Source: Hymenobacter sp. CRA2
Lineage (GTDB): Bacteria > Bacteroidota > Bacteroidia > Cytophagales > Hymenobacteraceae
Reading direction: 5' to 3'
Assembly (NCBI RefSeq): GCF_002007105.1
Contig: NZ_MVBC01000015.1
Location: 1-64,000 of the forward strand
DNA: 64,000 bases
How positions within the stretch are numbered: the stretch's first letter is position 1; the number at the start of each line of letters is the position of its first letter. This document shows positions 1 through 64,000 of this stretch, one piece after another. The position numbers and the translations under genes were made by a program. The notes under the pieces were generated by a model. The model ran no database searches. It was not told where the DNA came from and saw nothing but the letters and a program-made list of their open reading frames with translations.

Positions 1-96
1 CCTTGCCACTGCGAGTCAGTAAGGGGTTGAAAGCACTCAACCATAAGGGAACGGAAGCCTAGGAACTCCCGCCCCAACTTACTGGCTCGTTTCTGT

Positions 97-795
97 TTAC
101 GCCCTACTCAATTCCCCAACACGCTCTAAGAGGTTATTCAATTCTGAAAAATCTTCCTCTCCTAACTTTGCCTTACTTTTCTCTAGCTCACTCTTTAGCT
201 GTAAAGCTTCCTTGCGTAATGCTCTGTTTTCCTCTCCAAGCTTAGATAGCTCATCGACCAGCGGTTTAGTGTCTGTGAATTCAGCTCCTGAAATCCAGCC
301 AGATAGATTATGACGTTGCTGAAGAACTGGTATTGTCTCGTGAATGGCCAACTTAATGTCTTTGGAGTCAGAAAAGAAGCTAGATATACGACTGAGTACC
401 TTCTTTCTAAATGCTTCCAACTTTGTTGGGTTTTTTAATTCTAAAACGTCTTTGCCACGAGTTTTCACCCATTCATCAAGGGTTTTATCTTGAATTACTA
501 CTGCGAAATATGGCTTGCCAGTAGATACTGCATAATCGTATTCCATTTCAGTATAACCTTGTTCAGTATCCGGATGAGTTGATCCATATCTGCCGCCAAG
601 TATCAGCATATATATGTCGCTTTCGTCAATCCATCGGGTTATAGTATCCCATTGGCTTTCATCTCCTGCAGTGAATAACTCCATTCCTGCTGGGATGTGT
701 CCTGCTTTCAAAATAGCAGCAACTGCCGCTTGTCTTTCCTCGTGTAAGTCAAGGTACGTTGAAGAAATGAAAATTTGTAGTTTCTTCTGAGGCAT
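97..795 (-). CDS. DUF4062 domain protein with C-terminal coiled coil
   Basis: The N-terminal 140 residues match DUF4062: the opening IFISSTYLDLHEERQAA, then ILGGRYGS and a GYTEMEYDYA segment. In this family the domain sits at the N terminus of signalling or conflict proteins and has a nucleotide-binding or TIR-like fold. The last 50 residues are a charged coiled coil (EENRALRKEALQLKSELEKS), so it may oligomerise or bind a partner. No effector or NTPase domain is fused, which makes it a short member. The gene is visibly more AT-rich than its neighbours, and so is the leader at 796-900, which suggests horizontal acquisition. ATG start at 795. It lies at the window edge, so a partner gene may be outside. 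The exact function is unknown. Confidence 0.8.
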   Translation of the reverse strand: MPQKKLQIFISSTYLDLHEERQAAVAAILKAGHIPAGMELFTAGDESQWDTITRWIDESDIYMLILGGRYGSTHPDTEQGYTEMEYDYAVSTGKPYFAVVIQDKTLDEWVKTRGKDVLELKNPTKLEAFRKKVLSRISSFFSDSKDIKLAIHETIPVLQQRHNLSGWISGAEFTDTKPLVDELSKLGEENRALRKEALQLKSELEKSKAKLGEEDFSELNNLLERVGELSRA

Positions 796-1047
796 TGTTC
801 GATGATTTTTATTAAAAGTCTTATTTTGGGCGAATAAACGAATTAAATTCGGTTTTTACATGATGAAATAATTGTAATTGCGGAATAAATAGTTGAAAAA
901 TTGTTTTACGCAAGTAATCGAGATTGTTACTACCGGCCTCACCACCAGAAACCGCAGTGGCCTGTAGCCACTCCCGCAGCAAGATGACGGCTTCGGCACG
1001 GCGGGCGGCATAACAGGGGCCTAGCTAAGCTACCTCAGCCGCCCGTG

Positions 1048-1635
1048 CTACTGCGGTATGGGGAGGGCGTAGGTGGTATTCAGGTAGCGGTACAGGGCGG
1101 GCCAGTCGGGGAAGGCGCCGCCGACATCGGAGCGAATGGACAAGTCGCCGAACAGGTCGTAGGCCAGGCCCACGATTTCCAGGGGGGCGGGGTTGGTGGC
1201 GGTCAGGCGTTTCGGCTTGGGGGCAAAGGTGGCCGGCAGGGGGCGGCAGAAAAAGAGGATGGGCTGGTGCTCGGGCAGGCGGATGCCGAATACATCGGAC
1301 GGGCCGTGGCTCGGCGGCATGGCGACCTGGATGGTTATTTCCCCGGTTTTGGGGTCGGTGAGGATGGCTTCGGCGCGCACGCCGCGGTAGACTACCGGCA
1401 CGGTGCCGGGGCGCAGCTGGCCTTTGAGCAGGCGGGAGAGGCGGATCAGGCTGGTGTGGTATTGCCGGTTGCGGGCGGCGTTGAAGTAGCTGACGGTCTG
1501 CACCAGCTGCCCTTCAAAAATCAGGGTGGCTTGCTGCATGATTTGGTCGGCTGTGAGGGGCGGGGGAGGGTTTTGCGCCGGCGCGGGGAGGGCGGGGCAC
1601 AGGCATAGCAGCAGGGTATATAAGTAGTGTTTCAT
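1048..1635 (-). CDS. Exported protein of unknown function
   Basis: This 195-residue protein begins with a clear signal peptide (MKHYLYTLLLCLCPALPAPAQ), so it is probably periplasmic or surface-exposed. The mature part contains a VVYRGVRAEAILTDPKTGEI stretch and is predicted to be beta-rich. I recognise no catalytic motif. A central segment (FEGQLVQTVSYF, then LSRLLKGQLRPGTVPVVYRG) resembles exported Bacteroidota proteins of the kind that begin by describing an effect on a rigid secreted domain, but I cannot name the family. It stands alone on the minus strand. Start chosen at the ATG that places the signal peptide at the N terminus. Confidence 0.7.
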   Translation of the reverse strand: MKHYLYTLLLCLCPALPAPAQNPPPPLTADQIMQQATLIFEGQLVQTVSYFNAARNRQYHTSLIRLSRLLKGQLRPGTVPVVYRGVRAEAILTDPKTGEITIQVAMPPSHGPSDVFGIRLPEHQPILFFCRPLPATFAPKPKRLTATNPAPLEIVGLAYDLFGDLSIRSDVGGAFPDWPALYRYLNTTYALPIPQ

Positions 1636-1760
1636 CCCGGGGCGGTGGGTAGCACCGGAAAGATAGGTGCTGCGGTCGGGTGGAGGGGTGGGCGTTGTCT
1701 GGCCCTCTCTTGTTTCGGTAGGGGAATGAGGGCGGCGCAGCGGAGCGGTAGGGATGCTTG

Positions 1761-1790
1761 GTTGCGCTTCGTTGCGCCTCGTTGCGCCTC
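1761..1790. repeat. Three tandem 10-bp repeats
   Basis: Three consecutive copies of GTTGCGCYTC (the first has T, the other two C at the variable base) precede the palindrome at 1796. Together they form the core of the gene-free stretch 1636-2040, which otherwise shows no coding signal. The stretch probably contains the promoter of the DUF885 gene, though I see no clear TAnnTTTG element. Confidence 0.7.
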
Positions 1791-1795
1791 ACCCC

Positions 1796-1848
1796 CCGGC
1801 TCCCTTCCCTCGCTTGATGCGCGACATGAAAAGGAGAGGGGGAGCCGG
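1796..1848. repeat. Palindromic intergenic element
   Basis: CCGGCTCCC at 1796-1804 is the reverse complement of GGGAGCCGG at 1840-1848, with a further partly paired TTCC/GGAG section inside. It resembles the short dispersed palindromes found in intergenic regions elsewhere in this window. It could act as a weak terminator or simply be a REP-like element. Confidence 0.6.
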
Positions 1849-2040
1849 ACGAAGCGGTAGAGGTGCTTCATCTGGCAGACGCTTGTCGAAGCATGACGCC
1901 CTTTTTCATTATGGACAATTTTTCGGATAGGCTTTGAGGCGCCTAGCTGCCGGCTGGTTGGGGTGCGGGGGGGGCTGTAGGCGGCTTGGCAAATGGCGCT
2001 ATCTTTCGCCTACTCCCACAACCACTGTTTTTATCTTTCC

Positions 2041-3816
<1,776 letters not shown>

Positions 3817-3831
3817 GGTTGGTAGTATGAG

Positions 3832-3866
3832 AAAAAGCCCCACGGCGTGCGCTGCGGGGCTTTTTT
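3832..3866 (+). terminator. Rho-independent terminator of the DUF885 gene
   Basis: AAAAAGCCCC pairs with GGGGCTTTTT across a 14-base loop and is followed by more T residues. It is placed directly after the stop at 3816. Confidence 0.85.
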
Positions 3867-3909
3867 GTGGGTTGCTATGGCTATTGCCCGACCCAGCTAC
3901 TTAAGCAGT

Positions 3910-4092
3910 CCAAGTTGCGGAACGGGACTAGGGCTAGCTCCCCTCCTCAGCTGAGGAGGGGTTGGGGGTGGTTGAAAGACTAGGGCTAAAAGGCTAATGC
4001 TAAACGATGTTCAACGATTGGTCAACCACCCCTAGCCCCTCCTCAGCTGAGGAGGGGAACTAGCTTTAGCATTGGGCTACTCCGCAACTTGG
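3910..4092. mobile_element. MITE-like palindromic element
   Basis: The element is bounded by a perfect 12-bp terminal inverted repeat, CCAAGTTGCGGA at 3910-3921 and TCCGCAACTTGG at 4081-4092. Inside it are two copies of a 22-bp self-complementary core (a CCCCTCC arm around CAGCTG) and arms reading roughly AGGGCTAG / CTAGCTTT. It encodes no protein. The size (183 bp), terminal repeats and internal symmetry fit a non-autonomous miniature element. I could not find a convincing target-site duplication. Confidence 0.7.
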
Positions 4093-4401
4093 GTTAGGTA
4101 GTTAATCAGTGCATATACCATAAGGATAATGCACAGACGGGTTGGTGTCCTCCTCTTCCATCCGGATAATTACTCGTTCTGCAGAGCAGTTTTCGCCTTG
4201 TAGCCGTGCGCGGCGGCTTCGTTGCTGAAACGTATATCAACGCTGCCCCCAAAAGCACAGATGCAGCAAACGTAAACTCTGGACGGCCTATAAACATTGG
4301 TTTCTTGTAAGCGTCTTGAAAGGAAAATATACAGCGCGGTTCCGGTGTAGAATCATATCCATCGGCTCGGACAGTATCGGGGCTAAACCGCAATAGGCGC
4401 G
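4093..4401. other. Gap without a confident gene
   Basis: This stretch is more AT-rich than its surroundings. It contains one open frame on the minus strand (4106-4393) with a single hydrophobic segment, but that frame lacks the GC-rich third positions of real genes here and matches nothing I know. I do not call a gene. Confidence 0.5.
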
Positions 4402-4809
4402 CTACTCCGCCAGCAACGACAGCAGAAAGAGCAAGCCGGCGAACAGCATGAAGCCGCCGAAAATCAGCGTTGGGATTTCTTGATAGGGTTTTACGTCTTC
4501 GTCGAGGCTGGCCGTTTCGGGGTGGGCAGGGTCGTAGCGCAGGGTAAGGTAGGCACCGGGCCAGCAGTCCTTATCCACCGTTACCTGCACCGTGTGCACG
4601 GCGGCGCCCTCGGGCTGGTACTGCACCGTAGCGCGGTACGACCGGTTGGACTTGGGTAGGGGCGTGAGCTTGGTGACTACGCCCCGGATGGGGCGGCCGT
4701 GGGCCAGCAGGTGGCGGTTGCGGCGGCGCAGCTGCAGGCCGCCCACCATGAATGCCGTGCCGGTCAGTAGTCCTATTCCGGCAGAGAAGGCGTTGGTGAA
4801 ACTAGGCAT
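4402..4809 (-). CDS. DUF3592-like membrane protein
   Basis: This 135-residue protein has an N-terminal membrane segment (residues 6-25), a soluble beta-rich middle with RGVVTKL and YLTLRYDPAHPETASL, and a C-terminal membrane helix (TLIFGGFMLFAGLLFLLSLL). The layout, two helices bracketing a small beta domain that ends in a Y-DP-P motif, is that of DUF3592 proteins. The ATG at 4809 is preferred over an upstream GTG at 4821. It lies 21 bases downstream of a second protein of the same layout, and the two probably form one operon that arose by tandem duplication. Function unknown. Confidence 0.7.
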   Translation of the reverse strand: MPSFTNAFSAGIGLLTGTAFMVGGLQLRRRNRHLLAHGRPIRGVVTKLTPLPKSNRSYRATVQYQPEGAAVHTVQVTVDKDCWPGAYLTLRYDPAHPETASLDEDVKPYQEIPTLIFGGFMLFAGLLFLLSLLAE

Positions 4810-4830
4810 CAGAATAAGCACTGGCCGCAG

Positions 4831-5253
4831 TTATAGCAGGTATAAGCAGATGCTGAGCACAACGCAGGTGCCGCTGACCAGCAGGCCCGTCAGCAGCATG
4901 TCCTCCACGTGGGCGGCGCGGCTCATGAGCAGGAACTGCTCCGGCTGCAGGGGCAGGTAGCGCACCGGCAGCCGCTGGTTCATCTGCCAATCATGGCTGA
5001 CGCGGTCGTAGGGCAGCTCGACTTCCGCGCCGAAGCGCGTGCGAAACCGCAGTACAGGGTAATATCCGGCCAGCCGTTGAGGATATTCCGAGTCCTGAAC
5101 CGGCACCAGGGCTATGACCTCGGCTTCGGTGGTGTCGCCGTGCCGCTGAATGTGCTGGTACCGGCGGAAATCGAGGTACATAACGCGGAAGAAATAGGCG
5201 CCGGCAGCTAAGCCTATGGCCAAGGATAATTCGGATTCTCCGAGCGGTATCAT
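4831..5253 (-). CDS. DUF3592-like membrane protein (tandem paralogue)
   Basis: A 140-residue protein with the same architecture as its downstream neighbour: an N-terminal helix (ELSLAIGLAAGAYFFRVMYL), a soluble domain containing TEAEVIALVPV and LPVRYLPLQPEQ, and a C-terminal helix (LLTGLLVSGTCVVLSICLYLL). Both share the order helix, basic loop, beta domain with a xVRYxPxxP-like motif, helix. It is the first gene of the probable two-gene operon. The 142-bp gap to the divergent gene at 5396 should hold both promoters. Function unknown. Confidence 0.7.
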   Translation of the reverse strand: MIPLGESELSLAIGLAAGAYFFRVMYLDFRRYQHIQRHGDTTEAEVIALVPVQDSEYPQRLAGYYPVLRFRTRFGAEVELPYDRVSHDWQMNQRLPVRYLPLQPEQFLLMSRAAHVEDMLLTGLLVSGTCVVLSICLYLL

Positions 5254-5395
5254 GGGGGTAAGTTGAAAACGGCTTACGCGTTGGCAAAGGTCGGCAGGGG
5301 CGACGCAAGAACCATGAGCCGTCCGCAGCGGCTCGCGGCCCGAAGCGTGAGAATGCCCAGGGGAAGTACCTTCGCAGCTTCACGTCCTCCCGATT

Positions 5396-5983
5396 ATGAA
5401 CTTTGAGCTGATTACTGAAATAGAAAGCTATCTATCCCGAAAGCAGCTGACGGAAGCTATTGCCCTGTGCGAAACGCGGCTGCGGGCGCTACCGGAAACG
5501 GATTTTCATGCCATGCTGGGCTGCACTATGCTGGCCCAAACGCAGGACGCCACGGCGTGGCTGGAGGCACTGTACCAGAAGGTGGTACAGGCGCAGCCGG
5601 TAGCGGTGCTCTACGCCGAGCTGAACGGGTTTGCCTTCAACACCGACGAGTGGTACGCCGACGGCATTGCCTACCCGCAGCGGGGGCCGCTGGACGACCT
5701 GGACTGGCTCGGGGAGTGGCACCGCGGCATGGCCTCGGCCGAGCCGCTGGTCATCCACGACATGGAGGCCCTGCAGGAGGCTTTCGAGGAGCACTTCGAC
5801 CTCGACGACGAAGATGCGCCCCTGGAAGCGGCCCGCGACCTGACTTATATGCTCGTTATCCTCCGTTTTCAGGAATTGATGGCGCAGGCCCACGCTGCGG
5901 CGAAGGCCCAGGGGTTGCCGTGGGCGGCGCTGCCGGTGCTGGCTACCGCCCACGGCCACGATTTTGTGTACGAGTCTGCGTAA
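5396..5983 (+). CDS. Hypothetical acidic cytoplasmic protein
   Basis: A 195-residue soluble protein with no signal peptide or membrane helix. It is strongly acidic in the middle (EEHFDLDDEDAPLEAARDLTY) and mostly helical. The N-terminal half (LTEAIALCETRLRALPETDF) looks like a short helical repeat of TPR type. I recognise no enzyme motif. Codon use is typical of the region and the ATG at 5396 has no in-frame competitor. Neighbouring genes give no functional hint. Confidence 0.65.
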   Translation: MNFELITEIESYLSRKQLTEAIALCETRLRALPETDFHAMLGCTMLAQTQDATAWLEALYQKVVQAQPVAVLYAELNGFAFNTDEWYADGIAYPQRGPLDDLDWLGEWHRGMASAEPLVIHDMEALQEAFEEHFDLDDEDAPLEAARDLTYMLVILRFQELMAQAHAAAKAQGLPWAALPVLATAHGHDFVYESA

Positions 5984-6119
5984 TTAGCACCCCGGTTGCG
6001 CCTGGTCTTGGCCGGCGCTAGTTCCTTTCACCCTTCAACCGCGCGTGGGCGGGGTGCGGCCGTCGCGGCCCGTATCCGCCACGCACCCGGCCCGCGTAGT
6101 GGCCGATTTTACTTACCTG

Positions 6120-6587
6120 ATGAGCCAATTGACCATCCGCAGCCTAGCCGACCTGGAGCAGTACCAGGGACAGGAGTTGGGCACGTCCACCTACCACACC
6201 ATCACGCAGGAGCAGATCAACCGCTTCGCCGAGGCCACCCTCGACCACCAGTGGATTCACGTGGACGCGGAGCGGGCCCGCAGCGAGTCGCCGTTCGGCG
6301 ACACCATTGCCCACGGCTACCTCACGCTGTCGTTGCTGCCCTACCTGTGGGGGCAGATCGTGCGCATCGAGAACCTGAAAATGCAGGTGAACTACGAAAT
6401 CGAGAGCCTGCGCTTCAACCAGGCCGTGACGGTGAACAGCGAAGTGCGGCTGCACACCAAGCTGCTGTCGGTGAAAAACCTGCGCGGCATTGCCAAGGCG
6501 CAGATCGGCGTGACGCTGGAAATCAAGGACCAGAAGAAACCGGCCTACACCGGCGTGATTACCTTCCTCTACCACTTCGCCGAATAA
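6120..6587 (+). CDS. MaoC family (R)-specific enoyl-CoA hydratase-like protein
   Basis: A 155-residue single hot-dog domain. The hydratase-2 motif is present: FAEATLDHQWIHVD supplies the Asp and His of the active site, followed by SPFGDTIAHGYLTLSLLPYL. These proteins hydrate trans-2-enoyl-CoA or related thioesters in fatty-acid or polyhydroxyalkanoate metabolism. The ATG at 6120 is chosen because homologues begin just before the core and the longer frame adds a Pro/Arg-rich leader. The downstream gene starts 71 bases later. The exact acyl-CoA substrate cannot be read from the sequence. Confidence 0.85.
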   Translation: MSQLTIRSLADLEQYQGQELGTSTYHTITQEQINRFAEATLDHQWIHVDAERARSESPFGDTIAHGYLTLSLLPYLWGQIVRIENLKMQVNYEIESLRFNQAVTVNSEVRLHTKLLSVKNLRGIAKAQIGVTLEIKDQKKPAYTGVITFLYHFAE

Positions 6588-6658
6588 CCCGCTGGGTATT
6601 GTCGGGGCGGCCGGGGCTTGTACACCCGGCCGCCTTTGGGCTACCAACGTGTGACAAG

Positions 6659-7294
6659 ATGTTAAGCCCCGAAGCAGGACTAGCCCTGGCCGAGCAGTAC
6701 GTGGCGGAGCAGCTCGGGGCCGACTATTGGGTGAGGCCCGGCAGTTTTCAGCAGGACGAGGAGCTATTCATCTTCGACTACACGACGCGCGAATACGTTG
6801 GGATTTTGCTGGGCCCGGGGCCGGTCATCATCGACCGCCGCGACGGGAGCATTCACGCCTACGGGTCTGCCACCGGGTGGGAAGGGGCGGTGGCGCATTA
6901 CCGCGGGCAGCAGCCGACCAGGGCCGCCGTGGCAGCCGAGTTTCCGGGTTGCCGTGCTGGCACTGAGCGGTATACGCTTACCATTACCCAGGTCTACCGC
7001 AAGTGGCCCCTGCTGCAAGCCCTCACCAAGGCGGACCTGAGCTACGTCGTCCCGGAAGCTCGCGCGGGTGTTATCTGGCGTGTCCCCCGGCGCTACGATT
7101 CTGAGCTGCTGGAGCAGCGCCTGCGCCGGCAGCCCACCCGCTTCGACGACGTAGCGCCAGAGGCGGTGCTATACCTCTACCCGCTGCTCAAACAGCCCCG
7201 GGTGTGCCGCTTCGAACTCGCGCCCTACGAGCCGCGCACGTACCGGAAATACCCCGAGCAGGCCACGGCCGAAGATTACGAGCCGCGCTGGTAA
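6659..7294 (+). CDS. YrhB/Imm35-like domain protein
   Basis: A 211-residue protein whose first 95 residues resemble the YrhB/immunity-35 fold: an N-terminal helix (EAGLALAEQYVAEQL), then DELFIFDY-type strands, a GPGPVIIDRRDGSIHAYG strand-turn-strand and a tryptophan-containing helix. The C-terminal 110 residues (from YTLTITQVYRKWPLL to the basic end) are not recognised. Proteins with this fold often act as immunity proteins to polymorphic toxins, but no toxin is adjacent, so an immunity role is only a possibility. The frame can be read from 5996, but that leader runs antisense-like through the MaoC gene; I chose the ATG at 6659. Confidence 0.55.
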   Translation: MLSPEAGLALAEQYVAEQLGADYWVRPGSFQQDEELFIFDYTTREYVGILLGPGPVIIDRRDGSIHAYGSATGWEGAVAHYRGQQPTRAAVAAEFPGCRAGTERYTLTITQVYRKWPLLQALTKADLSYVVPEARAGVIWRVPRRYDSELLEQRLRRQPTRFDDVAPEAVLYLYPLLKQPRVCRFELAPYEPRTYRKYPEQATAEDYEPRW

Positions 7295-7367
7295 TTGGGC
7301 TGAGTGGCACTGATAACACAAGCAGGCCAGAAGCTGTGCGCTGAAAAATTATGCGGTTGAGGTTGCT

Positions 7368-7387
7368 TACTTACTACTAAGTAAGTA
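7368..7387. promoter_or_regulatory. Probable TetR operator
   Basis: TACTTAC at 7368-7374 and GTAAGTA at 7381-7387 form a perfect 7-bp inverted repeat with a 6-base spacer. It ends 12 bases before the ATG of the TetR-type gene, the position expected for an autoregulatory operator. Confidence 0.65.
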
Positions 7388-7399
7388 CGTTTGGGCGTC

Positions 7400-8002
7400 A
7401 TGTCAACGTCCGCTTCCGCCACCGCTTTCGATACCCGCACGCGCATCCTTAACCTGGCCGAGGAACTGCTGCTAGCCCGCGGCTTCAATGCCTTCAGCTA
7501 CCAGCACATAGCCAAGGAGCTGCAGGTAAAGCCCGCCGCCATCCATTACCACTACCCGAGCAAGGAAGAGCTGGGCACGGCCATCATCCGGCGGCAGCTT
7601 ATGCGCCTGCGCAAGTGGCGCGGCCTGCCCCGCGTGACCGAGCTGACGCCCCCTCAACAGCTGGAAGCCTTGCTGGATGTGTACCGCCAACGGGCCGCCG
7701 CTGCTCACGGGCCGCAGGTGTGCTTTTTCGGGGCTCTGGCAGCCGATTTTCTCACCCTGCCCGCCCCCATGCAGCAGGAGTTGCGCACCTTCAGCGAGGA
7801 GTTGACGCAGTGGCTGGCTGGGGTGCTGGCCGCCGGCCGCGCCGATGGTTCGCTGCAGTTCAGCGGGCACCCCTTCAGCAAGGCGGCCCAGGTGCTGACC
7901 ACCCTCGCCGGTTCCCTGCAGGTAGCGCGGGTGCACGGCCAGCAGCAGTTCCAGTACATTCTCAAGCAGCTGCACACCGAGCTGCTGCCGGCCGCTGCCT
8001 AA
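7400..8002 (+). CDS. TetR/AcrR family transcriptional regulator
   Basis: A 200-residue repressor. The helix-turn-helix lies at about residues 10-55 (RILNLAEELLLARGFNAFSY then IAKELQVKPAAIHYHYPSKEELG, the canonical TetR recognition helix). The remainder is the helical ligand-binding and dimerisation domain with the ASP-type LAGVLAAGRADG segment. The ATG at 7400 is preferred over a TTG nine bases upstream. A palindromic operator sits just ahead, so self-repression is likely. The alpha/beta hydrolase gene 56 bases downstream in the same direction is the probable co-regulated target. The ligand is unknown. Confidence 0.9.
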   Translation: MSTSASATAFDTRTRILNLAEELLLARGFNAFSYQHIAKELQVKPAAIHYHYPSKEELGTAIIRRQLMRLRKWRGLPRVTELTPPQQLEALLDVYRQRAAAAHGPQVCFFGALAADFLTLPAPMQQELRTFSEELTQWLAGVLAAGRADGSLQFSGHPFSKAAQVLTTLAGSLQVARVHGQQQFQYILKQLHTELLPAAA

Positions 8003-8057
8003 GGCACGGCTGCTATCTGTCCGATTGGCTGATCTTCCAACCTGCACCGCTACGGCT

Positions 8058-8990
8058 ATGCTGAATACCTTCTCGCCCGCTTACCAGTGGCCCGCCCGGC
8101 ACGAGCCTTTGCCCGCCGCGCCCACGGCGTTTCGCTACGCCGAACCGCCCGGCATCGGCTGGGTACGGCTGAAGTTCCGGCTGCTGGCCGCCGTGTCCAC
8201 GGAGTGGGCGTTCCGGGAGGCCTGGCGGATGTTTTGTACCCCGCGTCGGCTGCCCCGCAAGAAGTGGGAAGAGGCCACGCTGGCCACGGCACGGGCCTTT
8301 CGGGTACCCTTCGAAACCGGCTCCCTGGCCGCCTACGAGTGGAACCCGCAGGGCCGGCGCACGGTGCTGCTGGTGCACGGCTGGGAGCACCGCGCCGCCT
8401 TCTGGGGCGTGTTTGCCGACGGGCTGGTGCGCGCCGGCTACCGCGTAGTGGCCTTCGACGGGCCCGCGCACGGCGACTCGCCCGGCCGGCTGACCACCTT
8501 GCCACAGTTCGCCCAGGCCACCCAGGCCGTAGCCGATTACCTGGGTGAGGTGTGGGCCGTGGTGGGGCATTCCTTCGGGGCGGCTACCACAGCGGGCCTG
8601 CCGGTGCAGTTCAATCAAGCCAGTAGCGGTGAGCTTCCGCGGCTCGTGCTCATGAGCGCGCCCGGCGATACGCTCGCCGTGGCCCAGCGCTTCGCCGATC
8701 TGCTGCAGCTGCCAGCGGCCGTGGTGCAGCGCATGGCCCGGCACATCCGCGAGCAAACGGGCCGCGCCGCCGAAAGCTTCAGCCTGACGCAGGCCGCGGC
8801 CAAGGTACGCGCCGCCCGCGTGCTGCTGCTGCACGACTGCCAGGACGAGTCGGTGCCTTTTGCGGAGGCGCAGGCCATAGCCCGCAGCTGGCCGGGCCTG
8901 GTGTTCCGGCCCACCACCGGCCTGGGCCACAACAAGATCATGCGCGACCAGGGCGTAATTCGGCAGGTAGCGGAGTTCCTGCAGGCGTAG
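8058..8990 (+). CDS. Alpha/beta hydrolase
   Basis: A 310-residue hydrolase. The fold is marked by the oxyanion strand VLLVHGWEHRAAFWG, the nucleophile elbow VVGHSFGAATT (catalytic Ser), an acid in LLHDCQDESVPF and the catalytic His in TGLGHNKIM. The ATG at 8058 fits the family better than a TTG at 8025. It follows a TetR-family gene with a short gap, an arrangement common for hydrolases induced by their substrate. It probably acts in the cytoplasm on an ester or similar small molecule; no lid or signal sequence identifies the substrate. Confidence 0.85.
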   Translation: MLNTFSPAYQWPARHEPLPAAPTAFRYAEPPGIGWVRLKFRLLAAVSTEWAFREAWRMFCTPRRLPRKKWEEATLATARAFRVPFETGSLAAYEWNPQGRRTVLLVHGWEHRAAFWGVFADGLVRAGYRVVAFDGPAHGDSPGRLTTLPQFAQATQAVADYLGEVWAVVGHSFGAATTAGLPVQFNQASSGELPRLVLMSAPGDTLAVAQRFADLLQLPAAVVQRMARHIREQTGRAAESFSLTQAAAKVRAARVLLLHDCQDESVPFAEAQAIARSWPGLVFRPTTGLGHNKIMRDQGVIRQVAEFLQA

Positions 8991-9022
8991 CCTCAGCCTG
9001 GCACACCAACGGTTACACGCCC

Positions 9023-9206
9023 TGTCATTGCGAGGACGAAGGACGAAGCAAGCCTGCCTCCAGTAGCAACGCCGACGCAATACCTACTACCCGAAAACGG
9101 CCCCGCCCGAAACTAGTCGTTCATGGAACGGTTTCGGGCGGTGCTCATTTAGTGGTCTGCTCGTTGGTCAGGACCGATTGTTTCGTCCTTCGTCCTCGCA
9201 ATGACA
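9023..9206. repeat. Long inverted-repeat intergenic element
   Basis: The left arm beginning TGTCATTGCGAGGACGAAGG (9023) is repeated in reverse complement ending at 9206, with about 25 matching bases. A second inner stem (CCGCCCGAAAC / GTTTCGGGCGG) lies between 9100 and 9155. The arm resembles dispersed CATTGCGAGGA-type elements of Bacteroidota. It fills the gap between convergent genes and may also terminate both. Confidence 0.75.
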
Positions 9207-9238
9207 GCGGGTGTGGCCGATGCTAGCAGGGTGAACAG

Positions 9239-10270
9239 TTAGATTTCCTGCTGACCGGCGGCGTCCAGCTCGCGGAGCAGTTGCCGCAGGTCTTCCGGCT
9301 CCTGCACGGCTTTCTGCACCAAATCCAGGTATTCGGCTTCGGCGCGCAGCTCGCGTTTGATCATGCGCAGCTCGGCTTCCTGCTTTTTGCCGGTGCCCAT
9401 AAAGGCGTTTTTGTCGCCGTACTTGAGTTGTTGCACGCGCAGCTTCAACTCGTTTTGCTGCTGTTGCAGGGCGCGGGTGTAGCGCAGCAGCAACTCATCC
9501 GATTCCGTGTCGGCCTCGAGGGCGGTGTGCTCGGCCAGCAACTGCAGCAGGGCGTACAGGTCGTCGGCTTCGTAGGCGCGGGTGATGCGCTGCATGCGCT
9601 CGGTTTTCTGCCGGGCCAGCTCCGGGTCACGCTCCAGGTCGGGGTGGTTGGCGCGGGCCAGTTGGCGGTACACAGCCTTGGTACCTGCCTGCAGGCGCTG
9701 CTGATCGGCCGCCAGCGCGCGGGCGGCGGCTTCCTGGTCGCGCTCAGCCTTGCTTTTGCGCTTGCCCCGCTGGTGGGCGTGGTGCTCGTGATGATGCTGG
9801 TCGGGGTGAGGCTCCGCGCTGCGGGGCAGCATTGCTTCGTCGTCCTCGAACTTAGGCACCGGGCGCTTGGGCGCGTAGCGCAGCAGCAGCTCGTCTACTT
9901 CCTCGCCGAAGCGGTGCTGCAGGGTTTTGGCGTTGCGCCACAGCAGCTCCTCGATGCGCTGCTCCTCCAGGCGGCTGAAGTAGCCCGTCGTCAGGGCCGT
10001 TTCCAGCGGCTCGAACAGGGCGCGGCGTGTAGCCACCACGGCATCAGCGAGCGGGCCTACCTGCCGCCAGTACTTGTTTTTGGCCTCGCGCTGCTCCTTT
10101 TCCAGCTCCTGCACCTGCAGGCGCAGGCTTTCCACCTTCTCGATGGCCTCGCGGAAGGCCTGCTGCGCGGGCGTGCCAGCGTCCTGATCGGTCTCGCTAG
10201 GGCGGCTCAGGCCGCGCTGCGTAGCAGGCGTACGCGTGGAGTCGAAGTCTTCAAACTTGGGCAAAGGCAT
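9239..10270 (-). CDS. Coiled-coil protein with J-domain-like segment
   Basis: A 343-residue soluble protein rich in Glu, Gln, Leu and Arg. It has long coiled-coil stretches at about residues 40-80 and 270-335, and a His-rich basic linker (PHPDQHHHEHHAHQRGKRK) in the middle. Near residue 220 lies a J-domain-like sequence: VYRQLARANHPDLERDPE, with an HPD tripeptide followed by helix III-like MQRITRAYEADDLYALLQL. That suggests an interaction with DnaK, but helix I is not typical. The ATG at 10270 (MPLPKFEDF) is chosen over an upstream start. No operon partner; this is a known-looking but unnamed Hymenobacter-type protein. Confidence 0.7.
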   Translation of the reverse strand: MPLPKFEDFDSTRTPATQRGLSRPSETDQDAGTPAQQAFREAIEKVESLRLQVQELEKEQREAKNKYWRQVGPLADAVVATRRALFEPLETALTTGYFSRLEEQRIEELLWRNAKTLQHRFGEEVDELLLRYAPKRPVPKFEDDEAMLPRSAEPHPDQHHHEHHAHQRGKRKSKAERDQEAAARALAADQQRLQAGTKAVYRQLARANHPDLERDPELARQKTERMQRITRAYEADDLYALLQLLAEHTALEADTESDELLLRYTRALQQQQNELKLRVQQLKYGDKNAFMGTGKKQEAELRMIKRELRAEAEYLDLVQKAVQEPEDLRQLLRELDAAGQQEI

Positions 10271-10461
10271 AGGCAGATCTTGTCGCTGGGCAAAGGTCGG
10301 AAGTCGAGCCCGCACGACAAGGCACCAAAATCCACTGTTGCTTTACATAGAGTAAGCTAACCGTTTTTTATTAGCATAGTAATTTTTTCTATCTATTGTA
10401 CAAGTGGATAATTAAGGCTTACTTCCAAACCGTTTCTATCATCTTGTTTTTCCCAAACTGA

Positions 10462-12168
10462 ATGTCAAAAGATTTTACTCCTTCTGGCGCCCGCACTCCG
10501 CTATTGCGCTTGCTGCAACAAGCTTTTTGCCTGGCAAGCGCTGCCAATGAGCCCGATGCCCCTTCGGTAGACGAACTGGCCGAGCAGGCTTTGGCGCACA
10601 GCCGCCGCCGCTTCCTCACGCGGACGGCCCAGGCCGGACTGTTGCTGGGGGCCGGTTCGCTGCTCACGGCTTGCGCCGATGTGGCCGAAGACGTGGCGCC
10701 CCGCGCCTCGCTGGCCCCAGCCCAGGACGCCAAGGGCGGCTCGCAGCCTACTATTGTGATTGTGGGCGGCGGCATGGCGGGCCTGAACTGCGCTTACCAG
10801 CTGCAGAAAGACGGCTTGGTGGCGCAGGTGTACGAGGGCAGCAACCGCCTGGGCGGGCGCATCTTCACGGCCCGCAACCTCATGGGGCCTGGCATGACCA
10901 CCGAGCTTGGCGGCGAGTTCATCGACAGCGGCCACCGCGATATGCTCGCGCTGGCCAGTGAATTTGGTCTGCCGCTCTACGACGTGGAGGCGCCCAGCGA
11001 AACGGCCCTGATCAAGGACAGCTACTTCTTCCGCGGCCGCCAGTACAGCCTCGCCGAAATCATCGCGGCCTTTCAGCCCTGGGCCCGCCAGATAGGCGAT
11101 GACTGCCGCTCCCTACCCGGCACCATCACCTACGACAACCTGACGGCCGCCGCCGCTCACTTCGACCAGATGTCCATTGCCGATTACTTCGACTCGGTGC
11201 AGCTAACCGGCGTCATCCGCGACCTGCTTGATGTGGCCTACGTCACGGAGTTTGGCCGGGCCATCAGTGAGCAAACCGCCATCAACTTCCTCTGGATGTT
11301 TTCGGCCGATACGCGTAAGGGCCGTTTCGACATCTTTGGTATCAGCGACGAGCGGTACAAGATGCAGGGCGGCAACAGCCGCTTGATTGAGGCCTTAGCG
11401 CAGCGGCTGCCCGGGCAGTACACATTGAACCACAAGCTGGTAGCTGTGACCAAAGCGGCCGGCCGCTACCAGCTCACCTTCGAGCAGGCCGGCGGCGCCC
11501 GCATCAGCGTGGCCGCTGACTATGTGGTGCTAACCATTCCCTTCACCATTCTGCGCACCGTGGACCTGACGGGCTTGGCCCTGCCCACCTGGAAAACCAA
11601 CGCCATTCAGCAACTGGGCTACGGCAACAACGCCAAGCTGTTTCTGGGTTTCAACGGCCGCCCCTGGCGCGACCGAGGCTACACAGGCTACTTCTTCTCC
11701 GACCGCATTACGCAGGGCGGTTGGGACGGCAGCCAGCTGCAGCCTACCACGCAGGGCGCCTTTACAGTGTACCTCGGTGGCCAGCCCGCCGTCGATTTGG
11801 GCAGCGGTTCGCCCCAGTCGCGCGCGGGCGAGCACCTCACGGTGCTGGAAGCCGCATGGCCCGGCAGCAAAGCCAAGTTTAATGGTCAAGTGGAGCGTTT
11901 TCATTGGCCGACGCACCCCTTTACCCGCGCCGCCTACGCCTGCTACCGGGTGGGGCAGTACAGCACCATTGCCGGGGCCGAAATCAAGCCAGTGGACAAG
12001 CTGTTCTTCGCTGGTGAGCATTGTAGTGCCTGGTATCAAGGCTACATGAACGGGGCCGCCGAAACCGGGCGCATGGCCGCCGAGGGCGTTGCCGCGGCTA
12101 TCCGCACAGGCAACACCGCTACGGTGCTGCGGCAGCGTCTGCGCCAACGCGCCCAGCAATTGGCGTAA
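10462..12168 (+). CDS. Tat-exported FAD-dependent amine oxidase
   Basis: A 568-residue flavin monoamine oxidase-like enzyme. Residues 48-72 form a twin-arginine signal (SRRRFLTR followed by a hydrophobic stretch ending LLTACA, which could also serve as a lipobox). The Rossmann motif is IVIVGGGMAGLNCAY, followed by YEGSNRLGGRIFTA. The C-terminal FAD motif is KLFFAGEHCSAWYQGYMNGAAETG. An unusual 45-residue cytoplasmic leader precedes the Tat motif. Predicted reaction: oxidative deamination of an amine or amino acid, with hydrogen peroxide release, outside the cytoplasm. The upstream 150 bp is AT-rich and probably holds the promoter. A terminator at 12201 separates it from the convergent gene. 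Confidence 0.88.
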   Translation: MSKDFTPSGARTPLLRLLQQAFCLASAANEPDAPSVDELAEQALAHSRRRFLTRTAQAGLLLGAGSLLTACADVAEDVAPRASLAPAQDAKGGSQPTIVIVGGGMAGLNCAYQLQKDGLVAQVYEGSNRLGGRIFTARNLMGPGMTTELGGEFIDSGHRDMLALASEFGLPLYDVEAPSETALIKDSYFFRGRQYSLAEIIAAFQPWARQIGDDCRSLPGTITYDNLTAAAAHFDQMSIADYFDSVQLTGVIRDLLDVAYVTEFGRAISEQTAINFLWMFSADTRKGRFDIFGISDERYKMQGGNSRLIEALAQRLPGQYTLNHKLVAVTKAAGRYQLTFEQAGGARISVAADYVVLTIPFTILRTVDLTGLALPTWKTNAIQQLGYGNNAKLFLGFNGRPWRDRGYTGYFFSDRITQGGWDGSQLQPTTQGAFTVYLGGQPAVDLGSGSPQSRAGEHLTVLEAAWPGSKAKFNGQVERFHWPTHPFTRAAYACYRVGQYSTIAGAEIKPVDKLFFAGEHCSAWYQGYMNGAAETGRMAAEGVAAAIRTGNTATVLRQRLRQRAQQLA

Positions 12169-12200
12169 GCCGACCTGCACTTAGCCCGTTCTGGTACCCG

Positions 12201-12233
12201 CCGCCCGGCGTATCTTCTTGATGCGCCGGGCGG
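12201..12233. terminator. Hairpin terminator between convergent genes
   Basis: CCGCCCGGCG (12201-12210) pairs with CGCCGGGCGG (12224-12233), extended inward by TATC/GATG to a 14-bp stem. It is followed by TTTGATTG on the + strand, which serves the amine oxidase gene. Confidence 0.8.
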
Positions 12234-12247
12234 TTTGATTGTAGAGG

Positions 12248-13153
12248 TTAATTTTCGTACAGTTCGTAAGCCACGGCAAAGGTCTGGCAGTGGGCATCCA
12301 CGATGTCGCGCAGGCGCTCGGAATAGCCCCCGCCCATGCTCACGGCCAGCGGCAGCCCCCGCTCGTGGCAGAGGCCGAGCACCAGCTCGTCGCGCTGCCG
12401 GCAGCCGGCGGGTGTCAGGGCCAGCTTGCCCAGCTTGTCGGTGGCCAGCACATCCACCCCGGCCTGAAAGAAGACGAAATCGGGCTGCACCTGCTCGATC
12501 AGGCCCGGCAGCACCTCCTGCAGCTGCGCCAGGTACGCAGCATCGTCCATGCCCAGCGGCAGGGCCACGTCCAGGTCCGACTGCTCCTTGCGCAGCGGGT
12601 AGTTGGCCCCGGCGTGCATGCTGAAGGTGAACACCCGCGGCTCGTCGCGGAAAATGCTGGCCGTGCCGTCGCCTTGGTGCACGTCGAGGTCGACCACCAA
12701 CACCTGCCGCGCCAGGCCGTGGTGCAGCAGGCGGGCGGCGGCAATGGCAATGTCGTTCAGCACGCAAAAGCCCTCGCCACGGTCGGCAAAGGCGTGGTGG
12801 GTGCCCCCGGCCAGACTCATACCGATGCCGTCGCGCAGCGCCCGCAGGGCCGACTGCACCGTGCCCGCCGCCGACGATAAGGAGCGGTGCACCAGCTCCG
12901 GGCTTTGCGGCAACCCCAGGCGGCGCACTTCGGCAGGGGAGAGGCGCAGCTCCTTTACCTTGTACCAGTATTCGGCCGTGTGCACGCGCAGAATGTCCTC
13001 TTCGGCGCAAAAGCCCGGGTCGTAAATATCCGCGGGCTGCGCAATGCCCTGCCACAGCAACTGCTCGCGGATGAGCTCGTACTTGGCAATGGGGAAGCGG
13101 TGGCCGTCGGGCAGCGTGATGGAGTACCGGTCGGAGGAGGCGAGGCAGGGCAT
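12248..13153 (-). CDS. Histone deacetylase family protein
   Basis: A 301-residue arginase/deacetylase-fold enzyme of the AcuC/HDAC superfamily. Zinc-site and catalytic motifs are present in order: GGTHHAFADRGEGFCVLND (tandem His), VDLDVHQGDGTA (Asp and His ligands), FFQAGVDVL (Asp) and the late MGGGYS. The predicted reaction is hydrolysis of an acetylated lysine, acetylpolyamine or similar amide in the cytoplasm. I chose the ATG at 13153 (MPCLASSDRYS); an ATG at 13189 would add 12 residues. No adjacent acetyltransferase gives a substrate hint. Confidence 0.88.
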   Translation of the reverse strand: MPCLASSDRYSITLPDGHRFPIAKYELIREQLLWQGIAQPADIYDPGFCAEEDILRVHTAEYWYKVKELRLSPAEVRRLGLPQSPELVHRSLSSAAGTVQSALRALRDGIGMSLAGGTHHAFADRGEGFCVLNDIAIAAARLLHHGLARQVLVVDLDVHQGDGTASIFRDEPRVFTFSMHAGANYPLRKEQSDLDVALPLGMDDAAYLAQLQEVLPGLIEQVQPDFVFFQAGVDVLATDKLGKLALTPAGCRQRDELVLGLCHERGLPLAVSMGGGYSERLRDIVDAHCQTFAVAYELYEN

Positions 13154-13384
13154 ACGGGCGTGACGCGGGGCCGGAAGCGAAAAGCGCATCGGGCGCCCAA
13201 CGGGCAACAATACGCGCCGAGGGGAGTTCCGGCTGCGCGTTTGTGCGGCCACCGGTGTGGAGTAGCGGCGGATTTCGGGACGTGAGCTTGGCTCTATGCT
13301 GCGCGATGTGCGCACGAGACGGGTGTGCTAGCTGCTGCTCACGTACGGTCGAAAAGGTGACGCCCTGCCCACGTCGAGCAAGGG

Positions 13385-13834
13385 CTAACGCAGGTTCTCT
13401 GCAAACTCGATTACGTTGCCGTGCAAATCTGCGACAAACCCGCAACGCTTGCCAATGGCCGGCACGTTGAAAGGCTCCCGAATGACTTTCACGTCCCGCT
13501 CGCGCAGCGCCGCCAGCGTGTGGTCCAGGTTGTCAACCTCCAGGCAGAGGTGTTGGAAGCCAGTCGTAACCGGCACGGCAGAGGCTGGCGCGGGCTTTGC
13601 CGCGCCGTCGCTTAGCACCTCTAGCCAGAAAGTATCGTCGTTGGCCGGAGCGAGGAACGCTAGCCGCAAATCACCTACCGTCCATTGCTGAAGTACCCTG
13701 AAGCCCAGCTTTTCTGAGTACCATTGAATGGTGCCTTCGTAATCCGGCGTGCGCAGCCCGACGTGGGCGGCTCGCATGTTGCCATTGATGCCTTGCGGGT
13801 CTCTCGCGGGCATCTCAATAGAGGTGGTTTGCAT
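13385..13834 (-). CDS. VOC family (glyoxalase/bleomycin-resistance-like) protein
   Basis: A 149-residue protein with two beta-alpha-beta-beta-beta modules. It contains AHVGLRTPDYEGTIQWYSEKLGF in the first half, GFQHLCLEVDNLDHTLAALRE in the second and the terminal DLHGNVIEFAE with the usual Glu ligand. The His in AHVGL and QHLCL and the C-terminal Glu provide the metal-site pattern. Members are lyases, isomerases or dioxygenases; the exact reaction cannot be assigned. The ATG at 13834 is chosen; the longer frame only adds a poorly coding leader. It lies on the minus strand, upstream of the deacetylase gene. Confidence 0.8.
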   Translation of the reverse strand: MQTTSIEMPARDPQGINGNMRAAHVGLRTPDYEGTIQWYSEKLGFRVLQQWTVGDLRLAFLAPANDDTFWLEVLSDGAAKPAPASAVPVTTGFQHLCLEVDNLDHTLAALRERDVKVIREPFNVPAIGKRCGFVADLHGNVIEFAENLR

Positions 13835-14206
13835 TAGGTATGTGGCTTTATAAAGGCCCGGAGGGCGGTAGAGCACAAAGGTCTGCGGCGGCTCTGCTGG
13901 AAGGATGGTGAATATTTCAGTTTTGGGCGTCCAGCCACAATCTGATGCTCAGGCCAGACGCGGTTGCTAGCACCGCGGGATGGGTAGGCCCCGGGTACGC
14001 TGCGATTATCACGTGCTGGGGCGTCTCGGCAAGGAGAGGTTGAGCTGCGTCTGAAAAGGCCGGAATGCTATCTGATTTGCGGGTTTGAATAGCTCATTGA
14101 TAATTAAGAGCCAATCTAAATACAGTCTGCTATTACGTTTATTGACCCCGGTAATTCGCATTAAGCAGTAAGTGAGAAAATATTTTAAAACTTTTTTATC
14201 GAAATA
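13835..14206. other. Gap without a confident gene
   Basis: The stretch grades from GC-rich to strongly AT-rich toward 14200. A minus-strand frame (14009-14404) crosses the AT-rich part and a terminator hairpin, so I do not accept it as a gene. Confidence 0.5.
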
Positions 14207-14238
14207 TTGCGTCGTAAAAAATAACCTTTCTACCTTTG
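14207..14238 (+). promoter_or_regulatory. Bacteroidota-type promoter
   Basis: TTG at 14207-14209 and TACCTTTG at 14231-14238 are separated by 21 bases, matching the TTG-N17-23-TAnnTTTG consensus of the primary sigma factor in this phylum. The predicted transcript would run to the terminator at 14402-14437, about 190 nt. Confidence 0.6.
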
Positions 14239-14285
14239 ACCCGTTCAAAGCACAAAACCTAAACGAACTAACGACTTCACTCGTC

Positions 14286-14375
14286 ATGCGCCGGCACTTT
14301 AACCAATACCCCGTCACCCTTAGCTCGCTGGAGGATAAGATCCAGCCGGGGTTCGGCGCGCACGCAACGAAGTGA
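14286..14375 (+). CDS. Candidate 29-residue small protein
   Basis: An ATG at 14286 opens a 29-codon frame (beginning MRRHFNQYPVTLSSLEDKIQ) lying between the promoter at 14207 and a strong terminator at 14402. Nothing else in the transcript codes. The peptide is basic and has no membrane segment. Alternatively the transcript is a non-coding small RNA of about 190 nt. The boundaries are better supported than the coding function. Confidence 0.3.
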   Translation: MRRHFNQYPVTLSSLEDKIQPGFGAHATK

Positions 14376-14401
14376 AGTTTCACCGATAGAAGCTCACCTT
14401 G

Positions 14402-14437
14402 CAAAACGCCCGAACCCCACCCGGTTCGGGCGTTTTG
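14402..14437 (+). terminator. Strong Rho-independent terminator
   Basis: CAAAACGCCCGAACC and GGTTCGGGCGTTTTG form a perfect 15-bp stem with a 6-base loop, followed by TTTTTC. No annotated large gene ends just upstream, so it probably terminates the short transcript from 14207. Confidence 0.8.
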
Positions 14438-14472
14438 TTTTTCATCTGCTTTCTAATCTGTTTACTACCCCG

Positions 14473-14595
14473 ATGTCGAACGACCAACCCCAGCCCCGCC
14501 TCGTTGCCCGCTTATCGGTGCCTGCGCCGCTGTGGCACGGCGACATCATACCGGCCAACCGCAGTATCAGCAGCGCGCGAAAACGCGGCTGGTAA
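14473..14595 (+). CDS. Candidate 40-residue small protein
   Basis: An ATG at 14473 opens a 40-codon frame (MSNDQPQPRLVARLSVPAPL at the start) with strongly GC-rich third positions, like real genes here, and a TAA stop. It has no recognised domain. It lies in the otherwise gene-free 14438-14891 gap, whose remainder (14596-14891) is AT-rich and probably holds the promoter of the PcfJ gene. Low confidence because of the length. Confidence 0.3.
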   Translation: MSNDQPQPRLVARLSVPAPLWHGDIIPANRSISSARKRGW

Positions 14596-14891
14596 CGGCG
14601 CAAGCCCCGGCCCGATGGCTTTTCCTCGGGCTTGATTTACGGTAATTAATTCCTGGTTTAGCGACGGTAAAAATGTCGCCTGGGAAAATATTGCCCGAAT
14701 TATTTCAGCAAATAATAGCTGCGCAACGGCAATTAATTCCACAGGAATTGCCGGATGAAATGGTACACCCTTTTGCCAAACACCACCATGTACGAAAGCT
14801 TCAGACTTCTGCTTCACCCGGCCGCCCCAGCGGCGCCTTCTTCGTCTGATTCATCAATCGGTAACCGCCCCCGCGAGGGGAATTATGACCG

Positions 14892-16193
14892 ATGGCAAAC
14901 CGCCTCAAACCCCTACCGCACGCCGTCTGGCAAGCCGAGCAAGCCCGCATAGTACTGGCCGCGGCCCGGCGCTTCGACTGGCGCCGCATGACACCCAAAG
15001 AGCAGGTCAGTCACCTGTTCAGCGTACAAGGACCGCTGCCCGTCGTCGATGCTCATTTCGGCGAAAACTCGGCCCTGACGCAGTTCTACCGCCACTGCGC
15101 CCACGAAAAAACCTGGGAACAGCGCAGCCGCTGCGCCATCCTGTTGAAGGGCCTGGCCGCCAAGCGCAGCACCCTGCTGTGGCGCCCCGAGCTGGCGGCA
15201 ACTCTGGCAGTCATGGCCGACTTCATGCGCCACCGCTGCCGCGAGCTGGCCGACTGGCAACCCCGCTCCCGGAATCCCTTCCGACAGCTGGAAAGCCTGG
15301 TGCGCCACCTCTTCGACCAGTACGGCGACGTGCCGGCCTGGATTATCAACTCCTGGACCGCCGGCCGCCTGCACGACGGTTTAACTATCGCCGACCTCAC
15401 GGTGCACCTGGGCCGCGGCGGGGCCTTGCGCACCTTTCACCGCCTGCCGGTGAAGCTCACCCGCAAGGTGGAGCACCACCTGCGCCAGGCGCCGGCGGGC
15501 TATACCTTCCTGCAGGCCCTGCGCTACGCCCAGCTCGCCGCCCGCGAGCAGCTGGACTGGCTCGGACCGGTGCTCGACTCCCGCCTGGGCCGCCGCCTGG
15601 AGCGCGACGACGAGTTCTGGCTGCGGGTGGTGGACTTCTTCGCCGCTGCGCCTATGGTCGAGCCGTACCAGCTCGGCCCTGTGTGCGACTGGATTCACCA
15701 GAAGCGCGCGGTGGGTATGGGTGACGAGCCGGCCCAGCCGGGCTTTTCACTGAGGGGGCGCTCCATGGCCAGCGTGCTGGCGCAAACGGCCAAGTGGCAC
15801 CGCCAACTGGCCAAGGATGCCCACCGCCAGCCCGACCAGGAGCCGGCATACAGCACCACGTGGGCGCCCATGCCGGTAGCCGATTTTGCTGGCGGTGGCA
15901 AGTGCAAGGTGCGCATTACCCAGCTGCTTAGCTACTGGGACCTGATTGACGAGGGACGCGCTTTGCGGCACTGCGTGGCCTCGTACCTCGGCGCCTGCCA
16001 GCGCGGCCGCAGCGGCATCTTTTCACTTACGCTCGACGGCAGCCGGGCCCTCACCCTGGAGGTGCAGGCCAACCGCACCGTGGTGCAAGCCCGGGGCCTG
16101 CTCAACCGGCGCCTCAACGAAGAGGAGCTAGGCTGGGTGCAGCGCTGGGCCACCGACAACCGCCTGGTGATTCCCAAGCACCTGTTTGGGTAA
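14892..16193 (+). CDS. PcfJ domain-containing protein
   Basis: A 433-residue cytoplasmic protein, rich in Arg, His and Trp. The C-terminal 110 residues carry the PcfJ-like signature: ITQLLSYWDLIDEGRALRHC followed by VASYLGACQRGRSGIFSL and an RALTLEVQANRTVVQARG strand. The His-Cys-V-x-SY motif is the family hallmark. The N-terminal 300 residues are helical (LWRPELAATLAVMADFM) and not otherwise recognised. PcfJ was named from enterococcal conjugative plasmids, but stand-alone chromosomal versions are common in Bacteroidota and their function is unknown. Same strand as, and 288 bp upstream of, the Ro60 gene, so a role in the same RNA system is an inference from position. Confidence 0.75.
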   Translation: MANRLKPLPHAVWQAEQARIVLAAARRFDWRRMTPKEQVSHLFSVQGPLPVVDAHFGENSALTQFYRHCAHEKTWEQRSRCAILLKGLAAKRSTLLWRPELAATLAVMADFMRHRCRELADWQPRSRNPFRQLESLVRHLFDQYGDVPAWIINSWTAGRLHDGLTIADLTVHLGRGGALRTFHRLPVKLTRKVEHHLRQAPAGYTFLQALRYAQLAAREQLDWLGPVLDSRLGRRLERDDEFWLRVVDFFAAAPMVEPYQLGPVCDWIHQKRAVGMGDEPAQPGFSLRGRSMASVLAQTAKWHRQLAKDAHRQPDQEPAYSTTWAPMPVADFAGGGKCKVRITQLLSYWDLIDEGRALRHCVASYLGACQRGRSGIFSLTLDGSRALTLEVQANRTVVQARGLLNRRLNEEELGWVQRWATDNRLVIPKHLFG

Positions 16194-16323
16194 GCCGCCA
16201 ATCCTGTTCCAACGGGCGTAGCCGGGCACTTCGTGCAACGTTGCCGGATGGTAGTAAGGGAAGACTACCGATCCAGCGGAGTGCTGCGGCTGCGCCCGCC
16301 CGGAGGACAAGCCGCCTGCCTCA

Positions 16324-16429
16324 CTGTCATCCTGAGGCGCAAGCGGAAGGACCTTGTCACGCTTGACCGACCAGCGTCAAGTGCATGCCAGACAACGAGA
16401 AAGGCCCTTCGATCCGCTCAAGACGACAG
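16324..16429. repeat. Inverted-repeat intergenic element
   Basis: CTGTCATCCTGAGGCGCAAG at the left end is matched imperfectly in reverse complement by GATCCGCTCAAGACGACAG at the right, with an inner CTTGAC/GTCAAG stem. It belongs to the same type of dispersed palindrome as those at 9023 and 22203. It fills most of the gap between the PcfJ and Ro60 genes. Confidence 0.65.
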
Positions 16430-16481
16430 GCAACCACAGAGTATCAATCCCCTTTCACCACCTCTCTATCTCACCACTTTT

Positions 16482-18011
16482 ATGCGTTTCAACTTCGGAT
16501 TCCGCAAAAACAAGCCGGCCGACGTGGTGAACCACGCGGGGGCCGCCGCTTACTCGCTCACCCCGCAGCTGGAGCTGTACGCCGCCGTGGCTACGGCCGC
16601 GCTCAGCGACCAGTTCTACGAAAAAGCTGATACCCGCCTGCTGCGCCTGCGCGAGTTGGTGGCCAAAAACGAACCGCGCTTCGTGGCGCAGCTGGCCGTG
16701 TACGCCCGCGAAAAAATGTACCTGCGCACGGTGCCGCTGGTGCTAGCCGTGGAGCTGGCCCAGGTGCACCGCGGCGACAACCTCGTGAGCCGCTTGGTGG
16801 CCCGCGTGGTGCAGCGCGCCGACGAAATTACCGAGCTGTTGGCCTTCTACGCCGTGGCCAACCAGCGCCAGGGGCAGAAAACGCTGAACCGCCTCTCCAA
16901 GCAGCTGCAGAAGGGCCTAGCCCTGGCCTTCAACCGCTTCGACGGCTACCAGCTGGCCAAGTACGACCGCGCCGGCCAGGTGCGCCTGCGCGACGCCTTG
17001 TTCCTGGTGCACCCGCAGGCCAAAAGCCCGGAGCAGCAGGCCTTGTTCGACCAGCTGGTGCGCGGCGAGCTGCCGACGCCCTACACCTGGGAAACCGAGT
17101 TGTCGGCCCTGGGGCATCAGAAATTCGCCACGGAAGCGGCGCGGCAGACGGCCGTGCGGGCAAAGTGGGAGGAGCTGATCGGTAGCGGCAAGCTGGGCTA
17201 CATGGCCCTCTTGCGCAACCTGCGCAACATCCTCGAAGCCGAAGTATCGGCTGGGGCCATGGCGCAGGTGGTGGCAGCCCTCACCGACGAGCGGGCGGTG
17301 GCGCGCAGCAAGCAACTGCCGTTCCGCTTCCTGGCGGCCTACCGCGAGCTGCTGCAGGTGCGCTCCGGCCACGTGGCGCGCTTGCTCTTGGCGCTGGAAA
17401 CGGCCATTATGCACTCGGCGCAGAACCTGCGCGGCTTCGCGGCCGAGACCCGCGTGGTGGTGGCCTGCGACGTGTCGGGCTCCATGCAGCAACCCATTTC
17501 GCCGCGCAGCAAAGTGCTGCTCTACGACGTGGGCCTGGTACTGGGCATGCTCCTGCAGCGCCGCTGCCAGAACGTAGTCACTGGCATGTTCGGCGACCGG
17601 TGGAAGCGCATCGCAGTGCCGCAAGACCAGGTGCTGAGCAACGTGCAGGAGTTCTACCGCCGCGAAGGCGAGGTGGGCTACAGCACCAACGGCTACCTGG
17701 TGGTGCAGGACCTGATCCGTCACAACGAGCGGGTAGACAAAGTGATGATTTTCACTGACTGCCAGCTCTGGGACAGCACCGGCCACGGCACCTCCCTGGC
17801 CGACGTGTGGCGCCAGTACCGCCGCACCGTGGCGCCCACGGCCCAGCTCTACCTCTTCGACCTGGCCGGCCACGGCAACGCGCCGCTGGACGTGCGCCGC
17901 GAAGACGGGGTAGCCCTCATCGCCGGCTGGTCCGACAAAGTCTTCGACGTGCTGCAGGCGCTGGAAAACGGCGGCTCGGCCCTGGACGAGATGGAGCGGA
18001 TTGAATTGTAA
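16482..18011 (+). CDS. rsr: Ro60/TROVE domain protein (Rsr)
   Basis: A 509-residue orthologue of the Ro60 autoantigen. Residues 10-315 form the helical-repeat TROVE ring (ELYAAVATAALSDQFYEKAD, then PRFVAQLAVYAREKMYLRTV). Residues 325-500 form a von Willebrand A domain with a complete MIDAS: DVSGSM (Asp330), Thr402 in YSTNGY and Asp426 in IFTDCQ. Bacterial Ro60 binds Y RNAs on its outer surface, admits structured or misfolded RNA through the ring, and in Deinococcus is tethered by a Y RNA to polynucleotide phosphorylase. The ATG at 16482 is chosen because the longer frame begins inside the upstream repeat. A Y-RNA-like array lies 1.4 kb downstream and RtcB ligases follow, as in the Salmonella rsr-yrl-rtcBA locus. 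Confidence 0.93.
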   Translation: MRFNFGFRKNKPADVVNHAGAAAYSLTPQLELYAAVATAALSDQFYEKADTRLLRLRELVAKNEPRFVAQLAVYAREKMYLRTVPLVLAVELAQVHRGDNLVSRLVARVVQRADEITELLAFYAVANQRQGQKTLNRLSKQLQKGLALAFNRFDGYQLAKYDRAGQVRLRDALFLVHPQAKSPEQQALFDQLVRGELPTPYTWETELSALGHQKFATEAARQTAVRAKWEELIGSGKLGYMALLRNLRNILEAEVSAGAMAQVVAALTDERAVARSKQLPFRFLAAYRELLQVRSGHVARLLLALETAIMHSAQNLRGFAAETRVVVACDVSGSMQQPISPRSKVLLYDVGLVLGMLLQRRCQNVVTGMFGDRWKRIAVPQDQVLSNVQEFYRREGEVGYSTNGYLVVQDLIRHNERVDKVMIFTDCQLWDSTGHGTSLADVWRQYRRTVAPTAQLYLFDLAGHGNAPLDVRREDGVALIAGWSDKVFDVLQALENGGSALDEMERIEL

Positions 18012-18029
18012 GTGCAGCCGAAGCAGGCC

Positions 18030-18181
18030 GTCATGTCGAGCGTAGTCGAGACATCTCGCGTGCTGTCGTTGAACGACGGAAAAGACCATCATGCTGAGCG
18101 AAGCCGAAGCATCTCTACCGCTTCGTTGAGTTTACTATCCAACGACAGCACGCGAGATGTCTCGGCTTCACTCGACATGAC
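18030..18181. repeat. Nested inverted-repeat element
   Basis: The left arm GTCATGTCGAGCGTAGTCGA continues through ACATCTCGCGTGCTGTCGTTG. It returns in reverse complement on the right and ends GACATGAC at 18181, about 40 near-perfect bases. A different REP-like arm (CATCATGCTGAGCGAAGC) sits inside, so one element appears inserted in another. It follows the Ro60 stop by 18 bases and could terminate or stabilise that mRNA. Confidence 0.75.
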
Positions 18182-18266
18182 GAACTCAGCGAGGCAGCCG
18201 AGATTCCTCGACTGCGCGGACGCCAGATCAAGCATGTCAACCAGATAAACTAATTAAAGCCAAGCA

Positions 18267-18360
18267 GTAAAGCAGCCTGCTTACGTGCCCATCCTTACCT
18301 GATTCATTTCTAGCCCTGTTTGACCGATCCATTTAGCCGATGCCTGTGAGGCTGCTTTAC
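18267..18360. repeat. Perfect 12-bp inverted repeat in the Ro60-PARG gap
   Basis: GTAAAGCAGCCT (18267-18278) and AGGCTGCTTTAC (18349-18360) could close a 94-nt stem-loop. The interior is less GC-rich and has no coding frame. It could be a leader structure of the PARG-like gene, a separate small RNA or a degenerate repeat. The rest of the 18182-18473 gap shows nothing else. Confidence 0.5.
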
Positions 18361-18473
18361 CGCCTGCTTTTCTCCTGATTCCAAACCACACTCGCAACCC
18401 CCAAGCGGTACGGCGCGGCGGCAACAGGGCCGCCGTGCCCCGCGCCCGGAGGCCTGCCGAACTACCTGCCCCA

Positions 18474-19307
18474 ATGAACCGCGAACATCGTCAACAACTG
18501 GCCCGCCTCACCCTCGACGCCCTGCAGCAGGGTCACTACCAAACCGCCAGCGGCCGGGTAGTGTCCATCGAGGCCTGGCAACACGCTGCCCATCACGGCA
18601 GCTTGCTCTACCGGCCGGCGGACGCCGACGCGCTGGGGCAGGAACTCGGTTCGGCTATTTCGGACGCCCCACCCGCCGCGGTGCGCGTGTACCACGCCAC
18701 TACGCTGGAAGCCGCGGCCGCGCTCAGCGGGGAGTTTGCCCGCGTGGGCGTGCTGAACTTTGCTTCGGCCCGTAATCCGGGCGGCGGTTTCCTGGGCGGC
18801 AGTCAGGCCCAGGAAGAAAGCCTGGCCCGCTCCTCGGGGCTTTACCCGTGCATCGCGCAGTTCGGCGAGCTGTACCAGCACAATGCCCACCTGAACGGCC
18901 TGTACAGCGACTACCTGATTTACTCGCCCGGGGTACCGGTCATCCGCCACGACGCCGGTCAGTGGCTGGAGCAACCCTACCGCATCGACGTGATTACGGC
19001 GCCGGCGGTGAATGCCGGGGCGCTACGGCGCAACCACCCCGAGCTGCTGTCCGAGCTGGTGCCCACCATGCGGCGGCGCATCCGGCTGGTGCTGGGCGCG
19101 GCAGTCCGCCATGGCTGCGAAGCCCTGGTGCTGGGCGCCTGGGGCTGCGGAGTGTTTGGCAACGAGCCGGCCCAGGTGGCGCAGCTCTTCGCCGAGGTGC
19201 TGCAGGAGCCGGGCATCCGTGGCCAGTTCCGCCGCATCGACTTCGCCGTCTTCGACCCCGAGCCGCCGCAAAGCGCGCTGCAAGCCTTTGAAGCGGCTCT
19301 GCAATAG
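18474..19307 (+). CDS. TIGR02452 family microbial PARG-like macrodomain protein
   Basis: A 277-residue macro-type poly(ADP-ribose) glycohydrolase-like protein. The catalytic signature is intact: NFASARNPGGGFLGGSQAQE continuing EES, giving the GGG loop (residues 103-105) and the Gln-Glu-Glu with the catalytic Glu (113-115). The later DVITAPAVN and VLGAWGCGVFGN segments complete the macrodomain. Members remove ADP-ribose from protein or possibly nucleic-acid targets. The ATG at 18474 is chosen; the upstream leader is Pro/Arg-rich. It sits between the Ro60 gene and the Y RNA array on the same strand. A role in reversing ADP-ribosylation linked to RNA damage is inferred from position only. Confidence 0.88.
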   Translation: MNREHRQQLARLTLDALQQGHYQTASGRVVSIEAWQHAAHHGSLLYRPADADALGQELGSAISDAPPAAVRVYHATTLEAAAALSGEFARVGVLNFASARNPGGGFLGGSQAQEESLARSSGLYPCIAQFGELYQHNAHLNGLYSDYLIYSPGVPVIRHDAGQWLEQPYRIDVITAPAVNAGALRRNHPELLSELVPTMRRRIRLVLGAAVRHGCEALVLGAWGCGVFGNEPAQVAQLFAEVLQEPGIRGQFRRIDFAVFDPEPPQSALQAFEAALQ

Positions 19308-19366
19308 ACTTTCTCAACCTTGTACTCCCATGAAGCTCACGTAAACAACTTCACGGTTCTCAGCTA

Positions 19367-19488
19367 CTAACCCATCGGGTGCCGTTGCGGGGCGATACTT
19401 CGCTTGGTAGAAATGATCGGCCGTTTCGGCGGCCATCATTGGGTTCGACTCCCATACGCGCCCCACGCTTGTTGCCCCGATGGTTTAG
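19367..19488 (+). ncRNA. Y-RNA-like RNA, unit 1 (normal-order tRNA mimic)
   Basis: Outer stem CTAACCCATCGGG / CCCGATGGTTTAG (one mismatch), signature GGTGCCGTTG at 19378, inner stem GGGGCG/CGCCCC, 3' strand CTTGTTGCCCC. Between the inner-stem arms the order is that of a normal tRNA: TA, a D-arm-like hairpin with loop GCTTGGTA, a long hairpin (ATGAT..GGCCG/CGGCC.ATCAT) in place of the anticodon arm, then a T arm TGGG-TTCGACT-CCCA. The inner stem takes the place of the acceptor stem. It is the only unit in this order. Confidence 0.7.
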
Positions 19489-19513
19489 GGCCGAGTACCT
19501 AACTGAATACACC

Positions 19514-19661
19514 CCGCCGGGCGTCGTCGCCTTCACCTACTTAGCTTCGCTGACCTTCGGTTCGTGTTATAAGTTCGACTCTTATCGGGCCCGCTACTTA
19601 CCTACAAATAGGGCCTGTAGCTCAATGTAGAGCAGAAGTGAGGCATTTTTTACCCCGGCGG
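19514..19661 (+). ncRNA. Y-RNA-like RNA, unit 2 (permuted tRNA mimic)
   Basis: Outer stem CCGCCGGG/CCCGGCGG, signature GGCGTCGTCG, inner stem GCCTTCAC/GTGAGGC with one bulge, 3' strand ATTTTTTACCCC. The tRNA-like domain is circularly permuted: T arm ATAAG-TTCGACT-CTTAT (19569-19585), acceptor strands CGGGCCC and GGGCCTG pairing over 7 bp with an 18-base closing loop, then TA and D arm GCTC-AATGTA-GAGC (19620-19633). Six T residues follow the outer stem (19662-19667), so the 3' end is probably a terminator. Confidence 0.8.
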
Positions 19662-19673
19662 TTTTTTCATCAT

Positions 19674-19836
19674 CGTGCCGAAAGCGGGTGCCGTAGGAGC
19701 GCATTCCTTCGCTAGGGACCGGTGCCGCAAGGCGTGCGGGTTCAAGTCCCGCTCCGTCGCCTGTGGGGCGGCGGATGGCGAAAGGCAGACGCGCCGGTGT
19801 ATAAGGGCGCTCCGCGTGTTGCCCCGCCCCGGCACG
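19674..19836 (+). ncRNA. Y-RNA-like RNA, unit 3 (permuted class II, Leu-like)
   Basis: Outer stem CGTGCCG/CGGCACG plus GCGGG/CCCGC, signature GGTGCCGTAG, inner stem GGAGCGC/GCGCTCC, 3' strand GTGTTGCCCC. The mimic has a class II-type variable arm (TGCC-GCAA-GGCG), T arm GCGGG-TTCAAGT-CCCGC, acceptor TCCGTCG/CGGCGGA closed by 9 bases, then TGGCGAAAGGCAGACGCGCC. The last is close to the D arm of tRNA-Leu, compare the real tRNA-Leu at 40831 (TGGTGAAATTGGTAGACACG). It lacks an anticodon loop. Confidence 0.8.
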
Positions 19837-19846
19837 AAAAATATCC

Positions 19847-19988
19847 CCCGCAAATGGGTGCCGTAGAGCAGCGTTACTTCGTCGATTCACGGATTGCAGG
19901 TTCGAATCCTGCCTTTCTCAGCGGATTCCGCTGCGGAAGTCGCCACTGGTAGGGCACTACGCTGTTTCGCTTATTGCCCCGTTGCGGG
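19847..19988 (+). ncRNA. Y-RNA-like RNA, unit 4 (permuted tRNA mimic)
   Basis: Outer stem CCCGCAA/TTGCGGG plus GGG/CCC, signature GGTGCCGTAG, inner stem CAGCGT/ACGCTG, 3' strand CGCTTATTGCCCC. T arm GCAGG-TTCGAAT-CCTGC (19896-19912). Acceptor strands CTTTCTC and GCGGAAG pair at six of seven positions. Their closing loop AGCGGATTCCGCT is itself self-complementary, which extends the helix. The D arm is degenerate (GCC-ACTGGTA-GGGC). Confidence 0.75.
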
Positions 19989-20002
19989 CTCTGGTACCTG
20001 CG

Positions 20003-20156
20003 CCGTTGGGTGCCGTAGTCCAGCCTTACTTCGATTGAGATTCGCCGGGTCGCGGGTTCGAATCCCGCCTCCTCCACCGCTTTTTCATCCAATGGGGGAG
20101 TAGCTCAGCATGGTAGAGCAGGATATGTGGAGGCTGGGCGCTTTTTGCCCCAACGG
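20003..20156 (+). ncRNA. Y-RNA-like RNA, unit 5 (best-formed permuted mimic)
   Basis: Outer stem CCGTTGGG/CCCAACGG, signature GGTGCCGTAG, inner stem CCAGCCT/AGGCTGG, 3' strand GCGCTTTTTGCCCC. T arm GCGGG-TTCGAAT-CCCGC (20052-20068) follows a tRNA-like variable loop GGGTC. Acceptor strands CTCCTCC and GGGGGAG pair over 7 bp around an 18-base loop, followed by TA and a canonical D arm GCTC-AGCATGGTA-GAGC. Six T residues (20157-20162) follow. Read linearly, the 3' half of a tRNA precedes its 5' half. Confidence 0.85.
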
Positions 20157-20169
20157 TTTTTTGATTACT

Positions 20170-20318
20170 GCTGCTCGGGTGTCGTAGGGAGGCGTTACTT
20201 CGGCGAGACCTTAGGGTTGAGCGGGTTCAACTCCCGCAGCTGGCCGCTTCGGAGGCCGGTGACGCTCCTTCAACAAGAGCGTCGGCAACGCCCACCGCCC
20301 GTTGCCCTGGGTAGCAGC
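20170..20318 (+). ncRNA. Y-RNA-like RNA, unit 6 (permuted tRNA mimic)
   Basis: Outer stem GCTGCT/AGCAGC with a looser CGGG/CCC section, signature GGTGTCGTAG, inner stem GGCGTT/AACGCC, 3' strand CGCCCGTTGCCCT. T arm GCGGG-TTCAACT-CCCGC (20221-20237). Acceptor strands GCTGGCC/GGCCGGT pair with two G-U pairs around GCTTCGGA. The D-arm position holds a 7-bp hairpin GACGCTC/GAGCGTC without a GG in the loop, so this half is the least tRNA-like of units 2-7. Confidence 0.7.
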
Positions 20319-20325
20319 TTGGGTT

Positions 20326-20468
20326 CCTGATTGGTGTCGTAGCGCCGCCTTACTTCGTTATACGTCTGCAAGGCAGGTTCGAATCCTGCCGGTTGGGTTA
20401 ACCGCCAACCGTGGCTGAGTGGTCAAGCAAGACGGGCAAGTGGCTGCGCGGCAGGTCGCCCAATCAGG
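20326..20468 (+). ncRNA. Y-RNA-like RNA, unit 7 (permuted, Ser/Leu-type D arm)
   Basis: Outer stem CCTGATTGG/CCAATCAGG (9 bp), signature GGTGTCGTAG, inner stem GCGCCGCC/GGCTGCGC (seven of eight), 3' strand CAGGTCGCCCA. T arm GCAGG-TTCGAAT-CCTGC (20373-20389). Acceptor CGGTTGG/CCAACCG is a perfect 7-bp stem closed by GTTAACCG. Then TGGCTGAGTGGTCAAGC follows, very like the D region of class II tRNA-Ser. Confidence 0.8.
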
Positions 20469-20477
20469 GGTAGGGAC

Positions 20478-20549
20478 GGGCGAGGTGTCGTCGGGCAGCA
20501 TTCCTTCGACTGAAAACTGAACTGGGCTGCCGATTTATCACCCTGGCCC
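20478..20549 (+). ncRNA. Y-RNA-like RNA, unit 8 (minimal, no tRNA module)
   Basis: Signature GGTGTCGTCG at 20484, outer stem GGGC..GGTG/CACC...GCCC, inner stem TCGG(G)CAGC/GCTGCCGA with one bulged G, 3' strand GATTTATCACCCT. After the conserved ATTCCTTCG there are only about 17 bases, with no T arm or D arm. At 72 nt it looks like a Ro60-binding stem alone. Confidence 0.55.
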
Positions 20550-20567
20550 AAGCCTACTCGCCTTACG

Positions 20568-20662
20568 GCCGGATGCCGTAGGTCCTCGCTACTTCGACCT
20601 GTCACGTCGGGTAGTATGCGCTAGGCATATCCCACGGTGCGCGGACCGCCCGTTGCTCCGGC
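20568..20662 (+). ncRNA. Y-RNA-like RNA, unit 9 (hairpin, no tRNA module)
   Basis: Outer stem GCCGGA/TCCGGC, signature GATGCCGTAG, inner stem GGTCC/GGACC, 3' strand CCGCCCGTTGCTCC, and the conserved GCTACTTCG. The interior folds as a simple hairpin (GGGTAGTATGC / GGCATATCCC) with no T-loop sequence. It is the last unit before the rtcB gene. Confidence 0.6.
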
Positions 20663-20666
20663 TTTC

Positions 20667-20694
20667 GGGGGCGCTAAAGAAGCGCTGCCCTTTT
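20667..20694 (+). terminator. Probable terminator at the end of the RNA array
   Basis: GGGGGCGCT and AGCGCTGCCC pair (5 bp plus 3 bp across a TG bulge), followed by TTTTCTT. It lies four bases after unit 9 and 37 bases before the rtcB start, so the downstream gene may need its own promoter or read-through. Confidence 0.5.
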
Positions 20695-20730
20695 CTTCAC
20701 CAAACCGCGACATAGCTCGCATAGACCATT

Positions 20731-22134
20731 ATGGCCAATCAATTACGCGGCAACGACCTTCGCCAGCTCGGATTTCCCGAAGGCCGGGCCATCGGGCTGG
20801 CGCTGGCCCAGCTGCAGCGCAAACACCTTAAGCGCCTCTCGCACACCGATCAGCTGGCGCTGCTCAAGCTCATTCTCGCCGAACCCAACAACTTCCTCAC
20901 CGACCTCGACTGGAGCCACACCGCGGCCGCCCTGCTGCCTCCGCCCAGCCGCCACATTGCCCTCACGGCCCGCAAGGACTACACTCTCTACGGCGCCGAG
21001 CACGTGGAGCCGGGCGCCATCCACCAGATGGAAACGGCCATGAAGCTGCCCGTGACGGTGGCTGGCGCGTTGATGCCCGACGCCCACTACGGCTACGGCC
21101 TGCCCATCGGCGGCGTATTGGCCACCGACAACGCCGTGATTCCCTACGCCGTGGGCGTCGACATCGGCTGCCGCATGGCGCTGAGCATCTTCGCCTTGCC
21201 GCCGCAGTACCTCGCCCAGCGGGTGCAGGAGCTGCGCAACGTGCTGCTGACCACCACCAAGTTTGGTAACCGCGACGTATTCCGCCACGGCCAGAAACTG
21301 GGCCACGAAGTGCTGGAGCGCGACGAATTCGCCGCTATTCCTTTCCTGCGCAACAAGCAGGAAACCGCCGCGGCGCAGATCGGCACCTCCGGCTCCGGCA
21401 ACCACTTCGTGGAGTTCGGCATCGTGGAAATCACCGACCCCACCAACGACATGGGCGTGCCGGTGGGCCAGTACCTCGGGCTGCTCTCGCACTCTGGCTC
21501 CCGCGGCCTGGGCGCGAGCATCGCGCAGCACTACACCAAGCTGGCCAAGGACACCTGCCAGCTGCCCGCCGAAGCCCAGCACCTCGCTTGGCTGACCATG
21601 GACTCGGAGGGCGGGCAGGAGTACTGGGCGGCCATGAACCTGGCCGGCGACTATGCCTCGGCCTGTCACCACCAGATTCACCAGCGCGTGGCCCGTGTGC
21701 TGGGCGAGCGGCCCCTGGCGAAAGTGGAAAACCACCACAACTTCGCCTGGAAGGAGCGTCTCGCCGACGGCCGCGAGGTCATCGTGCACCGCAAGGGCGC
21801 TACGCCGGCCGGCAAGGGCGTGCTCGGCGTTATTCCCGGCTCGATGACGGCCCCGGGCTTCATCGTGCGCGGCCGCGGGGTGGCTGAGTCGTTGGGCTCG
21901 GCCTCGCACGGGGCAGGGCGGCTGATGTCGCGCACCCGGGCCAAGGCCGAGCTGGGCGAAGCCGAGGTGCGCCGCCACCTGCAGCAGCACGGCGTGGAGC
22001 TCATCGGCGGCGGCCTGGACGAGGCGCCGATGGCTTACAAAGACATCCACACCGTGATGCAGAGCCAGCAGGACCTGGTGGACGTGCTCGGCACGTTCAC
22101 GCCCAAAATCGTGCGCATGGACGGCGGCGCTTAG
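20731..22134 (+). CDS. rtcB: RNA-splicing ligase RtcB (first copy)
   Basis: A 467-residue RtcB ligase, which joins RNA 2',3'-cyclic phosphate or 3'-phosphate ends to 5'-OH ends using GTP and Mn. All active-site elements are visible: DIGCRMAL (Asp144, Cys147), GNHFVEFG (Asn224, His225), HSGSRGLG (His254), ENHHNF and SHGAGRLMSR (His393, the guanylylated His). It carries an extra N-terminal domain of about 85 residues (LRQLGFPEGRAIGLALAQLQ) shared with the second copy and absent from the 408-residue E. coli enzyme. It lies directly after the Y-RNA-like array, so tRNA or Y RNA repair is the likely role. No rtcA cyclase gene is nearby. Confidence 0.95.
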   Translation: MANQLRGNDLRQLGFPEGRAIGLALAQLQRKHLKRLSHTDQLALLKLILAEPNNFLTDLDWSHTAAALLPPPSRHIALTARKDYTLYGAEHVEPGAIHQMETAMKLPVTVAGALMPDAHYGYGLPIGGVLATDNAVIPYAVGVDIGCRMALSIFALPPQYLAQRVQELRNVLLTTTKFGNRDVFRHGQKLGHEVLERDEFAAIPFLRNKQETAAAQIGTSGSGNHFVEFGIVEITDPTNDMGVPVGQYLGLLSHSGSRGLGASIAQHYTKLAKDTCQLPAEAQHLAWLTMDSEGGQEYWAAMNLAGDYASACHHQIHQRVARVLGERPLAKVENHHNFAWKERLADGREVIVHRKGATPAGKGVLGVIPGSMTAPGFIVRGRGVAESLGSASHGAGRLMSRTRAKAELGEAEVRRHLQQHGVELIGGGLDEAPMAYKDIHTVMQSQQDLVDVLGTFTPKIVRMDGGA

Positions 22135-22202
22135 GCTGTCGTGCAAGGATAGGTTGCTCGGGCAAGGGTCATTTGCTTGGCTTCGGGCTTGTTTTACCCT
22201 AT

Positions 22203-22305
22203 CGTCCTGAGCCGCAGGCGAAGGACCTTATCACCACTGAACGGCAGTCGCTCCAACGACTCGTTCACGCGTGGTAAGGTCCTTCGCCTGCAACTCAGAC
22301 TGACG
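22203..22305. repeat. Inverted-repeat intergenic element
   Basis: The left arm (CGTCCTGAGCCGCAGGCGAA onward to CACTGAACG) and the right arm (CGTTCACGCGTGG through CTCAGACTGACG) are near reverse complements over about 40 bases. It resembles the element at 16324. It lies between the first rtcB and the oxygenase gene and could act as a terminator or mRNA stabiliser. Confidence 0.7.
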
Positions 22306-22342
22306 CCTGTTTTCTGCTTATCTCCTGTACAATCACCTATTC

Positions 22343-22894
22343 ATGAACTGCATCCAACTCGCTGAATCCATCTACCTCATGGAGGACTTTCTGACCAAGA
22401 AAGAATGCCTCGACTACATCGTGCTCAGCGAAAAGCTGGGCTTCGAGCCGGCCAAAGTCAACACCAGCGGCGGCGCGCGGCTAGTACCGGGCATCCGCAA
22501 CAACAACCGCGCGTTTTACAAGAGCGAGGAGCTGGCCCAAACCCTGTGGGAAAAGGCCCAAGAATTTATTCCAACGCCGTTCGGCCATAGCGTGGCCACC
22601 GGGCTGAACGAGCTTTTTCGCTTCTACCGCTACCAGCGCGGGCACCAGTTCAGGGGGCACTTCGACGAAAGCTACGCTCGCAGCTCCACGGAGGCGAGTC
22701 TGTTCACGTTCATGATGTACCTGAACGACAACTTCCAGGGCGGCGACACGGCGTTCCGGGCCGTGCGGGTCCGGCCGCGGCAGGGCGCGGCGCTGCTGTT
22801 TGAGCACCGCCTGTTTCACGAGGGCAGCGAAGTCCGGCAGGGCGTGAAATACGTGCTGCGCACCGACGTGATGTACCAGCTGCCGGCGGAGTAG
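22343..22894 (+). CDS. 2-oxoglutarate/Fe(II) oxygenase, prolyl-4-hydroxylase-like
   Basis: A 183-residue double-stranded beta-helix oxygenase of the P4Hc type. The iron ligands are His106 and Asp108 (GHFDESY) and His159 (LFHEGSEV). The 2-oxoglutarate-binding Lys169 is in GVKYVLRTDVMY. Such enzymes hydroxylate protein side chains or nucleic-acid bases. The gene sits between two rtcB copies on the same strand, 152 bases ahead of the second, so its target may be RtcB, Ro60, a ribosomal protein or RNA. None of these is shown by the sequence. Start: the ATG at 22343 is the first in frame with good codon use. Confidence 0.85.
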   Translation: MNCIQLAESIYLMEDFLTKKECLDYIVLSEKLGFEPAKVNTSGGARLVPGIRNNNRAFYKSEELAQTLWEKAQEFIPTPFGHSVATGLNELFRFYRYQRGHQFRGHFDESYARSSTEASLFTFMMYLNDNFQGGDTAFRAVRVRPRQGAALLFEHRLFHEGSEVRQGVKYVLRTDVMYQLPAE

Positions 22895-23046
22895 GGGTCA
22901 TACTTGTGTCTTGGCAAGTCAGGTGTACATTTCCCGCATTGAAGACGCAGGTATGCGTCTCTACGTCAGGCTGGAATCAACCTCGACTGTAACTCCCAGG
23001 CGGTGGGACGCGCTACACCCGTTACCATCCTTCCCCTCGACCACCC

Positions 23047-24483
23047 ATGGCCAAAAACACCAATAAACTCCACAGCAAGGACCTGCGCCAGCTCGGCTTC
23101 ACCGACGACAAGCAGATCAGTCTGGCCCTTGATATCCTGGATCAGCGCGAGCTGCGCAAGCTCGATAAAGGCAGCGCCCTGGCTCTGCTGCGCGAAATCA
23201 AGGAAGACCCCTTCAAGTACGTGCGCGACCAAACCTGGCGCCCCTTGGCCCAGGAGCTGGTGCCCCAGCCCAGCCGGGAGGTGCGCCTCAGCCCCGATGT
23301 GAAAGACTACCGCCGCTACGGGGACTCCTTCATCGAAGATGGCGCCCGCCGACAGATGGACACGGCCATGCAGCTGCCCGTTACCATCGACGGGGCGCTG
23401 ATGCCCGACGCCCACCAGGGCTACGGCCTGCCCATCGGCGGCGTGCTGGCCGTCGACAACGCGGTGATTCCCTACGGCGTGGGCATGGACATCGGCTGCC
23501 GCATGGCCCTGTCGGTGTTCGACGTGCCGCCGCGCTACCTGGAGCAGCGCCGCGACGAGCTCAAGAAGCTGCTGCACAACCACACCCGCTTCGGCAACAA
23601 GGAAACCTTCAAGACGCCCGCCGACGATCCGGTGCTGGAGCGGCCCGAATTCAAGGAAATTGCCGTGGTGCGCGGCAAGCGCGAGGCGGCCATCAACCAG
23701 CTCGGCTCCTCCGGCTCCGGCAACCACTTCGTGGAGTGGGGCATCGTCGATATTACCGCCGAGGACAACGACCTGAATCTACCCGCGGGGCAGTACCTCG
23801 GGCTGCTCTCGCACAGCGGCTCGCGCGGGCTGGGCGCCGCCATTGCCCAGCACTACACCAAGGTGGCCATGAACCGCTGCCCCCTGCCGCCCGAAGCCCG
23901 CTACCTCGCCTGGCTCGACCTCGACACCCAGGAAGGCCAGGAATATTGGGCGGCCATGAACCTGGCCGGCGACTACGCCTCGGCCTGTCACCGCGACATC
24001 CACCGCCGCCTTGCCAAAGCCCTGGGCCAGGACGTGCTGGCCAAAGTGGAAAACCACCACAACTTCGCCTGGAAAGAAGAGCTGGCCGACGGCCGCACGG
24101 CCATTGTGCACCGCAAGGGCGCCACGCCGGCGGGGCAGGGCGTGCTCGGCGTCATTCCTGGCTCGATGACGGCGCCGGGCTTCATCGTGCGCGGCCGCGG
24201 CGAGCGGGACTCCATCCAATCGGCCTCGCACGGGGCGGGGCGGCGCCTCTCGCGTACGCAGGCCAAGCAGCAAGTGAGCGAAGGCGAATTGCGCCGGCTG
24301 CTGCGCGACCAGGGCGTGGAGCTCATCGGCGGCGGGCTCGACGAAGCCCCCATGGCTTATAAGGACATTCACCAGGTGATGGCGCACCAGCAGGACCTGG
24401 TGGACGTGCTCGGCTCGTTTCAGCCCCGCATCGTGCGCATGGACGCCGGCGGCGCGGGCAAAAGCAAGTACGGCGGGGAATAA
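23047..24483 (+). CDS. rtcB: RNA-splicing ligase RtcB (second copy)
   Basis: A 478-residue paralogue of the ligase at 20731. The catalytic set is again complete: DIGCRMAL (Asp148, Cys151), GNHFVEWG (Asn226, His227), HSGSRGLG (His256), ENHHNF and SHGAGRRLSR (His395). The N-terminal extension (LRQLGFTDDKQISLALDILD) is homologous to that of the first copy, so the pair arose by duplication of the longer form. They differ mainly in this N-terminal region and in the loop after KLLHNHTRFGNKETFKTP. Specialisation for different RNA ends or substrates is likely but unproven. A hairpin terminator follows at 24502. Confidence 0.95.
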   Translation: MAKNTNKLHSKDLRQLGFTDDKQISLALDILDQRELRKLDKGSALALLREIKEDPFKYVRDQTWRPLAQELVPQPSREVRLSPDVKDYRRYGDSFIEDGARRQMDTAMQLPVTIDGALMPDAHQGYGLPIGGVLAVDNAVIPYGVGMDIGCRMALSVFDVPPRYLEQRRDELKKLLHNHTRFGNKETFKTPADDPVLERPEFKEIAVVRGKREAAINQLGSSGSGNHFVEWGIVDITAEDNDLNLPAGQYLGLLSHSGSRGLGAAIAQHYTKVAMNRCPLPPEARYLAWLDLDTQEGQEYWAAMNLAGDYASACHRDIHRRLAKALGQDVLAKVENHHNFAWKEELADGRTAIVHRKGATPAGQGVLGVIPGSMTAPGFIVRGRGERDSIQSASHGAGRRLSRTQAKQQVSEGELRRLLRDQGVELIGGGLDEAPMAYKDIHQVMAHQQDLVDVLGSFQPRIVRMDAGGAGKSKYGGE

Positions 24484-24501
24484 GCGGCTGCCGCCACAGC
24501 G

Positions 24502-24528
24502 AGCCGCTGCTACCAGGTAGCAGCGGCT
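24502..24528. terminator. Terminator after the second rtcB
   Basis: AGCCGCTGCTACC and GGTAGCAGCGGCT form a 13-bp stem separated by a single base (so the top pairs must open), followed by TTCGCTTTG. It overlaps the last codons of the convergent gene and closes the RNA-repair locus. Confidence 0.65.
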
Positions 24529-25088
24529 TTCGCTTTGATGGAGGTAAAGAACCGCTCCCGTTCAGCGCGGCCGCTAATGCCGGCAGTGTCCGACTTGTCG
24601 AGGGGAATAAACAAAAACGCGTAGCCGGTGTGGTTGAGGAGCAGCGAGCGGGAGTACTTCACCACCAGTTTGCCGGTGCCTTTGTGCCGGGCGCGCATTT
24701 TGAGCTCAATACCTTCGCCGGCCGCTGTCGGAAAAGAGGTGCGCGCCAGCAAAACCGCTTCCTGCTGGCCGTTCACGGCGCCGTTTACCACGCCATCGTA
24801 GTAGCGCTGCCGGGCGGCTTCGCCTTGCAGGGCCGTGCCCTGTTCTTCCGACATGTCGATGCGGATTACTTGGTAGAGCCCCACCGTGTCTTGAGCCATA
24901 AACAGGCGGGTGTTGGGCAACGGCATATTCACCTTGGTCACGTCTACTTCCCGAACCCCAGCCGGCAGCTCAACGCTAAGCCGGCTATCCACGTCAAACG
25001 TGGCCCAACTCGCCCCGGGAATAGCAAAAGCCAACAGAGGCAGGCAAAGCACCCATAAAAAGCCGGACCGAAAGCGCTGTTTAATCAT
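24510..25088 (-). CDS. Exported protein of unknown function
   Basis: A 192-residue protein with an N-terminal signal peptide (RSGFLWVLCLPLLAFAIPGASWA). The mature part is predicted as mixed alpha/beta (LSVELPAGVREVDVTKVNMP, later GYAFLFIPLDKS). No catalytic motif is recognised; it could be a small lipid- or ligand-binding periplasmic protein. The ATG at 25088 is chosen, 27 bp from a divergent ATG at 25116, so the long frame that continues upstream is antisense to that gene. Regulation from a shared, very short divergent region is likely. Confidence 0.7.
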   Translation of the reverse strand: MIKQRFRSGFLWVLCLPLLAFAIPGASWATFDVDSRLSVELPAGVREVDVTKVNMPLPNTRLFMAQDTVGLYQVIRIDMSEEQGTALQGEAARQRYYDGVVNGAVNGQQEAVLLARTSFPTAAGEGIELKMRARHKGTGKLVVKYSRSLLLNHTGYAFLFIPLDKSDTAGISGRAERERFFTSIKAKAAATW

Positions 25089-25115
25089 AAAGTAAAGATA
25101 AGGCAGCAAGCCAGG

Positions 25116-25574
25116 ATGCTGGACCGAAAACGCAGTACGCATACCGCTTCTCTGACCGCCTACGTGCTGAATGGGCGCTACATCATCGGCGACAACGTCC
25201 TGCGCGACATCGATCCGCAAAGCATCCGCAAGGTGGTAATCCATAAGAGCGGCGACGCCCCAGCCAAGTGGCGCAGCCTGGCTTCCTATGGCATTCTGGA
25301 GATTTTCCTGAGAACGAAGGTGCACCCTGAATCCAGGAGCCTGCCGCAGATTCAGCGCTGGCTGAAGCTAACCGGGCCGGTGCGGTTTCAGGTAGATGGC
25401 CAGTTTCTGAAGGATACTTCGCTACGGGTGGTGACGGCGGCCATTGCCAGCCTGGAGGTCAGGCGCCCAGTTGCGGCGGGAGGCGAAACCATCGTCAATT
25501 ATTCGCCCTGTGCGGCTGCCCCGCCGCCGGTACCGCCCGGCCAAATCCGTATCCGCGGCCTGGTGCAGCGCTGA
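25116..25574 (+). CDS. Small protein with TonB-plug-like segment
   Basis: A 152-residue soluble protein. Residues 12-65 (TAYVLNGRYIIGDNVLRDID then IRKVVIHKSGDAP and YGILEIFLR) follow the pattern of the half-plug found in TonB-dependent receptors and in some BlaR1-associated proteins of Bacteroidota. There is no barrel or signal peptide, so it is not a transporter. The C terminus is Pro-rich. It is divergent from the exported protein at 24510. Function unknown. Confidence 0.5.
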   Translation: MLDRKRSTHTASLTAYVLNGRYIIGDNVLRDIDPQSIRKVVIHKSGDAPAKWRSLASYGILEIFLRTKVHPESRSLPQIQRWLKLTGPVRFQVDGQFLKDTSLRVVTAAIASLEVRRPVAAGGETIVNYSPCAAAPPPVPPGQIRIRGLVQR

Positions 25575-25647
25575 AGAGTGGCGCAGCCGCGCTGGCGCAA
25601 TGGGTGTCCTTGCCGGGCAAGGTCTAAGGCCACTCAGAATTCTGCGC

Positions 25648-25655
25648 TACGTTTG
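25648..25655 (+). promoter_or_regulatory. Probable -7 promoter element
   Basis: TACGTTTG matches the TAnnTTTG consensus and lies 25 bases upstream of the ATG at 25680. No TTG is found at the right -33 distance, so only the -7 half is supported. It fits transcription start just ahead of the CocE-type gene and supports that start codon. Confidence 0.45.
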
Positions 25656-25679
25656 GGGCCCCGCTCTACTACTTTACCC

Positions 25680-27599
25680 ATGCCCCGATTCCCCGCAGCC
25701 GTGCTGCCGCTTCTGCTTCTCTGCGCTGCTGCTCACGCGCAAAACCCCGCCGCTACCCGCGCCGCTGACTCGGCCTACGTGCGCGAGCATTACCTCAAGC
25801 TCGACCGCCGCATCCCGATGCGCGACGGCGTGCAGCTGTACACCGTCATCTACGTGCCCAAGGACGCGGCCAAAAACCGTCGTTACCCCATCCTGATGCA
25901 GCGTACGCCGTATTCGGCTGCACCCTACGGCGAAGAAAACTACCCCAAGGCCGGCCCCATCCGTAGCCGCGAGCTGAGCCGGGAGCAGTATATCTTCGTC
26001 AACCAGGATGTGCGCGGGCGCTACATGAGCGAGGGCGAGTTTGAGGAAATGACGCCCACCGTGCCCGCGGCGCATGGCAAAGCCACCTCCAAGCGCAGCA
26101 AGGCGTACGGCCACGACGAGAGCACCGACACGTATGACACCATCGAGTGGCTGCTCAAAAACGTGCCCCACAACAACGGCCGCGTGGGCCTGATGGGCAT
26201 CAGCTACCCCGGCTTCTACGCCTCGGCCGCCCTGCCCGACGCGCACCCGGCCCTCAAGGCCGTGTCGCCGCAGGCCCCGGTGACCGACGAGTTTATGGGC
26301 GACGACGCCAACCACAAGGGCGCCTTCTTCCTGCTCGACAACTTCGACTTCATGCAAAGCTTCGACGCGCCGCACCCCGGGCCGCAGCCGAAGTACACGC
26401 CGTTGTTCAACGCCGAATTTGCCGACGCTTACCGTTTCTTCCTCGACCTCGGCCCGATCAAGAATGCCAACAGCGCGGCGTACTTCAACGGCCGCGCCAA
26501 AACCTGGGGCGAGTACCTGGCGCACCCCACGTACGACGCGTATTGGCAGGCCCGCAACATCCGCCCGCACCTGCGCAACGTGCGCCCCGCCACCCTGGTC
26601 GTGGGCGGCTGGTTTGATGCCGAGGACTTATTCGGGGCCCTGAACACGTATCAGGCCATCGAGCAGCAAAGCCCCAAAGCCAACAACCGCCTCGTGATGG
26701 GCCCGTGGACGCACGGTGCCTGGGCCCGCACGGAGTGGAGCGGGTTTGGCCCGCTGCGCTTCGGGCAGAATACCGCCCAGTGGTACCGCGACAACCTGGA
26801 GCTGCGCTTCTTCAACCACTTCCTCAAGGACAAGGGCGACTTCGCCGCGGCCGAAGCCACCGCGTTCGACACCGGCACCAACCAGTGGTGCGAATTCCCG
26901 GCCTGGCCGCCCAAAGCGGCGGCTTCGAACGCCCTGTTCATGCAGGCCGGCGGCGGGCTAACCTTTACGGCTGCCACGGGCAGCGAAAGTTTCGATGAGT
27001 ACGTGAGCGACCCGCAGCACCCGGTGCCCTACACCAGCGGCATCCATGCCGGGCGCAACAACGAGTACATGGTGGAAGATCAGCGCTTCGCCGCCCAGCG
27101 CCCCGACGTGCTGACCTACCAGACCGAGCCGCTGGCAGCCGATTACACCGTGGCAGGCCCCATTCAGGCGCATTTGTTCGTGTCGACCACCGGCACCGAT
27201 GCCGACTTCGTGGTCAAGCTCATCGATGTGTACCCCGACTCGGCCCGTGGCACGGCGCCCGGGGCCTCGCCCGCCCCGCGCGCCGGCTACCAGCAGCTGG
27301 TGCGCGCCGAAGTGATGCGCGGCCGCTTCCGCCGCTCCTTCGAAAAGCCCGAAGCCTTCCAGCCCGGGCAGGTGACGGAAATACGCTACGAGCTGCCCGA
27401 TGCCCTGCACACCTTCCGCAAAGGTCACCGGCTGATGGTGCAGGTGCAGAGCACGTGGTTTCCGCTGGTCGACCGCAACCCGCAGAAGTTCGTCAACATT
27501 CCCACGGCCGAAGCCGCGGATTTTCAAAAAGCCACTATCCGCCTCTACCACGACGCGCAGCACGCCTCGTCGGTTAAGGTGCCGTTGCTAAAGCCTTGA
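25680..27599 (+). CDS. CocE/NonD family serine hydrolase
   Basis: A 639-residue exported hydrolase of the X-Pro dipeptidyl-peptidase/cocaine esterase group. A signal peptide (MPRFPAAVLPLLLLCAAAHA) precedes the alpha/beta hydrolase domain: PMRDGVQLYTVIYVP, then GLMGISYPGFYAS with the nucleophile Ser, Asp in GGWFDAEDLFGA and His in WTHGAWARTEW. The C-terminal 200 residues form the jelly-roll domain of the family. Alpha-amino-acid ester hydrolases and glutaryl acylases belong here, so the substrate is probably an ester or beta-lactam-like amide in the periplasm. The ATG at 25680 is chosen by the signal peptide and the upstream -7 element. Confidence 0.9.
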   Translation: MPRFPAAVLPLLLLCAAAHAQNPAATRAADSAYVREHYLKLDRRIPMRDGVQLYTVIYVPKDAAKNRRYPILMQRTPYSAAPYGEENYPKAGPIRSRELSREQYIFVNQDVRGRYMSEGEFEEMTPTVPAAHGKATSKRSKAYGHDESTDTYDTIEWLLKNVPHNNGRVGLMGISYPGFYASAALPDAHPALKAVSPQAPVTDEFMGDDANHKGAFFLLDNFDFMQSFDAPHPGPQPKYTPLFNAEFADAYRFFLDLGPIKNANSAAYFNGRAKTWGEYLAHPTYDAYWQARNIRPHLRNVRPATLVVGGWFDAEDLFGALNTYQAIEQQSPKANNRLVMGPWTHGAWARTEWSGFGPLRFGQNTAQWYRDNLELRFFNHFLKDKGDFAAAEATAFDTGTNQWCEFPAWPPKAAASNALFMQAGGGLTFTAATGSESFDEYVSDPQHPVPYTSGIHAGRNNEYMVEDQRFAAQRPDVLTYQTEPLAADYTVAGPIQAHLFVSTTGTDADFVVKLIDVYPDSARGTAPGASPAPRAGYQQLVRAEVMRGRFRRSFEKPEAFQPGQVTEIRYELPDALHTFRKGHRLMVQVQSTWFPLVDRNPQKFVNIPTAEAADFQKATIRLYHDAQHASSVKVPLLKP

Positions 27600-27686
27600 T
27601 TCCTTGCTGGCAGGCTGTAGCTACCGCACCCTCGCGGTGGCCACGGCCTGCTAGCTGGGCGGCGTACATTGCGCCCGCGGGAGCCG

Positions 27687-28865
27687 TCAGGCCACCGTGT
27701 CTCGAATGGCGTGGAGCAGTTCCTGGGTGCCCCAGTACACCGAGTGCATCCAGGCTTTTTCGTCGATGATGCGGCTTAGCGGGTCCAATACTGGTATGTC
27801 CTTGGGCTTGCTGCCATCGTGCAGGCGAAACACGGTGCTGGCCGTGAAAGCCAGCAAATCGGCCGTGTCCCAGAGGTTGGTCCAGCGGCCAATGGTATCG
27901 GGGAGCTTTACGGGCTGGCCGCTGCTGTAAACGTCCAGCGTAGTGCGCCGGTCCACGATGTGGAAGAACGCGGCCTGGCTGCCGAAGGTGGTAAAGGACT
28001 TCAGGTGCAGCCGATTGCCTTTCTGCACGGCGGCATCGAAAGTGATAACGCCGCCCAGGCTGTGCGCCACGGCGTGAATTGGCTTTTCGGCCGAGCCATA
28101 GCCCTGGCCATGAGCCGCCAGGGCCTCCCAGATGCGCTGCTGAATTCGTTGCTGGTCGCGCTGGTACACGATGATGTCGCCGAAGAAGAGGGCCAGCGAG
28201 GGCAGCACGGCCGCCCGCAGGTTCTGGTTGAACTGCCCGAGCCGGTTGCTGAGCGTGCGCCCCAGGATTTCGTCGACGGAGTGAATCACGCGTTTGACCA
28301 CGCGCCCCACCGGGTCCAGAATGCCCCGAACGTCTTCGTCGGTGAGGCCGCCCATGCGCACTACTTCGCCGCCGGCCGGGGCCGGGGCAAAAGTAACCTG
28401 CGTGGCCTCGAGGCCGTCGATGGCCGCGCGGATGGTTTCGCCCAGCTCCCGAAACACGGCTGCATCGTCGAGGTGCTGCAGCACCTTGGTGTCGGGCAAC
28501 TCCTGCTGCGCCACGTGCCTTACCTGCGCATCGGTGGCCACACCCCGCACCGGCTTGCCGCCCGGGCTGGCTGCCGCTGCAATGAGCTCGGCGCGTTCGG
28601 CGTTCGGGCGCTGGCCGGGAGGCATCAACCCGGGCAGCAAGGCTGGCAGCGGCTCCCCCGCGAAGCTGCGCACGTGCCAGTCGCCGTCCTCGAATACGGG
28701 CAGGCAGTCGGTGATGTCGGTGCCTACGCCGCCCAGGTCGCCCCAGAAGACGGGCAGCAGCTCCCACTGCGCGCCGAGCTGCGTTTGCAGCTGGGCCACC
28801 GAGTGCAGAAATTCGTTTTTGTCGCGGTTGGCGACGCCGTGGATAACGAGAATGGGTTCGGCCAT
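27687..28865 (-). CDS. Alpha/beta serine hydrolase linked to a CHAT protease
   Basis: A 392-residue cytoplasmic hydrolase without a signal peptide. ILVIHGVANRDKNEF begins the fold, the nucleophile is Ser269 in HAVAHSLGGVITF, and Asp333 or Asp336 and His374 (WMHSVYWG) are plausible triad partners. A 100-residue insertion after residue 65 is not recognised. It is related to bacterial lipase- or phospholipase-like proteins. The gene starts 15 bases downstream of a CHAT-domain protease gene, so the two form one operon. In other conflict systems a protease activates a partner enzyme; such a link is inferred here, not shown. Confidence 0.75.
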   Translation of the reverse strand: MAEPILVIHGVANRDKNEFLHSVAQLQTQLGAQWELLPVFWGDLGGVGTDITDCLPVFEDGDWHVRSFAGEPLPALLPGLMPPGQRPNAERAELIAAAASPGGKPVRGVATDAQVRHVAQQELPDTKVLQHLDDAAVFRELGETIRAAIDGLEATQVTFAPAPAGGEVVRMGGLTDEDVRGILDPVGRVVKRVIHSVDEILGRTLSNRLGQFNQNLRAAVLPSLALFFGDIIVYQRDQQRIQQRIWEALAAHGQGYGSAEKPIHAVAHSLGGVITFDAAVQKGNRLHLKSFTTFGSQAAFFHIVDRRTTLDVYSSGQPVKLPDTIGRWTNLWDTADLLAFTASTVFRLHDGSKPKDIPVLDPLSRIIDEKAWMHSVYWGTQELLHAIRDTVA

Positions 28866-28880
28866 AAACGGGCAGGTGAG

Positions 28881-31040
28881 TTATTGAAGCACGGCGCTGG
28901 GGTTGCCGTAAAGTGTATAAGCGAGGTAGGTCGGGTCGCCCGGGCGCAGGGCCTGGCGGGCCTGGCGCATGGCTTCGCCCAGGTTCTTGCCGTCAGCCAG
29001 GGCCTGGTAAAACGCCTCGGCAAATTGGGCAGCGCTTTTGTCGCGCACTTCCCACAACGAGCCCACAAACGCCGCTGCACCCCGCCGCAGAAAAGTATCG
29101 GCCCAGCCGCCCATCTCCGTGAACAGCGGCTGCTGACCGGCCGTGGTGCAGGCGTTCATAAATACCAAAGGCTGGTCGGTGGCGTAGCGGCGCAGCGGGA
29201 TGCTGGCCATCAGCGGCAGGCTAAACGCTTGCTGCCCGAATGGGATGTAGGACGTGCCAATCTGGTCGGGCAGGGTGAGGTTGTGGGCCGCGAAGTGCAG
29301 CCAGCGAAACGCGCCGTTGCGGGTGAGCTGCCGTAGCCCGTCCAGGTCTGATACCAACGCGGGCTTGCCGCAGACGCGCTCCACCGAAGCCAGTTCCTGC
29401 TGGGCCTGGGGCGGTGCGTTGGGCGGAATAACCACGTAGGCCGGGGCCCGGCGGATGGTGGTGGGCGCCCCATCACCATAGAGCCAGCGCACGACCACCG
29501 TCGCGTCGGCCAGAAAGACGCCGGGCTCGTCGCTGCCCGGCGCCGGCTCTGGGTCCGACAGGAAAAGAATTTCCCAGGGCATCTGATCGGCCGGGGCAAT
29601 AAGGTTCAGCCGTTGCATGCTGTGGCGGGCCTGCCAAAGGTCTTTTTGTAGGCGTTCGGGCAGCAGCTGCCGAAACATGAGCGCGCCCATGCCCTCCAGC
29701 CAGTCCCGCGCCTGCTCGTCGGAGTAGGCCCGCGTGTTGCGTGCCAGGTCGTTCATCATGCGGGTCAGGCCACCCAATATCTCCTGGCGGGTACCCACCA
29801 GCGGTGGGCTTTGCACGGGCGCTAGGATGGCAGTTTCGTGCTGCAGCCGGAACGTGTACTGCCCTTCGTCGGCCTCGTAGTCCACCACCAGAGTGTATTC
29901 CCCCTGTTCCGGGTTGCGCAGAATCGCGTTGGCCTGAGCGCTGCCGCCGGCTGGCCCCGGCTCGTCGGGCGCAACGGGGCGCGCGGGCTGCTCCACCGCC
30001 ACTACTACTTCTACGCTGGCTATGTGGGCAGCGCCGTTCCAGGCGTCGATGCTGATGGTGTAGCTGCCCGCTTTGCTTGCCTTGAGTCCGAAACGGATTG
30101 GCTGGGAATTGCCGCGGGGCGGCACGTCTAGGGTTTGCGAGCTGCCGGTGGTCAACTCCAGACCGGGGGCCCGCACGTCAATCAGCAACTGGCCGGCAAA
30201 CCCTTCCGGCACGGGCGCCGCAGCCTCGTGCGGGCCCGCGGGGCGAGCCTCGGTGGCGACCTGCACGGTAAGGGCAAAATCCTGCGCTATGCGCACCTGC
30301 TCTTGCGTTTGGACCAGTAACTGGCGCTGCTCCGGCGCCGGAGGCACATCCGGGCCTGGAGCCATGGGCAGGCTGGGCGGTGTCGCGGCTGTGGTGGCCG
30401 GCTCGGCGCTGCGAACGGTATCCGGAATGTATATGCTATCAACCTGATCGGAGCCGTCGGAAAAAGGCGCGTTCGGGGGTGAAGCAATGTTGGGGGAAAT
30501 GTGGTTGAATATCTGGAACTTTAGATATCGGTTGCCTGATTCTAAGCTGTTGTTTGATAGGTTTTTATTAAACCACTGGTGCAGGCTGCGGCTCTTGGTA
30601 GCCCGCGTAATGCTGGATCTGAGGGCCGGTAGGTCGGGGTACTCATTCCACGAAACCGTGGGGTCCAGCTGCGGATCAATCAGAATGGCCGCCAGCGGCT
30701 GGGGGCGGCCGGTGCTGCCAGAGGCGGAAGCTGCAATTATCAGCAGGCCTGGGACTTCGCTGCGGCGAACGTAACGTAACCAGCCCCGCGGGTCGAATGC
30801 TACTTCTTCGCTCGCCGTGAGTTGTTGGCCCGCGAAGGTCATAAACGTGAGCCCGGGAAGGCGAAGCCCCTTTTGGGTGACCGTCAGCGAAATCAGGTGG
30901 TCGGTAGAAACGAGAAAAATGGGCGCCCCGGAGCGCGTACCGGGCTGGCGTGCCCAATCATCCCGCCCGGCCTCAGCGACGGTCAGAACTGGGGTTTGCC
31001 GAGGCCCCTGCACGACCAGCAAGTTGAAAGTATGTTCCAT
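28881..31040 (-). CDS. CHAT domain (caspase-like) cysteine protease
   Basis: A 719-residue protein. The C-terminal 320 residues are a CHAT domain with both catalytic residues: His586 in WLHFAAHN and Cys631 in VFMNACTTAG. Upstream are an Ig-like beta-sandwich (about residues 235-345, including VVVAVEQPARPVAP) and a Pro-rich linker. The N-terminal 200 residues are not recognised and are probably a sensor or partner-binding domain. Base composition drops around 30480-30600 (the linker), unlike the rest of the gene. First gene of a two-gene operon with the hydrolase at 27687. Caspase-like CHAT proteases cleave effector partners in bacterial immune systems; the target here is not visible. Confidence 0.88.
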   Translation of the reverse strand: MEHTFNLLVVQGPRQTPVLTVAEAGRDDWARQPGTRSGAPIFLVSTDHLISLTVTQKGLRLPGLTFMTFAGQQLTASEEVAFDPRGWLRYVRRSEVPGLLIIAASASGSTGRPQPLAAILIDPQLDPTVSWNEYPDLPALRSSITRATKSRSLHQWFNKNLSNNSLESGNRYLKFQIFNHISPNIASPPNAPFSDGSDQVDSIYIPDTVRSAEPATTAATPPSLPMAPGPDVPPAPEQRQLLVQTQEQVRIAQDFALTVQVATEARPAGPHEAAAPVPEGFAGQLLIDVRAPGLELTTGSSQTLDVPPRGNSQPIRFGLKASKAGSYTISIDAWNGAAHIASVEVVVAVEQPARPVAPDEPGPAGGSAQANAILRNPEQGEYTLVVDYEADEGQYTFRLQHETAILAPVQSPPLVGTRQEILGGLTRMMNDLARNTRAYSDEQARDWLEGMGALMFRQLLPERLQKDLWQARHSMQRLNLIAPADQMPWEILFLSDPEPAPGSDEPGVFLADATVVVRWLYGDGAPTTIRRAPAYVVIPPNAPPQAQQELASVERVCGKPALVSDLDGLRQLTRNGAFRWLHFAAHNLTLPDQIGTSYIPFGQQAFSLPLMASIPLRRYATDQPLVFMNACTTAGQQPLFTEMGGWADTFLRRGAAAFVGSLWEVRDKSAAQFAEAFYQALADGKNLGEAMRQARQALRPGDPTYLAYTLYGNPSAVLQ

Positions 31041-31168
31041 CGGCCCGGGCGGTATGGTCTGAAGGGCTTAAATAATGAATTGTTCAGCACACCAGCGTCA
31101 GTGCCAGCACTGAAAAAGCAAGTGAGGTGGGTAGTTCCGGTTCGGCCGCAAGCTGGCAGCCGACACAA

Positions 31169-31206
31169 CGCAAAGGGCGCCGACCAGTAGGTCAGCGCCC
31201 TTTGCG
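31169..31206 (-). terminator. Hairpin terminator of the DUF4394/PID-CTERM operon
   Basis: CGCAAAGGGCGC and GCGCCCTTTGCG form a perfect 12-bp stem with a 14-base loop, 40 bases past the stop of the PID-CTERM gene. The T run on the minus strand is weak, so efficiency is uncertain. Confidence 0.65.
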
Positions 31207-31245
31207 GCTTAGCTAAAGAAGCCTGAGGAGCCGGTTGGTAGGAGC

Positions 31246-31470
31246 CTAAGCAGCCTTACGGCGCTTGCGCAGGCGCGACACGGCGTAGGCTGCGCCGCCC
31301 GCGAGCAGCAACGAGGCGCCGCCGTCGATGGGGACGGCCGTAGGGTCGGGGGGCGTCACGGGGCCGGGCACGGGGCCGCCCGAGCCGGGGCCCTGGGCCG
31401 AAGCGGTGTGCAGCACAAGCAAGAAGGCGCCGGCCAGCAGCAGACGCACGGAAGAGGCAAGGTGGTTCAT
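31246..31470 (-). CDS. PID-CTERM protein-sorting domain protein
   Basis: A 74-residue protein. A signal peptide (SSVRLLLAGAFLLVLHTASA) is followed by a short Gly/Pro-rich mature stretch and a C-terminal tripartite tail: PIDGGASLLLAGGAAYAVSR ending in Arg/Lys. This is the PID-CTERM sorting signal, which resembles PEP-CTERM/LPXTG-type tails processed at the membrane. Almost nothing remains between the signals, so the gene may encode a tiny surface anchor or peptide. It lies 90 bases downstream of the DUF4394 surface protein on the same strand. Start: the ATG at 31470 gives the signal peptide. Confidence 0.8.
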   Translation of the reverse strand: MNHLASSVRLLLAGAFLLVLHTASAQGPGSGGPVPGPVTPPDPTAVPIDGGASLLLAGGAAYAVSRLRKRRKAA

Positions 31471-31560
31471 GCGAAAGAGGCTAAACGCAACAAGTAAATC
31501 AATGTTGAACTGGAATGGCACGCGGCGGCGCACAGGCCGCCGCGTGCCAATATTAGGCAT

Positions 31561-34500
31561 TTATTCCACCACCAGGCGCTTGTTGACGGTGCCGGCCGGC
31601 GTGTTCAGCCGCACGGTGTACACGCCTTTGGCCAGGCCCGTGAGGGGCAGCGTCACGGCGTCGGTGGCGCGGGCGGGCAGGCTGCGGCGCAGCACGTGCT
31701 GGCCCAGCGCGTTGAGCACCGTCACGTCCAGCGCTTGCTGGCGCAGGCCGGCCGGCAGGGCCAGCGTGGCGCTGCCACGGGCCGGGTTGGGGTACAGGGC
31801 TACCTGGGCGCTGAGCTGGGCCGGGGCGGCGGCCAGCACGCGCTGCTGGGTGAGCAGCAGCGAGAAGCGCGCGTCGAGCGGGGCACCGGTGGTGGCGAAG
31901 CTGTAGCTGGCTTGTTGCTGCAGGTCCACGGCGGCGCCGGTCGCGGCGTCGCGCAGGTAGGCAAAGGTGCCGGCGGGCAGGTTCAGCAGCTCGCTGGCGC
32001 GCAGCGTGTAGGTGCCAGTCGGCAAGGCCTGCACGTACAGGCTCACCACGCGGTCGGCAGCCGTCAGCGGCGGCAGGGCATTCACCGACAGGCGCGTGGC
32101 CGCGTCGAGCTGCGAGGCCAGTACCAGCGAGCTGCCGGCCAGCAGCTTGTAAGCGTCCAGGGCCGGGTCGAAGCCCGCGGTGGCGCCGGCTTCGCAGTAC
32201 ACCACCGTCTCGTCGGCCGGGCCGGCGGCGCCGCGCAGCTCCAGGCGCACCAGCGGGCCGGTGATGGCGTTCGGGCGCTGGAACACGGGGCTTTCCTCGG
32301 GCGCCAGGCGCGCCGCGTTGGTGAAGCTCACCTGCCCGTTGCTGGTGCCGGGCGTGCTCACGCGCACGAAGAAGCCCTGGCCCAGGCCGATGACGTCCGT
32401 GCCGCCGTTGGTGCCGGCGCCGTTAGCCACGTAGCTGGAGTAGGTGCCGGCATAGGGGCCGGTGGAGCGGTACACGTACACGGCCGCGTCCACGTTCGAG
32501 CGGCCTACCAGGTCCCAGTCGAGGGGCGAGGGGTAGGGGTTGCCCAGCAGCTGCCAGCCCGATTCGGTCTGCGTGCCGCGCGTCAGGCCCGAGGCGGTGA
32601 TGGGGCCGTTGTTGAGCGTGCCCACGAAGTCCGGCGTCAGCCCGGCCGGGATGTTCACCGTGTAGCCGCGCGCCACGGTCAGCGGGTCGGCCAGCGCGGC
32701 GGGCGAGAAGAAGCCCCGGTCGAAGTCCTGCGGGGCGGGGTTGCCGCTGCTGGTCACGCGCGTTTCGTCGTAGCCGAACACGGTGGGGAAGGGCGTCACG
32801 CTGGTGGGCACCGGGGCCGTGTTGTAGGCCGGGTTCACCACGGGCGCGTAGCTGCCCACGGCCAGGTCGCCCACGGTCGAGCCGGTCACCGGCGCGGAGA
32901 AGTGGCGGTAGCCCGGGCCCGCGTTCAGGCTCGGGTCGATGTAGCGCTGCACCGTCACGTTGCCGAACACGGTGTTGTTGCCCAGGTTGAGCACGTGGGC
33001 CGTCCGGGCCGCCGTCGAGAGCAGTGTCAGGTTGCCCTGCGACACCAGGCTGCCCGTTAGGTTCAGGCTGCGCTGAATCCGCACGGGCGCATTGAGCACC
33101 ACCGCGCCGGTGTTGGTGGTCAGCACGTCAAACGTTGACGTGGTGCCGCTGATGGTCTGGTTGGCCGAGCCGGTAAAGCGAATCTCGCCCAGGTCGCTGC
33201 CGCTCGTGGTGCCGCCGTTGTTGGTGAAGTCACCGTTGACCTGCAGCAGCGCCCCCCGCCGGAACGTCAGGCTGGCGCCGCTCTGCAGCGTCACGTTGTT
33301 GGCAAACTGCGGGTTGCTCACCACCGGGTCGTTGGCCACGTCCGGAATGGTCACGTTGTCGGTAGCCGTCGGTACCTGTGCGGGCAGCCAGTTGCCGGCC
33401 GTGCCCCAGTCGGTGCTCACGGCGCCGGTCCACGTCAGCCCCGCCGTGATAATCGGGCCGGGCGTGAGGAAGGCGGCCAGGCCCGTCAGGTTGGTGCCCG
33501 AGCCGATGCGGCCCACCGCCGTAGCGGCACCGGAAGCCAGGTCCACGGTGTACAGGTTGTCGGTGGCGGCGGCCACGCCGCCGGGAGTGGCCACCAGGAA
33601 GGCCGAGTTGGCAGGCGCCGCCGGGTTGCTCAGGTCGCTGTACACGTCAAACTCCACGCCGTTGGGGTTGATGAAAATCCCCGTTGGGCCCTGGTCCACG
33701 TAGGTACCGGCGTTGGCGTTGGTGGAGCGCAGCAGCACGTTGCGGGCCTGGTCGTAGCCGTAGAGCGTGGTGCCGGTGTTGACGTTGTTGTCGTTGTTGG
33801 TGTAAGCCACGCCCGAAAGGGCGGGTACGCCGCTCGGGTTGGTCAGCTGGGTATCCACCGTTACGGCCCCGGTGGTCGGGTTCACGCGCAGGTTGGTGCG
33901 CGTCGAGGCCGATACTACCCGGATGAGGTCCACGGTCGGGTTGAAATCGAAGCCAATGGCCGTGGCGGCCCCGCCCAGCGCCATGCTGTTGAGGGCGCCC
34001 ACGGCCGTCAGGGCGCCAGTGGTCAGGCTGAGCGTGTACAGCTGGCCTTGTTGGGTGCTGGCGTCGTAGCCCAGGGCGTACAGCTCGCCGGTGGCCGGCC
34101 GGAAATCAGCCCCCACCAGCACCTGCGCAGCCGGCAGCCCGGTGATGTTCACCGCCGTGCGAATCACCGTCGGGTTGCCTGAGTCAAACGACACCAGGTT
34201 GCCACCGGCCACGCCGTAGAGCAGGCGGCCCGTCAGCGCCGCCGAGGCATCGGCGCCGCTCAGCTGAGCCGCCACGTCGCGCACCAGAATGCCTTGGCCA
34301 ATGGTGCCTACCTGGTTGGTAGCGCCCGTGGCCAGGTCCAGCGTAAACAGGCTGCTGTTGGTCGTGTTGCCGCCCACATTGCTCACCACGAAGGCCAGGT
34401 TCGCCAGCGTGCTGCGGTCGAAGTAAATATCCAGGTCCACCAGGGCGTTGGCCGGGTTGATGGCCAGTCCGGTGTTGCCCACCACGTTGAGCGTGCCTGC

Positions 34501-35973
34501 ATTGGGCGGGTTCTGAATGGCCAGCGCGCTGCGCGCCTCGTCGATGTCGTAAAGCGTGGTGCTGGTGCTGCCGGGGTAGCTGTTGGTGTAGCCCACCGCG
34601 CCGATGCGGGCCCGCGTAGAGTCGGCGGCGTAAGCCAGCTGGCCGTCGGTGGCGGCCAGAGCGCCGTTGTTGGGGTTCAGGCGCAGGTTAGCCCGGTTGG
34701 TGCTCGTAACGCGGATGCGGTCCACCGTCGGGTTGAAGTCGAAGCCGATGTTGTCGGTAGCGCCGCCCAACTCCAGCCGGATGGCCGCGCCCACGGCCGT
34801 GGCCACGCCCGTGCCCGGATCGATGGTGTACAGCTGGGTGTTGGCGCCGCTGGTGGCCGCGTCGTAGCCCAGGCCGAACAGCTGGCCGGTATTGGGGCGG
34901 AAGTCGGTGCCCACGATGGTCTGCCCGGCCGTTACCCCGCTCAGCGCCACGGCCGTGTTGATGTAGCCCGGCGTGCCCGAGTAGAAGGAGAGCAGCGTGT
35001 TGTTGGTGTTCAGCGCGTAGAGCAGCTGCCCGCTCGGCGCCGGCGCCGTGCGGTCGATGCGGATGGCAATGTCGGTGATGCCCACGCCCGTCCCGTTGAT
35101 GGCCCCGGCCAGGGTAGTAGCCCCGGTAGTCAGGTTCAGGCGGTAGAGCAGCGAAATGAAGGAGCCGCCCTGTACCTGGTTCACGTTCAGGTAAGCCTGC
35201 TGGTCGTTGACGCCGAAGTTGATGATGTCCAGGTCGGTGCTGGCGCCGGGCGCGTTGATGGGCGTAGGGTTGCCGCCGGCCTGCGGGTTCAGCACCGCCG
35301 CGGTGTTCTGCGTACCTGCGTTGGGCGGGTTCTGCGTCAGCAGCAGGGAGCGTTGCTCATCCACGGTGTAGAGCGTGGTGCTGGCCGCCCCAATGAAGGA
35401 GTTAGTGTAGGCCGCCGCGCCCACGTAGGGGTTCTGCCCGGCGTTGGCATCCGCAGCCGCAAAGGCCAGCGTGCCGTCCGTCGTCACGGCCCCGGTAGTG
35501 GGGTGCAGGCGGTAGTTGGCGTCGTTGGTGCTGACGACGCGGATGCGGTCCACCGTTGGGTTAAAGTCGAAGCCGATGCGTTCCGCGCTGCTGCCCAGGG
35601 CCAGCGACATGACGGCGCCCACGGGCGTAGCCGCGGCCGTCGTTTGGTTGATGACGTAAAGCTGGGCGTTGGCGGTGGTCAGCGCGCTGTTGTAGCCCAG
35701 GGCGTACAGCTCGCCGGTGGCGGGCCGGAAATCCAGGCCCACCAGCGTTTGGCCGGTCGCGACGCCGGCAATGGCTACGCGCGTCTGGGAGGTGAACGGG
35801 CTGGCCAGGTTGACCGAGGTCAAATCGGTGCCCGACAGGCCAAATACCGTCTGGGCATTGGCCACCGCGGGCGCGGCCAGCGTCAGGAACAGCGCGCCGC
35901 CCAGCAGCCCCAGGGAGCGGCGAAACGCAGGCGACAGCGGACGGGAAGAAAACCGCAGTAAGGGTGTGGGCAT
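31561..35973 (-). CDS. Large DUF4394 repeat protein with T9SS sorting domain
   Basis: A 1470-residue secreted protein. A signal peptide ending AAPAVANA (residues 25-40) is followed by three DUF4394 units of about 270 residues each, each containing LVGLDFRPATGELYALGY- and GFDFNPTVDRIRVVS-type lines. Then comes a beta-solenoid-like region (WTGAVSTDWGTAGNWLPAQ) and, at the end, a type IX secretion type A sorting domain (VALYPNPARGSATLALP through GLAKGVYTVRLNTPAG). It is exported to the cell surface or medium. The repeats are internally similar, which should make the gene prone to recombination. First gene of an operon with the PID-CTERM protein. Function unknown. Confidence 0.9.
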   Translation of the reverse strand: MPTPLLRFSSRPLSPAFRRSLGLLGGALFLTLAAPAVANAQTVFGLSGTDLTSVNLASPFTSQTRVAIAGVATGQTLVGLDFRPATGELYALGYNSALTTANAQLYVINQTTAAATPVGAVMSLALGSSAERIGFDFNPTVDRIRVVSTNDANYRLHPTTGAVTTDGTLAFAAADANAGQNPYVGAAAYTNSFIGAASTTLYTVDEQRSLLLTQNPPNAGTQNTAAVLNPQAGGNPTPINAPGASTDLDIINFGVNDQQAYLNVNQVQGGSFISLLYRLNLTTGATTLAGAINGTGVGITDIAIRIDRTAPAPSGQLLYALNTNNTLLSFYSGTPGYINTAVALSGVTAGQTIVGTDFRPNTGQLFGLGYDAATSGANTQLYTIDPGTGVATAVGAAIRLELGGATDNIGFDFNPTVDRIRVTSTNRANLRLNPNNGALAATDGQLAYAADSTRARIGAVGYTNSYPGSTSTTLYDIDEARSALAIQNPPNAGTLNVVGNTGLAINPANALVDLDIYFDRSTLANLAFVVSNVGGNTTNSSLFTLDLATGATNQVGTIGQGILVRDVAAQLSGADASAALTGRLLYGVAGGNLVSFDSGNPTVIRTAVNITGLPAAQVLVGADFRPATGELYALGYDASTQQGQLYTLSLTTGALTAVGALNSMALGGAATAIGFDFNPTVDLIRVVSASTRTNLRVNPTTGAVTVDTQLTNPSGVPALSGVAYTNNDNNVNTGTTLYGYDQARNVLLRSTNANAGTYVDQGPTGIFINPNGVEFDVYSDLSNPAAPANSAFLVATPGGVAAATDNLYTVDLASGAATAVGRIGSGTNLTGLAAFLTPGPIITAGLTWTGAVSTDWGTAGNWLPAQVPTATDNVTIPDVANDPVVSNPQFANNVTLQSGASLTFRRGALLQVNGDFTNNGGTTSGSDLGEIRFTGSANQTISGTTSTFDVLTTNTGAVVLNAPVRIQRSLNLTGSLVSQGNLTLLSTAARTAHVLNLGNNTVFGNVTVQRYIDPSLNAGPGYRHFSAPVTGSTVGDLAVGSYAPVVNPAYNTAPVPTSVTPFPTVFGYDETRVTSSGNPAPQDFDRGFFSPAALADPLTVARGYTVNIPAGLTPDFVGTLNNGPITASGLTRGTQTESGWQLLGNPYPSPLDWDLVGRSNVDAAVYVYRSTGPYAGTYSSYVANGAGTNGGTDVIGLGQGFFVRVSTPGTSNGQVSFTNAARLAPEESPVFQRPNAITGPLVRLELRGAAGPADETVVYCEAGATAGFDPALDAYKLLAGSSLVLASQLDAATRLSVNALPPLTAADRVVSLYVQALPTGTYTLRASELLNLPAGTFAYLRDAATGAAVDLQQQASYSFATTGAPLDARFSLLLTQQRVLAAAPAQLSAQVALYPNPARGSATLALPAGLRQQALDVTVLNALGQHVLRRSLPARATDAVTLPLTGLAKGVYTVRLNTPAGTVNKRLVVE

Positions 35974-36317
35974 AAGCTAAGATGAGGTTTGGTGAAATAG
36001 GAAAGTGCACACAAGGAGCAGCCCTGAAGCCGGGCCAAGCCGGACAAGCATACGCGGGCGAGTGGGCGGGTGGATTGAATAATTTCGTTAAAACTACATT
36101 AAAAATTAAATGAGTGCATTGCTGGCTTCCGCTGTGCTTTTCTGTTGTTAGAGGGACTTTCCGCTAAGTGGTTGGCCAGCCACCACTGTCGGTTTTGAGG
36201 CCGTCAGAAGCCGGTTATTCGCATCGGTATTTGGGAGAAGAACCCCGTTTTCTGAGCTTCGCCCCCGAAATGCTTGTCTGCTCACTGCTCCTAGGTTCCG
36301 CCCACCGGCCGTTTTCC
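35974..36317. other. Divergent intergenic region
   Basis: This gap separates the DUF4394 gene (minus) from the DUF2490 gene (plus). The part from 36070 to 36120 is markedly AT-rich and is probably where both promoters lie, but I find no clean TTG/TAnnTTTG pair. I see no RNA gene here. Confidence 0.5.
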
Positions 36318-37115
36318 ATGTGCACATCACGAATCGTAACGGGCTTTGCCACGGCGCTGCTGACGGCCGCTGGCGGCACCGCCGTAGCCCAGAGGCCGGC
36401 CAATGCGCCGCAGCCCTGGGGCACCTGGGGCATATTTACGTTGCTGCTGCCCGGCAACACGGAGCACAAATGGGGTGGCTACGCCGAAGTGCAGGCCCGC
36501 TCCAACGGGCTGCTGCGCCAGTACTTCTACCACGAAGTGAAGGCCGGCGTGAGCTACGACCTCGACCCCAACTTTACATTCATGGTGGCTGGCGGCCGCT
36601 ACAGCACCTCGGATTACCAGGACCTGGGTACCGGCCCGCTCAACGTGGAAAAACGCCTGTGGGAACAGCTGGTGCTCAACCAGTACATGAAGCGCCTGAA
36701 AGTGGAGCACCGCTACCGTGTGGAGCAGCGCTGGTTCAGCTACCGCGGCGACAGCACTGGCTTCCGCCAACGGCTGCGCTACCGCCTCAATGCCTTCCTG
36801 CCGCTCAACGCGCCCACCATCACGGCCAAAACCTTCTTTCTCTCGGCCTACGACGAGATATTTCTAAACCCGAAAGGGCCGGTGTTTGAGCGCAACCGCG
36901 TGTACGCCGGCATCGGGTACCAGTTCAATAAGCACGTGGTGTTGCAGCTTGGCTGGGTTAATCAGGCCAACTACAACGTGGCCACCGTGCGGCAAGGCCA
37001 GTACGTGCCGCAGAACACCGCCGCCAAAAACAACGTGGTGCTATCGGTGATGTACCGGCTGGCGCACCGCACCACGGCCGAGGCGCCCGAGCGGCTCCCT
37101 TCCCAGCAGGACTAG
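36318..37115 (+). CDS. DUF2490 family outer-membrane barrel-like protein
   Basis: A 265-residue exported protein. A signal peptide (ending AAGGTAVAQ) precedes a set of amphipathic strands with alternating aromatic residues: GGYAEVQARSNGLLRQYFYH, HRYRVEQRWF, FRQRLRYRLNAFLPL and a terminal VVLSVMYRL. This is the DUF2490 pattern, a small beta-barrel of the outer membrane, function unknown. The ATG at 36318 is chosen from the signal peptide. It is divergent from the DUF4394 operon. Confidence 0.85.
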   Translation: MCTSRIVTGFATALLTAAGGTAVAQRPANAPQPWGTWGIFTLLLPGNTEHKWGGYAEVQARSNGLLRQYFYHEVKAGVSYDLDPNFTFMVAGGRYSTSDYQDLGTGPLNVEKRLWEQLVLNQYMKRLKVEHRYRVEQRWFSYRGDSTGFRQRLRYRLNAFLPLNAPTITAKTFFLSAYDEIFLNPKGPVFERNRVYAGIGYQFNKHVVLQLGWVNQANYNVATVRQGQYVPQNTAAKNNVVLSVMYRLAHRTTAEAPERLPSQQD

Positions 37116-37286
37116 GTACTGCTACGGCTGTTAAAGCGGCTGATTAGGTGATGAGTAGCGCCAGCTCAGGCCGGGCTTCCCAAAATGGAACGAGCCGACA
37201 CCCCGCTATTCCGTAGGAGCTGCCTACATTTCTGCCGCCTGCGAGCCGCCGCTGGGCCTCATTGCGCTGCTATCACCCGCCTGCTT

Positions 37287-37706
37287 ATGTCTGCTATCAA
37301 ACGATTTGCTACCGCCCGCTGGCTGGGCCGCGGCACCGATGGAGCCGGCCAGCTCACCACCAGCAGCACCGTGCTGCAGGAAGCCCGCTACAGCTACCAC
37401 ACGCGCTTCGCCGACGGAGTGGGCACCAACCCCGAGGAGCTGATTGCGGCCGCCCACGCGGGTTGCTTCGCCATGAAGCTGGCCTTCAATCTGCAAACGG
37501 CCGGCTTTACGCCCACGTTCATCGACGCGCGCTGCGAAGTGGTGCTGCACGAAGGCTGCATCACCGAGTCCAACCTGACCGTTGATGCCGCCGTGCCGGG
37601 GCTTTCGCCCGAGCGGTTTCAGGCCCTCGTCGACGACGCCCAGCAGAACTGCCCGGTGTCGAAAGTGCTGCGGGCCAATATCCGCTGCACCGCCCAGCTG
37701 ACTTAA
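37287..37706 (+). CDS. OsmC family peroxiredoxin-like protein
   Basis: A 139-residue OsmC/Ohr-superfamily protein. Both redox cysteines are present: Cys60 in AAAHAGCFAMKL and Cys122 in AQQNCPVSKVL. Members reduce organic hydroperoxides with thiol or lipoyl donors in the cytoplasm. The Cys spacing and short N terminus place it in the OsmC rather than Ohr branch. The ATG at 37287 is chosen; the upstream frame is poorly coding. No adjacent OhrR-type regulator. Confidence 0.9.
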   Translation: MSAIKRFATARWLGRGTDGAGQLTTSSTVLQEARYSYHTRFADGVGTNPEELIAAAHAGCFAMKLAFNLQTAGFTPTFIDARCEVVLHEGCITESNLTVDAAVPGLSPERFQALVDDAQQNCPVSKVLRANIRCTAQLT

Positions 37707-37762
37707 CCGCCTCCCTGGCGCCACACCAGCCGCCAACTTGCAGCCCTGCGCCTGGCGGCGAC

Positions 37763-38284
37763 TTACCCGGCCGGCTCCACTCGCACGGCGTCGCCTACCC
37801 GGATGCGGCCGCCCTGCACGATGCGGGCCGTGAGGCCGCCGTGCCCGCGCATGGCGTTGTAGCCGCCGGGGCCCAGCTCTTCTTCCATGCGCGAGCAGGG
37901 GTGGCACTCCCCGGTGATTTCCAGCACCACATCCGCGCCGATGCGTACGCGGCGGTTTTTCAACGACAGCAGGTTCAGCCCGCTGACGGCCAGGTTGCGC
38001 CGTAGCCGGCCGAGCGCTACCGGCTCAGGCAAGCCCAGGTAGCCCGCCACGGCAGCCAGGTGCTCGTGCTGAATCAGCGTAATCTGGCGCTTGCCGCCGG
38101 GCTTGATGCGGGCGTGGTCGCCTACCAGATGCGCGTCGGTCAGCGCCTCTACTTCCTCGACGGAGGCCAGCGGCTCGCGCCGGCGCGGGCGCACCCCAAC
38201 CCACTCTACCCGCCCGGTTTGGGGCAGGGTAGCCAGCAGCCGGGCCACCACTGATTTATCGTCGCCGAAGAAGGGAAAAGCCAT
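37763..38284 (-). CDS. MOSC domain-containing protein
   Basis: A 173-residue MOSC protein. The family core is clear: RRNLAVSGLNLLSLKNRRVRIG and the cysteine-bearing GECHPCSRMEEELGPGGYNA, then RGHGGLTARIVQGGRI. MOSC proteins bind sulphur or molybdenum cofactor and some reduce N-hydroxylated compounds. A short N-terminal part (RVEWVGVRPRRREPL) is the typical lead-in. The start codon is only two bases downstream of 13 heptanucleotide repeats, so expression may vary with repeat number. It follows the VIT1-type gene on the same strand by 116 bases. Confidence 0.88.
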   Translation of the reverse strand: MAFPFFGDDKSVVARLLATLPQTGRVEWVGVRPRRREPLASVEEVEALTDAHLVGDHARIKPGGKRQITLIQHEHLAAVAGYLGLPEPVALGRLRRNLAVSGLNLLSLKNRRVRIGADVVLEITGECHPCSRMEEELGPGGYNAMRGHGGLTARIVQGGRIRVGDAVRVEPAG

Positions 38285-38286
38285 AA

Positions 38287-38377
38287 AATGAAGAATGAAG
38301 AATGAAGAATGAAGAATGAAGAATGAAGAATGAAGAATGAAGAATGAAGAATGAAGAATGAAGAATGAAGAATGAAG
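38287..38377. repeat. Thirteen perfect heptanucleotide repeats
   Basis: AATGAAG is repeated 13 times without error (91 bp). On the minus strand this is CTTCATT x13, ending two bases before the ATG of the MOSC gene. Perfect copies of a 7-bp unit are prone to slippage. The array lies in the gap between the VIT1-type and MOSC genes. Confidence 0.95.
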
Positions 38378-38400
38378 AAGCTAGCCTAAACGCCCATTGC

Positions 38401-39105
38401 TCATTCTATTAAACTGGCCACGCCGTAAGCCGCGGCGGCCGCTACCGCTCCGATAGCGGCCATTTTCAGGGCGCCCCACACGGGTGGCTGGCCCGTCATA
38501 CGGCTTCTGAAGTAGCCGAACACCAGCAGGCACAGCAGCGTGATGAGGGCCGACCACAGCAGGCCCTCGGCGGGAGTAGAGGTAAAAAAGTAGGCACTCA
38601 GCGGTATCAGCCCGCCCGCAGCGTAAGCCAGCCCGATGGTGGCGGCGCTGTTGCGCGCGCGGCGTGGGTCGGGCTCTTCCAAGCCCAGTTCGTACTTCAT
38701 CATAAACTTCACCCACTGGTCGCGGTCGGCCGTCAGCTCGCGCATGGCCAGCTCCTGCGTGGCCGGCGAGAGGCCCATATCCGCCAGCAACTCCTGCACC
38801 TCGGCGCGCTCCACGTGGGGTACTTCGTCCACCTCGCGGTATTCGCGCTGCAGCTCAGCGGCGTAGTGGTCCAGCTCGGTGCGGCCCGAAAGGTACCCGC
38901 CCAGCCCCATGGCAATGGAGCCAGCCACGATTTCGGCCAGTCCCGCCGTAATCACCAGTTCCGACGACTGTACGGCCCCGCTCAGCCCGGCGGCCAGCGC
39001 AAAAGGCACCGTGAGCCCGTCGGAGAGGCCAATGACGATGTCCTGCAGCAGGGCGGAGCTGGTGAGGTGTTCTTCGGGGTGGGGGTGCTGGTGGTGGGCC
39101 GACAT
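38401..39105 (-). CDS. VIT1/CCC1 family iron or manganese transporter
   Basis: A 234-residue membrane protein of the VIT1/CCC1 family. The first helix carries the signature LLQDIVIGLSDGLTVPFALA, and the second and later helices follow (GLAEIVAGSIAMGLGGYLSG, then three C-terminal helices). A hydrophilic stretch of acidic residues (REYREVDEVPHVERAEVQEL) is the metal-binding region between helices 2 and 3. A His-rich N terminus (HHQHPHPEEH) may bind metal. It exports or stores Fe(II) or Mn(II) across the inner membrane. Divergent from a Dps-family gene and followed by the MOSC gene. Confidence 0.9.
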   Translation of the reverse strand: MSAHHQHPHPEEHLTSSALLQDIVIGLSDGLTVPFALAAGLSGAVQSSELVITAGLAEIVAGSIAMGLGGYLSGRTELDHYAAELQREYREVDEVPHVERAEVQELLADMGLSPATQELAMRELTADRDQWVKFMMKYELGLEEPDPRRARNSAATIGLAYAAGGLIPLSAYFFTSTPAEGLLWSALITLLCLLVFGYFRSRMTGQPPVWGALKMAAIGAVAAAAAYGVASLIE

Positions 39106-39281
39106 GAGCAGCTGCGGGAAAGAAAAATCGGGCGGCGGGCGCGGCTAAATATACGGCCTGACCTCAACCCCGGGCGGATGCTTGGCGTAATGCCGACAGG
39201 TGCGGCGCTTCCGGGCAGCCGCGCCCGGCCCGACAACGGGCCTTTCCGAATTACACCGCACCACTTCGTTTTACCCTACTC

Positions 39282-40016
39282 ATGGCAACCAAAGCCACCT
39301 CCGCTAAGAAAGCCCCTGCCGCTCCGGCTCCGCGCGTAGCCGCCGCTAAAAAAGCCGCTGCCGCCTCCGATGGCCGCGCCGATACCGCCAAAGCCCCCGA
39401 CGCCGCCGATATCGACGCGCCGGTGCGCCCCGCCGACCGCAACCAGCCGCTGGTGCAGCCCATTCTCAACCAGCAGCGCGACGCCGTGGCCCCGCTCCAG
39501 AAGTTCGGTACCGTGGCCCAGCGCCTGCCCATCGGCCTGAGCGAGCAGGTGCGCCAGGAAAGCGTAACCATGCTGAACCAGCTGTTGGCCGATACCATCA
39601 CCCTGCGTGATATGTACAAGAAACACCACTGGCAAGTGGTGGGCCCCACGTTCTATCAGCTGCACCTGCTCTACGACAAGCACTACGAGGAGCAGAGCGA
39701 GCTGGTCGATACCATTGCCGAGCGCATCCAGATCCTGGGCGGTGTGGCCGTGGCCATGGCCGCCGACGTGGCCGAGTTGACCAGCATTCCGCGCCCGCCC
39801 AAGGACCGCGAAGAGGCCCCCGTGCAGGTGTCGCGCCTGCTGGAGGCCCACCAGATCATGCTCAAAAACTGCCACGACTTCGCCAAGCGCGCGGATGATT
39901 CCGGCGACGATGGCACCAACGACCTCGTCGTGAGCGACGTAATGCGCACCAACGAAATGCAGGTGTGGTTTGTGTCGGAGCACGTGGTGAACACCCCGCT
40001 GGCCAAAGCTGAATAA
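39282..40016 (+). CDS. dps: Dps family DNA-protection and iron-storage protein
   Basis: A 244-residue Dps-family protein. The four-helix ferritin-like core has the ferroxidase signature DMYKKHHWQVVGPTFYQLHL followed by LYDKHYEEQ. A 60-residue Ala/Lys/Pro-rich N-terminal tail (KKAPAAPAPRVAAAKKAAAA) extends it well beyond the usual 160-180 residues and probably binds DNA. It oxidises Fe(II) and stores it inside a 12-subunit shell. Divergent from the VIT1-type transporter and followed on the opposite strand by a low-affinity iron permease, so the neighbourhood is dedicated to iron. Confidence 0.9.
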   Translation: MATKATSAKKAPAAPAPRVAAAKKAAAASDGRADTAKAPDAADIDAPVRPADRNQPLVQPILNQQRDAVAPLQKFGTVAQRLPIGLSEQVRQESVTMLNQLLADTITLRDMYKKHHWQVVGPTFYQLHLLYDKHYEEQSELVDTIAERIQILGGVAVAMAADVAELTSIPRPPKDREEAPVQVSRLLEAHQIMLKNCHDFAKRADDSGDDGTNDLVVSDVMRTNEMQVWFVSEHVVNTPLAKAE

Positions 40017-40107
40017 GCACCTTTCTCCTTACCTCCAAACGTCAGCGCGGCGGCTTTCCTACCCGGGAGAGCCGCCGCGTCGGTGTATAGCCACCCTGTG
40101 CGGGCAG

Positions 40108-40593
40108 TTACGTGCGGTGCTTGTGCAGCTGCTTTTCGGCGTGGTTTTCCTCGGCTTCTTCCACCGTGTGGGTGCGGCCCAGGTCGTTATCCTGCTGGGC
40201 TTTTTCGGCCAGCAGGCAGTAAAACTGGTGCAGCAGCGCAATTTCTTCTTCCGTGAAGTCCTGCGCGTTAATCAGACGGTTGCTGGCGCCCTTGGTGGCG
40301 GCAATCAGTTCGTTGAGCTTCAGGTGAAGCACCAGCGAATCCTTGTTTTGCCCGCGCTGAATCAAGAACACCATCAGGAAGGTGATGATGGTCGTGCCCG
40401 TATTGATGACGAGCTGCCAATTCTCAGAATAATGGAACAGGGGCCCCGTAACGGCCCAGGCCAGCACCGTGCCCAGCGCCAGCAGGAAGGCACTCGTCGA
40501 GCCGGACCATTGGGTAATGGCTTGCGCGATGCGCTGAAAAAAGGACCTGTGGTGCTGCAAGCCCAGCTCCTGGAAGGCCTCCTTGGTTTTCAT
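40108..40593 (-). CDS. Low-affinity iron permease family protein
   Basis: A 161-residue membrane protein. Two helices (AFLLALGTVLAWAVTGPL and INTGTTIITFLMVFLIQ) surround the family motif WQLVINTGTTIITFLM, with QRGQNKDSLVLHLKLNELI after. This matches bacterial Fet4-like low-affinity iron permease domain proteins. The cytoplasmic tail is charged and ends His-Lys-rich (HAEKQLHKHRT). The start is the ATG at 40593; the longer frame reads through the tRNA promoter region. Transport of iron is the family assumption and is not proven for the short bacterial forms. Confidence 0.82.
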   Translation of the reverse strand: MKTKEAFQELGLQHHRSFFQRIAQAITQWSGSTSAFLLALGTVLAWAVTGPLFHYSENWQLVINTGTTIITFLMVFLIQRGQNKDSLVLHLKLNELIAATKGASNRLINAQDFTEEEIALLHQFYCLLAEKAQQDNDLGRTHTVEEAEENHAEKQLHKHRT

Positions 40594-40737
40594 AAAAGGG
40601 GTGTGGAAAGGCGGCAGATAAAGACCGGCAACTTCGGCAAAGGGTGTGAAGGCGGCATGAAAGCCGGGCCGCTGGTAATTTTTATCCCTGATAACCTTAT
40701 GTATACGCGCCAGAAGGCAGAAATCCGCGTGCTGGGC

Positions 40738-40768
40738 TTGCAACGCCACCAAGCATCTACTACTTTTG
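40738..40768 (+). promoter_or_regulatory. Promoter of tRNA-Leu
   Basis: TTG at 40738-40740 and TACTTTTG at 40761-40768 are 20 bases apart, a close match to the Bacteroidota primary-sigma consensus. The -7 element ends 62 bases before the tRNA 5' end. Confidence 0.75.
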
Positions 40769-40830
40769 TCGCCACTTCGCCACCCTCGACGGCGGAGCGG
40801 GCGCTGCCAGCAGCGTCGATTATGTGTTCT

Positions 40831-40912
40831 GCGCACATGGTGAAATTGGTAGACACGCCATCTTGAGGGGGTGGTGCCTTCGGGTGTGGGAGTTCGACTC
40901 TCCCTGTGCGCA
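40831..40912 (+). tRNA. tRNA-Leu(GAG)
   Basis: Acceptor stem GCGCACA/TGTGCGC, class II D arm (TGGTGAAATTGGTAGACACG), anticodon stem CCATC/GGTGG with loop TTGAGGG giving anticodon GAG, variable arm with TGCC-TTCG-GGTG, and T arm GGGAG-TTCGACT-CTCCC. The 3' CCA is not encoded. This is the only ordinary tRNA in the window. Unit 3 of the RNA array resembles it in the D arm and variable arm. Confidence 0.96.
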
Positions 40913-41034
40913 CACCAGCCCAGCGGCCGGTTCCTGATGCAGGAGCCGGCCGCTGATGTTTTGGGCCATAGTCATATGCGGGTGATGCCAATTTAGCCGT
41001 GCCTGGGACTAAACTGACGCCTGCTTGTCGGGCC

Positions 41035-42633
41035 TCAGCTGCCCCGCTCGTAGGGGTTGCTCGGCACCACCAGTACCACTTTCTCGCGCTCCACCACCAC
41101 CTTGCCCGGCTCGGCGCCGCGCGGCTTGCGCACGTATTTCTTCGGCGTCACGGTGACGGGACAGAGGGAGTCGTTTTGCCGGCGTGAATACCACGCAGCC
41201 AGCTGAGCCGCCCGCTCAATAACCGGCGCGGGCACGGGGTGGCCCGGCCGCTGGCGAATGACCACGTGCGAGCCGCTGACGTCCTTGGCGTGCAGCCACA
41301 GGTCGTCCTTGTGGGCGTAGCGCTGGGTGAGCAGGTCGTTGTTTTGGGCATTGCGGCCCACCAGGATGGTGAAGCCGCCGTCCTCAAACACCTTGAACGG
41401 CAGCTCCGAGGCCGCGGCCTTCGCCTGCAGAGTAGGGTCAAGGCCGTGCTGCTTGCGCCAGGTGCGCAGCGTGCGCAGATCCGTGATGGCCGGCAGCTCT
41501 TCCAGGCGTTCCATACACCAGAGCGCCTCGGTTTCGCGCTTGTCGGCGCGCTCCTGCAGCTGCTGCATCTCTATTTGCTGGTTTTTGGCCTTGCGGTAGA
41601 GGTTCTGGGCCGTGCGCTGAGGCGTTTCGGTCGGTTTGAGCTTAATGATGCGCGGCTGGTCGTGTTGGTAAAAATCCAGCACCTCTACCTGCGCCGCTCC
41701 GGCCGGAATCTGGTGCAGATGGGCCATAATCAGGTCGGCCGTCTGGCGGTAGCTGGCCTCGTGCTCCAGCGCGTGCAGCCGCTTGCGGGCCATGCTGGCG
41801 CTGGTTGAGGATTCGTCGGCGCGCTTTTCGAGCGTATGCTGCAGCTGGCGCAGCTCGGCCTCGTAGGCGCCCCGGCCCAGCAGCAGCGGCACGAAAGCAC
41901 GCAGAGCGGCTACCGGGTCGGGCGGCAGGGTTTGCTCCACCGTGCCCACTGGCAGCAGGCTCAGGCGGGTGCGCCCTTCCAGCGCGGTGATGTAAAAGGC
42001 CGGCGGGGCCAGCAGCAGCGCCAGCACCTCGTGCAGCAGCGCCACGCGTGTGGGTTGCGGGGCCGTGTCGTAGCTGCGGTGCCGCAGCCACTGCCGCGGC
42101 ACTTCGCCGAGGGTGGGGTAGAGGCGGGCCGGGTCGGGGTGCGCCGCTACTTCGGCGGGCATGGGGTCCGGGCGGGTCGGCTCGGCACGCAGGGCGGCGT
42201 CGGTGGTATAGCGCTGCTGAAACAGCTGCGCCGGTGCCGACGGATCGGCGGGGTAAAAAACGGCATTCGGGCGCGGCCCGAACAGCTTGAGCAGCAGCGC
42301 GGCCCCGCCACCGAAGCGCAGGTGCAGCACCCGGTCGTTGGGCGTCACGTCGACTTCGGCTACCACCAGCCCGAGCAGGTCGGGTAGCAGGTCCACGGAG
42401 TTTTGGCGGGCGCGGTGAAAGGTTTCGGGCAGGCTCAGCAGCGGCTGGGTACCCGCCAGGTGGGCCTTCAGCCAGAACTCGGCCGCTTCGTCGGTTGGCG
42501 ACGAGCTGGGCTTGACAAACCCGATGACCAACTCGTCTTTTTCCTGGGAAAAGCAAGTAACGACGCGGTAACCAGCCAAATGGCGGCTCAGGGCCGGGGC
42601 CAGCAGCCGCAGGAAGTAATAATTGTTGTGCAT
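41035..42633 (-). CDS. rqcH: RqcH/NFACT family ribosome quality-control protein
   Basis: A 532-residue NFACT protein. The N-terminal part (NNYYFLRLLAPALSRHLAGY and QNSVDLLPDLLGL) is NFACT-N, a long coiled coil spans about residues 265-390, and the NFACT-R domain has DLWLHAKDVSGSHVVIR. RqcH binds stalled 50S-peptidyl-tRNA complexes and adds alanine tails that mark nascent chains for degradation. The start is the ATG at 42633, which gives the family N terminus. It is a single-gene unit next to the tRNA-Leu gene, with no operon partner. Confidence 0.92.
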   Translation of the reverse strand: MHNNYYFLRLLAPALSRHLAGYRVVTCFSQEKDELVIGFVKPSSSPTDEAAEFWLKAHLAGTQPLLSLPETFHRARQNSVDLLPDLLGLVVAEVDVTPNDRVLHLRFGGGAALLLKLFGPRPNAVFYPADPSAPAQLFQQRYTTDAALRAEPTRPDPMPAEVAAHPDPARLYPTLGEVPRQWLRHRSYDTAPQPTRVALLHEVLALLLAPPAFYITALEGRTRLSLLPVGTVEQTLPPDPVAALRAFVPLLLGRGAYEAELRQLQHTLEKRADESSTSASMARKRLHALEHEASYRQTADLIMAHLHQIPAGAAQVEVLDFYQHDQPRIIKLKPTETPQRTAQNLYRKAKNQQIEMQQLQERADKRETEALWCMERLEELPAITDLRTLRTWRKQHGLDPTLQAKAAASELPFKVFEDGGFTILVGRNAQNNDLLTQRYAHKDDLWLHAKDVSGSHVVIRQRPGHPVPAPVIERAAQLAAWYSRRQNDSLCPVTVTPKKYVRKPRGAEPGKVVVEREKVVLVVPSNPYERGS

Positions 42634-42973
42634 GAAAAATCCAGCTACGCCCTGCAAGTTGCAGATTATGGGTTGTACGGTAGCGCCCTTAGTGGCGTCT
42701 GCCGGGCAGAATCAATGCGCTGCCCTGGCTTAGCCTTCGGTGGTATTAGGGCCGGCCGCGGCCCCAGGCGTCAGCCGTGAGGGGCATTCATTGCCGATAA
42801 ACAATATATTGCCGTGCTTGAGGGCTGCGTAGTCGAAACCGGGGCGGGCCAGACACGGTACCAAAACTACCGGCGCGCACTTCAACGGGCTAGTCCCTGC
42901 CTGCTCAAGCCATACTGCCGAGCTGCTATCCTCTTCGCTGTTCGCTCAATTATCAGAATACCAAGTAAACTAT

Positions 42974-43266
42974 ATGCCGAAAATCAAGGGATTAATACTG
43001 CGAGAATTAGTGTGCTTAGTTGCCGTTTCGGCAACGGCGCTGCTACTGGCACTGGGCCTTAACACACTGCTGCAGGGCAACTGGCGCAGCTATTCCCTGC
43101 TGCTGGCGGAGTTGCGCGGCAGCGAAGCGGCGCTGAAGCGGCGCTGAAGCTTTTGCTATGGACGCTGTGCTTCAGCGGGGTTTACGTGGCACGCCTGGCC
43201 ATAGCCGCTGTGGGCGCCCTGCTTGAAATTGCCAGCACCGTGGCTGCTCGTCAAGCCAGTCAGTAA
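42974..43266 (+). pseudogene. Small membrane-protein gene broken by an 11-bp duplication
   Basis: From the ATG at 42974 the frame encodes a hydrophobic helix (LVCLVAVSATALLLALGL) and stops at 43145 after 57 codons. The stop arises because AAGCGGCGCTG is present twice in tandem (43125-43146). Removing one copy restores a 93-codon frame that continues with a second hydrophobic stretch (LLLWTLCFSGVYVARLAI) to the TAA at 43264. So this is either a recently broken gene or a slippage-controlled switch. No family is recognised. The flanking gaps 42634-42973 and 43267-43378 hold no other clear gene. Confidence 0.6.
43125..43146. repeat. 11-bp tandem duplication
   Basis: Two direct copies of AAGCGGCGCTG, followed by AAGC as a start of a third. 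This causes the frame change in the small membrane-protein gene. The unit length is not a multiple of three. Confidence 0.9.
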
Positions 43267-43378
43267 TCAAAGCAGGCACGGCACCAAGCTAGCACCCGGC
43301 TCAGGAAGAGGACGGCCCCTCTTCTCCGCCACGATTTATATCGGGTGACGGGGCCGCTTATCAGCCATAAGCCTTGGC

Positions 43379-44146
43379 TCAGACTTCCAGGCGCAGCCCG
43401 TCGTAAGCTAGGCGCACGTGCGCGGGCAGGGAGGCTTCTACCTCGCGGTGCTTGCCCAGCAGGTGGCTGATGTGGGTGAGGTAAGCGCGCCGGGGCTGCA
43501 CGTCCTCGATGACTTCCAATGCCTCCGAGAGGCTAAAATGCGAAATGTGCGGCTCGTGGCGCAGGGCGTTGAGCACCAGTACATCGGAGCCGCGCAGCTG
43601 CTCGCGGGCCGCGGCCGAAAGATGGTTGGCGTCGGTGACGTAGGAAAAGTGACCCACGCGGAAACCGAGCACCGGCAGCTTGTAGTGCAGCGCGCGGATG
43701 GGCTGAAATTCAATGCCCTCGACTTCAAACGCGGCCGTGTCGCTCAGGATGGGCACGGTTTGCACCTGCGGCACGCCGGGGTACTTCTGCTCGGCAAAAA
43801 TGTAAGCGTACTCGCGCTTCAGCTGCTCCAGCACCCGCGGCTCGGCGTACACGGGCATGTCCTGCTGCTGCTTGAAATTGTAGGCCCGGATGTCGTCCAT
43901 GCCGGCCGTATGGTCCTTGTGCTCGTGCGTAAACACCAGCGCATCGAGCCGGTCGACCCGCTCCCGCAGCACCTGCTGGCGGAAATCCGGTCCCGAGTCG
44001 ATGATAATGCTCCGCCCTTGCACCTGCAGGTGCACCGACACGCGCAGGCGCTTGTCGCGGAAGTCCGCCGAGCGGCACACCGCGCAGTGGCAGCCGATAA
44101 CCGGTACGCCCTGCGACGTGCCCGTGCCGAGGAAAGTGACTTGCAT
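43379..44146 (-). CDS. MBL-fold hydrolase (PhnP-like)
   Basis: A 255-residue metallo-beta-lactamase-fold enzyme. LGTGTSQGVPVIGCHCAVCR at the N terminus (a Cys-containing zinc site as in PhnP) is followed by IIIDSGPDFRQQ, the metal motif FTHEHKDHTAGMDD, then YVTDANHLS and a C-terminal LTHISH. The PhnP group are cyclic phosphodiesterases; other members are lipoate-linked hydrolases. The reaction is likely phosphodiester hydrolysis in the cytoplasm, with the substrate unknown. Minus strand, just ahead of the response-regulator gene, with a palindrome in the gap. Confidence 0.88.
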   Translation of the reverse strand: MQVTFLGTGTSQGVPVIGCHCAVCRSADFRDKRLRVSVHLQVQGRSIIIDSGPDFRQQVLRERVDRLDALVFTHEHKDHTAGMDDIRAYNFKQQQDMPVYAEPRVLEQLKREYAYIFAEQKYPGVPQVQTVPILSDTAAFEVEGIEFQPIRALHYKLPVLGFRVGHFSYVTDANHLSAAAREQLRGSDVLVLNALRHEPHISHFSLSEALEVIEDVQPRRAYLTHISHLLGKHREVEASLPAHVRLAYDGLRLEV

Positions 44147-44153
44147 GAATTCA

Positions 44154-44243
44154 GAAGTTAGAGTTGAGAAGCGAGAAGCGAGAAAGAGCGCAGCAGCCGG
44201 TGGCTGAACGACGTCTCAATTCTCCCTTCTCAGCTCTCACTTC
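44154..44243. repeat. Imperfect inverted repeat
   Basis: GAAGTTAGAGTTGAGAAGCG at the left and its near reverse complement (ending CTCTCACTTC) at the right flank a short loop. It lies between the response-regulator stop and the MBL-hydrolase start and may serve as a terminator for the former. Confidence 0.6.
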
Positions 44244-44249
44244 TACAAC

Positions 44250-44627
44250 TTACCCGATATGCTGTTTCACGGTGCGTACCAGCGCGTCGAAATCCAGTGG
44301 CTTGGGCAGGTAGTCCGTTACGCCCGCCTCCCGGAAGTCGTCCATGGAGTAGTTGTTGGCGTTGCCGGTAATGGCAATGATGGGCACCTGCCGGATTTTG
44401 TCGTCGGCGTGCTGCCGGATTTCGCGGGCCACCGTCATGCCGTCCTTTACTGGAATATTTATATCCAGCAAAATGCAGTCGATAGGCTGTGCTTCGAGTT
44501 GCTTTACCACTTCACCACCGTTTTTAGCCGATACAATGCGGTATTTCTGCAGCTCCAGAATTTTCTTGGTCAGGTTCAGAATTACGGAGCTGTCCTCCGC
44601 AATCAGAATGGTTTTCGAGTCGGACAT
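44250..44627 (-). CDS. Single-domain response regulator
   Basis: A 125-residue stand-alone receiver domain. The acidic pocket is AEDSS (Asp12), the phosphorylation site is Asp55 (CILLDINIP), the conserved Thr is in AITGNA and the Lys in YLPKPLDF. It has no output domain, so it acts through protein contacts, in the manner of CheY or Spo0F. It lies 59 bases downstream of the giant hybrid kinase on the same strand, so it probably receives phosphate from that kinase or its Hpt domain. Confidence 0.9.
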   Translation of the reverse strand: MSDSKTILIAEDSSVILNLTKKILELQKYRIVSAKNGGEVVKQLEAQPIDCILLDINIPVKDGMTVAREIRQHADDKIRQVPIIAITGNANNYSMDDFREAGVTDYLPKPLDFDALVRTVKQHIG

Positions 44628-44686
44628 GACTGCTAGCTAAGGTTTTGGAGTAGGGAGAGTGTGGAGCTGAGGGCCGGACGGGCCAA

Positions 44687-48772
<4,086 letters not shown>

Positions 48773-48834
48773 ACGCGGGGCGTCCGCCTGCGGGGCCTAG
48801 GGGCTGGGCCTGCCGACAAGCGGGGTTAACCTCT

Positions 48835-48842
48835 TAAATTTG
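48835..48842 (+). promoter_or_regulatory. Probable -7 promoter element of the glycosyltransferase-miaA operon
   Basis: TAAATTTG matches TAnnTTTG. It covers the TTG that would be the longest-frame start at 48840, so transcription would begin downstream of that codon. This argues for the GTG at 48906 as the real start. No TTG element is evident upstream. Confidence 0.45.
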
Positions 48843-48905
48843 TCAAATATATCCGAACCCCCGTGCCAATCCGCGGCGCGGACGGTCGGGTTTTTCTTCC
48901 CGCCC

Positions 48906-50033
48906 GTGCGCCGTTTGCTTTTTGCCGTTACCACCGACCTGAATTACGACCAGCGGATGCAGCGCATTTGCACGTCGTTGGCCGAGCACGGCTACCGGGT
49001 GCGGCTGGTGGGGCGGGAGTGGCCCACGTCGCAGCCGCTCACGCCCCAGCCCTACGAACAGCACCGGCTGCGCTGCTGGTTCACCAAGGGCAAATTGTTC
49101 TACCTCGAGTACAACCTGCGCCTGATCCTGTACCTGCTGGGGCAGCGCGGTTTTGCGGCCTACGGCGCCGCCGACCTCGACGCGGCCCTGCCCGTGTGGC
49201 TGCGCGCCCGCCTGGGCGGCCTGCCCTTTGTGTACGACGCCCACGAGCTGTTTACGGAAGTGCCCGAAGTAGTGGCGCGTCCGGCCGTGCAGCGCGTCTG
49301 GCGCTGGGTGGAGCGGTTCATCGTGCCGCGCGCCACGCTGGCCTACACCGTGGGCCCGGCGCTGGCGCGGCTGTTTGAGCAGCGCTACGGCCGGTCCTTC
49401 GGCACGGTGCGCAACATCAGCCGCCTGCAGAACGAAAGCACTGCGGCTGCCGGCGGCGAAGGCTACATCCTGTACCAGGGCGCCCTAAACGCCGGCCGCG
49501 GGCTGGAGGCGCTGCTGGAGGCCATGCCCCAGGTGCCGGCCCGGTTAGTCATTTGCGGCGAAGGCGACCTGTCGGCCGGCCTGCGCCAGCGGGCCGGGGA
49601 GTTGGGGCTGCTGCAAAGCGGGCAGGTGGAGTTTCGTGGCTTCGTGCTGCCGCAGGAACTGCGCCGCGTTACGCAGGGTGCCCGCGTAGGCATCAGCGTG
49701 CTCGACAACCTGGGCCTGAGCTACTACTATTCGCTGGCCAACAAGTTCTTTGACTACCTGCACGCCGGCGTGCCGCAGCTGATTTCGCCTTTCCCCGAGT
49801 ACCTGGCCCTGAACGAGCAGTACGAGGTGGCCGAAGTAGTCCCCGAGCTGACGCCCGCCGCGCTGGCCGCCGCCCTGAACCGCCTGCTGCGCGATGAGCC
49901 CGCGCGCTACGACGTGCTGGCCCGCAACTGCCGGCAGGCCCGGCAAGCCCTAAACTGGCAGCGCGAAGAGCAGGAGCTGCTGCGCCTCTACGCCGCACTC
50001 TGGCCCGCCACCTCTTTTCCCGTTTCGGCATGA
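48906..50033 (+). CDS. Glycosyltransferase (GT4-like)
   Basis: A 375-residue GT-B glycosyltransferase. The N-terminal half contains LLFAVTTDLNYDQRMQRICT, then PFVYDAHELFTEVPEVVARP. The C-terminal half has GYILYQGALNAGRGLEALLE, RLVICGEGDLSAGLRQR and a donor-binding region with the usual Glu (SPFPEYLALNE). I chose the GTG at 48906, immediately before VRRLLFAV, because the longer frame begins inside the promoter element. The stop overlaps the ATG of miaA by four bases, so the two are translationally coupled. Acceptor unknown. Confidence 0.85.
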   Translation: MRRLLFAVTTDLNYDQRMQRICTSLAEHGYRVRLVGREWPTSQPLTPQPYEQHRLRCWFTKGKLFYLEYNLRLILYLLGQRGFAAYGAADLDAALPVWLRARLGGLPFVYDAHELFTEVPEVVARPAVQRVWRWVERFIVPRATLAYTVGPALARLFEQRYGRSFGTVRNISRLQNESTAAAGGEGYILYQGALNAGRGLEALLEAMPQVPARLVICGEGDLSAGLRQRAGELGLLQSGQVEFRGFVLPQELRRVTQGARVGISVLDNLGLSYYYSLANKFFDYLHAGVPQLISPFPEYLALNEQYEVAEVVPELTPAALAAALNRLLRDEPARYDVLARNCRQARQALNWQREEQELLRLYAALWPATSFPVSA

Positions 50034-50935
50034 ACACCCAACCGACGCTGCTGGTAGTTGCTGGCCCCACGGCTGTGGGCAAAACGGCCCTGTGCGTGCG
50101 CCTGGCCCAGGAGCTCGGTACCGACGTGGTATCGGCCGACGCCCGGCAGTTTTTCCGCGAAATGCGCATCGGCACGGCCAAGCCCACGCCGGCCGAAATG
50201 CAGGGCGTGCGGCATCACTTTATCGATTCGCACAGCATCACGGAGGACTACAGCGCCGGCCGCTACGAGGCCGATTGCCTAGCGTTGCTGCAGGAGCTGT
50301 TTCAGCAGCATTCGGTGGTGATTCTGACCGGCGGCTCGGGTCTGTACCTGCAGGCCCTTACCGATGGGCTGGACGAGCTGCCGCCCGCTGATGCGCCCGT
50401 GCGCGAGCAGCTGCAAGCCGAGCTGGCGGCCAAGGGCCTGCCCGCGCTGGTGGCCGAGCTGGCCGAGCTGGACCCCGTCAGCCACGCCCGCATCGACCGG
50501 CAAAACCCCGTGCGCGTGCTGCGGGCCCTGGAGGTGTGCCGCAGCACCGGGCAGCCGTTCAGCTCGTTTCACGGCGCCGGCCCGAAGGCGGAGCGCCCTT
50601 TCCAGGTACTGAAAGTGGCCCTGAGCCGCGAGCGGGAAGAACTGTACCAGCGCATCGATCTGCGCGTGGACCAGATGCTGGCTGAGGGTCTGCTCGACGA
50701 AGTGCGCGCCTTGGTGCCGTACCGCCACGCCCAGGCTCTGCAGACGGTGGGCTACCAGGAAATCTTTGGCTACCTGGATGGCGAGTACGATTGGGACGAA
50801 GCCGTGCGCCTGCTCAAGCGCAACACCCGCCGCTACGCCAAGCGCCAGCTCACCTGGCTGCGCCGCGATGAGCAGTACCACTGGCTGCACCCCGACGCAG
50901 CTGACCTAGCCATCAAAGCAATGCTGGCCCACTAA
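50030..50935 (+). CDS. miaA: tRNA dimethylallyltransferase MiaA
   Basis: A 301-residue MiaA. The P-loop GPTAVGKTALC, the DMAPP-site VVSADARQFFREMRIGTAKP, the HHFIDSHSITEDYSAG segment and ILTGGSGLYLQAL are all present, as is the C-terminal RRYAKRQLTWLRRD. It transfers a dimethylallyl group to A37 of tRNAs that read codons starting with U. It is translationally coupled to the upstream glycosyltransferase. Full length with no missing catalytic residue. Confidence 0.96.
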   Translation: MNTQPTLLVVAGPTAVGKTALCVRLAQELGTDVVSADARQFFREMRIGTAKPTPAEMQGVRHHFIDSHSITEDYSAGRYEADCLALLQELFQQHSVVILTGGSGLYLQALTDGLDELPPADAPVREQLQAELAAKGLPALVAELAELDPVSHARIDRQNPVRVLRALEVCRSTGQPFSSFHGAGPKAERPFQVLKVALSREREELYQRIDLRVDQMLAEGLLDEVRALVPYRHAQALQTVGYQEIFGYLDGEYDWDEAVRLLKRNTRRYAKRQLTWLRRDEQYHWLHPDAADLAIKAMLAH

Positions 50936-50956
50936 CGCCGCAAGCGGAAAGCTGCC

Positions 50957-51571
50957 TTAATCGGCGGCGTAGAGCCGGTAAGATGTTTTCAGTATTAAGC
51001 CTAACTGTGCGCCACCGCGCATACGTTGGAATATACCTTCACTCTCCAGCCGCCAGCGCTGGTGTTTATCAATGGCTACACCTACGTGAAGCGACAGAAG
51101 GGCGCCTATTCGGACGCCGGACACGCGATATTTCTCATAAGCAAGAGTTCCCGGTTGCGTGCTAGCAGGGTTGTAGCCGTACGTTACCCAGAGGTAGTCC
51201 TGCTTATGGGTATAGCCCAAATACGGACCTATCCCCACAGCCACGGCTAAGCGCCGAGTATTGCGCAAAAAATTGTAGTAAAGCGCATACTCCAAGAACG
51301 CCGATTGGTAGTGACGCGGTAGGGGCGTAGCCCCAGGGGCCATTATTAGCGGCTCAGAAACCCGTGTACCCGATAACCGGGCGCTTGAAAAAAAATGGGA
51401 GCCATAATACTGCCTGTACCCAATCTGCGCCCGTAATCCGGCGTAGCCGGAATGGCCCTGGCCCACACCTAGCTCTACAGCACTGCGCGGCACGTCGTCA
51501 GTAGCCTGTTGAGCAAACGCTGAGCAGGAGCATAATACAGCTCCAACAAATGCAAAGTAAGAAGGGGACAT
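50957..51571 (-). CDS. Small outer-membrane barrel-like protein
   Basis: A 204-residue protein with signal peptide (FAFVGAVLCSCSAFA) and alternating-aromatic strands (GLRAQIGYRQYYGSHFF, FLEYALYYNFL). The central GIGPYLGYTHKQDYLWVTYG is closely matched by GVGAYAGYTLQQDFEWAGYG in the neighbour at 51647, so the two are tandem paralogues. It is more AT-rich than the neighbour. Predicted to be a small beta-barrel; function unknown. Confidence 0.7.
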   Translation of the reverse strand: MSPSYFAFVGAVLCSCSAFAQQATDDVPRSAVELGVGQGHSGYAGLRAQIGYRQYYGSHFFSSARLSGTRVSEPLIMAPGATPLPRHYQSAFLEYALYYNFLRNTRRLAVAVGIGPYLGYTHKQDYLWVTYGYNPASTQPGTLAYEKYRVSGVRIGALLSLHVGVAIDKHQRWRLESEGIFQRMRGGAQLGLILKTSYRLYAAD

Positions 51572-51646
51572 GAAGTTATGAGGACTTAAGCACTGTTTTA
51601 CAATGTGTTAGTTCTTTAATACTAGGTAATTAAACTGCCCTGCTGA

Positions 51647-52255
51647 CTACAAACACCGCGCGATGCGGAGCTGAGCGCCGGGCAGGATGTTGGCATAAGT
51701 GTCGTTTTGCAGAGCCGCCTTCAGCCCCAGCAGCCACAGCTGCTGCCGGCCCATTGCCAAATCCAGGTTCAGGGAGGCCATGTAGCCCACGTGGAACCCG
51801 TTGGGGTCGCGGGATTTGTACTGCAGTTCCCGGTTCCCGTTGGCGTCCAGGCCGTAGCCGGCCCACTCGAAGTCCTGCTGCAAGGTATAGCCCGCGTAGG
51901 CTCCGACGCCCACAGCGAATACCACGCGCCGGTCGTTGCCGAACGGGGCGTAGTACGCTTCGCCTTCCAGATTCACCGCGTGGTAGCTCATGGGAAGATA
52001 GTCGGCCGGGCCAAACACCAAGCGCTTGGTTCCGCTAATCATCGATACGCGAGGGCCAGCGCTTACATGGCGGCTCAGCGTGCGGGTGTAGCCCAGGTGC
52101 GTTTTCAGGCAGTTATAATCTCCCGATCCGTTCAGGCTCGTGCCCAAGCCGAAATCAAGCAGGTGGGGGCGGGCGGCGGGAGTGAGGGCAGGCGTCTGGG
52201 CGGTGGCAGGCAGCGCGAGCAGGGCGGCAATAGCCAGGGAGTAGATACGCTTCAT
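51647..52255 (-). CDS. Small outer-membrane barrel-like protein (paralogue)
   Basis: A 202-residue paralogue of the protein at 50957: signal peptide (SLAIAALLALPATA), then strands with GVGAYAGYTLQQDFEWAGYG and a terminal IARCL. The ATG at 52255 lies five bases past a perfect inverted repeat (52261-52333), whose right arm may influence translation. It is probably transcribed separately from the paralogue, which is 76 bases further downstream. Function unknown. Confidence 0.75.
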   Translation of the reverse strand: MKRIYSLAIAALLALPATAQTPALTPAARPHLLDFGLGTSLNGSGDYNCLKTHLGYTRTLSRHVSAGPRVSMISGTKRLVFGPADYLPMSYHAVNLEGEAYYAPFGNDRRVVFAVGVGAYAGYTLQQDFEWAGYGLDANGNRELQYKSRDPNGFHVGYMASLNLDLAMGRQQLWLLGLKAALQNDTYANILPGAQLRIARCL

Positions 52256-52260
52256 AGAAT

Positions 52261-52333
52261 GCAGAATAAAGTAAACCGTTTGACCAAGGCTTGCTTCCGC
52301 AAACCACCGGCCAAACGGTTTACTTTATTCTGC
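52261..52333 (-). terminator. Perfect 22-bp inverted repeat after pfkA
   Basis: The arms 52261-52282 and 52312-52333 are exact reverse complements, with a 29-base loop. It lies between the pfkA stop (52349) and the start of the next gene (52255), with only five bases from stem to ATG. It most likely ends the pfkA transcript. It could also form a leader hairpin of the barrel gene. Confidence 0.7.
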
Positions 52334-52348
52334 TTGCGCAGCAATTCT

Positions 52349-53320
52349 TTACACCGACAGGATTTCCACCATGCGCATAAAGCCCTGGTTGATGAGCTTT
52401 TTGCGGTAGATGCAGTCGTGGAAGGGCGTGTACACCAGCTTGCGGTCCACGATGCCGGCCATCACGTTGCGCATGCCGTTGAGCAGGCCTTCCACGGCCG
52501 CAATGCCGATTTGCGAGGCCAGCAGGCGGTCGGCGGCCGAGGGGGCGCCGCCGCGCTGAATGTGGCCGATAACCGTCACGCGGGCGTCCATTTCCGGAAT
52601 GGCCTCCTTCACTTTGTTGGCCACGGCCGTGGCGTTGCCTTCTTCGTCGCCTTCGGCCACGATGATGAGGAACGAGGACTTCTGGCGCAAGCGGGCCTGC
52701 TGCAGCGTGTCGATGACCGTGTCGATGGATTGCACTTGCTCGGGCACCAGCACAATTTCGGCCCCGCCGCCGATGGCGCAGGGAATGGCGATGTAGCCCG
52801 AGTCGCGGCCCATCACCTCCACGAAGAAGGCGCGGTCGTGGGAGTCGGCCGTGTCACGGATTTTATCGATGGCCTCCAGGGCCGTGTTCACGGCCGTGTC
52901 GTAGCCGATGGTGTAGTCGGTGCCGAACAGGTCGTTGTCGATGGTGCCGGGGGCGCCCACCGTCGGAATGCCGAATTCCTCCTCAAACTTCATGGCGCCG
53001 GTGAAAGTACCGTTGCCGCCGATGGCCACCAGGCCCTCGATGCGGTGGTTCACCAGCTGGTTGTAGGCTTCCTGGCGGCCTTCCTTGGTGGTAAATTTCT
53101 GGCTGCGCGCCGACTTGAGGATGGTGCCGCCGCGCTGCACGATGTTGGCCACCGAGGTGGAATCCAGCTTTACAATTTCGCCCTTGATCATGCCCGAATA
53201 GCCGCGCATGATGCCGTATACTTCGATTCCGTGGTATAGGGCCGTGCGGACCACTGCGCGCACGGCCGCGTTCATACCGGGCGCGTCACCGCCGCTGGTA
53301 AACACTCCAATTCGCTTCAT
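52349..53320 (-). CDS. pfkA: ATP-dependent 6-phosphofructokinase PfkA
   Basis: A 323-residue PfkA. Present are TSGGDAPGMNAAVRAV (ATP site), GGTILKSARS, PGTIDNDLFGTD (catalytic Asp), VEVMGRDSGYIAI, IVAEGDEEGN and GHIQRGGAPSAADR. The Asp expected in the GGDGS magnesium-binding motif is replaced by Asn103 (GGNGTFTG). It catalyses phosphorylation of fructose 6-phosphate in glycolysis. The -7 element at 53374 (minus strand) is 54 bases upstream of the start. It is a single-gene unit. Confidence 0.95.
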   Translation of the reverse strand: MKRIGVFTSGGDAPGMNAAVRAVVRTALYHGIEVYGIMRGYSGMIKGEIVKLDSTSVANIVQRGGTILKSARSQKFTTKEGRQEAYNQLVNHRIEGLVAIGGNGTFTGAMKFEEEFGIPTVGAPGTIDNDLFGTDYTIGYDTAVNTALEAIDKIRDTADSHDRAFFVEVMGRDSGYIAIPCAIGGGAEIVLVPEQVQSIDTVIDTLQQARLRQKSSFLIIVAEGDEEGNATAVANKVKEAIPEMDARVTVIGHIQRGGAPSAADRLLASQIGIAAVEGLLNGMRNVMAGIVDRKLVYTPFHDCIYRKKLINQGFMRMVEILSV

Positions 53321-53373
53321 TCTTCGTGGGTCAGTAAAACGGGCCGCCGGCGGCAGGCCCGTCTATGAAATGG

Positions 53374-53381
53374 CAAATGTA
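53374..53381 (-). promoter_or_regulatory. Probable -7 promoter element of pfkA
   Basis: On the minus strand the sequence is TACATTTG, a match to TAnnTTTG, 54 bases ahead of the pfkA ATG. I see no TTG at the standard spacing. Confidence 0.45.
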
Positions 53382-53593
53382 CAAGAACGGCCAAACTGCG
53401 GCCCCGTTTGCTAAAATTTATGCGCAAATATGAAAGGCAAGGTGGCAGTTTTTTCAGCTTATCCGTATTGGACGGATGGGCCGGAAACAATAACTTAACC
53501 GGCGCCCGCTGCCGTCCGCAGGGCCGCCGGACCGGCAGCATAGCCATTTCCACGCGCGGCCGCTCCTCCTCACCGTTTTATCCTGCCCGACCC

Positions 53594-54058
53594 ATGTTTG
53601 GTTTCTTCGAAAGCGAACAAAGCAAAAAAGTCCGCAGCCACATTCACAACCTCGCCGCTCTGGCCCGCGTCGACGGGCACATCGACGAGCGGGAAATGAA
53701 CTTTCTGGTGGCTGTTGGCAAGAAAAACGGCTTGAGTGCCAACGACGTGCGCAGCGTGGTGGCCAACGCCAGCAACCACGTCCTCGCCCTGCCCGACAAC
53801 GACTCCGAACGATTCGACCAGATATTTGACCTAGTGGACATGATGCTGGCCGACGGCGTGGTGGACGACAACGAAATGGACTTCTGCATCGACATGGCCG
53901 AGAAGCTGGGCTTCCGTAAGGCTATTGTGGGCGTGCTGGTACGCAAAATTTCCATGGGCGTGCGCGACGGCCTGCCCCGTGAGCACATCAAAGAAGAGTC
54001 GCAGGCCTTCCTGAACTTCCAGGGCAAGGGCGAGCCGACGCACGGCAGCGGGCTGTAG
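53594..54058 (+). CDS. TerB-like domain protein
   Basis: A 154-residue acidic helical protein with a TerB-like layout: HNLAALARVDGHIDEREMNF then LVDMMLADGVVDDNEMDFC. Each half supplies the acidic D-G-x-I/V-D-x-x-E repeat that binds a metal. TerB proteins are linked to tellurite and envelope stress, but stand-alone forms occur in many bacteria with unknown roles. The ATG at 53594 is chosen; the upstream frame is not coding-like. It precedes a strong bidirectional terminator. Confidence 0.82.
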   Translation: MFGFFESEQSKKVRSHIHNLAALARVDGHIDEREMNFLVAVGKKNGLSANDVRSVVANASNHVLALPDNDSERFDQIFDLVDMMLADGVVDDNEMDFCIDMAEKLGFRKAIVGVLVRKISMGVRDGLPREHIKEESQAFLNFQGKGEPTHGSGL

Positions 54059-54110
54059 CTACCGGTCGGGGCGCACCGAAATTTCGATTGCGGCTTCGGC
54101 ATCATATAAC

Positions 54111-54151
54111 AAAACCAAAGGCCGCTGGCACTGCCAGCGGCCTTTGGTTTT
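54111..54151. terminator. Bidirectional terminator
   Basis: A 20-bp perfect stem (CCAAAGGCCGCTGGCA within it) with AAAA on one side and TTTT on the other and a one-base centre. It serves the TerB-like gene on the + strand and the aminotransferase gene on the minus strand. Confidence 0.9.
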
Positions 54152-54224
54152 GTGCGCTAGTAGCATAGTCGGTTATTTTGATTGTAAGTGAATGATTAGC
54201 AAGGTATTGATTGGTGGCGAAGGG

Positions 54225-55427
54225 TTAAACAAGGGAATCCGTTACGTGCTCCACGGCCCGCAGCAGGGCGGCACAGGCCTCATCGATTTCGGCGTCGGTG
54301 ATGGTCAGGGGCGGGGCGAGGCGCAGGGAGTTGTCGCAGAACAGAAACCAGTCGGTGAGCACGCCTTCGTGCTCCAGGGCGCGGTCGATGATGGGCTTGA
54401 GTACCTCGAAGGAGTCAAATTCCACCGCCATCAGCAGGCCCAGGCCGCGCACCCCGCGGATAGCCGGGTGCACCAGCTGCCGCCGGAAACGCGCGGCCTT
54501 TTCGGCTACCCCGGCCAGCAGCTGCTCCTCCTGGATAACCTGCAGCGTGGCCAGCGCCGCCGCGCACGACACCGGGTGCCCACCAAACGTGGTCAGGTGG
54601 CCCAGAATCGGGTCGGTCTTGAAGCTGTGCATGATTTCCTGGCGCGAGATAAACGCGCCGATGGGCATGCCGCCACCCATGCCTTTGGCCGTCAGGAGGA
54701 TATCGGGCACCACGCCGAACTGCTCGAAGGCCCAGAAAGTACCGGTGCGCCCAAAGCCGCACTGGATTTCGTCGAGGATGAGCAGGGCGCCTACTTCGTC
54801 GCAGCGGCGGCGCAGCTGCGGCAAGTAGCCGTTTGCGGGCACGCGCACGCCGCCTTCGCCCTGCACCGTCTCCACGATGACGGCCGCCGTGCGCTCGGTA
54901 ATGTGCGCGAGGTCGGTAGCGTCGTTGTAGCGGATGTGGCGCACGTCGGGGAGCAGGGGGCGAAAGCTGCGCTTGAAGCTCTCGGAGCCCGTCACCGACA
55001 GCGCGCCCTGCGTGGAGCCGTGGTAGGCGTTCAGGCAGCTGATGAGCTCGGTGCGGCCGGTGTAGCGCTTGGCCAGCTTCAGCGCGCCCTCCACAGCTTC
55101 GGTGCCGGAATTGGTGAAGTACACGTTGTCGAGCTCGGCGGGCAGCGTCTGGTGCAGGGCGTGAGCCAGGGCGGCAGGCGGGGCCTGCACCAGCTCGCCG
55201 TACACCATCAGGTGCAGGTACTTATCGAGCTGGTCCTGAATGGCCCGCAGCACGCGCGGGTGGCGGTGCCCCACGTTGCTTACGCCGATGCCCGAAATCA
55301 AATCGAGGTAGCGGCGGCCGCCGGGCCCGTACATCCACACGCCCTCGGCCCGCTCGATTTCGAGCAGCAAGGGAAAATTGGAGGTTTGGGCCTGGTGGCG
55401 CAGAAACAGCTGGCGGGGAGTAAGCAT
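54225..55427 (-). CDS. Class III PLP-dependent aminotransferase
   Basis: A 400-residue fold-type I aminotransferase of the acetylornithine/GABA group. Visible are GISNVGHRHPRV-type lines (GIGVSNVGHRHPRVLRA), YFTNSGTEAVEGALKLAKRY, NAYHGSTQGALSVTG, VIVETVQGEGGVRV, ILDEIQCGFGRTG and the PLP lysine in LTAKGMGGGMP. Substrate could be acetylornithine, 4-aminobutyrate or another omega-amino acid. The ATG at 55427 (MLTPRQLFLRHQ) is chosen over an upstream start, which only adds a leader of odd composition. It is a single-gene unit. Confidence 0.92.
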   Translation of the reverse strand: MLTPRQLFLRHQAQTSNFPLLLEIERAEGVWMYGPGGRRYLDLISGIGVSNVGHRHPRVLRAIQDQLDKYLHLMVYGELVQAPPAALAHALHQTLPAELDNVYFTNSGTEAVEGALKLAKRYTGRTELISCLNAYHGSTQGALSVTGSESFKRSFRPLLPDVRHIRYNDATDLAHITERTAAVIVETVQGEGGVRVPANGYLPQLRRRCDEVGALLILDEIQCGFGRTGTFWAFEQFGVVPDILLTAKGMGGGMPIGAFISRQEIMHSFKTDPILGHLTTFGGHPVSCAAALATLQVIQEEQLLAGVAEKAARFRRQLVHPAIRGVRGLGLLMAVEFDSFEVLKPIIDRALEHEGVLTDWFLFCDNSLRLAPPLTITDAEIDEACAALLRAVEHVTDSLV

Positions 55428-55494
55428 GGCACTCGTGGGGTAAGCGAAAACACAAAAGTACCGCCCGACGCGCAAAGCGGCACGAGCCCAAAAC

Positions 55495-55531
55495 AACCGG
55501 GGCTGCTCCTTGGTAAGGAACAGCCCCGGTT
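55495..55531 (-). terminator. Terminator of the sigma/anti-sigma operon
   Basis: AACCGGGGCTG and CAGCCCCGGTT (11 bp), with an extra TCCTT/AAGGA section inside. It lies 18 bases past the stop of the Spy-like gene. Confidence 0.8.
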
Positions 55532-55549
55532 CATCTATAAAAATGCGGC

Positions 55550-56035
55550 CTAGTCCTGGCCGCGCACGGGGCCGCTGGCGCGGCCGTTGTCGAGGCGCTG
55601 AATCAGCGCTTTGGTGAAGTCGCGTTCGGCCTGCAGCAGCTGGGCCACCTGCCGCAGCGTGATGACCTTCTGAAACCGGTCGACGTACTCTTTTTCGAGG
55701 TTGATTTCGCTCTGGCGCAGCTTGAACTGCTGATCCAGGGCGGCGCGGATGTCCTTGTCGCTCATGGCTGTGAAGTCCTGACCGCGCAGGCCCATCTTGG
55801 TTTGCTTGCGCAGCTCGCGACGCTTGTCGGTGAATTCGTTAAAGAGCGGCCAGAAACGCTGGGCCTGGTCCGGCGTCAGCGAAATCTTATCGGTGATGTA
55901 GGCAATGCGGGCGTTTTCGAGGCGCTCCGTGCGCGGGCCCTGGCCGCCGCCGGGGCGCTGCGCCAGGGCGTGCGTAAAGAACGTGAGCAGGCAAAACACT
56001 GCCAACGGTAAGTTGCGAAGGAAGAAGCGTTTCAT
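55550..56035 (-). CDS. Spy/CpxP-like periplasmic protein
   Basis: A 161-residue protein. A signal peptide (RNLPLAVFCLLTFFTHALA) is followed by helical Spy/LTXXQ-like sequence: ITDKISLTPDQAQRFWPLFN (an LTxxQ motif), then KRRELRKQ and a long amphipathic helix. Such proteins bind periplasmic unfolded proteins or metal, or modulate an envelope-stress regulator. It is the last gene of the sigma-factor operon (56585, 56069, 55550) and the probable output or sensor. The ATG at 56035 is chosen. Confidence 0.8.
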   Translation of the reverse strand: MKRFFLRNLPLAVFCLLTFFTHALAQRPGGGQGPRTERLENARIAYITDKISLTPDQAQRFWPLFNEFTDKRRELRKQTKMGLRGQDFTAMSDKDIRAALDQQFKLRQSEINLEKEYVDRFQKVITLRQVAQLLQAERDFTKALIQRLDNGRASGPVRGQD

Positions 56036-56068
56036 CGGAAAGCGGGGAAACATCAAGCGAAGTAACGA

Positions 56069-56554
56069 TTATAGGTACACATCCACGCTGGGCTGCTCGT
56101 CGAGGGCCGCCTGGATTTCGGCATCCGTGGCCGGCAGGAAGGCGGACGTGAGGTCGTGGTCGGCCACCGTGGTTTCCGACAGCTCGGCCAGGGAGAGGCG
56201 TGCGGCTTCGTCGGAGAGCAGGTACTGCACCGCCTCGGCGCGGGGCACCGCCGCCAGCGCCTGCGCCGACGACTGCCGCGTGGCTGCCAGCGGCGCACCG
56301 GACTGCGGCAGGGCGCGCTGCGTGAGCCAGAACGTGCCCACAAAGCCGACCAGCAACAGCAGCGAAGCCAACGCCGTGCGCAGCGGCGCGCTCAGAGCCG
56401 TGAGCCAACCCAGCAGCGGCGCCGCGGCCGGTTCCTGGGGGCGCACGCGCTGCATCACGCGCAGCGGCAGCTTATCAAAGTAATCCTCGGGCGGCGGGGC
56501 CAGCGGCGGCGCGGGGCGCCGTGGGTGCTCATTGAGGCGAAAAGGCGTTTTCAT
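56069..56554 (-). CDS. Putative anti-sigma factor
   Basis: A 161-residue protein with a soluble N-terminal part (FRLNEHPRRPAPPLAPPPED), one membrane helix (LASLLLLVGFVGTFWLTQ) and a periplasmic acidic C terminus ending in SVDVYL. The layout is that of anti-sigma factors encoded downstream of ECF sigma genes in Bacteroidota, although the zinc-binding motif of ZAS-type anti-sigmas is not seen. It starts 30 bases past the sigma-factor stop, consistent with operon expression. Confidence 0.6.
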   Translation of the reverse strand: MKTPFRLNEHPRRPAPPLAPPPEDYFDKLPLRVMQRVRPQEPAAAPLLGWLTALSAPLRTALASLLLLVGFVGTFWLTQRALPQSGAPLAATRQSSAQALAAVPRAEAVQYLLSDEAARLSLAELSETTVADHDLTSAFLPATDAEIQAALDEQPSVDVYL

Positions 56555-56584
56555 ATCGGTTAGAGGCCGCTCGGGCCCCGGAGT

Positions 56585-57130
56585 TTAATCGGTGGTGTCG
56601 TTTACGTACTGCTCAATCTTCTTGACGGCGTGGTGGTAGGAGGCCTTCAGGGCGCCCACGCTCGTGCCCGTCACTTCGGCCATCTGCTCGTAGGGCATGT
56701 CCTCGTAGTAGCGCAGGTTGAACACCAGGCGTTGCTTGTCGGGCAGGCGCAGAATGGCTTTCTGCAGCTTCTTTTCCACTTCGTCGCCAGCCAGGGAGTC
56801 ATCAGCTTCCAGCTTCTGCGTCAGCTCGGCACCCACGTCGTTGAGGGGCAGAAAGAACTTGCGCCGCTTGCTGGAAAGAAAGTTCAGGCACTCGTTGGTG
56901 GCGATGCGGTAAATCCAGGTGAAGAGCGAGGCATCCTGGCGGAAGTTTTCCAGGTGGTTCCACACCTTGATGAACACGTCCTGCGTGAGGTCGTCGGCGT
57001 CGTCGTGGTCGATGACCATCTTGCGCACGTGCCAATACACCTTGCTTTGGTACTTGCGCACCAGCTGGTTAAAGGCCACGTTGCGGGTGGCGGGTTCCCG
57101 GAACTTGAGGAGGATTTCCTGATCTTCCAA
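56585..57130 (-). CDS. ECF-type RNA polymerase sigma factor
   Basis: A 181-residue ECF sigma factor. Region 2 is DDADDLTQDVFIKVWNHLEN and SLFTWIYRIATNECLNFL. Region 4 is LPDKQRLVFNLRYYEDMPYE continuing VTGTSVGALKASYHHAVKK. The longest frame begins with a TTG at 57130 (giving EDQEILLKF after it), in the place where homologues start, so a rare TTG start is likely. It heads an operon with a membrane anti-sigma-like protein and a Spy-like periplasmic protein, suggesting an envelope-stress response. Confidence 0.9.
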   Translation of the reverse strand: MEDQEILLKFREPATRNVAFNQLVRKYQSKVYWHVRKMVIDHDDADDLTQDVFIKVWNHLENFRQDASLFTWIYRIATNECLNFLSSKRRKFFLPLNDVGAELTQKLEADDSLAGDEVEKKLQKAILRLPDKQRLVFNLRYYEDMPYEQMAEVTGTSVGALKASYHHAVKKIEQYVNDTTD

Positions 57131-57351
57131 GCGGGCGAGGAGGGGAGAGGTGGAGGCGGTTGGCGTGGTGGGTTAGAGGCTGCCGCCGCCGCAAGGTTTA
57201 AGCCAACTGCATTTTTTTGCGCCCCGAAGCCGCGGCACACTTTTGAGCTTGATGAGTAGCTGCCATATTGTGGCGTTGGACAGGCGGCTGCGCGCAGTCG
57301 CCTCGTCCTGCTTTACTCGCACAAATACGCTTGCATAATCGATTCGCTGCA

Positions 57352-57849
57352 ATGGATATCAACGAAGAATACCTGGCGGCTTTTTTCGGCCGCAATGCCG
57401 ATTACTACCTTGGGAAGTGGCGCGCCTGGCAGGGCGGCCAGCGCATCAGCTTCAACGGCGGCGCCTTTTTTGCGGGCATCTTCTGGGTTCTGTACCGCCG
57501 CATGTACTGGGTGGCAGGCTTGATTATGCTCTGCCTCGTGGCCGAAGCGGAGGCAGAGGAGTGGCTGCTGCATCGTTTCAGCTTTCCGCTGGCGCCCGAA
57601 AGTCAAAGCCGCACCATCGTAGTCAATGTGCTGTCGGCCACCATTCTTTCGGCCTGCGCCAACTGGATGTACCTGGCCTACGCCCGGCGTAAAATCACGA
57701 AGGTGCTGCGCACGGAGACGTCCGAAGAAGCCATTCTGCGCAAGCTGCGGCGGCAGGGCGGCACCAGCTGGACGTTCTTCATCGTGGCCGCGGTGCTCGT
57801 CGTCGGAATTATGGGGCTAATCTGCCGGTATCCGCAGTATTTTCAGTAG
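57352..57849 (+). CDS. DUF2628-like membrane protein
   Basis: A 165-residue protein with an acidic lead, then WRAWQGGQRISFNGGAFFAG, a helical pair (GIFWVLYRRMYWVAGLIML and VLSATILSACANWMYLAYA) and a C-terminal helix (FFIVAAVLVVGIMGLI). The FNxGAFFxGxFWxLYRxMY line is the signature of DUF2628 proteins, small membrane proteins of unknown function. The ATG at 57352 is chosen. It is a single-gene unit, convergent with no neighbour. Confidence 0.8.
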   Translation: MDINEEYLAAFFGRNADYYLGKWRAWQGGQRISFNGGAFFAGIFWVLYRRMYWVAGLIMLCLVAEAEAEEWLLHRFSFPLAPESQSRTIVVNVLSATILSACANWMYLAYARRKITKVLRTETSEEAILRKLRRQGGTSWTFFIVAAVLVVGIMGLICRYPQYFQ

Positions 57850-57954
57850 CCCCTGGCGCGGGTATTTTGCGCACTATTGAATGAGAATAACGAAGGCATG
57901 ATATGGCGAAATGCTACTTTTGGCCTTGCGACCAGTCTTTCCTCCTCCGCAGCT

Positions 57955-58611
57955 ATGAGCAACATGATTCAGTTCGTCGCCAACCACGACGACCTCAGTA
58001 CCGACAAAGGCTTCCAATTTAAGTTTTACTGCGACAAATGCCGCAACGGCCACATGTCGCGCTTTCACCCCAACAGCGTCGGCATTGCCGGCGAGCTGAT
58101 GCGGGCCGCGGGCAGCCTGTTCGGCGGCATGTTTTCCGACGCGGGCAACGCGGCCTACCACGTGCAGCGTGCCATCGGCGGCAAGGCCCACGACGAGGCC
58201 CTGGACAAAGCCGTGCAGGAGGGCAAAACTTACTTCAAGCAGTGCACCCGCTGCGGCCACTGGGTATGCCCCGATGTGTGCTGGAACCACCAGGCCGGCC
58301 TCTGCGAAGACTGCGCCCCCGACGAGCACGAAGAGCTGGCCGCCCAGCAGCGGCAGGCCGCCCGCGAACAGATCTACACCAAAACCCGCGAGCAGAACTA
58401 CACGCAGGAGCTGGATTTCCTGAACAAAGGCGGGCTGGTGCAATGCAGCAACTGCCAGACCAAGCTGGCCGCCGACCAGAAGTTCTGCCCCAGCTGCGGC
58501 ACCTCCAACGCGGTGGCGCAGGCCCAAACCAAGGGCCGCTTCTGCGGCAACTGCGGCGCCGGCCTCAAGGCCGAGCAGAAGTTCTGCGCCGAGTGCGGCT
58601 CCAAGCAATAA
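57955..58611 (+). CDS. Zinc-ribbon protein
   Basis: A 218-residue soluble protein with four Cys-rich units: CDKCRNGH near the N terminus, CTRCGHWVCPDVCWNHQAGL with a further CEDC, CSNCQTKLAADQKFCPSCG, and CGNCGAGLKAEQKFCAECGS. The last two are classic paired CxxC zinc ribbons (double-zinc-ribbon or DUF7577-like). The middle is helical and coil-rich. The protein probably binds nucleic acid or a partner protein. The ATG at 57955 is chosen; the upstream frame from 57877 adds a poorly coding leader. It is closed by a strong terminator at 58624. Confidence 0.78.
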   Translation: MSNMIQFVANHDDLSTDKGFQFKFYCDKCRNGHMSRFHPNSVGIAGELMRAAGSLFGGMFSDAGNAAYHVQRAIGGKAHDEALDKAVQEGKTYFKQCTRCGHWVCPDVCWNHQAGLCEDCAPDEHEELAAQQRQAAREQIYTKTREQNYTQELDFLNKGGLVQCSNCQTKLAADQKFCPSCGTSNAVAQAQTKGRFCGNCGAGLKAEQKFCAECGSKQ

Positions 58612-58623
58612 ACTGCTGCTGAC

Positions 58624-58676
58624 CCGGCGCAAAAAAGCCCGCTTGCCGTCTTGGCAAGCGGGCTTTTTTGCGCCGG
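58624..58676. terminator. Strong bidirectional terminator
   Basis: A 24-bp perfect stem including AAAAAAGCCCGCTTGCC and its complement with a five-base loop GTCTT. It ends the zinc-ribbon gene (+) and overlaps the approach to the 58678 gene (minus strand), whose stop is two bases away. Confidence 0.9.
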
Positions 58677-58677
58677 G

Positions 58678-59415
58678 CTACCGGGTGTAGGAAAAGCCCA
58701 CCGTCAGGTTGTAGTTATCGGGGTTCTTGCCGGCCAGCACGCGGCTTTCGTGGGTGTAGTTGCTGGTGGCGTTGACGGCCAAGCGCTTGGTCACTTTGAA
58801 CGTGACGGTGGCCAGCTGGCTTACGCGAAAGTCCGACAGCGTGGGAATGGATGGCTGGTAGTAGGTAAACGTCGACACGGTGAACTGCCGGAGCGTGTAG
58901 AGCAGCTTCAGCCGCAGCGAGTTGCGCGTGACGATACGCCGGCTGCCATCGACGTAGTAGGTGGCTTCGCGGATAAGCAGGTTGCTCAGGGCCACTTCGC
59001 GCGTGCCCAGCGAGTCGCGGTAGAACGACCAGCCCGGCCCGGCGCCCACCTGCACCCGGTCCTGAATGCCGCGCAGGTTGCTGCGCTCGTAGCCGCCGAG
59101 GCCGTAGGCGCGGAAGTGGCCTTTCCAGTAGTAGGGCGTGGCATTGATCAGGGCTTCCCGCTCCTTCAGCTGCCGGTCCTGCTTGCCGTACGTAAACGTG
59201 CCCGTCAGCGGCAGCCCGAAGTGCAGGCCGCGGGTGATGGTGGCTGAATGGGTGGTGGTGAGCAGCGTGCGGTATACACCCCCGGCCGACAGGGCGCCCG
59301 TGAGCGTGCCCGTGTAGTGAATAATCGTCGTGTCGGGGCGCTGCGCCTGGGCCGGAAGGACTCCCAGAACGGCGGCGCACAGGGCAAAGAGAAACGGGAC
59401 AAGCAAGCGAAGCAT
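58678..59415 (-). CDS. DUF481-like outer-membrane barrel protein
   Basis: A 245-residue exported protein. A signal peptide (LRLLVPFLFALCAAVLGVLPAQA) precedes a series of amphipathic strands: GLHFGLPLTGTFTYG, FRAYGLGGYERSNLRG, and the closing LNATSNYTHESRVL-type and NLTVGFSYTR strand. The arrangement fits the DUF481/YdiY-like barrel group. The ATG at 59415 is chosen over a start four residues earlier. It is a single-gene unit; function unknown. Confidence 0.75.
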   Translation of the reverse strand: MLRLLVPFLFALCAAVLGVLPAQAQRPDTTIIHYTGTLTGALSAGGVYRTLLTTTHSATITRGLHFGLPLTGTFTYGKQDRQLKEREALINATPYYWKGHFRAYGLGGYERSNLRGIQDRVQVGAGPGWSFYRDSLGTREVALSNLLIREATYYVDGSRRIVTRNSLRLKLLYTLRQFTVSTFTYYQPSIPTLSDFRVSQLATVTFKVTKRLAVNATSNYTHESRVLAGKNPDNYNLTVGFSYTR

Positions 59416-59691
59416 ACTGCAAAACAAGGCACTGCTGCCGAAAGCGGGCTATGCAGCCAGCCGGCGCGGCCTAGGAAGAGGTAGTCGAGCATACCTGCAG
59501 TGGCACAGCATTGAGTTGGAAACTAGCGAGATGGGTTGCCGGTGTGACGGGTGGCCGCCAGGCAAAGCAGCTTTTCAGATGGCTTGTAACCAGCGCGGCC
59601 GAACTTCGCACAGCGTTTCGCCTGTCGGGCTTACCGGCAACGGCGTTTTCTTCGTTGCTTACCAGCCTGTCTTACCCCGAATTCCTCAACT

Positions 59692-62004
59692 ATGCGCCCC
59701 ATTTTCTTGCTGCTGTTGCTGTCGTGGTTGAGTGCCGGTTCTGCCTGGGCGTTGCGGATACGGGAAGTACGGGTGCTGGGCGCTGCGCCGCCGGCCCGCT
59801 ACCAGAAGCTGGAGCTGGGCGTGGCGCTGAACCCGGCTCGGTTCAACAATCCCTACGACCCCGCCGAAATCCGCGTCACGGCCGAGTTCATATCGCCCGA
59901 GGGCAAGGGCTACTGGGTGCAGGGCTTCTGGTACCAGGATTTTAAGCGCTGCCAGAACTGCCCCGCCCAACGCTCCCCCCAGGACACCTGCTACTACTGC
60001 AACGACTGCCCCGAAAACCCGAAGTACCTGCAGCCCGTGGCCACGCCGTTGCCCTGGCGGCTGCGCTTTGCGCCGCCCACGGCCGGCAAGTGGCGCTACC
60101 GCGTGGTGGTCATGCACGGCGACACCACCATCAGCACCGAGCCCGTGACCGTGACGGTGGCGGCCTCGGCTAACCCCGGCTTCGTGGGCAAGCACCCCAA
60201 CAACCGCAACTTCGCCTTTGCCGATGGGAAAGTGTTTTTTCCATTGGGCCTGAACGTAACCAACACCTGGAACAACGGCCCCTACAACCGCTTGCCCTAT
60301 CGCGACGCCCGCGTGGGCATTCAGCGCATTGCTGAGCAGGGCGGCAACTACGCCCGCGTGCTGCTGATTCCGGCCCAGTTCGGCATCGAGGGGCCCGACG
60401 GCCCGGCCGGCAGTTATGACCTGCGGCAAAACCGGGCCTACGACTTCGATGAGGTGCTGGAGCTGGCCGCCCGGCGCGGAGTGTATCTGCAAACGGTGCT
60501 CGTCACCCAGGACGAGCTGTTCGACTCCGAGAGCTTCGGCCGCGCCTGGCCCAAGCACCCGTACTACCAGCGGCTGCCGCCCGGCTCCCCCAACACGCGT
60601 TTCTTCGCCGATTCTGTGTGCCGGCAGCTACTGCGCCAGCGCATCCGCTACATCATGGCCCGCTGGGGCTATTCGCCGGCCCTGTTCGGGGTGGAGCTGA
60701 TGGGGGAGGCCGACTGCTTCGGCGCGGGCACCAACGACCAGTTCTGGGACCGGGACAACCCGCGCCTGCTGCGCCGCTGGGCCGATGAAATGCTGGCTTA
60801 CGCCCGCAGCCTCGCGCCCCAGCATCTGTACACCATCAACGTGGGCTATGCGTTCAGCGGCAACTACCCGCTCTCCGATACAAGCGCCGCCCCGTACTAC
60901 TCGCCGCAGGTGGATTTTGTGCAGGACCACTACTACAGTTCCGACAAGAACGTGGAGTACCAACGGGCCTTTATGGCCCGGCGCGCGGCCGGGCTATATC
61001 CCTCGAAGCCCTATTTCGTGGGCGAGTTCGGCCTGGAGCAGAACGGCTGTTGGTACGGCTCCTCCAACTTCACCCGCAAGCTCTACCCGCCCGGCCTGCT
61101 CTACCACGACCTCAACGAGCTGCACAACACCCTGTGGTCGTCGGCATTCAACGGCTCGGGCGGCACGGCGATGTACTGGTGGGCCAACCAGGTGTTTGGC
61201 CTGTGCTTCGGCGGGCAGTACCACTACCTGAAGCCGCTGCAACAGTTCCTGAACGCCTGCCCCATCTTCGAGGAGCGTTACGAAGCCGTGGCCAGTCCGT
61301 GCCCGGGCGACGCCGGCCCCAAAGACGCCAAGCACGAGCCCACCTCGCCCGGCAACTGCATACCTATCTGGACGGTGGGCCGAGAAGACGGTGCCAACCC
61401 TGCCTTCCTGCCCACGGGTGCGCGCACCTCCACGCCCATGCTGGAAGTGTACGCCCTGCGCAGCCCGGCGCGGGTGGTGGGCTGGGTGCACAACCGGCAC
61501 AACTACTGGTACAAGCTGCCCCACAGCGCCGGCCCGAAAGAGAATGCTGCCTGCAACGCCCTCAACGACAACCAACCCAGCACGCCCGATAGCATTCCGG
61601 CGCTGGTGGGCCAGCAGGTGACCATTGAGCGCCGCGTACGCCCCGGCCGCTACCGCTTGGAGTTCTTCAGCACCTACCCGTTCTACGACGTGAACCGTGA
61701 TGGCAAAAAAGACCAGGGCGGCGTGATTCCACAGTTCACCACCGAGGTGCGCGCCTCCGCCGACAGCGCCCTTACCTTCACCGTGCCGCCACTACGCCCA
61801 CTAGGCACCGCGCCCTACGCCCCGGATTATGGCTTCAAGGCTACCTGGCTGCCCGAAGCAGCACCGAAGCCGGCGTCGGCAGCACCCCGCAAGCCGTCTA
61901 CCGCCACGAGGAGGGCCGCAACGGCGTCCCGGAAAGCCACGCCGGCAGCTCAGAAAAAAGGCAGCTCTTCGCCGCCAAAACGACCAGCTGGTCGGAAAAA
62001 GTAA
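59692..62004 (+). CDS. DUF5060 glycoside-hydrolase-like protein
   Basis: A 770-residue exported protein. A signal peptide (MRPIFLLLLLSWLSAGSAWA) is followed by a DUF5060-type beta domain (about 20-160), which contains an unusual Cys cluster (CQNCPAQRSPQDTCYYCNDC). Then comes a GH5-like (beta/alpha)8 domain (about 165-520), with candidate catalytic Glu in VELMGEADC and in YFVGEFGLEQ, and a C-terminal beta domain. The extreme C terminus is a basic Ala/Lys/Pro-rich tail (KPASAAPRKPSTATRRAATA) that could bind DNA, polysaccharide or cell surface. Predicted to cleave a polysaccharide outside the cell. It is a single-gene unit. Confidence 0.8.
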   Translation: MRPIFLLLLLSWLSAGSAWALRIREVRVLGAAPPARYQKLELGVALNPARFNNPYDPAEIRVTAEFISPEGKGYWVQGFWYQDFKRCQNCPAQRSPQDTCYYCNDCPENPKYLQPVATPLPWRLRFAPPTAGKWRYRVVVMHGDTTISTEPVTVTVAASANPGFVGKHPNNRNFAFADGKVFFPLGLNVTNTWNNGPYNRLPYRDARVGIQRIAEQGGNYARVLLIPAQFGIEGPDGPAGSYDLRQNRAYDFDEVLELAARRGVYLQTVLVTQDELFDSESFGRAWPKHPYYQRLPPGSPNTRFFADSVCRQLLRQRIRYIMARWGYSPALFGVELMGEADCFGAGTNDQFWDRDNPRLLRRWADEMLAYARSLAPQHLYTINVGYAFSGNYPLSDTSAAPYYSPQVDFVQDHYYSSDKNVEYQRAFMARRAAGLYPSKPYFVGEFGLEQNGCWYGSSNFTRKLYPPGLLYHDLNELHNTLWSSAFNGSGGTAMYWWANQVFGLCFGGQYHYLKPLQQFLNACPIFEERYEAVASPCPGDAGPKDAKHEPTSPGNCIPIWTVGREDGANPAFLPTGARTSTPMLEVYALRSPARVVGWVHNRHNYWYKLPHSAGPKENAACNALNDNQPSTPDSIPALVGQQVTIERRVRPGRYRLEFFSTYPFYDVNRDGKKDQGGVIPQFTTEVRASADSALTFTVPPLRPLGTAPYAPDYGFKATWLPEAAPKPASAAPRKPSTATRRAATASRKATPAAQKKGSSSPPKRPAGRKK

Positions 62005-62142
62005 CAGTGTCTAGGCCATCGAAAGCCTACTTGGGTAATGCCAACAGTTGGGGCAATACGCAGTCCTGCGGCAGCATTGCATCGGGGCATTACTTCCATA
62101 TGGACTGCTTCCATAGCCACTGCCATAGGTTCGGAAACGCTA

Positions 62143-62179
62143 GAACGTGCTGCCAAGCTCACCGCTCGGCAGCACGTTC
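62143..62179. repeat. Intergenic hairpin
   Basis: GAACGTGCTGCC and GGCAGCACGTTC form a perfect 12-bp stem with a 13-base loop, with no T run. It may be a weak terminator between the convergent genes at 59692 and 62208. Confidence 0.6.
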
Positions 62180-62207
62180 CGTGGTGCCCGAGTCCCTTAT
62201 TTAGCCG

Positions 62208-62999
62208 CTATTTAGCCGCTGCGGTATACCAGTTGCGCAGCCGCACGTCAATTTTCTTATTAGCCGCGTTGACGGTTTTCTTGAAGCTTTCCACGTCGCT
62301 CAGGCCGTTCTGGCCCCGGTAATGGTAAGGGTACACGATGGCCGGCTTGAAGGCCAGTACGCCCTGTGCGGCCTGTTGCACGTCCATGGTGTAAGGCAGG
62401 TTCATGCACACAAACGCCACGTCGATGTTCTTGAGGGCGCGCATTTCCGGAATGTCTTCTGTGTCGCCGGACAGGTACACGTTTTTACCGCCCAGCGTCA
62501 GCACGTAGCCGTTGCCGCGGCCTTTGGTGTGCATCGCGTCAGGTGCCTCGGGCAGGTTGTACATCGGTACGGCCGCCACCGTCATACCCAGCGTGTCGAG
62601 CCGCTGGCCGTTGCGCAGGACGCGCCGTTGAGCCTTGTACTCGGCCGGTAACTTCTCGGCCACGGCCGGCGGCACCACCAGTAGGGCCTTGCTCAGGGAA
62701 AGGCCGGCCAGCGTCTTCGGGTCCAGATGGTCGCCGTGAATGTCGGTAATCAGGACCACGTCGGGCGCGGCCAACCCGGCGTAGCCCTCGGCCCCGCCGT
62801 AGGGGTCCACGTAGATGGTTTTGCCGTTCCAGGTAAACACCACGCTGCCGTGCGTGATGGGTTGCACCGTAAGCGGGCCTTGCTTGGTCGTAATCTGGTC
62901 GGCGGCCACCCGCGAGGCGGCCGGTGCCGTTTGGGCCGATGCCCGAATAGTGAACGTAGCCAGAGCGGCCGTAAGAACAAGGGCAGACTGCATCTTCAT
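62208..62999 (-). CDS. Exported MBL-fold hydrolase (UlaG-like)
   Basis: A 263-residue exported metallo-hydrolase. A signal peptide (SALVLTAALATFTIRASA) is followed by ITHGSVVFTWNGKTIYVDPY, the metal motif ITDIHGDHLDP, SGDTEDIPEM and a late YPYHYRGQNG. The fold and the HxxDH variant (IHGDH) fit the UlaG/L-ascorbate-lactonase-like MBL family. The ATG at 62999 (MKMQSALV) is chosen; the longer frame runs antisense to the next gene. Substrate unknown. Confidence 0.85.
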   Translation of the reverse strand: MKMQSALVLTAALATFTIRASAQTAPAASRVAADQITTKQGPLTVQPITHGSVVFTWNGKTIYVDPYGGAEGYAGLAAPDVVLITDIHGDHLDPKTLAGLSLSKALLVVPPAVAEKLPAEYKAQRRVLRNGQRLDTLGMTVAAVPMYNLPEAPDAMHTKGRGNGYVLTLGGKNVYLSGDTEDIPEMRALKNIDVAFVCMNLPYTMDVQQAAQGVLAFKPAIVYPYHYRGQNGLSDVESFKKTVNAANKKIDVRLRNWYTAAAK

Positions 63000-63250
63000 G
63001 TAGACTGGTGGGTTTGGAGTTGGTGCTTGGAATTTGAGGATCAGGGGCGGTAGCCGCCATACTGGAAATGGTGATAGTAACCGGGTCGCCACCCACAAGT
63101 TTAGTTCGCCAAACCGCCGCAGCCCCCGTGCTGACCTCCGCGGCCGCTGTTCCCTGAACTGCAGCACGCCACCGCGCCGGACGGGGGCTGCCAGCATCCG
63201 ACAAGCCAAAGTATATTGGCGACGCCGTAGGCTATCCGACCGTGCCCATT

Positions 63251-63994
63251 ATGAAAGTCAGTTCCCTGGGGCTGTGCCTCGCCCTATCGTGGTTGGCCCT
63301 TGGCGTCCGTGCCCAGAGCCCAAATCAGAGCCTGAAAATTCTCAAGCCCACGCTGGGCTCCCGAAACGACTACTCCAAAGCCGAACAGGCGGCGTGGGAA
63401 AAAGCGCTGGCCACTAATGCGCAGCTGGAGGCGGGCAAGCTGAGCTACGAGAAGCTGCCGAAGGGTGAACGGCAGCGCATCGATCAGCTGGAGGATGGCG
63501 CCGGCCCGCTGACGCAGGGCCCCGGCTGCAGCTGGTACTGCGGCGGGCAGATGTACAAGGTCACGGCCAGCTCCCAGCTGCAGAACAAGGATGCCTACAA
63601 GCCCGACAACCTGCACGACTTCAGCCTGCTGACCGCCTGGGTGCCGAATACCGCCGCCGGAGTCATCGGGCAACGCATCAGCTTTTACTTCAAGCCTCTC
63701 TCGCCGCGGGTCAACCAAATAACCATTTACAACGGCTACCTCAAAAATCAGGAGCTGTACCAGGCCAACGCCCGCGTCAGGAAATTCAAGCTCTATCTCA
63801 ACGGCACGTATTACGCCACCCTGGAGCTAGCCGACACTTCCGCCGCGCAGACGTTCAGCATTGCCCCAGTCCGCTCCACGGTCAAGGGCAAAGACCTGGT
63901 GCTGACGCTGGAAATTCAGGAAGTGTACAAGGGCGACAAGTACCCCGACGTGGCCGTGAGCGAAATCAACTTCAGCGGCCTCGATGTGCATTAG
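63251..63994 (+). CDS. NADase-type glycan-binding domain protein
   Basis: A 247-residue exported protein. A signal peptide (SSLGLCLALSWLALGVRA) is followed by a Lys-rich helical region, a CSWYCGGQMYKVTASSQL line and a discoidin-like beta-sandwich (DAYKPDNLHDFSLLTAWVPN, then GQRISFYFKPLSPRVNQITI and KFKLYLNGTYYATLEL). This matches the glycan-binding domain named from bacterial NADase proteins. No catalytic domain is attached. It probably binds polysaccharide at the cell surface. The ATG at 63251 is chosen; a GTG nine bases earlier is possible. The downstream context is outside the window. Confidence 0.8.
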   Translation: MKVSSLGLCLALSWLALGVRAQSPNQSLKILKPTLGSRNDYSKAEQAAWEKALATNAQLEAGKLSYEKLPKGERQRIDQLEDGAGPLTQGPGCSWYCGGQMYKVTASSQLQNKDAYKPDNLHDFSLLTAWVPNTAAGVIGQRISFYFKPLSPRVNQITIYNGYLKNQELYQANARVRKFKLYLNGTYYATLELADTSAAQTFSIAPVRSTVKGKDLVLTLEIQEVYKGDKYPDVAVSEINFSGLDVH

Positions 63995-64000
63995 GGGCGC

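Follow-up and report, generated by a model that had tools for sequence, protein, structure and literature searches.

The 64,000-nt stretch of Hymenobacter sp. CRA2 DNA analyzed here (the window) carries a tandem array of nine short units between the Ro60/PARG genes and RtcB (Table 1). The Ro60/TROVE gene at this locus is intact by Pfam and is 83 to 90% identical across six congeners, while the PARG_cat_microb gene is present at many, though not all, of the relatives' loci. The order Ro60, units, RtcB1 on a single strand is found in 88 of 101 loci of the family Hymenobacteraceae, with a median of 209 bp from the last unit signature to RtcB1. No RtcB1 lies downstream of the units in 11 loci of other genera, 9 of which have about 7 kb of downstream sequence. 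RtcB1 orthologues are present also in some Ro60-less genomes, and across genomes the units track Ro60 more closely than RtcB. A promoter and terminator scan of the array gave no excess over shuffled sequence (2 terminator-like sites versus 1.6).

Table 1. Features of the Ro60 array locus in window coordinates. Identities of units 4 and 7 to tRNAs come from alignments with cheap gaps and so are flattering.
Feature	Position	Strand	Support
Ro60 (Rsr), TROVE + vWA_Ro60	16485..18011	+	Pfam TROVE 3.6e-30, vWA_Ro60 1.7e-10
PARG_cat_microb (macrodomain-type ADP-ribose hydrolase)	18474..19307	+	Pfam 4.1e-42
Unit 1: P1 CCATCGGG/CCCGATGG, T-arm, then no acceptor hairpin or D-arm	19372..19483	+	
Unit 2: predicted permuted tRNA-like Y RNA	19514..19661	+	YrlA 28.9 bits; doubled core called tRNA
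Unit 3: predicted permuted tRNA-Leu mimic, long variable arm	19674..19836	+	
Unit 3 TAG at Leu anticodon position, 3' half of opened anticodon loop	19713..19715	+	
Unit 4: predicted permuted tRNA-like, own tRNA-Lys as best match	19847..19988	+	61/68 aligned positions (cheap gaps, flattering)
Unit 5: predicted permuted tRNA-like, class I variable loop	20003..20156	+	YrlA 40.9 bits; doubled core called tRNA
Unit 5 mini-hairpin loop TTGAGAT, U33-type, closed by CGA/TCG	20035..20041	+	
Unit 6: T-arm, acceptor-like hairpin, D-arm-like hairpin (by inspection)	20168..20317	+	
Unit 7: predicted permuted tRNA-Ser mimic	20326..20468	+	54/58 aligned positions as in own tRNA-Ser(cga) (cheap gaps, flattering)
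Unit 8: short, probable Y RNA, T-arm absent	20470..20557	+	
Unit 8 exact tRNA-Phe anticodon loop CTGAAAA	20510..20516	+	without clear stem
Unit 9: short, probable Y RNA, T-arm absent	20567..20662	+	10/23 pairs compensatory
Unit 9 exact tRNA-Asp anticodon loop CTGTCAC, closed by CGAC/GTCG	20599..20605	+	
RtcB RNA ligase 1	20731..22134	+	Pfam 1e-83
RtcB RNA ligase 2	23047..24483	+	Pfam 1.8e-80

The pattern GRYGYCGTN10TMCTTMG has exactly nine matches in the window, all on the + strand (starts at 19378, 19520, 19687, 19857, 20009, 20178, 20333, 20484 and 20572), and 100 shuffles of the window gave a mean of 0.00 matches, bearing out the initial annotation, which had described nine units with a shared 5' signature. 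The spacing from this signature to ACTTCG/ACTTAG is constant at 19 nt in 9/9 units. The stem sequences quoted in that annotation are found at the positions it gave, and the 3' strand that it described as TTRCCCC or similar is exact in units 1 to 5 and altered in units 6 to 9. By inspection, units 2 to 7 carry a T-arm, a capped acceptor-like hairpin and a D-arm-like part in that order, which units 1, 8 and 9 do not follow.

Pairing of the stems was assessed in 470 units from family loci, after removal of 43 of the 513 extracted whose length was implausible. At a score of at least 7, the P1 8-mer and the 3' strand of the same unit pair in 330/470 units versus 86/2350 combinations with the strand of another type, and P2 pairs in 179/470 versus 85/2350. 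Compensatory changes affect 22 of 37 predicted pairs among 29 sequences of the unit 5 type (type 0), and 10 of 23 among 18 sequences of the unit 9 type. The earlier claim that the stems differ from unit to unit while their pairing is kept holds in the larger set, as does the conservation of pairing in related genomes, on which the array's interpretation had been staked beforehand. The paired 5' and 3' ends, conserved across units, form a putative Ro60-binding stem.

Of 204 Hymenobacteraceae genomes compared, 107 have Ro60, 105 the signature and 104 both; a reversed-pattern control gave 0. In the three genomes with Ro60 and no signature, Ro60 is reduced to broken remnants, and a single genome has the signature without Ro60. 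Together with the Pfam-verified TROVE gene upstream, this near-complete co-occurrence and co-loss upholds the proposed association of the units with Ro60. In an evenly drawn sample of the phylum, few genomes have the signature (6/296, three of them Hymenobacteraceae), and a scan of genome contigs (at least 120 stretches) yields no frequencies. The 101 family loci hold a median of 5 units and a maximum of nine, reached in 2 loci. The set had been called larger than in the characterized cases (Deinococcus, Salmonella), which is partly right: nine tops the family range, and some other Bacteroidota loci have 5 to 6 units.

Rfam detected nothing at gathering score in the window. The proposed search with the YrlA model (RF02553, the Y RNA of Salmonella-type rsr-yrlBA-rtcBA operons) succeeded in part: units 5 (E 3e-7) and 2 match below threshold, but no unit reaches the gathering score of 69, the best scores being 40.9 bits in the window and 44.3 in a congener. 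As a genome search, RF02553 gave no match above cut-off in 11 genomes, and because matches with E ≤ 1 appear in 13/14 control genomes it is useless for counting units. The Ro60 motif is GNCGAA(N)G; at its place the units carry GYCGUAG, and the YrlA consensus has GgCgaAUG-like letters. Given the Ro60 synteny, the co-occurrence and co-loss, the covarying end stems and the sub-threshold YrlA matches, the nine units are very probably Y RNAs.

The initial annotation stated that bacterial Y RNAs mimic tRNA, and the evidence for this mimicry here is stronger than it had claimed. When relatives' unit cores were submitted to ARAGORN, a tRNA was called in 0/404 cores read once, 99/404 doubled cores and 0/404 shuffled doubled cores; whole single units were called tRNA in 27/404 cases. 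In the window, ARAGORN found no tRNA within the array as it stands and called doubled cores for 2/9 units only (units 2 and 5), and the tRNA scores of units 1, 6, 8 and 9 lie inside the range of 94 shuffled cores. A T-arm is present in 318/470 units versus 10/9400 shuffles, and it is followed directly by an acceptor-like hairpin with a median loop of 4 nt in 290 of these 318 units (133/318 when shuffled). The units do not form the linear cloverleaf with a free acceptor end expected of a tRNA gene; the acceptor is closed by a loop. In type 0, the order T-arm, acceptor hairpin, D-arm is backed by covariation. Judged from sequence, units 2 to 5 and 7 mimic tRNAs in circularly permuted form, and unit 6 does so by its arms only.

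Scores assign an isotype clearly only to units 3, 4 and 7 of the window and to two types, 9 (mean margin 23.2) and 6 (20.6). In type 0, most units score as Lys (44/83) at a small margin (5.6), and the remaining types are mixed. Unit 3 is identical to this genome's tRNA-Leu(tag) at 65/74 aligned positions, a figure that is flattering because, as for units 4 and 7, the alignment had cheap gaps, and Leu is the best tRNA match in 11/11 units of its type (type 9). Its anticodon stem lies at 19794-19798/19718-19722 (CCGGT/ACCGG), and both sides vary in the type 9 alignment, read by eye. By these comparisons unit 3 is a predicted copy of tRNA-Leu and unit 7 of tRNA-Ser. In unit 2, the acceptor loop is long, a D-arm is present and a T-run lies 3' of P1.

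Beyond anything in the initial annotation, some unit types carry a predicted mini-hairpin with a 7-nt anticodon-type loop, in which U33 and purine 37 are conserved, the triplet is variable, and which recurs in unrelated lineages. In types 0, 7 and 63, this loop forms in 57 of 71 distinct sequences versus 14.8 when shuffled, other lengths (4 to 6 and 8 to 10) occurring 1 to 8 times each; among the distinct loops, U33 is found in 26/30 and R37 in 29/30. In unit 9's types, it forms in 31/33 distinct windows. Unrelated lineages have it in 17/37 units (7.5 shuffled; U33 16/17, R37 17/17) and further unrelated loci in 4/10 (2.2 shuffled; U33 and R37 both 4/4). The signal is weak in class II types (9/33 versus 5.2 shuffled), near the shuffled level in types 2, 5 and 8 (20/92 versus 17.5), and gone in type 3 (0/39); in the short Phe-loop types, the loop letters are kept and the stem forms in 7/38 only (6.0 shuffled). 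Other loop lengths are also raised, namely 9 in unrelated units (15/37 versus 7.0) and further loci (7/10 versus 2.2), 8 and 9 in type 4, and 5 and 8 in type 1; the 9-nt cases appear in part to be the same hairpin, counted one pair further out.

A loop identical to an anticodon loop of the genome's own tRNAs occurs in 110/470 units, a count reached by 0/500 column-shuffled sets, which keep the same per-position composition. Among 140 unrelated units, which include some chance pattern matches, there are 16 such loops versus 7.6 after column shuffling, and 4/1000 sets reach 16. Within the window, only units 8 and 9 have an exact own loop; that of unit 5 has no exact counterpart among the genome's tRNA loops. 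In type 0 pairs diverged by at most 10% (n = 43), the triplet positions differ in 14 to 21%, U33 in 2% and R37 in 9%, with an overall rate of 7%. Among 28 independent pairs, the first triplet base alone is conspicuous, with 9 differences as against 3 and 4 at the remaining triplet positions, 3 at U33 and 0 at R37.

Taken together, these features make it probable, in our judgment, that the locus encodes, next to RtcB, a Ro60-held Y RNA array whose tRNA mimics tether tRNA-binding proteins or anticodon nucleases or act on them as decoys. This proposal draws on features read from DNA: the anatomy of Y RNAs, covarying pairs, linkage to Ro60, permutation, resemblance to the tRNA elbow and anticodon loop, and triplets that change while the loop form is kept. 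The nine genes would be transcribed into Ro60-binding Y RNAs whose paired P1 ends (GGTGYCGTAG on the 5' side and the UURCCCC-type 3' strand) act as the Ro60 handle, with P2 and ACUUCG presenting a variable effector module. In units 2 to 5 and 7, and in unit 6 by its arms, the module would be an inside-out tRNA in which the Ro60 handle replaces the anticodon loop and a hairpin loop seals the acceptor ends, while the types of units 5 and 9 would be among those that display a small hairpin with a 7-nt loop of anticodon type. Inside-out tRNAs and copies of anticodon parts suggest that the units together act as tRNA decoys or adaptors. Proteins specific for particular tRNAs may be held or diverted by the tRNA faces, candidates being anticodon nucleases, enzymes that modify tRNA or, as in RYPER, PNPase, and cleaved tRNAs might be resealed by the neighboring RtcB. 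A decoy role would have a precedent in PMC7790460, which proposes that the tRNA-like domain of YrlA competitively inhibits an anticodon nuclease; against such a role, the same paper reports that the nuclease did not cut YrlA. More tentatively, and with less confidence than in the general proposal, Ro60 could carry fast-evolving anticodon decoys or baits that together copy several tRNA isotypes (Lys, Leu, Ser, Phe, Asp, Pro and others) at the elbow, the variable arm and the anticodon loop, their triplets switching between sister species in an arms race with phage or rival anticodon nucleases, and the adjoining RtcB mending the same cuts.

One could instead regard the units as Y RNAs of the ordinary YrlA kind, which use the tRNA elbow alone to link Ro60 with PNPase or some other general RNA-processing protein, with copies that multiplied and drifted and anticodon-like loops that are remnants of captured tRNAs. 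Units 2 and 5 match YrlA, which is itself ordered T-arm, acceptor hairpin, D-arm; anticodon-type hairpins occur in part of the units only; and in the portions of the literature covered, RYPER is the only bacterial Y RNA role with a mechanism. Remnants, however, should lose loop length, U33, R37 and the closing stem, whereas types 0, 7 and 63 largely keep these while the triplet changes, the 7-nt geometry recurs in unrelated lineages, and exact Phe or Asp loops are present even in short units lacking a T-arm. We find this account unlikely, if worth keeping in view. It is rather improbable that the 7-nt loop, instead of mimicking an anticodon, is a generic U-turn fold that serves packing or contacts with Ro60. 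U33 and R37 would fit such a 7-nt fold with any triplet, and the triplet does switch between species, but the exact own-loop matches exceed 500/500 column-shuffled sets, and 996/1000 in unrelated units.

Two further candidates were set aside. As a cis-acting rtcB leader that senses tRNA state, the array would explain why units lie co-directionally upstream of RtcB1 in those 88/101 loci; the lack of a terminator excess, the 9 loci that have units and no RtcB1 within about 7 kb downstream, and the closer linkage to Ro60 make this very unlikely. Permuted tRNA genes processed into working tRNAs, or tRNA pseudogenes, would account for the isotype-specific resemblance of units 3, 4 and 7 to the genome's own tRNAs, but hardly fit the hairpin-sealed acceptor ends, the opening of the unit 3 anticodon loop into P2/P1, the presence of normal Leu(tag), Ser(cga) and Lys tRNA genes, or the disappearance of arrays along with Ro60, and we give this origin almost no credence.

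The array makes testable the question of what purpose the tRNA-like face of bacterial Y RNAs serves. One kind of putative Ro60 handle with many tRNA faces, some bearing an anticodon-type loop that keeps its form as the triplet changes, would predict the tRNA-binding proteins or nucleases that each unit encounters, and would tie Ro60 RNPs to RtcB repair beyond mere gene order.

Among known systems, YrlA shares with the units the paired ends, the order T-arm, acceptor hairpin, D-arm, the adjoining Ro60 and RtcB, and, in several units, the 3' strand CUUGUYGCC. Its consensus differs in having no GGTGYCGTAG, ACUUCG or 7-nt mini-hairpin (only CUA there), whereas here there are nine diverged units with predicted isotype-specific forms, including class II tRNAs. 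A tRNA-like domain and permuted order also recall tmRNA and permuted tmRNA, for which RF04321 gives 32.2 bits (below cut-off) on unit 5, but the acceptor end of the units is closed by a loop. In Deinococcus radiodurans, as described in PMC4726728 and PMC7790460, the Ro60 orthologue Rsr binds a Y RNA that tethers Rsr to PNPase (RYPER); the Hymenobacter locus differs in its many units, some with anticodon-type loops.

The window had initially been annotated with nine tandem Y-RNA-like genes downstream of Ro60, whose stems change in sequence while their pairing is kept. A signature-based pattern matches the 64-kb window nine times, all inside the array, with none expected, and the stems quoted for these units were located in the sequence. 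The distance from the 5' signature to the downstream ACTTCG is exactly 19 in 9/9 units, with varying intervening bases; ACTTCG itself reads ACTTAG in unit 2 and CCTTCG in units 3 and 8. The claim of conserved pairing held up for both P1 (the paired unit ends) and P2 (the second, inner stem) against strands of other unit types and against shuffles. Compensatory changes affect 22 of 37 pairs in an alignment of 29 unit 5 sequences and 10 of 23 pairs in one of 18 unit 9 sequences. In the suggested check with a YrlA covariance model, units 5 and 2 match the Rfam model, both below its cut-off. Within the array, Rfam at cut-off gave no match and ARAGORN called no tRNA. We regard the array units as very probably Y RNAs.

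The array is preceded on its own strand by a PcfJ-like gene, Ro60 and a microbial PARG. Downstream come RtcB, a 2OG oxygenase and another RtcB. Across 204 Hymenobacteraceae genomes, Ro60 occurs in 107 and the strict signature in 105, with both present in 104 (two lists compared by eye). One genome (G100) has the signature without Ro60, and three (G101, G138 and G175) carry only broken Ro60 remnants. We assembled 101 loci from 100 of the 107 Ro60 genomes (the window and 99 others, leaving out G035, G091, G101, G108, G133, G138 and G175) plus one second Ro60 locus, L121, which has no units. Unit counts per locus, which are lower bounds because the search overlooks any unit whose signature deviates, were 0 in 1 locus, 1 in 2, 2 in 3, 3 in 12, 4 in 20, 5 in 25, 6 in 15, 7 in 16, 8 in 5 and 9 in 2. 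Same-strand units lie between Ro60 and the first RtcB (>70% identical) in 88/101 loci. Of the remaining 13, 11 belong to other genera, and in two of these (L125 and L126) the sequence ends soon after Ro60; the last two are L022 (contig end) and L121.

Features in and around the probable Y RNA cluster of the window
Feature	Coordinates	Details
PcfJ-like gene	14892-16193	
Inverted repeat	18029-18182	intergenic; 43-nt arms, 93% complementary
Microbial PARG-type hydrolase	18474-19307	
Array, units 1-9	19372-20662 (+)	
Cluster with two RtcB genes	20731-24483	RtcB genes 64% identical
Inverted repeat	22207-22298	intergenic; 37-nt arms, 84% complementary

Several neighbors vary among relatives. The PcfJ-like gene is upstream of Ro60 in many loci, within the array ahead of the last units in five (L082, L084, L085, L088 and L102), and between array and RtcB in three (L087, L089 and L104); it seems to be linked to the Ro60/Y RNA system. 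PARG separates Ro60 from the array in many, not all, relatives, a position that hints at a pathway which also involves ADP-ribose or RNA-end chemistry. The two RtcB genes are different genes in one cluster, and linkage of the second to the array is less constant in relatives. In three genomes (loci L122, L127 and L128) Ro60 is broken or a remnant with Y units and RtcB still present, possibly early stages of loss. The inverted repeats flanking the cluster are perhaps an interspersed repeat family; elements at two congener loci, alike by eye to the upstream repeat, match Rfam AaHKsRNA41 below cut-off.

We extracted 513 units and used the 470 of plausible length. A T-arm is present in 318/470 (10/9,400 shuffles), including 7/9 in the window. 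Directly 3' of it lies an acceptor-like hairpin in 290/318 units (median loop 4 nt; 133/318 shuffled), followed in 234 units by a D-arm-like motif. This order is that of a permuted, inside-out tRNA. ARAGORN called tRNAs in 0/404 inner cores read once, 99/404 doubled cores and 0/404 shuffled ones, as well as in 27/404 whole units; among doubled window cores it called 2/9 (units 2 and 5). Best tRNA scores of 94 shuffled doubled cores average 36.9 and peak at 51.1. Window units 2 (59.1), 3 (81.7), 4 (61.1), 5 (72.9) and 7 (62.0) exceed this peak; units 1 (42.1), 6 (40.6), 8 (29.5) and 9 (42.7) do not. In gapped local alignments with cheap gaps, unit 3 matches its own genome's tRNA-Leu(tag) at 65/74 aligned positions; the match takes in a class II variable arm and, from the anticodon loop, the 3' half carrying TAG. 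Agreement is 54/58 between unit 7 and tRNA-Ser(cga), and 61/68 between unit 4 and tRNA-Lys. Leu is the best match for 11/11 type-9 units (the class of unit 3), whose anticodon stem changes on both sides (alignment, by eye). Because a loop closes the acceptor ends, we take the permuted units as mimics rather than tRNA genes.

In some unit types the mimicry appears to include an anticodon-type loop. In types 0 (the class of unit 5), 7 and 63, ACTTCG is followed by a 7-nt loop closed by three base pairs in 57/71 distinct sequences (14.8 shuffled), other loop lengths being found 1 to 8 times. Among 30 distinct loops, position 2 is U in 26 and position 6 a purine in 29, in keeping with U33 and R37 of an anticodon loop. 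For type 4 (unit 9) the 7-nt loop forms in 27/28, with U in 27/27; lengths 8 and 9 are likewise raised (11/28 and 23/28). The type 1 register is mostly TCG/CGA or TCG/CGG (45/58 versus 12.3 shuffled), with U in only 21/31 distinct loops and lengths 5 and 8 likewise raised. No clear 7-nt anticodon-type hairpin was seen in types 2, 3, 5 and 8 or the class II types. Exact anticodon loops of the genome's own tRNAs occupy the post-ACTTCG place in 110/470 units, compared with 8.75 in shuffled windows, 4.9 in other windows and a mean of 24 in column-shuffled loop sets (maximum 91; 0/500 reach 110). They include Lys CTTTTAA, Phe CTGAAAA (short units, unit 8), Asp CTGTCAC (unit 9) and Pro loops; the closing stem of the Phe-type short units is unsupported (7/38 versus 6.0 shuffled).

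The triplet in this loop switches among type-0 units. Six congeneric units, unit 5 and its counterparts, carry GAG (window), UUU, UUG, GUC, UUA and UUU, and the 72/80 type-0 units of usable length that form the hairpin show 18 triplets. In 43 pairs diverged by ≤10% (mean 7%), loop positions 1 to 7 differ in 7, 2, 21, 14, 19, 9 and 7% of pairs. Differences in 28 independent pairs number 2, 3, 9, 3, 4, 0 and 4; in this set, fast change is therefore distinct at the first triplet base alone, and R37 appears as fixed.

We also scanned wider contigs for the signature, obtaining at least 120 stretches (sets of 80 and 40) plus 21 viral ones. Ro60 lies within the examined DNA of 51/80, 26/40 and 7/21, respectively; many signature stretches without it look like chance matches. 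The set of 80 and the viral stretches, minus 23 Hymenobacteraceae loci, gave 140 units. Of these, 37 are tRNA-like with 15 to 24 nt ahead of the T-stem, and 17/37 have a 7-nt loop (7.5 shuffled), every loop different, with U33 in 16/17 and R37 in 17/17. Length 9 is likewise raised (15/37 versus 7.0); some of these cases we take to be the 7-nt hairpin shifted outward by one pair. Exact anticodon loops number 16/140, against 2.4 in shuffled windows and 7.6 in column-shuffled sets, 4/1,000 of which reach this count. The other 40 stretches, after 16 Hymenobacteraceae-looking ones were dropped, gave 10 comparable units. The 7-nt loop forms in 4/10 (2.2 shuffled), U33 and R37 being present each time, and a 9-nt loop in 7/10 (2.2 shuffled).

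The seven viral contigs with both signature and a Ro60-like gene (L313, L319, L323, L324, L328, L329 and L330) are predicted phage-borne Ro60/Y RNA pairs; L319 and L330 match YrlA at 36 to 37 bits.

We propose that Ro60 would hold P1, and that the free face of the unit would be read by tRNA-reading proteins. That the tRNA faces act as tether or decoy we judge slightly less likely than not; the joint reading, Y RNA identity with this step, we consider somewhat probable. Among the matches listed in a literature search, with the main primary papers and reviews outside its reach, no paper dealt with Y RNA loops of anticodon type or with Hymenobacter Y RNA arrays, which is weak evidence that these are new. 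tRNA-mimicking Y RNAs are already known (Chen et al. 2014, as represented in citing papers). Since the YrlA score is not reached, we class the array as a variant form of bacterial Y RNAs, not YrlA. In PMC7790460, YrlA is proposed to inhibit an anticodon nuclease and is stated not to be its substrate; PMC8394870 describes mimicry by the D, T and acceptor arms, along with modification of the tRNA type and a PNPase tether. The array would widen YrlA-type mimicry to cover several isotypes as well as the anticodon loop.
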